A stretch of DNA of 36,847 nucleotides. Source: Kiritimatiellia bacterium. GTDB lineage: Bacteria > Verrucomicrobiota > Kiritimatiellia > RFP12 > JAAYLN01. The stretch is from positions 1-36,847 of the forward strand of contig JAQULY010000002.1 in NCBI GenBank assembly GCA_028718445.1, read 5' to 3'. This document shows positions 1-36,847 of this stretch, piece after piece. Position 1 is the first letter of the stretch; each line of letters begins with the position of its first letter. The notes under the pieces were generated by a model. The model saw only the letters and a program-made list of their open reading frames with translations. It was not told the origin of the DNA and did no database searches. Both the position numbers and the translations under genes were made by a program.

Positions 1-927
1 TTCGGCCTGCGCCTGCCCGGCTCCAGCCAGATCGCCTTCATCTCCATCGTGGGCCGGGAAATCAAGCCCCCGGCCTGCCACGTGCTGCTGGGCTGGGAGG
101 CGTTGAGCCGCTTCCGCCTGGCGCTGGCCACCGGCAAGTTCACGCTGCGGGACATGCTCGAGATACCGCAACTGCAGCTCGTCCTGGTTGACCGCCTGGC
201 GCTGCGGCCCGACGAGCGCGCGCTTCTGCGCGCGCTGGCACGCACCTATCGCGGCCCGCAGGCCTGGCCGGCTTTTCGCAGCCATCGCGTCGGTTTCTTG
301 CCCTGGATGGTGGACCAGGCCGAAGCGGACCAGCTGCTCTTCGCCGTCAACCAGGCCATGGGCGTGGCCCTGCGCAAGGAGGACCATCCAGAGATGCTGA
401 CCGCGCCCACGCCGGAGGCTTGCTGGGTGCGCGGCCAGGATGTGGACGGAGTGTGGCGCGAAAGCTGGTTGTCGCCGCCGCCGCGGAGCGTCGTCGCCGC
501 CGCCGTGGATGCCGACCGGGTCCGCGCTTTGGCGGCGCTGCCGGTCAAGTTCAGTCGTGTGCAGATAGATCTCTCGCTCAGCCGCGCCCTGATCGGCAAG
601 CGCGGCGCGCGTCCCGAAGCGTCCTACCTGCTGGTCGTGCTAGATGGCGAAAGCGGCATCTGCCTGGGCGCCGATATGCTCCAGTCGCTGGAGGGACTCG
701 ACGCCATGTGGACCTCGCTGCCCAACCGTGTGCTGGATATGCTCATCCAGGCCGGCGGCGCGGCGCGCGCGATCGAGGTGGCCAGCCAGGAGACGATGGC
801 GGCGCTGCGGCCATTGCTGGGCAAGCTGCCGATCAAGCTGACGTTGCGCGCGCGGCTGGACCAGTTGGAGGCCTTCCGCGAAAGCCTGAACAAGTTCTAC
901 GCGGGAAGCGAAGGGGAGGAGCAGTAG
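1..927 (+). CDS. C-terminal part of a conserved hypothetical protein (possibly DUF6930/DUF7309-like); 5' truncated by window edge
   Basis: Frame 1 is open from base 1 ([22 protein letters not shown]...) through the 49..927 ORF; stop precedes pdxJ by 2 bp. Confidence 0.6.
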
Positions 928-929
928 CT

Positions 930-1646
930 ATGGACGCAATCAGACTGGGCGTGAATATTGACCACGTGGCGACGCTGCGGCAGGCGCGCGGCACGACGTA
1001 TCCCAGCGTGCTCGCGGCTGCCCTGGCGTGCGAGCGCGCCGGCGCGCATGGCATCACGGTGCACCTGCGTGAAGACCGGCGTCATATCCAGGACGACGAC
1101 GTGCGCCTGCTGCGTCACAGCATTGCCACGCGCCTCAACCTGGAGATGGCCAACTCCAAGGATGTCCTGGCCCGCGCACTGGAGGTCAAGCCACACGAAG
1201 TCTGCCTCGTGCCGGAACGCCGCGCGGAGTTGACCACCGAGGGCGGGCTGGATGCCGACGGGCAGCGGAGTACGCTGCGCGACACTGTCGCCGCGCTGCA
1301 AGGCGTAGGCACGGTCGTCAGCCTTTTCGTGGATCCGGAACCGCGGCAGATCGCCGCCGCCGCCGAACTCGGCGCGGAGTACGTAGAGCTGCATACCGGG
1401 GCCTATTGCCGGTATGCCGGCGCGGCCGCCGAGGGCGAGTTGCGGCGCCTGATGGACGCCGCGGAGCAAGCCCACGCCGCCGGCCTGGGCGTGAACGCCG
1501 GCCACGGGTTGACGCTCGAGAACGTCGGCCCGATCCTGCGTCTGCCCTGGCTCGACACCCTCAACATCGGCCACAGCATCGTCGCGCACGCCATCTTTGT
1601 GGGGTTGGAAGCCGCCGTTCGCGCCATGCTCGCAAAGCTGAAATAG
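930..1646 (+). CDS. pdxJ: Pyridoxine 5'-phosphate synthase
   Basis: [22 protein letters not shown]..., [57 protein letters not shown] are hallmark PdxJ motifs; ATG at 930 with upstream GGGGAGGAG. Confidence 0.97.
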
Positions 1647-1655
1647 GGAACACCA

Positions 1656-2984
1656 ATGCTGGAGAAAACACTGCGGGCGGGAGTGTCGATGGCGGACATA
1701 TCGCCTGAGAAGGGCGTTGGCCTGGGCGGCTATCCGCATTTCGATCGCCTGAACACCGGCGTCCACGATCCCCTGATCGCGGCCGCCATCGTGTTGGACG
1801 ACGGCGCGACCAGAGTGGCGCTGGTGTGCCTGGATTTCCTGTTCATGTCGCGTCAGCACGTGCAGGCCATTCGTCAGCGCGCCGCCGCGGCCGCGGGCAT
1901 ACACGCCGATCACATCATGATTGCATGCTCGCACACGCACTCGGCGCCGTTTGCCGTGGAGTGGATCGATCCGGGCGCGCCGGGCGGCATCCGCATGCCG
2001 CATGCCGGTTACGTCGCCGCGCTGGAGGACAAACTCGTGGCGCTGATCCGGGACGCGGCGGCGCACCTGTTCGAGGCGCGCCTCGGCGTGAACATCGGCC
2101 ATTGCGGCAAGGAGGCGGGAGTGGGCGGAAACCGGCGCAGTCCCGACGGACCGGCCGATCCAGATGTCTGGACCCTGGGCGTTCAGGATGCCGCCGGCAA
2201 CTGGAAGGCCTGCCTGGTGCGTTACTCTCTGCACCCTACGATCATTCACGAGGAAAGCACGGTGGTGACGGCCGACTATCCCGCCTACGTTCGCAGTGAG
2301 CTGGCGCGCCGCTTTCCCGGCATGGTCCTGCTGTTTGCCCAGGGAACATCGGGCGACCAGAGCACGCGCTATTTCCGTCAGGGCCAGTCCTTCAGCGAAG
2401 CGGAGCGGATCGGAAGCGCCATCGGGCGCGCGGCGGGAGACACGTTGGCGAACCTGAAGTGCTCGGCGAACGTGCCCTTGAGCGTGCGGACGGCAAACGT
2501 GGACATTCCGTTACGCGAACTTCCCAGCGTGGCCGAGATGGAGCGGCGCGTGGATCGCGTGCGGGCGCGATGGCGCCAACTCCAGGAGGAAAAGGCGCCT
2601 TATCTGGACATTCAGAACGCCAACCTGGACATGCTGGGCGAGGAGGACATCCTGGCCTATGCCCGCGTGCGACAGTCGGGTAGAAGGCTCAGCAACATCG
2701 AGGGCGAGCTCCCGGCGGAAGTGCAGGTCATCGGCCTGGGCGATGCGCGGCTGGTGGCGCTGCCGGCTGAGGTGTTCCTGGAGTTCGGTCAGCGCATCCG
2801 GTCGGGTTCGCCCTATCCCAAAACGTGCGTGGTGACGTTGGCCAATGGATGCCTGCCCGGTTATGTGTATACGGCGGAGGCGGCCGCCGCCGGAGGCTAT
2901 GAGACCGGCGCGTCCATGATGACTACGCAGGCCGGCGAGGCGCTCGTAGCAGCCGCCCTGAAACTGCTGCGCGCCACGGCATGA
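1656..2984 (+). CDS. Neutral/alkaline non-lysosomal ceramidase N-terminal-domain-like protein
   Basis: RAGVSMADISPEKGVGLGGY, ACSHTHSAP, FAQGTSGDQ motifs typical of the family. Confidence 0.75.
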   Translation: MLEKTLRAGVSMADISPEKGVGLGGYPHFDRLNTGVHDPLIAAAIVLDDGATRVALVCLDFLFMSRQHVQAIRQRAAAAAGIHADHIMIACSHTHSAPFAVEWIDPGAPGGIRMPHAGYVAALEDKLVALIRDAAAHLFEARLGVNIGHCGKEAGVGGNRRSPDGPADPDVWTLGVQDAAGNWKACLVRYSLHPTIIHEESTVVTADYPAYVRSELARRFPGMVLLFAQGTSGDQSTRYFRQGQSFSEAERIGSAIGRAAGDTLANLKCSANVPLSVRTANVDIPLRELPSVAEMERRVDRVRARWRQLQEEKAPYLDIQNANLDMLGEEDILAYARVRQSGRRLSNIEGELPAEVQVIGLGDARLVALPAEVFLEFGQRIRSGSPYPKTCVVTLANGCLPGYVYTAEAAAAGGYETGASMMTTQAGEALVAAALKLLRATA

Positions 2985-3003
2985 TGCGCCCGTAATCCTA
3001 TAG

Positions 3004-3038
3004 AGAGCAGTTCAACTGCTTCGCAGTTGAACTGCTCT
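3004..3038. repeat. Perfect 16-bp-arm hairpin AGAGCAGTTCAACTGC-TTC-GCAGTTGAACTGCTCT
   Basis: Direct reading; no T-tract follows, so not an obvious intrinsic terminator. Confidence 0.9.
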
Positions 3039-3181
3039 TGTGTAAGTGCTTGCAGTACAGGCCGTTGCGCATACGCGAGGCTTTCGGGGAGCCTGCACCA
3101 AATTGGTGAATAGGCTGATTGGCGTTGTACGGGAGCGTCTGCCGGCTCGCGCCGTTGGCGCGTATTGTTCCGCAACGCCAT

Positions 3182-3520
3182 GAATCCCAAAGGGATTCCA
3201 TATGTTAGCCCAGGGTTGCGGCGCAACCGCAACCCTGGGCAAGCGTAATGCGCGTCGTCAACCCCAACGGGGTTGCGTCAATCCCAGACATATCGCTCGT
3301 CCCAATGCAGGTTGTGTTTCCGCAGGAACGCCCGATATTCATCTTGAAACGTCTGCCTCGTGTGATGCTGCTCCTGTCCGGCACAGATGAAAAGGACTGC
3401 GGCATGTCTGCACCCCCATTTGACGCAACCCCGTTGGGGTTGCCAACGTTAATCACATCTACCCAGGGTAGCGGCTCCGCCGCAACCCTGGGCTATCGAG
3501 CGCAACGCCGTTGGCGTTGC
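3182..3520. mobile_element. REP-like palindrome cluster containing an internally deleted IS200-like (Y1/RAYT-type) transposase remnant
   Basis: Hairpins 3182-3198, 3208-3240, 3259-3275, 3426-3442, 3462-3492, 3502-3520. Inside, on the minus strand: ATGCCGCAGTCCTTTTCA (MPQSFS) at 3405, then in another frame GQEQHHTRQTFQDEYRAFLRKHNLHWDERYVWD-stop (stop 3280-3278). Confidence 0.75.
3278..3405 (-). pseudogene. IS200/RAYT-like transposase remnant (first few codons joined out of frame to the C-terminal tail)
   Basis: Typical N-term MPQS-; typical C-term NQxxHHxxxTFQxEYxAFLxKHxxxxDERYxWD. Confidence 0.7.
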
Positions 3521-3682
3521 CGACGCCGGGAATGACCAACGTCCCATGCGCCTGCCCAATGTTCAAGAGACCCTTCATCCTATAGGGGGGTCGGCAGCCA
3601 AAAACAAGAACAGGTCGGGCTCGCGAAGCGCGCCCGAACTGCTCTTTCTAGGGTAATGGGTCCGGAGATAGCGAGGCGCATG

Positions 3683-6250
3683 CTATCGGGAGCGCTTGAC
3701 GGCAAGGTCCAACCGCGCGCCGGCGGTCAGCCGGACGGCGGCGTCAAACACGACATCCAGTGCGCGGCCGTGGTCGTGGGCGCGCCACGTCACCGGCGCC
3801 GCACGACCATCGAGGCGCACACGGACGCGCGCCGGGGACCATGGCAGGCAGCCCAGTTCGAACGTGCTCAGCTTCAGTTCTCCGTATCGCCAGTCGAGAC
3901 AGGCGGTGAGAAGATCTCCCATCCGTCGCTGTCGGAAGAACCCCCACCCTTCCGCGCCCGTGACTAGGCAACCGAAGTCCGGCTCCGCCAAGCGCGGCGC
4001 CAGTCGCAGCAGCCCCCGTGGCGCATCGAGATGGAAGCCGCTGGCGGCCGTCAGCAGGCTCCATGAGGAGAGGCTGCGCGCGTAGAACTCGCCGCATTCG
4101 CGCTCGTTCCACGGCGAGCGCCGCTCGCCGCGGTGTCGCCGGCGAACATCTTCGGCGATGCCGAATCCTTCCCGGCGCCCGCGCCCGACCAGCAGCGCGG
4201 CGACGGTGTACTCGGAGCCGGGCCAGCATTCGCCGCGATAGGCGAGTGGCCAATGCCGAGCGCCGCCGCGTGGCCAGGTGCAGACAATGATCCCGTTCTC
4301 GTCGGCATCCGCAAAAGTTCGATCATAGGAGGCATGCCCGCGCAACGGGCGGCGACGGTTGTGGCGCAGGATGGCTCGCAGGGCGGCGGTCACCTTCCCC
4401 GGGGCATAGAGATCGCCCAGGTTCAGGAGGTCGGCCCACCACTGCCCCAGCAACTGGTCGGTGAGGCAGCCCCCGGTGTAATCGCGAATGCTCAGGTCGT
4501 CCGGGCGACCGGGCTGCCGGCCCTGAACGAAGTACTCGCCGTTGAACAGCTTGGCTTCCTGCAGCTTCCGACCCTTCAGGTAGAGTTTGTGCGCCCAGGC
4601 GGCCCGCGCCTCGTCGCCCATGCGCCTGGCGCTTTCCTCTACGGCCCGCAACGCAGCCAGGTAATAGGAGCCGATGAAGGTGTTGGGGCCCCAGAAGGCG
4701 CAGTCGAAGGTCGTGTACTGCCGGCCGTGCGGCACGCCCGTTTCCTTCGGATCGTACTTCCTCACGGCATGATCCATCGCCCGCAGCATGGCCGGATAGT
4801 GCCGGCGCAGGAACCGCGCGTCCGAATCTCGCAGGTGTTCGCGGTAGAGTTTCAGGATGCAGCCCAGGTGGCCGTCGAGGCTCTCGTGTGAAACCGGCCG
4901 GCGCCGGTCGCAGACCGGCGGCTGGTAATAGCGGTCTTCAATACGTCCGTCAGGGTACTGCTGCACGGTGAAGTCCGCTTCGCGCATGGTGCGCTCCAAG
5001 TCCGGGAACAGATGCGCCAGGGTCTGCTCGTAGTTCCACACATGCGTGCAGTTCATGGGGCAGGAGCCGGAGTCGCGGCTCGACCCCTCGAAGGCGTAGA
5101 TCCGCCCGTCCGCTCCCCTCATCACGGTGGTACTGGCGAGAATCGCCATGTTGGCGCTGACGGCGTCCAACGCGCCGTCGGGCAGCGTGGAGGCAAACAG
5201 CGTATCGCGGAACAGGCGCGTCGCGCGCTCCAGACGCGACCGATGGCGCGACACGTAGCCGGCCACCTCGTCCACCCCGCGAAAGCGGCGCCCGTAGGCG
5301 CGGCCCAGGAGGGTCCCCTCCTCCTGCTCGCGGGAGCAGCGCAGCGCTCCCCTCAGGTTAGGGAAATGCCAGCACAACGCGAGCGTCAACGTGCGTCGCT
5401 CGCCGGCCCTCAGGCGGAAAGGCGTGCCGAGCGCGCCGAACCAACCGTAGCCGGGCTTGCGCCGCTCGCGCGCATACATCCGCCGGGGATATGCCTCCAG
5501 ACCGGCGGTCTGCTCGAAATGCCTCCAGAAGTCATCCAAGTCCATCCACTCGAGGTACGGCACAGTCGTGACCGGACTGCCCAGGCTCAGCCACATCATG
5601 GCGCCATTGGCCAGGTCACCGGCGGGAATGCCCTCAGCCGCGAAGCGCAGCCCGGCATAGTCACGGGTGCGGACCGTGCGGTTCACCGCCATGGACGCGC
5701 GCGGATGGGCCAGACCGCCGTTGCCCACCGGATTGCAGCACAGCGACAGGAGCGTCCCTGTTAACGGACGCCGCGTCGGGTTATGCAGCGTGAAGTTGAA
5801 CAGCACCGCCGGCAGCCCGGAGTCTTCGCTGTTGTGCGGAATGAACGGCGAGAACGCCTCCAGTGCCACCTCCACCGGCAGGGACGGATCGCGATACTCG
5901 ATCCCGGCCAGCGGATAAGTTCCCCGGAACGCCGTCTCGCGCACGTGCGGAAAGAGACCCATGCCGCCATGACCGACGTCTTGCTGCAGCAGGTGCCCGG
6001 ACGGCCGGCTGTTCAACACGCGCGCCGTGGTCCGGCCTTCTTGGTCGCGGCAAGCCACCGCGAATAGATGCGGCACCTCGTATTCGTTGTTGATGACGTT
6101 GAACAGTTCCCAGCGCACCAGCTTGCCGTGTCCGGTGAGGCTGACGTTGCCGGCCCCAATTCCGCCCAGCGGCATGTAGCAGTTCGTCAGTTGCCGTCCG
6201 CTGTAAATGAAGTAGGGGCGTGCCCCTTGCTGCCCAAGCTGTCGATTCAT
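3683..6250 (-). CDS. GH116-family-like glycoside hydrolase (beta-glucosylceramidase/beta-glucosidase-like)
   Basis: YMPLGGIGAGNVSLTGHGKLVRWELFN N-terminal motif; SGSCPMNCTHVWNYEQTLAHLFPDLERTMRE DUF608-type motif. Confidence 0.8.
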   Translation of the reverse strand: MNRQLGQQGARPYFIYSGRQLTNCYMPLGGIGAGNVSLTGHGKLVRWELFNVINNEYEVPHLFAVACRDQEGRTTARVLNSRPSGHLLQQDVGHGGMGLFPHVRETAFRGTYPLAGIEYRDPSLPVEVALEAFSPFIPHNSEDSGLPAVLFNFTLHNPTRRPLTGTLLSLCCNPVGNGGLAHPRASMAVNRTVRTRDYAGLRFAAEGIPAGDLANGAMMWLSLGSPVTTVPYLEWMDLDDFWRHFEQTAGLEAYPRRMYARERRKPGYGWFGALGTPFRLRAGERRTLTLALCWHFPNLRGALRCSREQEEGTLLGRAYGRRFRGVDEVAGYVSRHRSRLERATRLFRDTLFASTLPDGALDAVSANMAILASTTVMRGADGRIYAFEGSSRDSGSCPMNCTHVWNYEQTLAHLFPDLERTMREADFTVQQYPDGRIEDRYYQPPVCDRRRPVSHESLDGHLGCILKLYREHLRDSDARFLRRHYPAMLRAMDHAVRKYDPKETGVPHGRQYTTFDCAFWGPNTFIGSYYLAALRAVEESARRMGDEARAAWAHKLYLKGRKLQEAKLFNGEYFVQGRQPGRPDDLSIRDYTGGCLTDQLLGQWWADLLNLGDLYAPGKVTAALRAILRHNRRRPLRGHASYDRTFADADENGIIVCTWPRGGARHWPLAYRGECWPGSEYTVAALLVGRGRREGFGIAEDVRRRHRGERRSPWNERECGEFYARSLSSWSLLTAASGFHLDAPRGLLRLAPRLAEPDFGCLVTGAEGWGFFRQRRMGDLLTACLDWRYGELKLSTFELGCLPWSPARVRVRLDGRAAPVTWRAHDHGRALDVVFDAAVRLTAGARLDLAVKRSR

Positions 6251-6278
6251 GCATGACTCCTGGAGACTGACTTCCGCC

Positions 6279-8225
6279 CTACTCGCCTCGCAGTTGTAGT
6301 TCGGCCAGGGCGGCGACGGCGCGACCGGGCAGCGTGAACTGAATGGCGCCGTTCTCGCGGCTGAAAGGCACGCGCACGACCTTGCCGCCGGGTTGCTGCA
6401 CCGTCACCCGGCGCACGCGCGCAGCATCCGCCGTGTGAACCATGATCGTATTGTCGGGCACGCGCCGGCCCGTGCTCCGCGACATCTCGCCTATCACACT
6501 CACCATCAGGGAGCCGTTGGCGCCACGGTACACGCTGCCCTTGAACCCGGTCGGCACAGCGACCGGTTTGGGATCGAACACCCAACGCCGCCGGTAGAGG
6601 CGCTGCACCAGCGGCAGGTACCGGTCGTAGAGACCCTTGGACGGCATCGCGGCCGGGTAGCTGGAGAATCCCGCGCCATACAGCAGGCAACGCTGGAACA
6701 TGAGTTCAATATCCCGGTCGGTGGTGTGATAAAGCAGGAAGAACATCGGCTTGGCCAGGCTGTAGTACTGCATCAGGTCGCATAGCCAGCCCGATCCCTC
6801 GGCCATAAAACCGTCTATGTACTTCATGATGCCGATGCTGAAGGGACCGTTGCCAATGATGACCTTCTTGGGGTGCAGCAGCGCCGACAGGTGTTCGAGG
6901 TGCGGGGCGTAAGTGTATCCCGTCATGTAGGCCGGCCGGTTGTTAAAGGCCGTCACTCCGTCGTCGTGGGCGGTGTCCAGGTAGTTGTAACAGGCCTGGT
7001 CCAGGAACACGCCGTCCATTTCCGGATAACGGCCGACCATACCGGCGATCTGCCGCCGGATATCCTGGCCGTACGGCAACGACGGATCGGAGTTCATCTG
7101 GTAGGTCTTGTAGAAGTCGTCGTAGATCAGGTCGCCGTACAGATCGCGAACGCACGACTCCGGGAAGGCCTTGCCCGGGCCGGTGACGGCGCCGTCGCCG
7201 CCGACCTGGATATAGGGCAGCGCCGCCGCGCCGACGGCGTGCAGGTTGCGGATGGTCCGCCGCACCATCTCGGGTGTGATCCACTTGGTGAACTGGTGCG
7301 GATGATGCCCTGTCTTCCACTGGGTAACGCTGTCTTCGGGGTGGTAATCGCCATAGGCGGGGAAGTGGCGGTGGATTTCGTGCCAACGCAACCCCAGCCG
7401 CGCCATGCTGCGCGCCTGCGCCAGGGAGACATCGCACTCGCCCGAGACGTGGCCGCCCCAGAGTTCGTGGATGCGCGTGGAACGAGGCTCGAAATACTCC
7501 CGGTATCGTTCGTAGAGACGCCCCAGCGTGGGCCGCCACGCGCCCTCGGCACCACGCATCAGCAGGCAGGCGTGCGCCGGCCTGCCCACGGAAAGGGCCA
7601 GCCGGTCGAACTCGACCATCAGGTCCGGCTCGCGGTACCCGCTGAGAAAACGCAGACGCGGGGTCTTGAATTCAAAGGGCATGTGCAGGGCCAGACCCAT
7701 ATCCTGCTGCTCGTGGTAGAAGACGGCTGCCGGCATCAGGATGCCGCTGGTGATCTCGCCGTATTCAAGGGCGATGGCGCCGAAACGGTGCGGCGCCGAT
7801 GGCATGTTGTCGCGCGCTGCCCACATCGCCACCGGGTACAGCGGCTGCGGCCAGGGAATACGGTAGCTGATCGCGCAGGAGCGGAACGGGCCGCGCGCCA
7901 GTTCGATCCGCGCCTTCCAGGCGATGTAGCCGTCATCCACGCGATACGTCTCAATCAGCCGCCACGGCGCGCCACGGAAGCTCTTCTCGACTGTCAACAC
8001 GCCGCCTGCCAAACCCGCAGTTACACGTTGCAGGTGGGCACGTCCGAACGACCGCTCCAGCACGTCATCGCGAACCACGACATCGCCCGGGAAGCGGCTC
8101 CAGACATGCTCCTGGCCGCGCGCAATCGTCAGCGACGCCAGACACCCCGTCCGCCGGTCAATATCCAGCACGATCTCGGCCCCACGGATCTTCCAGCCTG
8201 CAGCCGTCTGTTCGATACTTCTCAC
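6279..8225 (-). CDS. DUF6259-like (glycosidase-type TIM-barrel) protein, no signal peptide
   Basis: Long ORF with FPESCVRDLYGDLIYDDFYKTYQMN..., GVFLDQACYN. The ORF track starts at 8267, but GTG at 8225-8223 forms a GTGA overlap with the upstream stop and is the preferred start. Confidence 0.6.
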   Translation of the reverse strand: MRSIEQTAAGWKIRGAEIVLDIDRRTGCLASLTIARGQEHVWSRFPGDVVVRDDVLERSFGRAHLQRVTAGLAGGVLTVEKSFRGAPWRLIETYRVDDGYIAWKARIELARGPFRSCAISYRIPWPQPLYPVAMWAARDNMPSAPHRFGAIALEYGEITSGILMPAAVFYHEQQDMGLALHMPFEFKTPRLRFLSGYREPDLMVEFDRLALSVGRPAHACLLMRGAEGAWRPTLGRLYERYREYFEPRSTRIHELWGGHVSGECDVSLAQARSMARLGLRWHEIHRHFPAYGDYHPEDSVTQWKTGHHPHQFTKWITPEMVRRTIRNLHAVGAAALPYIQVGGDGAVTGPGKAFPESCVRDLYGDLIYDDFYKTYQMNSDPSLPYGQDIRRQIAGMVGRYPEMDGVFLDQACYNYLDTAHDDGVTAFNNRPAYMTGYTYAPHLEHLSALLHPKKVIIGNGPFSIGIMKYIDGFMAEGSGWLCDLMQYYSLAKPMFFLLYHTTDRDIELMFQRCLLYGAGFSSYPAAMPSKGLYDRYLPLVQRLYRRRWVFDPKPVAVPTGFKGSVYRGANGSLMVSVIGEMSRSTGRRVPDNTIMVHTADAARVRRVTVQQPGGKVVRVPFSRENGAIQFTLPGRAVAALAELQLRGE

Positions 8226-9298
8226 GTCGTCGCTCCCTGAACCAGTTGTCCTTGTATGCACGGACACGTTTCCGGCGGCGTCTGACCGCGCACCAGCATA
8301 GTCATCAGTCTGACGGCCACGCGGGCCTGTTCAGCCGGATCGAACTCGTAGCGTGTCACGGGAAATTGATAAGGCAAGGGGATGCCCCGGTTGGCGGCCG
8401 TGACAAGGCGCAGATCCGCGGGCAGCGACAGTCTCCGTTCGGCGATCGCACGCAGCACTCCCCGGCAAAGCACATCGTCATCAACGTACACCCCGTCGGG
8501 CCGGCTGCCGGCTTCCCAGCACTGCTTGAATAGCTCCCACCCGACATCCTCGGTAGCATCGCCACACAATACCGGCATCCACTCTGAACGGGTCTCAAGC
8601 CCGATTCGACCGGCCAGATCGGCGACCCAGCGCCGGTTGGTCTCGGTCCCGGGAACCCACCGAGCCGGCCCCACGCCCAGAACCGCGACTGAGCGGCAAC
8701 CGGCGGTTTTCAGATGGCGGAAGCTCGCCTCGATCCCATGAATCCGGTCAAGCCAGACTTCGTTGGGCGCGGCCGTGGCCTGGCCTCCGCCCATCAACAC
8801 AACGGGAATACGGGCCTTGGTCAGGTTTGTCTGGATGTCCTGCAACGGATGGAACGTGAACACGCCCCGCAAGGCTCCTGGAACTGCGTGGCCCACGAGA
8901 TCGAGCATGGCGGAGAACTCGTCGCCGCCCGGTGCGTCCCGACCCACGCGCAGACTGGTCCGCCAGTGCGGGTTGGCCTCCGCAATCGCGGCGGTGAGCG
9001 CCGTAATCGTGAACTGATAATAGGGAAACGCCATGGCGTCGAGCAACTTGGGGCGCACCACGATGGCCATCTCGCCGGTAGCAGCCCGATCGGCGACAAA
9101 CACGCCCTTGCCCGGCCGCCGCAGAATCAAACCTTCGACTTGAAGCTGCTCGTAGGCCTTCTCGATGGTGCGCTGGCTGACCGTCAGGTTCCGCATCAAC
9201 TCCGAGACCGGAGGCAGCGGCACACCCACCGCCATCTGAGCTATCTGCTCTGAAAGCTGGCGGTGTACGGCAGCAACGCGAGGACTCTCCCTGGTCAT
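8222..9298 (-). CDS. GntR-type wHTH regulator with LacI/periplasmic-binding-like sensor domain
   Basis: LPPVSELMRNLTVSQRTIEKAYEQLQVEGLILRRPGKGVFVAD wHTH; C-terminal sugar-binding-like domain (VVLMGGG..., GCRSVAVLGVGP, YVDDDVLCRGVLRAI). Start at ATG 9298 preferred over 9343. Confidence 0.85.
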   Translation of the reverse strand: MTRESPRVAAVHRQLSEQIAQMAVGVPLPPVSELMRNLTVSQRTIEKAYEQLQVEGLILRRPGKGVFVADRAATGEMAIVVRPKLLDAMAFPYYQFTITALTAAIAEANPHWRTSLRVGRDAPGGDEFSAMLDLVGHAVPGALRGVFTFHPLQDIQTNLTKARIPVVLMGGGQATAAPNEVWLDRIHGIEASFRHLKTAGCRSVAVLGVGPARWVPGTETNRRWVADLAGRIGLETRSEWMPVLCGDATEDVGWELFKQCWEAGSRPDGVYVDDDVLCRGVLRAIAERRLSLPADLRLVTAANRGIPLPYQFPVTRYEFDPAEQARVAVRLMTMLVRGQTPPETCPCIQGQLVQGATT

Positions 9299-9333
9299 AG
9301 GCGTATGATTATAGCAATATGGTCGCGCGTCAA
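9299..9333 (-). promoter_or_regulatory. Promoter-like TTGACG-N14-TATAAT-CATACGCCT-ATG (or N17 to AATCAT)
   Basis: Hexamers read directly on the minus strand; ATG begins 9-10 nt after TATAAT. Confidence 0.5.
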
Positions 9334-9438
9334 GCGTATTCATGCCGCAGGCGCCAAATGCAGAAGGTCACGCGCTCCTAAATGGTCGTTTGTGGCCATC
9401 CAGGAATCGTGTGGACGCTGTTCTGCCTTCTTTCCGTG

Positions 9439-9473
9439 TTGACATATCAGCCCAGTGATACAATCATACTACT
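9439..9473 (+). promoter_or_regulatory. Promoter-like TTGACA-N14-TACAAT-CATACTACT-ATG (or N17 to AATCAT)
   Basis: TTGACA 9439-9444, TACAAT 9459-9464, ATG 9474; mirrors the divergent promoter. Confidence 0.5.
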
Positions 9474-12047
9474 ATGGACTGGAACAAGTTCGTCTCGCAA
9501 TACGACCTGATCTATGAAACCCCGCCAACGGACTGGCCCGATGGCTTCCTGCTGGGCAACGGGAGTCTGGGCGCCGTGTACTATGCGCCCGATGCGCTGT
9601 GCTGGCTGATCAACAAGGCGGACGTGCTGGATAACCGCGTGACCGAAGTGAAGCGGATCATGACGCCGGACGAGGCGGTGCGCATGATCAGGGAGGGAGC
9701 CGACAGTCAGACGCTCAACCACGAAGAGTATGGAACCCCGCCTCCCTCCGGCGTGGGGCCCAAGAGCTGCGGGCGGCTGACCATTGACCTGGGCGCCGGC
9801 CGCGCCTCCGGCTGGCATGGTGCGTTGCCTGCCATCCGCTCGCGGCTTGGTCTGTACGACGCCACACTGCATGTGGAGGTGGACAAGCATCTCTACCACC
9901 CCAGAGTGACATCGTTCGTGCGGGCCGAGGAGGACATGCTTGTGATCCGCGTGCGCGACGTCTCGCCCATGGTCAATCCCATCACCACGATCTACTTCTC
10001 GCGTCCCGAGGACATCCAGCTCGCGGAGCCGGAGCTGACCGTGGAACGGGGACGCTTGCTGCTGACCATGCCGTCAATGCCGGAGGCCTACCCCTACGTT
10101 ACGGCCATCGCCGTGATTCCGCGTCCCTCCAAGACCTATCGCGACACGTTCCTGCCGCGGATTCGCGAGAAGTACCGTGCGCCGGAGCTGGGCACGGCGG
10201 ATCTGCGCATGCAAGGCAAACTGGGCATCATCCGGGTCTCCGGTGATTTCGATCTGCTGCTGACGGTGGCCACGGCGCGGGACAACCCGGACCCGCGCGA
10301 CGAAGTCCACCGCCGGCTGGATCGCGCCACGGCCACGGGCCTTGAGCCCTTGCACGAGACTCACGCGGACTGGTGGGCTGAGTACTGGCGGAGGTCGTGG
10401 GTGGAACTCGGCGACAAGGCGCAGGAGCAGCTCTTCTATCTCTCGCTCTACGCCCTGGGCAGCACCTACCGTCGCGGCCCGATGCCGGGTATCCTGGGTC
10501 TGGTCTACGGACCGTGGCTCGGAAACGTCCAGACAAGTCCCTGGGGCGGCGGCTTGGCCAACGACCTGAACATCCAGTGCCCCTTTTTCCCGGTGCACGC
10601 ACTGAATCACAGCGAGTTGTTCGAGGCCTACCTGGACACCAGCGACCTGCTGCTGCCGGAATCCCGCCGGCTGGCGCGCGCGGTCTTCGGAGCGCGCGGC
10701 GCCCACGTGGCCTCTTACACCATCCTGGGCAACATGAGCTCCGGCCTGGGCGCTGTGCACTTCCTCTACATGGGCTCGTACCAGGCCCTGATGCACTGCC
10801 TGTGCTGGCGCTACCGGCGCGACGTGAAGCAACTGCGCGAGCGGCTCTACCCCTTCCTGAAGGAGATCCTGGCGTTCTACCTGGACATGCTGAGGAAAGG
10901 TCAGGACGGACGCTATCACCTGTGGCCGAGTTACGCCGTGGAACTCGAGATCATGGATTGCGGCGACGCGGTCCAGATCATGTCCATGCTCAAGGTGTGC
11001 CTGCAAACGGCGGTAGAGGCGGCGGAACTGATGGGTGTGGACGACGCCGAGGCCGCCCAATGGAAGGAGATCCTGGCGCACTTCCCCGACTACGCACAGG
11101 GCACTGACCAGCAAGGGCGGCGCGTCGTGGTGGACGGTGACGGCATCCCGGCCGATCACCATGTGGGACAGGCCGGTTGCCTGCATCCGGTCTATCCCTG
11201 CGGCGAAGTCGACGAGTTCGCAGCCCCGGACACGCTGGCCCTTTACCAGCGCACGCTCGACTCGGTATTGGACAAGACCGCCGAAACCGTCTACGCGGCG
11301 GAGCACGGGTTCTTCTACGAGAGCGCCTGGGCCTGCTTTTTCCGCGCCATGACCGCGTTGCGCCTGGGGCGCGCGGAGGATTTCTGGCGCCTGCATCTGC
11401 CCAGGCTCCTCAAGGCCCACGCCAAACCGAACGGCCTGATGAGCCATGACGCGACCTATCTGGTTGACCCCGCCGACAGCGAGGCCAACCTGGCGAACAT
11501 CCCGGACCGCTGTCTCGACGATGTTGGCGAGAAGATGCCGCTGTTCGAGCCGTGGTGCGGTCACTTCGGTTGCAGCACGCCCAACGCGCGCGCCAAACAA
11601 CTGATCGAGCCGCTGATCGAGGTTAACGGCGACTACCTCACGATGATGACCGAGACCATGCTGCAGAGCCATAACGGCGTCATCCGCGTCTTCCCCGCCT
11701 GGCCGAAGGAACGCGAGGCCCAGTTCGCCAACTGGGTGGCGGAAGGCGGCACGATCGTCTCGGCCCGCCACACCGGCGGTCAGGTGGCGTTCATCACGCT
11801 ACGACGCGGCGCGGGCGCCGCCGCCCTGCGGCGCGCGCACGTGAGGTCGCCGTGGACAGGCGAGGTCCTGGCGTGCGACCTGCCGGCTGAGGGTGCCATC
11901 ACGCTGACCGCCGTCGGCGTCCGCGCAGGCGCCGAAGCGCAGGAACCGCAACCGCCCGAGTCGGCCCGCCCCCGCGTGCTGGTGCCGCATCCGCGTTATC
12001 CGCTGTGGCTTGGGCGACCCGACTTCACGGTGCCGGCATCGAACTGA
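9474..12047 (+). CDS. GH95-like glycoside hydrolase (alpha-L-fucosidase/galactosidase-type six-hairpin fold)
   Basis: LLGNGSLGAVYYAP, LNHEEYGTP, NDLNIQCPFFPVHALNHSELFEAY, late-position VFPAWP motifs. Confidence 0.7.
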   Translation: MDWNKFVSQYDLIYETPPTDWPDGFLLGNGSLGAVYYAPDALCWLINKADVLDNRVTEVKRIMTPDEAVRMIREGADSQTLNHEEYGTPPPSGVGPKSCGRLTIDLGAGRASGWHGALPAIRSRLGLYDATLHVEVDKHLYHPRVTSFVRAEEDMLVIRVRDVSPMVNPITTIYFSRPEDIQLAEPELTVERGRLLLTMPSMPEAYPYVTAIAVIPRPSKTYRDTFLPRIREKYRAPELGTADLRMQGKLGIIRVSGDFDLLLTVATARDNPDPRDEVHRRLDRATATGLEPLHETHADWWAEYWRRSWVELGDKAQEQLFYLSLYALGSTYRRGPMPGILGLVYGPWLGNVQTSPWGGGLANDLNIQCPFFPVHALNHSELFEAYLDTSDLLLPESRRLARAVFGARGAHVASYTILGNMSSGLGAVHFLYMGSYQALMHCLCWRYRRDVKQLRERLYPFLKEILAFYLDMLRKGQDGRYHLWPSYAVELEIMDCGDAVQIMSMLKVCLQTAVEAAELMGVDDAEAAQWKEILAHFPDYAQGTDQQGRRVVVDGDGIPADHHVGQAGCLHPVYPCGEVDEFAAPDTLALYQRTLDSVLDKTAETVYAAEHGFFYESAWACFFRAMTALRLGRAEDFWRLHLPRLLKAHAKPNGLMSHDATYLVDPADSEANLANIPDRCLDDVGEKMPLFEPWCGHFGCSTPNARAKQLIEPLIEVNGDYLTMMTETMLQSHNGVIRVFPAWPKEREAQFANWVAEGGTIVSARHTGGQVAFITLRRGAGAAALRRAHVRSPWTGEVLACDLPAEGAITLTAVGVRAGAEAQEPQPPESARPRVLVPHPRYPLWLGRPDFTVPASN

Positions 12048-12100
12048 GCCCGTCACGAGCATTATGGTCGCTGCGCGGTCGAATTGCTCTTTCCAGGTTG

Positions 12101-12139
12101 AATAAACCGGTTGACACCGGTTGCGACTGGTTGTAGTCT
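12101..12139 (+). promoter_or_regulatory. Promoter with three tandem ~10-bp repeats (ACCGGTTGAC/ACCGGTTGCG/ACTGGTTGTA) overlapping TTGACA-N17-TAGTCT
   Basis: TTGACA 12111-12116, TAGTCT 12134-12139, ATG 12147. Confidence 0.5.
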
Positions 12140-12146
12140 GTGCTTC

Positions 12147-13688
12147 ATGAATGGGGGCACCAGACGCAGGACGAGGCGCAGCGAGGGGCGGCTGCTGGCC
12201 GACGACCCTGTCGAAGCCATCGAGCGGGCGGTTCTGCGGAGTGTCGAGGATGGCGGCTGCACGCCTCATCAGAAGATACGGTCCCGGCGTGAATTGGCCC
12301 GTCTGCTGAGCACAACCGAGTTCAGGGTACAGCAAGCCATCACGCGCCTGGGTAAGAAGGGGCTCGTTTACACGCGTCAGGGGAGCGGCATTTATGTCAG
12401 CGAGAAGGCTGGCGGAGCAACGGCCCCGGCAGCAGTTTCAGATGTGCCGGAGACGACGCCAACAACCGTCGAAGAGGCTCCATTCGACGCCGGGGCGTTT
12501 GCCTTCCATCACGTGCCCTCGCGCAAGACGTTACGGGTAACGATTCCTCTGGGCAACGATGAACGCCAACGCCGCATGTGGCAGCGGGCGCTGGATGCCT
12601 TCCATCGGGAATTCCCGTTCGTGGCGATCGAGCCGGACTTCAGCATGGCCGCGGCTAACGCTTCCGGAGATCTTCATTTCATGACGCTGGACGGGATGTA
12701 CCGGCACGATCAACCCGTTGTGCCGCTGGACGCGGCGCTCCTCGGTCAGGGCGGGTTGCGTCTCGACGGGTTGTGCGACGGGATCGAGGCGCTCGGGCGG
12801 ATTGTCCGCGGCCCGGCCGGTGCGCCGGGCGACACGTCCCCCACACCCGCGTTCAGCGGCATTCCAGTGATGCGAACCACGACGGTCTTAATGGCGAATC
12901 GCCGCGTCCTAGCCCGGTACGGACTGGCGAACGACCCGATCCTGGCCCGAACGACACCTGGCCGACCAGGGGCGGCAATACAGGATTTGTTCCGCCTGGG
13001 AAATGCCCTGGAGGAAAGAAGCGGCGGCCGCGTGACGGGCATGCACTACGTCGGCTTCCATCACTACGCCACGTTTCGCGGCATCGCTTTCCGCGAGCAG
13101 GGCAAGCGCTGCGTATTCGACCGTACCGCAATGGCTCGTTTCCTGGAGGACCTGCGGCCGCACCTGGACTATCGCCGTTCGCACATCGGCGGCGATCGCG
13201 CGGAGGATCTGTTCCTGCAGGACTCGCTCGGGATCCACTGCGCCTACCTGTTCCAGTACCGCCGACTGGCCCAGCGCATGGGCGACGCCGTGCGACTGCT
13301 CGCCCTCCCCCTGGAGGCGGGCGGGTTCGTCACCGAAGGCCTGTGGGTGGGCTGCACGCCGGCCGGGACCGAGAACGCCGAAGAAGCCGCGATTCTGCTG
13401 GGGTTCCTGGCATCCGAACGAGGACAGCGGCTGTTATTGGATGAGCACCCCGAATGGCTGTCGGTACAGCGGAAAGTTCTGGCGGAACAAAAGGCGGCAT
13501 CGCCCTTCCCCAACGGATCGGTGCTCTACGAGTTCGATCCGCGCAGCCAGTACACCCATGTGAGCGAGGACTTCTACCGGATTCACCTGCCCCGCATGGA
13601 GACGGAGGTGGCGAAGCTCTTCCTGGGAATACAGGACTTGGAGACGACGTTGGACAGGATGGAACGAGTGCCGGCGGAACCATCGTGA
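12147..13688 (+). CDS. GntR-type wHTH fused to an extracellular-solute-binding-protein-like domain; cytosolic sensor-regulator
   Basis: IRSRRELARLLSTTEFRVQQAITRLGKKGLVYTRQGSGIYVSE wHTH; then SBP-like region (GIPVMRTTTVLMANRRVLARYGL, FLASERGQRLLLDEHPEWLSVQR). No signal peptide. Confidence 0.7.
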   Translation: MNGGTRRRTRRSEGRLLADDPVEAIERAVLRSVEDGGCTPHQKIRSRRELARLLSTTEFRVQQAITRLGKKGLVYTRQGSGIYVSEKAGGATAPAAVSDVPETTPTTVEEAPFDAGAFAFHHVPSRKTLRVTIPLGNDERQRRMWQRALDAFHREFPFVAIEPDFSMAAANASGDLHFMTLDGMYRHDQPVVPLDAALLGQGGLRLDGLCDGIEALGRIVRGPAGAPGDTSPTPAFSGIPVMRTTTVLMANRRVLARYGLANDPILARTTPGRPGAAIQDLFRLGNALEERSGGRVTGMHYVGFHHYATFRGIAFREQGKRCVFDRTAMARFLEDLRPHLDYRRSHIGGDRAEDLFLQDSLGIHCAYLFQYRRLAQRMGDAVRLLALPLEAGGFVTEGLWVGCTPAGTENAEEAAILLGFLASERGQRLLLDEHPEWLSVQRKVLAEQKAASPFPNGSVLYEFDPRSQYTHVSEDFYRIHLPRMETEVAKLFLGIQDLETTLDRMERVPAEPS

Positions 13689-13757
13689 TTCGTTAGTGCC
13701 TCATGGCCAAGGAAGAGCGATCAGAAAAACAAGTTGCTCAAGTAATGGAACCGAAAT

Positions 13758-13845
13758 GAACCGCAGATTGACGAATGATGAGTTGCGAATCATGAAGGGA
13801 ATAACTTCGACACTCTGCGGTTCAGTATTCGTCAATCTGCGGTTC
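13758..13845. repeat. 88-bp element with perfect 19-bp terminal inverted repeats (MITE-like)
   Basis: GAACCGCAGATTGACGAAT (13758-13776) and ATTCGTCAATCTGCGGTTC (13827-13845). Confidence 0.8.
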
Positions 13846-13911
13846 GATTGGGTTGCGGGCGATAGCCCGCCTTGGTATCCCGCCAGAAACCTGCCGGGTA
13901 AGGAGTGGCGC

Positions 13912-14811
13912 ATGAACATGAAGACGATGCTCGCGGCGTGGATCGGCTGGGGCCCCGCCGCGCTCCTGCTGGCGTTTCCCGCCTTCGCGGGCGTCCCGGA
14001 GCGGACGAGCCCGGCGGACGGGGCCGTGCAAGTGTACGTGCCCGGCGGCGAGTTCACGATGGGGGTGGACGACCCCGAGGCGCCGATGGCGGACGAGCAG
14101 CGACCGCCGCACAAGGTGAGGCTGTCGCCGTTCTGGATGGACAAATACGAGGTCACCAACGAGCAGTACGCCAGGTTCCTGAACGCGCTGCTCGCGGAGA
14201 ACGGCACCAACTGGACCGATCGTCAGGCTTTCGAGTCGGTCCACGCGCGGGTGTTGCTCGAGCATCCACTCGGCGGTCTGGAGTACAACGCCAGGCAACG
14301 CCGCGTCACGGTGAAGCCGGGGCGCAACAGGCACCCGGTCATGCCGGTGTCGTGGCAGGCGGCCACGGAGTACGCGGACAGAATGGGACGACGGCTGCCG
14401 ACGGAAGCGGAATGGGAGTTCGCCGCACGCGGCACGGACGGCCGGCGTTATCCTTGGGGCAACGAGTGGCACGCCCGATGGACTAATGTGGGGACCCGCG
14501 CGCCGGCGGCCGTGGACGCGTTCCCTAAGGATGTCAGCCCGTTCGGGGTGATCGGCCTGGCCGGTAACATCCGGGAATGGATCCAGGATTGTTACGACAT
14601 CAATTTCTACGCGTCTTCGCCGAAGAACAACCCGGTGGCAGGTCCCGGCCCCGGCGCCTCCGGCTCCATGCGGGTCGTCCGCGGCGGCAGCTTCATGTTG
14701 ACCGAATGGGATGCTCGCACCACCAGCCGCTACCGCGGGATCGTGAGCGACAACCGACCACAGCCGGGGATGGGGATCCGAACCGTCGGGAACGCCGACG
14801 CGGCCAACTGA
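13912..14811 (+). CDS. Secreted FGE-sulfatase/SUMF1-fold protein (likely not sulfatase-activating)
   Basis: MNMKTMLAAWIGWGPAALLLAFPAFA signal; VPGGEFTMGVDD, DKYEVTNEQYARFLN, RLPTEAEWEFAARG, YPWGNEW, GNIREWIQD, RVVRGGSF. Start 13912 preferred over 13696. Confidence 0.85.
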   Translation: MNMKTMLAAWIGWGPAALLLAFPAFAGVPERTSPADGAVQVYVPGGEFTMGVDDPEAPMADEQRPPHKVRLSPFWMDKYEVTNEQYARFLNALLAENGTNWTDRQAFESVHARVLLEHPLGGLEYNARQRRVTVKPGRNRHPVMPVSWQAATEYADRMGRRLPTEAEWEFAARGTDGRRYPWGNEWHARWTNVGTRAPAAVDAFPKDVSPFGVIGLAGNIREWIQDCYDINFYASSPKNNPVAGPGPGASGSMRVVRGGSFMLTEWDARTTSRYRGIVSDNRPQPGMGIRTVGNADAAN

Positions 14812-14829
14812 TGGCCCGGGCAAGCAGCC

Positions 14830-17800
14830 ATGAAAAAAACCTCGAGAAGCGTGTGGATAGCGTGCGCCTGTTCCGCCCTGCTGACCGCCGTGGCCGGCGC
14901 CGCCGACAGACCTCAGGTCACGCTGTATCTGCCCTTTGACGGAAACGTGGTCCCCCAAGTAGCGGCGGAGAAGACCGGGATCGCACCCGTCAAGCCCGGG
15001 AACCCCGCGCGCTATGCGGACGGTGTCAAGGGGCAGGCCGTCCTGCTGGGCGACAACTCGCTCGCCTGCCCAACGGCCGGCAATCTGACCGCCAGCCAGG
15101 GCGCGATCTGCTTCTGGGCCAAGCCCGTGGACTGGGACCCGCAACAGCCGGAAACGGTCTGGCGCGCGTTCTGGACCGTCAGCTCGCGGCTGTCGGGCGA
15201 AGGCCGCAACGACTGGATCAGCTTCTGGCGCTATCCGGAGAGCATGAGCAAGGCGTTCGACAGCGCAGGAGCCTACAACTTCGCGGCCCAGGCCGAGTCG
15301 CTGGACAACATGATCTTAGACATCAAGGACTGGCGCCGGGATGTCTGGCGGTTCTTCGCGATGACGTGGAACCGGGACGGCGACGTCAGGCTCTATCAGG
15401 ACGGACGCTGCACTGGCCGGAGAAAGCGCGCCCCCACGGCAATGTCGGCCAATCTCAACCATCTCCTGATCAACGGCGGCGGCTGCGCGCTGGACGACTT
15501 CAAGGTCTATGACGGGCCGCTTTCCGACGACGAGGTGACGCAGGCGTACCTCGCCCTGGCGGACGCTGCCAGGGACCGTAGCGCCCCCGGCGCCGCGCCC
15601 ACGGACGCGACTGTGATTCCATCGGGACCGCCGCGGTTGACGGCCAGTCCCCTGCCCGAGGCCCCCAAGGCCGATGGTTCGGACATGGACCCGGCGTGGT
15701 CCGGCTGCATCGAGGCGGGTGAGGTGCCGACCCACGGAGACCGTGCCTGGCCTGCCAACGAGACCGCGTTCCGCGTGGCCTACACGCCGCAGACGCTCTA
15801 TGTCCGGGTCCAGTGCGCAAGCCGTGGCGCCAAGCCCCGCGTGGCCGTGCGCGACCACGACGGACCGGTGTTTACCGACGATGCCATCGAGCTGTTCATC
15901 GAACCCGTGGCGGGAACGGGTCGCTTCTACCAGTTCGTCGCCAACGCCATCGGCGCGCGCTTCGAGGCGTTCGGCGCTGACGCAAGCTGGAACGGCGCCT
16001 GGGAAGCCATTCCCTCCGTGCAGGAGGGAAGCTGGACACTGACATTCGCGATCCCGTTTGCGACGCTCGGGATCGAGCCCGCCACGGGCATGACCGTCGG
16101 CTTCAACCTCGCCCGCGACGACAGACTCGGCAATCAACTCCAGAGTTGGGCCGACCTCGGTGGCGGCGCCTTCGCCAATCCCGGCCAGTTCGGACGCCTC
16201 GTGCTAGGCGCAAACGCGATCGGCGCCTCCGGGCTGGGCCGGGTATGCCGCGACCGAAGCGGTGTGGTTGTGCAGGGACAGGCCACCAACGCCACCGGCC
16301 GCCCGCAAAGTCTCCGCTGGCTGATGACCGGCACCGCCGGCGCGGAACCGTTCCGGTTCGAGCGGACACGCGAGTTGCCGCCGGGCGCTGCCTTGGACGT
16401 TGTACAGACCGCCGCCGTGACCGCCCCCGGCGCCTGGGTGGCCTGGCGAAGTCTGCTGGCGACGGGCGACACGATCCTCTATGCCTCCCCTGCCCTGCGC
16501 TGTCCGCTCCTGCGCCTGCCCGTGCTGGGCCGGGCGCAGGAACCGCTGGTCCTGAGCAATCCCTTCGTCCGCCTGGTGTTCGACGCCAACACCGGCCAAC
16601 TCCTTTCGCTGCGCCATCTCGCCACCGGCCACGAGCTGCTGGCCGGCCCGCCTGGCCCGCTGTTCCGCCTCGACACGGTCAACTTCCAGCGCCATCCGCT
16701 GCACTTCCGGGAGGATGACGTCGTTGCCCTGACGCCGGATCTCACGACCTTCCGATCGGCCGGAGTGGAGCCGGAGTTCGGAGCTCATGGGGATGCGGAT
16801 GCCGGCAAGCAAAAATCGAAAATCAAGAATCAAGAATCCGCCGATGCTCAGGTGCTGACCGTCGTGCATCAGTTCGAGCAGGGCGTCACCGTGACGGCGA
16901 CGGTTCGTTTGGACGCTGACGATCCGATCGCCAAGTGGGACATTGCGGTGACGAATGCCTTGCCGCGCCGACCGCGCGATGGCGTGATCGTACACCGGGT
17001 GAGCTATCCCATGCTTGCCGGCCTGAAGGCCGCGGATGCGGATGCCGATCAGGCGGCGGTCTTGCCGCTGAGCGCCGGGCGGCTGGTGCGCGAACCCGCC
17101 AGGAATCTGGTTGAGGCTCAGGATATGGGCGTTCCCGGCTGGACCTCCATGTCGTGGATGGATCTGTCCGGCCCGCAGGCCGGGTTGTATCTGGCGAGCC
17201 ACGACGTGCGGCCGGTCGTGCAGACGATTCTCAAGGCCAAAGGCGAAACCGGCGGAAGGGTCAGCTTCTCCGTCACGCGCTGGTCGGTGCTGTGGCCCGG
17301 GCATGCGTGGACGCCGCGGGCTTGTTCCGTGGGATTGCATGAGGGCGACTGGCATTGGAGCGCGGATCGTTATCGCGAATGGTACTATGCCACGGTCAAG
17401 CCGCGACCGACACCTGCATGGATTCTGGCCGAGGACGGCTGGATGTTCGAAGGCATGAACGATCGGAACACCTGCCAGGATCTGGCCCGCACCCTGACAA
17501 CCGCTCGGAACAAGGGCATCAACTACATCCAGAGCTGGCAGGCTCCCGGCCACTTCAATATCCCCGACATTTACGGCTGGTATCTGGCCAATGTCTACGG
17601 TGGCGGCGAACGGGACTTCATGGCAGCCATACGGGATGTGCATCGCCGCGGCGGGCGGGTTGGGTTCTACCTCAACATCGGCGACATGGAAGCGCGCATG
17701 GGGACCATCATGCATCAGCCCCAGTACCGCCAGAAGCTATCGGCCGACACAATCGAGCGCATGCCGGCGTCCGACCCGATCAGCGACGGGTGGCTGGAGT

Positions 17801-18828
17801 CGGCGGTCATGCAGCCGGACGGGAGCTACCGCATGGGCTGGCCCAGCGGCTATGACACCTGGTCGGGCTGCCTAGGCTCCGCCAAGGGCTGGGGACCGTG
17901 GTACTACTACAATGTCGTCACGAAGCACGCGCAACAGTATAAAGCCGACACTTGGTATGCCGACTGCCATCCGGGCTTGTCCGACGGCATGTGCTTCAGC
18001 CCCCATCACGCACACCCGTTCCCCGCCGCGCTCGGACAGATCACGTTGGACTTCGGCGAGCGCGTCGCGCGGAACGTGAGCAAGGATTTCGGCATGCTGG
18101 GGGAAGGCTTCTGCGACCGGTTCTTCACCTTCAATACGCACGCTCTATGGTGCATCTACGTGCAGGCCGAGGACAGCGAGCCGGCCATTTTCCGCTACAC
18201 GCATCCGCAGTTCCCGCTGTTCAGCGGCACGTGTTCATATACGTGGGGCGGCGCCTGCGCGCGCTACACCAAGCTGCTGGGACTCGACCGCGTCTCGTTC
18301 GCGGACCATATGCGTTACATGCTGCTTTACGGCATGCGCTTCGACACCTTCGCAGCCCCGCTCTATGGCGATCCGGCGAGCTGGGGGCCCGGCGAGCGGG
18401 AGGAGCGCGACATCATCGCCCTGCGTCGGTGCGTACATCAGGACCTTGAGGATGCGGATTTCCGGGACCAGATCGGCCTAGGCACGCCGCCGGCCAAGAC
18501 CCAGGCCCGGATCTTCGTGCGCCGCGATCGAACCGGCGGCCTCATCACCATTTTCGACGCGCGCCCCGAAGCCGAAAAGACGGCGTTTCCGCTCTCTCTC
18601 AGACTGGTGCCGCACGGGCTCGCCGGCATTTCCCGTGCGGAGCTTTGTCTGCCGGGAGGGACCACGCAGGCCTTACCGTCGCCGGCTGTCACCGGCTGCG
18701 AAGCCGTGTTCCAGATTCCGAAGACCGACGCGCGAATGATGATCGTGAGGTTCTGCGGCGCTGCGAGGTCTCGCGAGGATGCCCTGACGAGAGCGCTGAA
18801 ACCCGCACAAGAAGGAGCCGCCCCGTGA
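14830..18828 (+). CDS. Large secreted multidomain protein: LamG/ConA-like + CBM9-like + DUF6259-like glycosidase-type domain
   Basis: Signal peptide MKKTSRSVWIACACSALLTAVAGA; VTLYLPFDGN...ICFWAKP (LamG-like); LYVRVQC...DDAIELFIEP...WTLTFAIPFATLG (CBM9-like); C-terminal DGWMFEGMNDRN...GWPSGYDTWSGCLG. Confidence 0.7.
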   Translation: MKKTSRSVWIACACSALLTAVAGAADRPQVTLYLPFDGNVVPQVAAEKTGIAPVKPGNPARYADGVKGQAVLLGDNSLACPTAGNLTASQGAICFWAKPVDWDPQQPETVWRAFWTVSSRLSGEGRNDWISFWRYPESMSKAFDSAGAYNFAAQAESLDNMILDIKDWRRDVWRFFAMTWNRDGDVRLYQDGRCTGRRKRAPTAMSANLNHLLINGGGCALDDFKVYDGPLSDDEVTQAYLALADAARDRSAPGAAPTDATVIPSGPPRLTASPLPEAPKADGSDMDPAWSGCIEAGEVPTHGDRAWPANETAFRVAYTPQTLYVRVQCASRGAKPRVAVRDHDGPVFTDDAIELFIEPVAGTGRFYQFVANAIGARFEAFGADASWNGAWEAIPSVQEGSWTLTFAIPFATLGIEPATGMTVGFNLARDDRLGNQLQSWADLGGGAFANPGQFGRLVLGANAIGASGLGRVCRDRSGVVVQGQATNATGRPQSLRWLMTGTAGAEPFRFERTRELPPGAALDVVQTAAVTAPGAWVAWRSLLATGDTILYASPALRCPLLRLPVLGRAQEPLVLSNPFVRLVFDANTGQLLSLRHLATGHELLAGPPGPLFRLDTVNFQRHPLHFREDDVVALTPDLTTFRSAGVEPEFGAHGDADAGKQKSKIKNQESADAQVLTVVHQFEQGVTVTATVRLDADDPIAKWDIAVTNALPRRPRDGVIVHRVSYPMLAGLKAADADADQAAVLPLSAGRLVREPARNLVEAQDMGVPGWTSMSWMDLSGPQAGLYLASHDVRPVVQTILKAKGETGGRVSFSVTRWSVLWPGHAWTPRACSVGLHEGDWHWSADRYREWYYATVKPRPTPAWILAEDGWMFEGMNDRNTCQDLARTLTTARNKGINYIQSWQAPGHFNIPDIYGWYLANVYGGGERDFMAAIRDVHRRGGRVGFYLNIGDMEARMGTIMHQPQYRQKLSADTIERMPASDPISDGWLESAVMQPDGSYRMGWPSGYDTWSGCLGSAKGWGPWYYYNVVTKHAQQYKADTWYADCHPGLSDGMCFSPHHAHPFPAALGQITLDFGERVARNVSKDFGMLGEGFCDRFFTFNTHALWCIYVQAEDSEPAIFRYTHPQFPLFSGTCSYTWGGACARYTKLLGLDRVSFADHMRYMLLYGMRFDTFAAPLYGDPASWGPGEREERDIIALRRCVHQDLEDADFRDQIGLGTPPAKTQARIFVRRDRTGGLITIFDARPEAEKTAFPLSLRLVPHGLAGISRAELCLPGGTTQALPSPAVTGCEAVFQIPKTDARMMIVRFCGAARSREDALTRALKPAQEGAAP
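16811..16838 (+). repeat. In-gene heptanucleotide repeat (AAAAATC/GAAAATC/AAGAATC/AAGAATC)
   Basis: Four consecutive 7-bp units, AT-rich within GC-rich coding sequence. Confidence 0.85.
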
Positions 18829-19910
18829 AGAAGCCCATGACCACTCACGAACGGATGCAGCGCATGCTCGAACATCGCGAGGCGGATCGCGTGCCCGTGT
18901 TCGACGGGCCGTGGGCCGCCACGTTGGAGCGCTGGCACCGGGAAGGCCTGCCGGAGGACGTCCATTATGCGGATTACTTCGGACTGGACCGTTTCGAGGG
19001 TCTCGGGCTTGACAGCTCACCCCGCTACGAGACGCGCGTTCTGGAGAAGACGGAGGAGTACACGATTTCCACGACGCCGTGGGGAACCACCCAGAAGAAC
19101 TGGACACATGCGGGCGGCGTGCCGGAGTATCTGGATTTCAAGGTCGTGAGCCCGGAAGCATGGCGCGCGGCCAAGGAGCGCATGATCCCCTCGCGGAATC
19201 GGATCGCCTGGGCCAAGCTGAAGGCCGATTACCGGCGCTGGCGCGAGTCCGGCGCGTGGGTGAGTCTGGGATTCTGCTTCGGCTTCGACCTGACGCACTC
19301 CGCCCTTGTGGGAACGGAACGGGTGCTGATGGCCATGGTTGGAGATCCCGAGTGGCTGGTGGACATGTTCAATCACCAACTGGACGTGTGTATCGCCCTG
19401 GCCGAGAGTGTGCTGGTCGAGGGCTACGTGTTCGACGACATCAACTGGTGCGATGACATGGGGTACAAGGGGAAGCCGTTCTTCTCTCCCGGCATGTATC
19501 GCGAATTGCTCAAGCCCGTCCACAAGCGGGCCGTCGAGTGGGCACACTCCAAGGGAATGAAGGCGAGGCTGCATTCCTGCGGCGATATCCATACGCTCGT
19601 TCCGGACTTGATCGAGATCGGGATAGACATGCTGAATCCGATTGAGGTCAAGGCCGGCATGGATCCGATTGCCCTGAAACGCCAATATGGCGACCGGTTG
19701 GCCTTCCACGGCGGCCTCAACGTACTCCTCTACGATCACCCCGAACAGTTCTGGGCGGAAATGCGCCGCGTCATTCCGGTGATGAAACAAGGCGGCGGTT
19801 ACCTGATCGGTTCCGACCATTCGGTACCGCAGTCGGTGAGCTTGGAGACATTCCGTGAGTTCGTGCGGCTGGCGAAGGAACTGGGTGCGTACGAGCGTGT
19901 CACGGACTAG
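18825..19910 (+). CDS. Uroporphyrinogen decarboxylase (URO-D) family protein, methyltransferase-type paralogue
   Basis: TTHERMQRMLEHREADRVPVFDG, HSCGDIHTLVPDLIEIGIDMLNPIE, YGDRLAFHGGLN, GGGYLIGSDHSVP. GTG start 18825 in GTGA overlap with upstream stop; GAAGGAG RBS. Confidence 0.85.
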   Translation: MKKPMTTHERMQRMLEHREADRVPVFDGPWAATLERWHREGLPEDVHYADYFGLDRFEGLGLDSSPRYETRVLEKTEEYTISTTPWGTTQKNWTHAGGVPEYLDFKVVSPEAWRAAKERMIPSRNRIAWAKLKADYRRWRESGAWVSLGFCFGFDLTHSALVGTERVLMAMVGDPEWLVDMFNHQLDVCIALAESVLVEGYVFDDINWCDDMGYKGKPFFSPGMYRELLKPVHKRAVEWAHSKGMKARLHSCGDIHTLVPDLIEIGIDMLNPIEVKAGMDPIALKRQYGDRLAFHGGLNVLLYDHPEQFWAEMRRVIPVMKQGGGYLIGSDHSVPQSVSLETFREFVRLAKELGAYERVTD

Positions 19911-19925
19911 CCGCCCAACGGAGAC

Positions 19926-21629
19926 ATGATGACGACAGAATACCTGAACGTGAAGCGTTTCGGCGCAAAGGGCAATGGGAAGACGGACGATACGCGCGCG
20001 ATTCAGAAAGCGCTGGATGCCGCATCCGACGCCACCATCACCCGACAGGACACGGACGCCATTCCTTATGTTAAAGGCATCCCCGCCCAGTGCGGCTATC
20101 ACTACCATTCCACAGGTCCGGAAGTCTTCTTTCCGCACGGCCACTACATCGTCACCGCGCCGCTCCTGCCGCGCAAGGCCCTGGCCTTGCGCGGCGAAGG
20201 CTATCCCTGGATCGAACAGAGGGACCCCGAACAGGACCTCGTTTACTCCGAGGAATCCATTCGTCAGAACTTCACCGGCCTGGCTTTCCACGGCGGTCGC
20301 ATGCACCTGAACCTCGGCAACCGTAACGAGGATAACGGCCTGGTCCGCATCGAGGACTGCAAGTTCTACGGCAGCAAGGAAACGGCCATCCGGATGCGGG
20401 AAAACAGCAACTCGACGGAACTGCTGGTTCTGCGCTGCCAGATAGTGGGGTGTGAACAAGCGGTCGTTTCCTGCACCGACATCGTCCACATCCGGGAAGG
20501 CTGGATCGCCGGCGGCTGCAGCGGCGACGGCGCCCAGATCGTCAACCGCAACATGGCGTTCCTGAGCCTGGAGAACCTTTGCCTGGTGCCGATCGTGAAC
20601 GGATACGATCAGCGTTGGATCGACAACCACGGCAACGTCGTGTGCCGCAATGTCCGCTTCGGCGGCGAGGAGGCCGGCTTCACACCCATCGTCAACTTCA
20701 GTAAGTACAGCCCGCTTCTGCTGGGAAATATGGTCGTCATGGACAGTTGCTGGATGGTCTGCGGACTCGGCAACGCCAAGCGACCGTGCGCCATCTCCTG
20801 CGAGGAGATCCCCAATCTGATCGAGGTGCGCAACTGCAACCTGGCGGGCATTCCTCCCGTGATGGTATCGCCCAAAATCTCCCCGAAGACCTACTTCAAG
20901 GTCAACCCCGGCATGGCTACGTACCGGTTCGAAGGCAACACCGGCGAACTGGCCGATCGGATTCCGGCCATGCTCAGGAAACCGCTGCTCCATCGTCCGC
21001 CACGGGCGCCCGCGCTTTCGGAGAGTGCCACGCGCGCCGCGGTTCGGCGCGCCAGAGCGGACTGGCATGATCGCCGGACCGGATTGCCGGATGTGCCGTA
21101 CGCGTGTGACGGGCACAAGCAGAGGGTCGCGCGGGGCGATTACGTGGACCTGTTGCCGCCGCGCTGCAAGTGGGATCTCGGCGATCTGATGGACGGCACC
21201 GCCGAGCGTAACAGCCGTTACTTTGCCCTGGCGCAGGAACCGGACGGCATGTTGGTTGTGCGTCGGGTAGATGGCCTGGCCGAAGGCTGGCCGCATATCC
21301 TCGTGCGCAATGCGGAAGTTGACCTGGACCGGTATCCCTACCTGACTTGGAGCCTGATTCAGACCGGGTCGCCAGCGGGAGTGTCCGCGCGGGTGATTGA
21401 CCAGTCCAGCGGCAGGGCGCTGATGCTGGCGAGTTCGCAAGTCAAGAACGCGAGTTACTTCGCCTGCAACCTGCGCGCGCTGCTCAATAGCAGCGGCAAG
21501 CACACACTGAATATCAAACTGTATGTTTCCGGACAGTACTTCGAAGGCGGCTCCAGACGGCTGGAAGACCGCCGCGGAGCCAAGCCGGGAGAATTCGCGG
21601 TGATACGTTTCTTGCGAGCTGAGAAGTAG
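19926..21629 (+). CDS. Pectate-lyase-superfamily right-handed beta-helix protein
   Basis: LNVKRFGAKGNGKTDDTRAIQKALDAA and beta-helix-like repeats. Confidence 0.8.
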   Translation: MMTTEYLNVKRFGAKGNGKTDDTRAIQKALDAASDATITRQDTDAIPYVKGIPAQCGYHYHSTGPEVFFPHGHYIVTAPLLPRKALALRGEGYPWIEQRDPEQDLVYSEESIRQNFTGLAFHGGRMHLNLGNRNEDNGLVRIEDCKFYGSKETAIRMRENSNSTELLVLRCQIVGCEQAVVSCTDIVHIREGWIAGGCSGDGAQIVNRNMAFLSLENLCLVPIVNGYDQRWIDNHGNVVCRNVRFGGEEAGFTPIVNFSKYSPLLLGNMVVMDSCWMVCGLGNAKRPCAISCEEIPNLIEVRNCNLAGIPPVMVSPKISPKTYFKVNPGMATYRFEGNTGELADRIPAMLRKPLLHRPPRAPALSESATRAAVRRARADWHDRRTGLPDVPYACDGHKQRVARGDYVDLLPPRCKWDLGDLMDGTAERNSRYFALAQEPDGMLVVRRVDGLAEGWPHILVRNAEVDLDRYPYLTWSLIQTGSPAGVSARVIDQSSGRALMLASSQVKNASYFACNLRALLNSSGKHTLNIKLYVSGQYFEGGSRRLEDRRGAKPGEFAVIRFLRAEK

Positions 21630-21735
21630 ATCTGTGACGATTACCTGATAATATGGGAATGCCTATGCGGATTTCCCGAATCCTGTACCCTGAACCCCAA
21701 CCACTGAAACCTGAATCCTTTTCTCGGAGCCCATC

Positions 21736-22935
21736 ATGAGAACAACAGAGACAACCAACACCAACCAATCCTGGTTCCGCGACGCCGCATTCGGCCTGTT
21801 CATCCATTGGGGTGTATACGCCGTGCCGGGCCGCGGAGAATGGCTCATGCTGCAGGAGCGCGTGCCCTTGGACGACTACGTGAAACTGGCGCATCGCTTC
21901 AATCCGAAACGTTACGATCCCCGTGCCTGGGCGGCGCTGGCCAAGGAAGCGGGCATGGGATATATGGTGTTGACCACGCGGCACCATGATGGGTATTGCC
22001 TCTTCGACACGAAGACCACCGACTTCAACTCGGTCAAGACGGCTGCCCGGCGCGACCTGGTCGGGGAGTATGCGGCCGCGTGCCGTGAAGCCGGCATCAA
22101 GGTCGGGTTCTACTATTCGCTGGAAGACTGGCGATTTCCCATGCGCGGCGGCATGCAGGCCGACATGGCGCGCTGGCGCGAGAAGGTGGCTCGCGTCCAT
22201 GCGCAACTGGAAGAGCTGATGACGCAATACGGGCGCGTGGATCTGCTCTGGTACGATGGGGGTTTCTGCCTCAACGATGACTGGACCACGTCTCCCAATC
22301 CCACGACCGCCGAGCACTGGGACGCCGCCAGTCTGGATGCGATGATCCGACGCCATCAGCCGCGGATCCTGATCAACGACCGCTCGCATCTGCCCGAGGA
22401 CTTCACCACCTGCGAGCAGCACATCACGGCGGCCCCGCCGGGACGGCTGTGGGAATCGTGCTGGACCATGAACAACCACTGGGGGTACTTCCCCTCGGAC
22501 CCGTTGTGGAAGCCGACCAAGCAACTGGTGCAGATGCTCACCGCCTGTGCCACTGGCGGGGGAAACCTCATGCTGAACGTGGGGCCCAAACCCGATGGCA
22601 CGATCCCGGCGGCCTGTGTCAGGCGCCTGCGCGAGATCGGGCGCTGGCTGAAGGTCAATGGGGAAGCCATCCATGGGGTCGAGCGATCGGACTTCAACAC
22701 CGGCACGGCCGGCTGCGCGTCGGAGCGCGGCCGGACCCTTTATGTGTTCGTCCACTGGTGGCCGGGAAGCGTCCTGACCCTGCCGAAGGTTGACTTCGAG
22801 GTGAAGTCCGCGCGGATTCTCGGGTGTCCGCGCAAGGTGGTGTTGGAGCGCCAAGGCGGGCGGCTGCTGCTCAAGAACCTGCCCCAGCAGGCCCCGGATC
22901 GCCTGACGACCACGATTGCGTTGGAACGGGTGTAA
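21736..22935 (+). CDS. GH29 alpha-L-fucosidase
   Basis: FGLFIHWGVYAVPGRGEW, YMVLTTRHHDGYCLFDTKTTDFNSVKT, GFYYSLEDW, VDLLWYDGG (nucleophile Asp context), GNLMLNVGPKPDGTIP. Confidence 0.93.
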   Translation: MRTTETTNTNQSWFRDAAFGLFIHWGVYAVPGRGEWLMLQERVPLDDYVKLAHRFNPKRYDPRAWAALAKEAGMGYMVLTTRHHDGYCLFDTKTTDFNSVKTAARRDLVGEYAAACREAGIKVGFYYSLEDWRFPMRGGMQADMARWREKVARVHAQLEELMTQYGRVDLLWYDGGFCLNDDWTTSPNPTTAEHWDAASLDAMIRRHQPRILINDRSHLPEDFTTCEQHITAAPPGRLWESCWTMNNHWGYFPSDPLWKPTKQLVQMLTACATGGGNLMLNVGPKPDGTIPAACVRRLREIGRWLKVNGEAIHGVERSDFNTGTAGCASERGRTLYVFVHWWPGSVLTLPKVDFEVKSARILGCPRKVVLERQGGRLLLKNLPQQAPDRLTTTIALERV

Positions 22936-22953
22936 GAGGTAGCGAGTAAGCAA

Positions 22954-24003
22954 ATGAAGGTACATGTTTTCGAGGGTGCGTCGCGCGAGATGGGGCGCCA
23001 GTACGGCGAGACCTTGGCTGACAGGATTCGGCGCAATCTGAGTATCCTGGTCTGGCGGGAGGGCTATGAGCCTCTGCCGCGCGGACAGGCCGACTTCGAG
23101 TCATGGATACGCGACCAGGAGCGATTGATCGGCGATCACTGGCCCTGGATGCTGGAGGAGATGCGGGGCATTGCGCAGGGCGTGGGCGTGGACTACGCGG
23201 ACATTCTGCTTCTGAATCTGCGCGCCTGGCAATTCAACTTCTATGGGGCCAAGCCTGAGGCGTGCGCCTGCTCCAGTCTGGCGATCACGCTGGACGACGG
23301 TACGGTGGCCGCCGCCGGCGCACTGGACGATCCGCCGGACCTCTATTGCGGGCCGGTGCTCTTCGCGACGCCTGGCGGGCACCGTTTGCTGACGTTCCCA
23401 ATCAGCGGAACGGTTTGGGGCAACCGCGGCATCAACAGTGCCGGGTTGACCGTGGGAATTTCCTCGCAGATCCTGCCGGGCCTTGCCCGTCTGCCGCATG
23501 CGGTCAACCAGGACCTGGCGACGCGCGCTATCTACCAGACCTGCACGACGGTGGACGATGTCCGTCGGTTCTGTCAGAAACACCCCTTCACAATGAATCT
23601 GGTGTGCGTGGACGCCCGGGGCGGCATCCTGTGCCTGCAACACACCGCTGCCGGACCATTCGAACTGCCGGTCACGGATGGGTGGTGCGCCTTGACCAAT
23701 CACGTGGCCGACGACGGCTTCCTGTATTGGCTTACGCAACATGGCGTGAAGGAGTTTCCCGAGTCGCCGACCACGCGCGCCCGGCGCGGGCGGTTGCTCG
23801 CGTTCGCGCGCGAACGCAATGGGCGCTGTTCCCCGGATGAGGTGCGCCAATTTCTCTGCCGGAGGGACGATACCGATCCGGGAACGATCCACAACCGAGG
23901 CACGCTGGCGCTGACCTACGCCAACCCGCAAGCCCATCCGCACCGTTGTTGGGTTGCCGGCCCCGGCGAGCCGCTCGAACCCGTGGACGTGCCGCCCGGG
24001 TGA
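22954..24003 (+). CDS. C45 (acyl-CoA:6-aminopenicillanate acyltransferase-like) Ntn-hydrolase family protein
   Basis: GASREMGRQYGETLADRI, ILLLNLRAWQFN, EACACSSLAI (candidate Cys nucleophile), NRGINSAGLTVG, ALTNH. Confidence 0.85.
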   Translation: MKVHVFEGASREMGRQYGETLADRIRRNLSILVWREGYEPLPRGQADFESWIRDQERLIGDHWPWMLEEMRGIAQGVGVDYADILLLNLRAWQFNFYGAKPEACACSSLAITLDDGTVAAAGALDDPPDLYCGPVLFATPGGHRLLTFPISGTVWGNRGINSAGLTVGISSQILPGLARLPHAVNQDLATRAIYQTCTTVDDVRRFCQKHPFTMNLVCVDARGGILCLQHTAAGPFELPVTDGWCALTNHVADDGFLYWLTQHGVKEFPESPTTRARRGRLLAFARERNGRCSPDEVRQFLCRRDDTDPGTIHNRGTLALTYANPQAHPHRCWVAGPGEPLEPVDVPPG

Positions 24004-24276
24004 CGGCCGTGACCGGCGCCGCACCCGCCAGGTCTCACCTTGTATTTTACGCCGCCCGGGTCGGCTTGCCGCATTTGCATCATGCCGGAGCCGCCGCTTC
24101 AAGGGCCAGACGATATCTCTGCATTTCCAATTTCCTTTGCGTTCGCCGAATAACGTCCGCATTCAGGTTCGAGTGACATAGACGGGGACGTAGAGAAGGA
24201 GCCAGAGACGATCCCACTGTTGGCCGCCAGCGTACACGTCACACTCAGCCCGAGCGCAACGCCTGCGACTTGTGTT

Positions 24277-24283
24277 GTTCGGC
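24277..24283 (-). other. R'' box GCCGAAC of the last (leftmost) cassette; its attC appears degenerate (about 24229-24283)
   Basis: + strand GTTCGGC; matches R' GTTCGGC at 24822-24828; directly abuts the stop at 24284. Confidence 0.65.
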
Positions 24284-24808
24284 CTATGTGTTTACTTGCA
24301 CGAAGATCAGCAGCCGCTGGCTCGGAGAGAAAAGCCACATGGCTGCATCACTATCGCGCTGCAAATCGTCAACTGTTATGTAAAGATCCTTGCTTACCAT
24401 GAGCTGCTTCAGGAACGGAGCAGCCTGAGTCGCTTCGGTCCAGCGGGAGAGGAAAGCTAGCGCTGAACTCGTCTTCTCGTCAAACGGGCGTGCCAGCCAA
24501 ATCCGGCTGCTTCGGATTCGGTTGTTTGAGAGTATCTTGAAGACAGAATCAGTCACCTCCACCTGATAGGCTTTCAGGATTGTTCCATCCCCGTGAAAGC
24601 TGTCGCGATCCGTCTTGTCGAGCAGGACTCTTTGGACGACGACGCCATCAATTGGGAAGAAAGGGGTTTCGGGTGGCCATTTCGCCAGCGTCCGGTGCTT
24701 TGCATGTATGGCGATGCCGGTGGGCGCTATTAGCGCCCACCAGAACAAACCTGACAACGAAAAGAAGACCAGCAGAACCTTGCCTAGGATCCTCAAGCAA
24801 CGTTTCAT
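24284..24808 (-). CDS. Hypothetical membrane-anchored cassette protein
   Basis: MKRCLRILGKVLLVFFSLSGLFWWALIAP TM segment; start 24808 preferred because the upstream extension lies in attC. Confidence 0.7.
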   Translation of the reverse strand: MKRCLRILGKVLLVFFSLSGLFWWALIAPTGIAIHAKHRTLAKWPPETPFFPIDGVVVQRVLLDKTDRDSFHGDGTILKAYQVEVTDSVFKILSNNRIRSSRIWLARPFDEKTSSALAFLSRWTEATQAAPFLKQLMVSKDLYITVDDLQRDSDAAMWLFSPSQRLLIFVQVNT

Positions 24809-24821
24809 ACTCTTCTCTTTG

Positions 24822-24897
24822 GCCGAACGGTCGGCATGAGCCACTCGGTAAAACGCGCGGCGCGTTTCACCGAGTAGGCTCCGTGCCGTGGTTAGCC
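24822..24897 (-). other. attC site A (R'' GGCTAAC / R' GTTCGGC)
   Basis: Minus strand: GGCTAACCACGGCACGGAGCCTACTCGGTGAAACGCGCCGCGCGTTTTACCGAGTGGCTCATGCCGACCGTTCGGC; long imperfect hairpin. Confidence 0.85.
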
Positions 24898-24974
24898 GGT
24901 TCTCGTGCCACCGGTCGCATCATTCCGACGCGACGTCCCGATGGGCTGCCGGCACGAACTCGGGCTCGGGGCCG

Positions 24975-25712
24975 TCACTGGGGCCCGGGCCCGGCTGTCA
25001 CACCTGTGCGCTCTTGGATCCACCACTCGACGTGTGGCATGTCGGTAGCGCGCGCCGCCTGAATTGCCGCGTCTACGTCCGGGAGTGTCCTTCGCAGTTC
25101 GAGCCGCAACGTCCGATTGCGCCACTCCGCAACGGCATACTCCGCCCACGGAGGGTTCTTCGGGGCGCCCACGCTACCCGGGTTCAGAATCGTGATGTCT
25201 CGATGGCGCCTGAGCATCTGCGTATGTGTGTGCCCGACCGCGATCACAGACGCCGCACATCCACAGAGAAGCCGGTCAACGTCACCTTCTGCAGTGGTAG
25301 CGGAGATGCTCTCTTCATTCGAGCTCGGCGACGCATGGAAGCACGCAAGATCTGCGCTGCCGGTAGGCATGCCAAGGCACAGCTCCGCGGTATGCGGTAG
25401 TGTGCGAAGGTACGCCAGATGCTCAGCGCCTACCTGAGCAGCACCCCACGACTGAATATCGGCTATGCGCCTGCCTCGCTCATCCTTGACGTTCCGGGGT
25501 CGGGGCGATAGCAGCCATGCATCCATATTGCCCAAGACGATGGAACCATGGAGTTCCCGCAGCCGAGAGATCACTTGGCTCGGCTGTGGACCGGACGTTG
25601 CGAGATCGCCAAGGCAGACTATCTTGTCGATCTCCTCGTTCGCCAGCTCGGCGAGAACGGCCTCTAGAGCGACCAGATTCCCGTGAATGTCCGAGAGAAT
25701 CCCGATGCGCAC
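24975..25712 (-). CDS. Metallophosphoesterase (YfcE/MJ0936-like)
   Basis: MRIGILSDIHGNLVALEAVL, VCLGDLATSGPQP, VLGNMDAW, VGHTHTQM, LNPGSVG. Confidence 0.92.
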   Translation of the reverse strand: MRIGILSDIHGNLVALEAVLAELANEEIDKIVCLGDLATSGPQPSQVISRLRELHGSIVLGNMDAWLLSPRPRNVKDERGRRIADIQSWGAAQVGAEHLAYLRTLPHTAELCLGMPTGSADLACFHASPSSNEESISATTAEGDVDRLLCGCAASVIAVGHTHTQMLRRHRDITILNPGSVGAPKNPPWAEYAVAEWRNRTLRLELRRTLPDVDAAIQAARATDMPHVEWWIQERTGVTAGPGPQ

Positions 25713-25760
25713 GTTGCTACCCCCTGTTCATGCTGCGCCCATGCCCACCGGACTCGCACG

Positions 25761-26387
25761 CTATCGCTCTGGAGTGGCGGGGGACGCGCCCCAATTCGCT
25801 GTCTGTCTTTCTGTTTGCTGTCCGGAGCCTCGAGTGAGGACCTGCTCAGTGGCCTCGCGAATGCCGTCGACGACGATCGTCTGCACTGGGAGGTCTGCAC
25901 GATGCTTCATCCCATGGCCAGAAAGAAGATATATGCCCGTGGCTTCCACCCGCGTGGCAAGCTCGACATCATGAGGGTGATCCCCGATAACGAAGGAGCG
26001 TCGAAGGTCTATGCCGAACTCCCGTTCCGCCTTCTTCAGGAAGTAGGGGTTCGGTTTGATGCACTGGCAGTCGGAGTAACGTTGGTGAGGGCAGACGTAA
26101 GTTGCAGCAATCGGAGCACCATTGATCGCGAGGTACTTCTCGACGTAATCATTCACCCGCTGCACATCCTCGATGGTGATCGTGCCTTTGGCTACACCAG
26201 ATTGGTTCGTCACGACGAACAAAGCGAACTTCTCAGCCAGGCGACGAAGCGCTGGGACCGTATCTTTGAAAAACACCACTTGCGCCGGGTCCGATAGATC
26301 GCCGCGATCCTCGATAATGGTACCGTCACGGTCTAGGAACACGGCAGCGCGAGGATGTTCTTGTCGATTGCTTGCTTGGGTTGGCAT
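25761..26387 (-). CDS. HAD-superfamily phosphatase (GmhB/HisB-N-like)
   Basis: AAVFLDRDGTIIEDRGDL, LFVVTNQSGVAKG, CPHQRYSDCQCIKPNPY, FVIGDHPHDVELA. Confidence 0.9.
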   Translation of the reverse strand: MPTQASNRQEHPRAAVFLDRDGTIIEDRGDLSDPAQVVFFKDTVPALRRLAEKFALFVVTNQSGVAKGTITIEDVQRVNDYVEKYLAINGAPIAATYVCPHQRYSDCQCIKPNPYFLKKAEREFGIDLRRSFVIGDHPHDVELATRVEATGIYLLSGHGMKHRADLPVQTIVVDGIREATEQVLTRGSGQQTERQTANWGASPATPER

Positions 26388-26398
26388 TATTGTCCTCC

Positions 26399-26468
26399 GG
26401 TTAACGTTGCCGTTGAAGGTTCGCCCGGAGCGCAGTGGAGGGCGATACCTTCCGACGGCTGGTTCGAA
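26399..26468 (-). other. attC site B (R'' TTCGAAC / R' GTTAACC)
   Basis: Arms AGCCGTCGGAAGGTATCGCCC / GGGCGAACCTTCAACGGC. Confidence 0.85.
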
Positions 26469-26474
26469 CCTCTG

Positions 26475-26830
26475 TCATTTCAGCAATCGCCCCACGAGTT
26501 CCGAAAGGAACTCCTTCACCGAGTCGAGGTTCATTACATATCCGATGAGGAGAAGGGCAATCGAGTAGAGGACGAACAGTAGCCGCTTGGCGATGCGTAG
26601 CGCCCTTCTGTGCGGTCGCTTCTCCTCCAGGTACTCTGTTCCCGCTTGCCTAATGCCAGCGATGCAGGCGTTTCCGCATTCGTCCACGGAACCGATCACG
26701 AGCCCGCTATGAACAAGTTCACACGCGATCTCGTTGGCGAGTTGGTTGCCATGGTAGCCGAGGCCGGTCCCTTCGCGCACAGAAGATGCTTCGCGAAGAA
26801 TTTGACACCTGATCTGTTCCTCGTCAGTCA
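26475..26830 (-). CDS. Hypothetical cassette protein with C-terminal TM segment
   Basis: MTDEEQIRCQILREASSVREGTG...RLLFVLYSIALLLIGYVM; start trimmed to exclude attC. Confidence 0.7.
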
Positions 26831-26832
26831 TA

Positions 26833-26894
26833 GTTCGAACGCTCGGCCTCTGGGGCGGCGCGTTAGCGACGTACCCAGCAGGCCGTGGTTCGGC
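26833..26894 (-). other. attC site C (R'' GCCGAAC / R' GTTCGAA)
   Basis: Minus strand GCCGAACCACGGCCTGCTGGG...CCCAGAGGCCGAGCGTTCGAA. Confidence 0.85.
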
Positions 26895-26948
26895 CTGCAT
26901 TCCATTCTGACGCATGAGTGCCCTGATCCCTCATGCCCCTTGTCTGTA

Positions 26949-27383
26949 TCATCTGAAGAAGGGGCTATTCACCCGGGGAGTCTCGGGGTAAAAGACCCAC
27001 CGCCCTCGTCTTATGACAAAGCACAATCCCGAGTCACTTGTTTTGACAAAGGCCATTCTCTTGAAGTTCTGGCAGGAAACCGACCGTACGTCACCCATCG
27101 CGGACGAGGACGGGTAACCACGGCCGAACTTCTTGGCAATGTCAAAGCCGTAGGCCTCATTCATCAGTTGCGCGTGAGCCTCTGTATCATGTCTCCAGCC
27201 TTCTCTCATGGAGTCGAGAACCGATTCCGCAGTGCTGTACTTGGCCTTCATTTCTGCCGTGAAGTACTTCTCTTCGTACGGGTAGTCGCCCTCGCAAGGG
27301 GGCTTGAGTTCAAGCCAGCAGACGATGCCCGTGACCACAAGCACCAAGACGACCGTACCGACAATCCTGCCACCCCTCTTCAT
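26949..27383 (-). CDS. Hypothetical cassette protein with N-terminal TM/signal anchor
   Basis: MKRGGRIVGTVVLVLVVTGIVCWLELKPP...; start trimmed from 27458 to exclude attC. Confidence 0.7.
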   Translation of the reverse strand: MKRGGRIVGTVVLVLVVTGIVCWLELKPPCEGDYPYEEKYFTAEMKAKYSTAESVLDSMREGWRHDTEAHAQLMNEAYGFDIAKKFGRGYPSSSAMGDVRSVSCQNFKRMAFVKTSDSGLCFVIRRGRWVFYPETPRVNSPFFR

Positions 27384-27397
27384 TTCGTTCCTCCCCA

Positions 27398-27475
27398 GCC
27401 GAACGTTAACCTTGATGCGATGAGGAACCCGCGCCCGGCGCGGGTTCCGAAGTCGCATCCGAGGTTTGGTTCGCC
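27398..27475 (-). other. attC site D (R'' GGCGAAC / R' GTTCGGC)
   Basis: Very strong hairpin ACCTCGGATGCGACTTCGGAACCCGCGCC / GCGCGGGTTCCTCATCGCATCAAGGT. Confidence 0.9.
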
Positions 27476-28167
27476 TTCTTGTATTCCTCGTCAGTCACCA
27501 TTGTTGCCCACCCTCGGTGCTCGTCGCCTCTACCAGGAGCCACCGTACGAAGTGTCATATCTGCACGCGGTACAATCGCCGCAAATGGAAGTCGGTGTGT
27601 TGCGTGGATGTTGTCATACAGATCAAGGTGGATGTGCCCATCTGAGCATCGCTCACAGAGGGTTCCTATTGCGCTGATGTAAGTGTGGCAGTCCTGCCGG
27701 AACTTCTTCCCCTTCCCGAACCTGTGTGTTCCGAAAGCGACAGGTTCGTCCGGTTCTTTCGGGAGATGGATGTCTATGGATTCGCAACCGTACATGGCCG
27801 CAAGTAACTCATATGGTTCGATTCCGTGGAATGGAGCGGGCCGCGCGTCGTAAAGGACCAGAATCCCGGGACATTTCCCCGCCGCCAAGTGCTTGATCTG
27901 CTGCCGCGCCGATTCAATCTCACGTCGGACGCGACGGCCGACTGTGTCACCCCACGTGACAATCTCTCCTGGCCCATGTTTTGCCTTCCACTCGGCAACG
28001 ACCTTCGCTTCCTCGCAATTTGGAGTCAGTTCTTTGATTTCTATGTACATCAAGGCCCCCCCGACAGTGATCTCGTAGTCGGGCGTCGGCGAACCGTCCG
28101 GAGACAGTCGCCGGAAGGCGATCTGCCCACGCTGACAGAAAACCTCAAATAGCGTCTCCGATTTCAT
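27406..28167 (-). CDS. Hypothetical cassette protein, possible PD-(D/E)XK-nuclease-fold protein
   Basis: PTPDYEITVGGALMYIEIKEL resembles PD...(D/E)xK; C-terminus reads into attC D. Start MKSETLFEVF at 28167. Confidence 0.55.
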   Translation of the reverse strand: MKSETLFEVFCQRGQIAFRRLSPDGSPTPDYEITVGGALMYIEIKELTPNCEEAKVVAEWKAKHGPGEIVTWGDTVGRRVRREIESARQQIKHLAAGKCPGILVLYDARPAPFHGIEPYELLAAMYGCESIDIHLPKEPDEPVAFGTHRFGKGKKFRQDCHTYISAIGTLCERCSDGHIHLDLYDNIHATHRLPFAAIVPRADMTLRTVAPGRGDEHRGWATMVTDEEYKKANQTSDATSEPAPGAGSSSHQG

Positions 28168-28175
28168 CTCTTCTT

Positions 28176-28253
28176 GGCGAACGCTGAGCGTGACCCTCGG
28201 TTCAGCCGGCGTCCTCGCCGGGTGAACCGTAGTGGTCCACGCTCTTGTTCTGC
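28176..28253 (-). other. attC site E (R'' GCAGAAC / R' GTTCGCC)
   Basis: GAGCGTGGACCACTACGGTTCACCCGGC / GCCGGCTGAACCGAGGGTCACGCTC hairpin. Confidence 0.9.
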
Positions 28254-28259
28254 CGTGCT

Positions 28260-28553
28260 TCAGTCCGTCCAGTCGCCCCATTCCCTATGATCGTCATATT
28301 CCGTATGTGTCGTATTGTCCGTGTGGTGAGGACTTTCGCTGTACTCGTGGTGCTCTTCGTATGGTACATCCGTGTGATCGCTATGCTCATCCCAGCCGTG
28401 CGGCGATAACGCCCTGATTCGCGGACAGCGCGCGAGAGCACGCCGAACATGCCGGTTCCCGATCCGGCTGAAGTCAACGGTAACACCCAAGCCGGGTAGT
28501 TTCGCAAGGCCTACAAGACGGTCACACTCGGCTCGTGTCTGTCTAGGTCTCAT
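28260..28553 (-). CDS. Candidate RiPP precursor peptide rich in aromatic-X-Asp/Glu tripeptides
   Basis: 97 aa; ATG overlaps the end of the rSAM gene by 11 bp; C-terminal HGWDEHSDHTDVPYEEHHEYSESPHHTDNTTHTEYDDHREWGDWTD. Confidence 0.7.
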   Translation of the reverse strand: MRPRQTRAECDRLVGLAKLPGLGVTVDFSRIGNRHVRRALARCPRIRALSPHGWDEHSDHTDVPYEEHHEYSESPHHTDNTTHTEYDDHREWGDWTD

Positions 28554-29652
28554 TCCCTACCTCCGCGTTTCTTAGTTCCTTTTGCAGTACTGCCCGTACG
28601 TGAGTGAATAACCGATGATACATGGGGCAGTACGGATCCTTGCCCAAGGCATCACCAGCCGTCCATGCGTTGTGCAGACACCCGCCTTTGCATTGGTCGC
28701 TGACCACGCAATCGCTGCATTCGAGGATGTTCTTCGCGTTGCGTCCCAGGAGGCGCTGGTGAACCGAAGAGCCGTAGGCGTCAGTGACGCCATTCGGCGT
28801 GTTTACGTTGCCCATCCACATAGACTTCACGCCGTCGAATCTCCCACAGGGATAGATATCCCCCAATGGTCCTACCGATACGTACCGCTCCCTGCAATTC
28901 CCCGCGTGGTTGCATCCGACTGAACATCCACTGGCCACGCTCCCAATGAAGTCGACAAACGGATCAACCGACACCATCGAGTCGCTCTGCATCCAGTAGT
29001 TGAAAAGGTCGTGAAGCGCTGCGGCAGCCTCGGTAGGATCGATGTCGTATTCGCCATGTCTTGCACGTCCACTTCGAATCAACGGATTTACCTTGAAACC
29101 GATACGTTCCTCATTGAAGAACTGCAGCACTTGCTTCATATCAGCGATGTTAGCTTTGGACAGTACGACGATAACGCCACCGCCAAGATGTCGCGTCCTG
29201 CTATTCCGCTCGCGCGTCATCCTGATTGCGCGCAGCGTGTCATTGAATGAGCTCGCCCCAGTCGCGTACGGTCGAGTGCGATCATTGATACGTTGAGGAC
29301 CGTCAAGGCTGAAGCCAAGCCGGAAATCGTCAACGTCGCTCACAAAATCGAGGAAGTCCGGGCCGAGGAGGGTGCCGTTCGTCTGAATCGCGTTGGTCAC
29401 GTGATAGCCGCGCTTCTTCAGGCTGGCGGTTATGTCGGCGACGAATTCAAAGAACGCGATGCCGCAAAGGAGCGGTTCGCCCCCATGCCAAATAAAGTGG
29501 GCACGGTGGTCATGCGAGTGGCGAGCGAAGCCTTCCATGACGTTGAGTGCAGTGCGTTCATCCATACGCCCCCGCTCGGCGCCGGGCTCAATGTAGCAGT
29601 AGCCGCAGCGTAGATTGCAGTCGTGAGTCGGTTTGGCTATGACAGTGATCAT
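28543..29652 (-). CDS. Radical SAM/SPASM peptide maturase
   Basis: KPTHDCNLRCGYCYIEPG (CxxxCxxC), FIWHGGEPLLCG, QTNGTLL; SPASM-type C-terminus GCNHAGNCRERYVSVGPLGDIYPCGRF...CSDCVVSDQCKGGC. Confidence 0.93.
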   Translation of the reverse strand: MITVIAKPTHDCNLRCGYCYIEPGAERGRMDERTALNVMEGFARHSHDHRAHFIWHGGEPLLCGIAFFEFVADITASLKKRGYHVTNAIQTNGTLLGPDFLDFVSDVDDFRLGFSLDGPQRINDRTRPYATGASSFNDTLRAIRMTRERNSRTRHLGGGVIVVLSKANIADMKQVLQFFNEERIGFKVNPLIRSGRARHGEYDIDPTEAAAALHDLFNYWMQSDSMVSVDPFVDFIGSVASGCSVGCNHAGNCRERYVSVGPLGDIYPCGRFDGVKSMWMGNVNTPNGVTDAYGSSVHQRLLGRNAKNILECSDCVVSDQCKGGCLHNAWTAGDALGKDPYCPMYHRLFTHVRAVLQKELRNAEVGNET

Positions 29653-29668
29653 TGTGTCTCATTCGTGG

Positions 29669-29731
29669 GCAGAACGTTCACGGCGCACCAACGGCTCGAT
29701 CAGCGCCGTTCGGTGTCGCCGCTGGTTAGGA
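29669..29731 (-). other. attC site F (R'' TCCTAAC / R' GTTCTGC)
   Basis: GCGGCGACACCGAACGGC / GCCGTTGGTGCGCCGT hairpin. Confidence 0.88.
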
Positions 29732-29914
29732 TTTCTTCTCTCTTATTGTAAACACAAAGGCAAGCAGACCAAAACAAATTGACAAAAGCAATGAACCCAA
29801 ACAAATCATATACCCACCTTCTTGTGCTGTCGGGGCATATGTCGTTGCCGATGCCAACACATAGATAATGGTCATAAATAACCATAAAACGCCAAATGTG
29901 TTTCGTGTTGTCAT
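29726..29914 (-). CDS. Small two-TM membrane protein (cassette)
   Basis: MTTRNTFGVLWLFMTIIYVLASATTYAPTAQEGGYMICLGSLLLSICFGLLAFVFTIREKKS. Confidence 0.65.
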   Translation of the reverse strand: MTTRNTFGVLWLFMTIIYVLASATTYAPTAQEGGYMICLGSLLLSICFGLLAFVFTIREKKS

Positions 29915-29922
29915 TGTTCTAC

Positions 29923-29992
29923 TCCTAACGTCACGCCTCAGTTTCGGTTTTGCCGCCGCGGCAAAACCGTAAACTGGAGGCGCTGGTTCGCA
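29923..29992 (-). other. attC site G (R'' TGCGAAC / R' GTTAGGA)
   Basis: GCGCCTCCAGTTTACGGTTTTGCCGC / CGGCAAAACCGAAACTGAGGCG hairpin. Confidence 0.92.
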
Positions 29993-30237
29993 GTTTCTCT
30001 TCCTCCGTCCTTCTCAGGCTCATTGAGCCAAGGCTCCAGTGTTGCCCGATTCCTTGCCACAAATGACTGATCGACTTCCCTGATCGCCGCTGAATAGCCA
30101 GAGGCCACGTAGTAGCTTCCGCAGTCAACGCACTGCATCAGGAGTTCCTGGGTTTCTCCCAGTGTGCCCAAGTGCTTGATGGAAGCAGCTCCGTAGTTGA
30201 TGCGGTTGTCCTTCGTTCTGCAATTCCTGCAGCTCAT
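29938..30237 (-). CDS. Small zinc-ribbon-like cassette protein (CxxC...CxxC)
   Basis: MSCRNCRTKDNRI...LMQCVDCGSYYVASGYSA; C-terminus encoded by attC G. Confidence 0.65.
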   Translation of the reverse strand: MSCRNCRTKDNRINYGAASIKHLGTLGETQELLMQCVDCGSYYVASGYSAAIREVDQSFVARNRATLEPWLNEPEKDGGRETANQRLQFTVLPRRQNRN

Positions 30238-30250
30238 GCTCTGTTCCTGC

Positions 30251-30313
30251 TGCGAACGTTACGCCTCTCTCTGAGCGAGCTTGCGAGCGATAGAGTGAAG
30301 GCGGTTGTTCGCA
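30251..30313 (-). other. attC site H (R'' TGCGAAC / R' GTTCGCA)
   Basis: CCGCCT...AGGCG arms; ATCGCTCGC / GCTCGCTC inner arms. Confidence 0.87.
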
Positions 30314-30316
30314 CTT

Positions 30317-30910
30317 TTATAGTCTAAATCGATATAGAAATACTTTGTTTTGGGTTTCATTGGCAATAAGCAAAAGAAAGCTGTCGTCCCCGGTTTTATA
30401 GATATGAACGGGCTCAATATCATAACCTCGTGCCTGATCGATAATCTTTTGTTCTAGGGAGTCGGTTCGCTTTGGGTCTATTTCATAGGGCTTAAATTCT
30501 CGGTTAGCTAAGACCTTATTAAAGTCCAAGGGATCAATTGAGAAAACAATGATCTCATAGCCACCAGCCATAGCGACATAGCCATGATCGTCAATGATCT
30601 TCACGCTCTCAGGAATGGGATCAAGAAGAAGCCGTTCGAACCTACCTGCTCCAGTATAAGTATAGTGTGTGCTAACACCAAGGTGGATCGACCAAGCTGT
30701 AATGCCGATAACGATTAGTGCATATCTGACCCACTCTGGACATCTACAAACCTTCAAGAGGAACCACAGCACCAGTGTACAGACAGCAGCTTGGATGAAA
30801 AAAACTGGAGCCGCAAAAAATGCAAAACCAGGGTCAAAGAGACTGTAGACTGCTCCTGGTACGCAGCACAAGGCGATGAGGATAAGTAACTTTTTGAATT
30901 TTGTTTTCAT
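30317..30910 (-). CDS. Hypothetical membrane protein (cassette), AT-rich
   Basis: MKTKFKKLLILIALCCVPGAVYSLF..., several TM segments. Confidence 0.7.
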   Translation of the reverse strand: MKTKFKKLLILIALCCVPGAVYSLFDPGFAFFAAPVFFIQAAVCTLVLWFLLKVCRCPEWVRYALIVIGITAWSIHLGVSTHYTYTGAGRFERLLLDPIPESVKIIDDHGYVAMAGGYEIIVFSIDPLDFNKVLANREFKPYEIDPKRTDSLEQKIIDQARGYDIEPVHIYKTGDDSFLLLIANETQNKVFLYRFRL

Positions 30911-30919
30911 TATATTTGT

Positions 30920-30982
30920 TGCGAACGCGAGAATTATGGTTTTGGCGCGTAGCGACAAATACCGTGCATTTTCTGGTTGGCA
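30920..30982 (-). other. attC site I (R'' TGCCAAC / R' GTTCGCA)
   Basis: GGTATTTGTCGC / GCGCCAAAACC and ATTTTC / GAGAAT arms. Confidence 0.75.
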
Positions 30983-30986
30983 GATC

Positions 30987-31235
30987 CTATTTCATCTTGC
31001 CCACCGCATCAATGACTGCGAACACCCATCCGGCTCCGAGCAACACGACAAATCCGCTGAACAAGACGACCAGCGACCAGAAAACGGCTGGGTTCTGATC
31101 TCTTCGGCACACCCGTGTGGAGTCGGTGTGCCGGATTGCTCCGGTCGTGACCCCTTGGATCACTGTCTTGCCCAGGAACCATCCCAGCCCTCCGGTAACG
31201 GCTGTGACCACAATTAATCTGATGATCTGTATCAT
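30987..31235 (-). CDS. Small two-TM membrane protein (cassette)
   Basis: MIQIIRLIVVTAVTGGLGWFLGKTVIQ...FWSLVVLFSGFVVLLGAGWVFAVI. Confidence 0.65.
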   Translation of the reverse strand: MIQIIRLIVVTAVTGGLGWFLGKTVIQGVTTGAIRHTDSTRVCRRDQNPAVFWSLVVLFSGFVVLLGAGWVFAVIDAVGKMK

Positions 31236-31248
31236 CTCATCTGTTCTT

Positions 31249-31255
31249 GTTCGAA
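31249..31255 (-). other. R'' box TTCGAAC (partner of R' GTTCGAA at 32250-32256); matching R' on the other side not found
   Basis: Abuts the stop of the 31257 gene. Confidence 0.6.
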
Positions 31256-31256
31256 A

Positions 31257-32249
31257 TCATAGTCTTATCTCAATGTGAATGTCGTCATCTTCGTCACGCT
31301 TCTGCTGATCGTCCTCCGTTGGGGAACGGTATGACAGAGGAACACGGGGGCGTTGTAGGGTCAGGAGCATGAGCGAGGTCGCGTAGACTCGGGTTTCATC
31401 TGCACTCATGCCCTTGATCTCCGGCATGTCGGGAACACCCATACTTTCGGGTGTCCACCAGCCGAGAGTCTTCCTCTGGACCTGCCTCTCCACAAGATCA
31501 GGATAGAATCGACGGTTCCATTCCTGCCAGTCTTTCCCCCCGACCTGATATAGGGCCAAGGAAAGAACGAAAGCCGTCTGTAGGGGTGTTGTCCCGTGAC
31601 GCCAGTTCGCCGGGTCTTGACGCCGAAGGCGCTCAAGATACGGCGCGAACTGCTCGCCGCCCACAGTCCACATCATCAGGAGCAATTGGGCCGCCTGACC
31701 GAGGAGAGTGCCATCGGCTTGTGCAGCATAGGTGGTCGTCAACTCGGAAAGCATCCGCTTTCCGGCGGCTGGGTCTGCGCCGGAGAGATAGAGGGCGTGC
31801 GCCGCGAAGATATTCCATGAAGATGGCGATCCTGTATCCAGCAATGCGTTCTCCTTGCGCACTGCATCAAGCAATATCGGAAGCCCTGTAAGACCGTAGG
31901 CCTCCGCAAGACACCATGTCAGCAGAGATCGATCAACCGGGGAGAGGTGGCTAGATTCTTGTGTTGCGCCAAGAAGTGCGCGAAGTCCGTTCTCGACGGT
32001 CTTGCCATAGTCGTTTGACGCTGGAGTCTCCCCGTGGGCTAGAAAGGCAAGCGTTGCTAGGCTCGTCAGAGCCATGCGGCGGTCATCGGTTCCCCAGTAT
32101 CCGTCAGCGCGCTGCGCGCGGGCGAGCCACGACAGACCTCTGCTTGAAGCCGACCATGTGCGGACAGTGCCTTCGGGAATTGGCATCCTATCAGATGTAC
32201 AGGACGAAGCGAGCGTGGCAATGATTAGGATTGGCAGTATCGTCTTCAT
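31257..32249 (-). CDS. Lipoprotein with prenyltransferase/squalene-oxidase-like (alpha/alpha) repeats
   Basis: Lipobox MKTILPILIIATLASSC; GLSWLARAQRADGYWGTDDRRMALTSLATLAFLAHG repeat style. Confidence 0.7.
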   Translation of the reverse strand: MKTILPILIIATLASSCTSDRMPIPEGTVRTWSASSRGLSWLARAQRADGYWGTDDRRMALTSLATLAFLAHGETPASNDYGKTVENGLRALLGATQESSHLSPVDRSLLTWCLAEAYGLTGLPILLDAVRKENALLDTGSPSSWNIFAAHALYLSGADPAAGKRMLSELTTTYAAQADGTLLGQAAQLLLMMWTVGGEQFAPYLERLRRQDPANWRHGTTPLQTAFVLSLALYQVGGKDWQEWNRRFYPDLVERQVQRKTLGWWTPESMGVPDMPEIKGMSADETRVYATSLMLLTLQRPRVPLSYRSPTEDDQQKRDEDDDIHIEIRL

Positions 32250-32292
32250 TTCGAACGGGTGGGCGCCGGACGAAGTCAGCTCATTGTTGGCT
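32250..32292 (-). other. Short attC-like site K (R'' AGCCAAC / R' GTTCGAA)
   Basis: Boxes present and adjacent to flanking genes; inner pairing weak, 43 bp. Confidence 0.5.
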
Positions 32293-32296
32293 TTCC

Positions 32297-33415
32297 TCAT
32301 TCTCCTTCAAGTGCGTTGACTCTTGTGAACGGCCAGTAGATGCGTGTTGCTCTGCCGATGATGTTCTTTTCCGGTACGGCACCCCAGTATCGACTGTCAC
32401 GACTGTTTTCGGTGTTGTCGCCAAGGACGAAGTACTCCTCGTGCCCCAGTGTTATCTCATCAGTGGGCTTCGACAGAAGACCACCGATAGAGGCAACGTG
32501 AACTGCAAGCTGGAATCCGGCGTAGCCGCCGGATAAGCTCGAGATGGTGTTGAATATCTCCGGCACGGTCACTTTCCGATCGTTCACGATCAGGAATGGT
32601 GGCTCGATCCTGATGCGCTCACCAGGAAGCCCGGCGACACGCTTGATGTAGAACGTATTGGGGGGAAGGCTTTCTATTCCGTCAGTACGGAAAACAACGA
32701 TGTCGCCTCGCTTCGGTTTGCTGAAGCGATACGATAGTCGTTCGACAAACAAGTGGTCTCCGGCGACCACTACACCCGACCAAAGTCTCTCCCCGGCGGA
32801 TACATGCTCCCCGGGTTGCTTAGTTGGCCGCGCGAAGCGCGGCAACTCATGTTGCTGGGAGCCGATCGCGTACACCCAGCGGAATGGCGTGTCCTGTGAG
32901 GGACGGGGCGCGGACAGCACACCGCTGGAACAGGCCTCAACCTCGACATACCGCTGGCCAGAAACAAGCCACTGAACCATGCCTGGCTTCTCTGAGGAAT
33001 CCGCGGGCACAGCGTGCCCGTGGATTCCGAAGATCGTTGGCTGCATTGCGCCATTCGGAACCTTGAACGGGTGAACGAACTGGCGCACAAGAAGACTCAA
33101 GCCGTTGTTCAGAACGACGGCCAAGACGATGACGGCAAGCCAGCCGAGAACCCCGATCCGTCGGACGGGTCGGTACGACTGTTTGAGCATCACCAACCAC
33201 AGAACCACGCTCGCGAGACCGAAGGCCACGCCGAGGATAAACGGGACAATGCCCGGCGTCGCGACAAGCAGAAGTGCGACAACGCCGCAGGCGAAGAGGC
33301 CGAAGTACCACTTCAGACCGGCGGCACACCTGCCGGAAAGAAGATGCGCGGAGCCGTGGAGCAGGAAGCCCAGCACCACGCCAACCCACTTGCGATATGG
33401 CGGTTTCTCGTTCAT
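32297..33415 (-). CDS. Signal peptidase I (LepB/S26A) homologue, nucleophile Ser replaced by Ala
   Basis: VPNGAMQPTIFG (box B), GDHLFVERLSYRF, PKRGDIVVFR, YIKRVAGLPGERI (Lys box), GDNTENSRDSRYWG; N-terminal TM bundle. Confidence 0.88.
   Translation of the reverse strand: MNEKPPYRKWVGVVLGFLLHGSAHLLSGRCAAGLKWYFGLFACGVVALLLVATPGIVPFILGVAFGLASVVLWLVMLKQSYRPVRRIGVLGWLAVIVLAVVLNNGLSLLVRQFVHPFKVPNGAMQPTIFGIHGHAVPADSSEKPGMVQWLVSGQRYVEVEACSSGVLSAPRPSQDTPFRWVYAIGSQQHELPRFARPTKQPGEHVSAGERLWSGVVVAGDHLFVERLSYRFSKPKRGDIVVFRTDGIESLPPNTFYIKRVAGLPGERIRIEPPFLIVNDRKVTVPEIFNTISSLSGGYAGFQLAVHVASIGGLLSKPTDEITLGHEEYFVLGDNTENSRDSRYWGAVPEKNIIGRATRIYWPFTRVNALEGE
32822..32847. repeat. In-frame palindrome within lepB homologue (AGTTGGCCGCGC-GAA-GCGCGGCAACT)
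   Basis: Direct reading; one bulged G. Confidence 0.85.
32996..33028. repeat. In-frame palindrome within lepB homologue (GGAATCCGCGGGCAC-AGC-GTGCCCGTGGATTCC)
   Basis: Direct reading; 15-bp arms with one mismatch. Confidence 0.88.
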
Positions 33416-33429
33416 CAAATGGAGCCATC

Positions 33430-33792
33430 AACATCTCAATATGCGTCAAACATAGCAGCAACAATAGCAGGTTGTGGGTGGGATAAGCGTCAAAGGGTGC
33501 GTTGATTTCCAGTGAGTAACGAGGCGGGGTTGGTGCATATCAGGAGTGCTATGGGGATCTGCTATGCGACAACGGCGTACCGGGTGGGCGCCGGTGGGTC
33601 TCGGATTGCGCGGTAATGAGAGGCTCCTTGGTGGTGAGGATAGGACCGGAAGATGTGAGGGTCAAGATGGAAAACGGCGCCATCGCCCGATGGGCTACGG
33701 CGCGGAAGGGCGGGCAGGGAGTAGGACGGCTTGGCCGGTATCGCAATGTCATCGGGCCGGCTTGCCCAACTGACGTTTCGCGGCGCCTTGGG
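33430..33792. repeat. Direct repeat copy A (~360 bp; degenerate similarity continues to ~34010)
   Basis: Shares CATCTCAATATGCGTCA ... ACTGACGTTTCGCGGCGCCTT with copy B; roughly 90-95% identity by eye. Confidence 0.95.
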
Positions 33793-34007
33793 GATGAAGG
33801 GAAGTGGCGGGGCAGATAGAGGGCAGGAGTCCGAATGGGGTGGCGTGACGGTGGATGACGGCTATTTGTTAGCTTCAGGGCTGACCCTGACGACCCTCGT
33901 GCCGTACTAGGCCGGCATCGAGGGCAAGGGGACGAAGGGGCAGAGATGGTTGATCGACGAAGAGGACACAGGGGGCCATTTTGGGAACGGAGGGGCTGTT
34001 GGGGGCG

Positions 34008-34709
34008 TTAGCGGGAGTTTGCAGGGATGACCACTTGATGAGTGACCCCGCCGCCAACGCCTGGCCCCCGATATCCGATTGACACCTCACCGGTATTTCC
34101 ATTCTTCACTTTCTGCACCAGCTGCAGAGCCCAGTCTGGATACGGTGGATCTCCTCGACTACCAGGGCGGCAACCTACTGACACAAGGTATGCCGCCATC
34201 TCTCTATTATCACGCATAACCATATAATCAAGAGGTGTTCTGCGGAAATAATCTTCTCGGCTAATATCGACCCCACATGCCAGAGCGAACTCAATAATCG
34301 CAAGCGCCTTTTGTTGAGTCTGTGGAGACGATATCATGGAAGCCCAATCAATTAGTCCGCGACCACAGTCATCTACAGCATCAACCCTAGCACCATGCTT
34401 GTGGAGCGTCGCCACGCATTCAGGTGTAACAGCCTTTAGTATTGGAGTGCTTCCGTGGCCATTTCTGATCTCAATGTCGGCGCCCTGCGCGATCAGGAAA
34501 ACCATTGTCTCTTCATCGCCATGCAACGCGACCCAATGCAAGGCTGTATCGCCAAATTTGCCCCTAGCGTTCACGTCGTCACCACGCTTCACCAGTGCAC
34601 GTACCTTTTCTGCGTCGCCACGACACGCCGCATCAACCAGTTCCGTTTCGGGCCTACCACAGCCCACCGTCACAAGCACCATCACATTCAGTAGCAGCAA
34701 TCTCATCAT
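34008..34709 (-). CDS. Ankyrin-repeat lipoprotein
   Basis: MRLLLLNVMVLVTVGCGRPE lipobox; ACRGDAEKVRALVKRGDDVNARGKFGDTALHWVALHGDEETMVFLIAQGADIEIRNGHGSTPILKA. Confidence 0.88.
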   Translation of the reverse strand: MMRLLLLNVMVLVTVGCGRPETELVDAACRGDAEKVRALVKRGDDVNARGKFGDTALHWVALHGDEETMVFLIAQGADIEIRNGHGSTPILKAVTPECVATLHKHGARVDAVDDCGRGLIDWASMISSPQTQQKALAIIEFALACGVDISREDYFRRTPLDYMVMRDNREMAAYLVSVGCRPGSRGDPPYPDWALQLVQKVKNGNTGEVSIGYRGPGVGGGVTHQVVIPANSR

Positions 34710-34753
34710 CGTCCACCACGCGGTCCCACCATTGTCTCTCTGTCCCGCCACCT

Positions 34754-34824
34754 TCCCCTCTGCGCTCTCCGTCAACTCTTTCCAGGTCGCGGGCAAGTTG
34801 TACGTGAGGAGCGCCATGTTGGGA
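34754..34824 (-). other. Degenerate attC-like site (R'' TCCCAAC; R' GTT lost)
   Basis: Aligns with attC M: TCCCAACATGGCGCTCCTCACGTACAACTTGCCCGCG... vs GCCCAACAACACGCTACTCACCTACACCTTGCCGCGG... Confidence 0.55.
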
Positions 34825-34827
34825 CTC

Positions 34828-35388
34828 CTATTTGTATCCTCCGGCTTTCAGGCAGAAGAATGCCTTGGTCGTCTGATTGCTGCACAATGGATTCGTTTCG
34901 AAGGAGACGTGCAGTTGGTACTTCTCTCCTGTTTCTGGCGTAAAGAGGGTGCCCGACGGGGCACCCGTCTTCTTGTCAAAGACGAGGTAGTAATAGGAGA
35001 CCCAAGTATCTCCACCTCCATACGCGCACGTCCAAGGGGCAATGTTCGTCCGGATGTTCCAGACGGTTTGTCCTTTGGAATCCGTGAGCTGCGCAGAAAT
35101 CACAGAGTCGTCCAAGAACGGCAATCTCTCGGAACCTTGCGCTGAAAGGTAAAGAGCATAGTCATCTTTGCAGGGTGGAACGTTGGAACATGTGTAGGTC
35201 CTGTCAAAATTGGACGAGATGGGGAAGGTGTCGAATGTCAAAGCAACGCCATCGATCCCCAGAAGAGGTCCTTTGACAAATTGGATCGTCCCATCTCCAT
35301 GATAGCGGGAGACTTCCTTCTGAAGATCACACGACATGAGGCAGCACGTCGAAGCGAGGACGAAAAGTGTTTTCGCGGTCCATTTCAT
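34828..35388 (-). CDS. Hypothetical lipoprotein (cassette)
   Basis: MKWTAKTLFVLASTCCLMSCDLQ lipobox. Confidence 0.7.
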   Translation of the reverse strand: MKWTAKTLFVLASTCCLMSCDLQKEVSRYHGDGTIQFVKGPLLGIDGVALTFDTFPISSNFDRTYTCSNVPPCKDDYALYLSAQGSERLPFLDDSVISAQLTDSKGQTVWNIRTNIAPWTCAYGGGDTWVSYYYLVFDKKTGAPSGTLFTPETGEKYQLHVSFETNPLCSNQTTKAFFCLKAGGYK

Positions 35389-35401
35389 TATCTCTATTGT
35401 C

Positions 35402-35760
35402 CCATCTCAATATGCGTCACAAATAGCAGTGAAGATAGCAGGACGTGGGTGGGATAAGCGTCAAAGGGGGTGTTGATTTTCAGTGAGTTACGAGGCGGGG
35501 TTGGTGCATATCAGGAGTGCTATGGGGATCTGCTATGCGACAACGGCGTACTGGGTGGGCGCCGGCGGGTCTTGGATTGCGTGGTAATGAGAGGCTCCTT
35601 GGTGGTGAGGATAGAACCGGAAGATGTGAGGGTCAAGATGGAAAACGCCGCCATCGCCCGATGGGCTACGGCGTGGAAGGGCGGGCGGGGATTAGGACGG
35701 CTAGGCCGGTATCGCAATGTCATCGGGCCGGCTTGCGCAACTGACGTTTCGCGGCGCCTT
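35402..35760. repeat. Direct repeat copy B (~360 bp; degenerate similarity continues to ~35875)
   Basis: See copy A. Confidence 0.95.
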
Positions 35761-35942
35761 TGGGGGTGGAGAGAAGGGGAGCGGGAATGGGGTGGAGCGA
35801 AAGGAAGGTGTCCCCGCCACCTAAGGGGTCGAAGGCGGAACAGGGGGCATTTTGGGAACGGAGGGGGCGTTCACGTCGCTATTTGCTATTTTCAGGGACG
35901 ACCCCGACGCCCCGAGGTTACGAGGTCGCGTGCATGGGCCTT

Positions 35943-35949
35943 GTTGTGC
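35943..35949 (-). other. R'' box GCACAAC (partner of R' GTTGTGC at 36300-36306)
   Basis: + strand GTTGTGC at 35943; exact reverse complement of the cassette's R'. Confidence 0.65.
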
Positions 35950-35968
35950 TTCTCTGCCTTCTTTCATC

Positions 35969-36289
35969 TCAGACCATGAGGAGGAGTAACAGTAGGTACG
36001 CCGCCAGCAAGCCGATCGGCAGCACTGGACTACCGGCCTCCTCTTTCGTGACAGCGACCCGCCAGGCGACACAGCCGACAACTACCGCCACGATCGCGGC
36101 GAGTTCGAGTGCATAGCCCGTTCGGAGATATCCATCGCTTGCTGTTCTCGCCACCGCCCGAAGCGCCTGGTCACCTGCAATTGCCTTGGCTCTCACCAAG
36201 GTGGCGCTGCCGTAGCACCACTTGGCCAGCCCTTCCATAGTGAGTGCCACTGCCAATGATACGCGGCAAGTTGTCCGTGGGCGTTTCAC
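35969..36289 (-). CDS. Hypothetical membrane protein (cassette)
   Basis: Two hydrophobic stretches: LELAAIVAVVVGCVAW, LPIGLLAAYLLLLLLMV. Confidence 0.65.
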   Translation of the reverse strand: MKRPRTTCRVSLAVALTMEGLAKWCYGSATLVRAKAIAGDQALRAVARTASDGYLRTGYALELAAIVAVVVGCVAWRVAVTKEEAGSPVLPIGLLAAYLLLLLLMV

Positions 36290-36299
36290 TTCATTCTTT

Positions 36300-36362
36300 G
36301 CACAACGTCCGGACTCTGCCTGAGCCGCGCTAGCGGCGATAGGCAGGAGGCCGTGGTTCGGA
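36300..36362 (-). other. attC site L (R'' TCCGAAC / R' GTTGTGC)
   Basis: CGGCCTCCTGCCTATCGCCGC / GCGCGGCTCAGGCAGAGTCCG hairpin. Confidence 0.9.
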
Positions 36363-36364
36363 CC

Positions 36365-36709
36365 TCATTTCTGTTCCCCAATGATCTGCCGATCTTTCGT
36401 AATGTCGATCTCGGCATGGTTCCCGTATGCACCGCCGCCACCGGTCACATAGCCGAAGTTCGTTGTCATCGATGTGCCGTCAACCAGTCGGACATCAACC
36501 TGAAATCCGCTGTCATGCTTGACTGAGAAGCGTCCCGATTTCGATCCGGCGTCAGGAATGTCGCTGAAGCGATGACTCTCACCACACACGGTCACGAGGA
36601 CCTCTTGCGCGGTGACCCCCGAGTTGTTGGTGACGACCATCTCGTTTGACACCTTCGCGCATGACGCGAGGGCCAGACAGGCAACTAGCGTGACAAAGGT
36701 TCTTCTCAT
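36365..36709 (-). CDS. Hypothetical lipoprotein (cassette)
   Basis: MRRTFVTLVACLALASCAKVSNE lipobox. Confidence 0.75.
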   Translation of the reverse strand: MRRTFVTLVACLALASCAKVSNEMVVTNNSGVTAQEVLVTVCGESHRFSDIPDAGSKSGRFSVKHDSGFQVDVRLVDGTSMTTNFGYVTGGGGAYGNHAEIDITKDRQIIGEQK

Positions 36710-36718
36710 CTCTTCCTG

Positions 36719-36789
36719 TCCGAACGTCCACGCTCTCCCTCACCTTGACCGTCCGCGGCAAGGTGTAGGTGAGTAGCGTGTTGTTGGGC
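36719..36789 (-). other. attC site M (R'' GCCCAAC / R' GTTCGGA)
   Basis: CACGCTACTCACCT...AAGGTGAGGGAGAGCGTG hairpin; R'' fits RYYYAAC. Confidence 0.9.
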
Positions 36790-36847
36790 CATCTTGCCTC
36801 ATTGCTGTGCCCGGAGTCCATCCCGCAGTTTCTCCGCAATCCGATCC

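Follow-up and report, generated by a model that had tools for sequence, protein, structure and literature searches.

A putative radical SAM/SPASM maturase and its candidate multi-motif precursor peptide carried together in one integron cassette of a Kiritimatiellia bacterium

Can a single integron cassette carry both a peptide-modifying enzyme and the peptide that it modifies? Integrons are known mostly for resistance genes, toxin-antitoxin genes, and genes of unknown function. The question is raised by two overlapping genes on the minus strand of a 36,847-nt stretch of a Kiritimatiellia genome (GCA_028718445.1, contig JAQULY010000002.1), hereafter called the window. The first (28543–29652, minus strand) encodes a protein of 369 amino acids, assigned as a radical SAM/SPASM maturase on the basis of Pfam Radical_SAM, NCBIfam models, and its AlphaFold fold. 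The second (28260–28553, minus strand) encodes 97 amino acids and is interpreted as a precursor peptide with a leader and a multi-motif core, since it adjoins the enzyme gene in eight relatives and matches a leader model. The two genes overlap by 11 bp, and a GGAGGT Shine-Dalgarno sequence (28559–28564, minus strand), read directly from the DNA, is located inside the end of the enzyme gene, 5 nt upstream of the precursor ATG. GGAGG was also present 5′ of the precursor start in the relatives L002, L037, L042, L004, and L039. The preliminary description, made from sequence alone, did not mention this element; it had given the ORF positions, the 11-bp overlap, a CxxxCxxC motif in the enzyme, twelve aromatic-x-acidic units in the small ORF, and a flanking R′/R″ pair, and these held in every checked detail. 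Its proposal of a radical SAM/SPASM enzyme paired with a multi-ring precursor is largely supported by the results below, but the cross-linking itself and its C-C type remain unproved.

The enzyme matched Pfam Radical_SAM with an E-value of 6e−18. Its CxxxCxxC motif consists of C12, C16, and C19; the Pfam SPASM match was sub-threshold (18.4 versus 21.5 bits), but all eight auxiliary cysteines (positions 247, 253, 269, 312, 315, 321, 325, and 342) were nevertheless present, and these eight and the three cluster cysteines were invariant across nine family members. There was no separate N-terminal recognition domain. The AlphaFold model (pLDDT 84.7, pTM 0.85) most closely resembled the anaerobic sulfatase maturase anSME (4k37, TM 0.85), followed by the multiple-cyclophane synthase ChlB (9gmc/9gm3; TM 0.83, 22% identity), which was the best match among RiPP maturases, whereas the epimerase EpeE matched far more poorly (TM 0.48). 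Among NCBIfam models, the best was DynA (NF041298), at 247 bits against a cut-off of 450; the relatives scanned scored 280–324 bits, all likewise below the cut-off. Every curated cyclophane-maturase family scored lower still, and none of their cut-offs was reached (YhhB 123/445, AmcB 96/425, FxsB 105/370, GrrM 93/310, and XyeB 69/450 bits). The pair meets two of the criteria for a triceptide system, in that a radical SAM/SPASM maturase accompanies a core with aromatic-X-X motifs. A defence library search gave only weak viperin-like matches, and a viperin-like defence role was rejected, as these matches stem from the common radical SAM fold.

A single pass over 85,462 species genomes gave three close relatives of the enzyme (46, 44, and 36% identity), from an archaeon, a Verrucomicrobia MAG, and a Woesearchaeota archaeon, and 330 genomes of an archaeal phylum yielded six more (285–438 bits). 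In eight of these nine closest relatives, an intact small ORF adjoined the enzyme gene, with the same leader motif and an aromatic-x-acidic core (acidic or basic in one case). The eight pairs belong to seven archaeal MAGs and one Verrucomicrobia MAG, with enzyme identities of 30–46%, and the two genes lie −11 to +13 bp apart. L002 and L039 have two small ORFs in tandem, and in L004 the peptide gene lies upstream of the enzyme gene instead of downstream. The preliminary description had also stated that homologues lacking the repeat peptide, or a disrupted reading frame, would refute it; this test was run, and the reading survived. In the ninth relative, L040, the neighbour of the enzyme gene instead encodes a larger, different protein, which has an N-P-x-[IL] motif of loose similarity. 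This 173-aa protein (L058:9089–9610, minus strand) has a leader-like V-x-NP-I-L-K motif, and a CYLTTTCTSARGLSDNC stretch stands in place of an aromatic-x-acidic core.

The small ORFs of the family have in common a leader with the approximate consensus G-x-x-[VI]-x(5)-[IVL]-x-N-P-x-[ILV]-R-R. In the window ORF, the conserved segment is LPGLGVTVDFSRIGNRHVRRALAR (residues 19–42; 28428–28499, minus strand), and in its alignment with 10 relatives, Asn33 was invariant in all 11 sequences. When the leader model was built without the window ORF, this ORF still ranked first among the 467 ORFs of the window (E = 3.1e−5), and it did so again when L003 was also left out (E = 6e−5); in these leave-one-out models the next-best ORF had an E-value above 1. 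A conserved leader, a variable core, and a precursor gene adjoining the modifying enzyme are what is expected of a RiPP pair. A search of solved structures with the precursor profile gave no match.

The core region (residues 52–97; 28263–28400, minus strand) contains exactly the twelve [WHY]-x-[DE] units that the preliminary description had put at about that number. In other words, 12 of its 15 Trp, His, and Tyr residues have Asp or Glu at +2, against 28% expected, and this score was reached by none of 20,000 composition-keeping shuffles. The other raised offsets, −1 and +5, are those that two motifs in register would give, and no DNA tandem repeat was found in the core-coding region. Of the 117 Trp, His, and Tyr residues in the precursors of ten relatives, 73 were followed by an acidic residue at +2 (0.24 expected, z = 11); no other offset came near this, the next being again the in-register +5 (z = 5.7). 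His-x-Asp/Glu was the commonest form (42 of the 85 motifs with an acidic third residue), and in the precursor of the Verrucomicrobia relative the third residue was Lys or Arg more often than acidic. The relatives' cores are 33–79 residues long and vary in length and order, but the [HYW]-x-[DE] spacing is kept. Each core has 0–3 cysteines (the single one of the window core lies at the leader junction), so thioether chemistry cannot explain the motifs. A ranthipeptide or sactipeptide assignment was accordingly rejected, as several core cysteines acting as thioether donors are lacking and the PapB model scored 122 bits against a cut-off of 340.

Hairpins between AAC and GTT were scanned on the minus strand to locate attC sites. 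The attC of the preceding cassette (29669–29731, minus strand; folding z = −3.6) supplies the R′ GTTCTGC (29669–29675) that opens the enzyme cassette, and the attC that closes it (28176–28253, minus strand; −28.5 kcal/mol, z = −7.1, equalled in 0 of 200 shuffles) contains its R″ GCAGAAC (28247–28253), the exact reverse complement, and the R′ of the next cassette, GTTCGCC (28176–28182, minus strand). The whole cassette, with enzyme and precursor, thus spans about 1.5 kb (28182–29674, minus strand). The same exact complementarity between opening R′ and closing R″ was found in five consecutive cassettes (GTTAGGA/TCCTAAC, GTTCTGC/GCAGAAC, GTTCGCC/GGCGAAC, GTTCGGC/GCCGAAC, and GTTCGAA/TTCGAAC), and ten attC-type sites lie in the 23–36.8 kb part of the window, against two in its first 23 kb. 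The contig also holds about 24 kb of ordinary genes, indicating that the array is not a stray cassette fragment. An integron integrase was found in the same genome (425 bits, cut-off 265), on a different contig (G000:C595) from the array, where an ankyrin-repeat gene and an attC-like site adjoin it. Completeness of the source MAG is 87% and its contamination 5.6%. These results show that enzyme and precursor lie together in one integron cassette, as had been proposed; linkage of integrase and array is not shown. No attC-type site was found in about 140 kb of loci around the relatives' pairs, so the cassette state has been seen only in the window. The integrase ORF (L022) is longer than usual, at 502 amino acids, and has a second, N-terminal match that is integrase-like but partial. 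The rest of the array (window:24822–36789) encodes a calcineurin-like phosphoesterase, a HAD hydrolase, a signal peptidase S26, an ankyrin-repeat protein, and several orphan proteins.

In the phylogenetic tree, the nine precursor-bearing enzymes, the window enzyme included, were separated together from the sulfatase maturases of the same phylum (support 100/98). L040 and a DynA fragment were unresolved near or among them, DynA being a long branch of unsure placement, and a strict clade of precursor-bearing enzymes was not rejected (p-AU = 0.32). Within an otherwise archaeal set, the window enzyme grouped with the Verrucomicrobia enzyme and one archaeal enzyme (98/96). The tree therefore favours transfer between domains, but its direction is not shown and all sequences derive from MAGs; integrons have been described in archaea, as has cassette exchange between domains (PMC9668308). 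The window host and the Verrucomicrobia relative belong to the same phylum, since identical contigs (G262:C188 and G884:C188) came up in both phylum searches. Beyond these two, the searches, of 291 and 340 genomes, gave nothing closer than enzymes at the sulfatase-maturase level. Viral contigs and plasmid and phage records contained only distant radical SAM enzymes, with at best about 29% identity. No orphan precursors were found in the 330 archaeal genomes, where precursor matches fell only in known enzyme-bearing genomes, on which the model had been trained. We infer that this looks like an undescribed family of peptide natural products occurring in both domains, in Verrucomicrobiota and DPANN archaea; subscription papers and metagenome collections were outside the search.

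The gene pair, its conservation, the common leader, the core grammar, the cassette boundaries, and the enzyme's cluster cysteines and predicted fold are shown, and we consider it likely (probability approximately 0.72) that the pair constitutes a self-contained, two-gene, cyclophane-type RiPP module on one integron cassette. Cross-linking and bond type are inferred in this reading, as are leader recognition, the site of the bonds, the number of rings, and the role of the product. The enzyme would be translated first, with re-initiation at the overlapping precursor gene, and would recognise the precursor through the [IVL]-x-N-P-x-[ILV]-R-R region of the conserved leader. A 5′-deoxyadenosyl radical would then take a hydrogen from the beta carbon of Asp or Glu at i+2, which would bond to the aromatic or imidazole ring of Trp, His, or Tyr at i. 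Iteration along the core could yield up to about twelve three-residue rings, each with a mass change of −2 Da. No transporter, protease, or hydroxylase was conserved beside the pair, and eight archaeal loci had no conserved neighbours, which makes this a minimal pair and suggests that leader removal and export would fall to host proteins. At one archaeal locus (L057:9755–10426, plus strand), a 223-aa protein encoded after the precursors resembles C39-type peptidases by eye (GHRCGSTCIRIAHEHFGL); it has no Pfam match and is not conserved in other loci. By inference, the product is probably a bioactive peptide, secreted or cytoplasmic, or a metal-binding one. Bonds of the i/i+2 geometry have been demonstrated experimentally for Tyr-x-Asp by YxdB, Trp-x-Asp by OscB, and His-x-Ala by HaaB, and YhhB forms Tyr/His-Arg cyclophanes, so Arg is an accepted third residue (PMC11002830). 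A His-x-Asp/Glu cyclophane shown by experiment was not found in the open-access literature searched. Against the cyclophane reading stand the facts that no modification has been observed and that the enzyme falls below every curated cyclophane-maturase cut-off; moreover, DynA, the curated family to which it comes closest, forms a four-residue Trp ring and links His-N to C-beta, and the core pattern could also serve metal binding. A bolder version would hold that one promiscuous enzyme forms up to a dozen adjacent rings from His, Tyr, and Trp to Asp/Glu, His-x-Asp/Glu included, in a RiPP family spanning both domains, on a minimal mobile cassette that needs only export and proteolysis from its host; here the balance tips slightly against.

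The alternative closest to our reading is dynobactin-type chemistry, in which each His ring nitrogen is joined to the C-beta of Asp or Glu (C-N) and C-C bonds arise only at Trp and Tyr, giving mixed rings. This remains possible: DynA is the best curated model for the window enzyme and its relatives, and in the tree a DynA fragment falls close to them, so the His sites may carry C-N links. Furthermore, dynobactin itself contains a bond from His-N to the C-beta of Tyr that spans one residue (PMC11002830), and HxD and HxE are the commonest core motifs. On the other hand, all members score far under the DynA cut-off, the placement of the long DynA branch is unsure, and the dynobactin core is not repeated. 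A modification without cross-links (epimerisation, hydroxylation, or other C-H functionalisation), with the acidic/His pattern serving metal binding, is unlikely. The cores are rich in His, Asp, and Glu and no exporter or protease is conserved, as this explanation would have it, but the fact that three different ring residues keep the i to i+2 spacing points to a ring-to-C-beta bond, and the best RiPP-maturase fold match is a cyclophane synthase rather than EpeE.

A third alternative, an anaerobic sulfatase maturase lying beside an unrelated small ORF, is very unlikely. In favour of this idea, anSME is the best match among solved structures and scores 109 bits; however, the TIGR03942 score (169 bits) does not meet its cut-off (349), and the residue after auxiliary-cluster Cys269 is Gly or Ser throughout the family (PCG or PCS; PCG in the window enzyme), where anSME has Asp (PCD). 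In addition, the tree places bona fide sulfatase maturases from the same phylum in a clade of their own, and enzyme and small ORF are conserved as a pair. That the small ORF arose by chance and its motif pattern is a coincidence of composition might be suspected from its location at the cassette end, overlapping the enzyme gene, but this is all but excluded: the relatives refute it through conserved position and grammar, as do the leave-one-out leader match and the Shine-Dalgarno sequence.

The proposed cyclophane module resembles the triceptide systems (XncB, OscB/GrrM, YxdB, HaaB, and YhhB) in combining a radical SAM/SPASM enzyme with a small precursor in which Trp, Tyr, or His at i is followed by a functional residue at i+2 (PMC11002830). 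It differs from them in that the enzyme is under every curated cut-off, the leader motif is its own, no neighbours are conserved, and the cores mix His, Tyr, and Trp in up to a dozen motifs, mostly HxD/HxE. ChlB, which forms multiple cyclophanes on its precursor and was solved with the precursor's leader (known to us from a title cited in PMC12636437), has a similar fold at only 22% identity, and the alpha-KG HExxH hydroxylase of the Chl system is absent here. The clusters highlighted in a large mapping study of radical SAM RiPPs lack the [WHY]-x-[DE] motif (PMC9062424). As for the cassette, its attC with matched R′/R″, array order, and integrase in the genome are those of known integron cassettes, from which it differs by combining an enzyme with the peptide that is its putative substrate. 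The preliminary description knew of no cassette with a complete precursor and maturase, and none with a complete RiPP pair was found in the open-access literature searched, although priority is unproved. A complete enzyme-substrate pathway in 1.5 kb would mean that natural-product chemistry could be shuffled between lineages as single units, and about twelve closely spaced candidate ring sites with three kinds of ring residue would test the limits of iteration and tolerance of one radical SAM enzyme. Many DPANN archaea are thought to live on other cells; for them, the family would add a class of candidate modified peptides.

The dynobactin maturase family (NF041298) is the nearest curated one, and there too His and Trp take part in the bonds. 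The two rings of dynobactin sit in a single short core, in contrast to the repeated core described here, and the present enzymes, unlike that family, were found in archaea and Verrucomicrobiota. An apparently frameshifted dynobactin maturase gene was observed in Xenorhabdus kozodoii (L012:3986–5199), with the DynA model scoring 388 bits over its second piece. Two other small ORFs with similar motifs were also observed. In an archaeal MAG, a 63-aa ORF ending in a Trp-x-Asp run (SEWSDGWDDWSDGGWNDQWANWDDGV; L051:2871–3062, minus strand) lies beside an HxsB/PapB-like radical SAM enzyme. In a Ruminococcus MAG, a 56-aa ORF rich in HxD, YxD, and YxE units (SSHDDYDCHTDYGEHCDDDYGDIYVD; L005:3758–3928, plus strand) precedes a distant relative of the enzyme (29%); it is without the common leader and may represent a parallel system.
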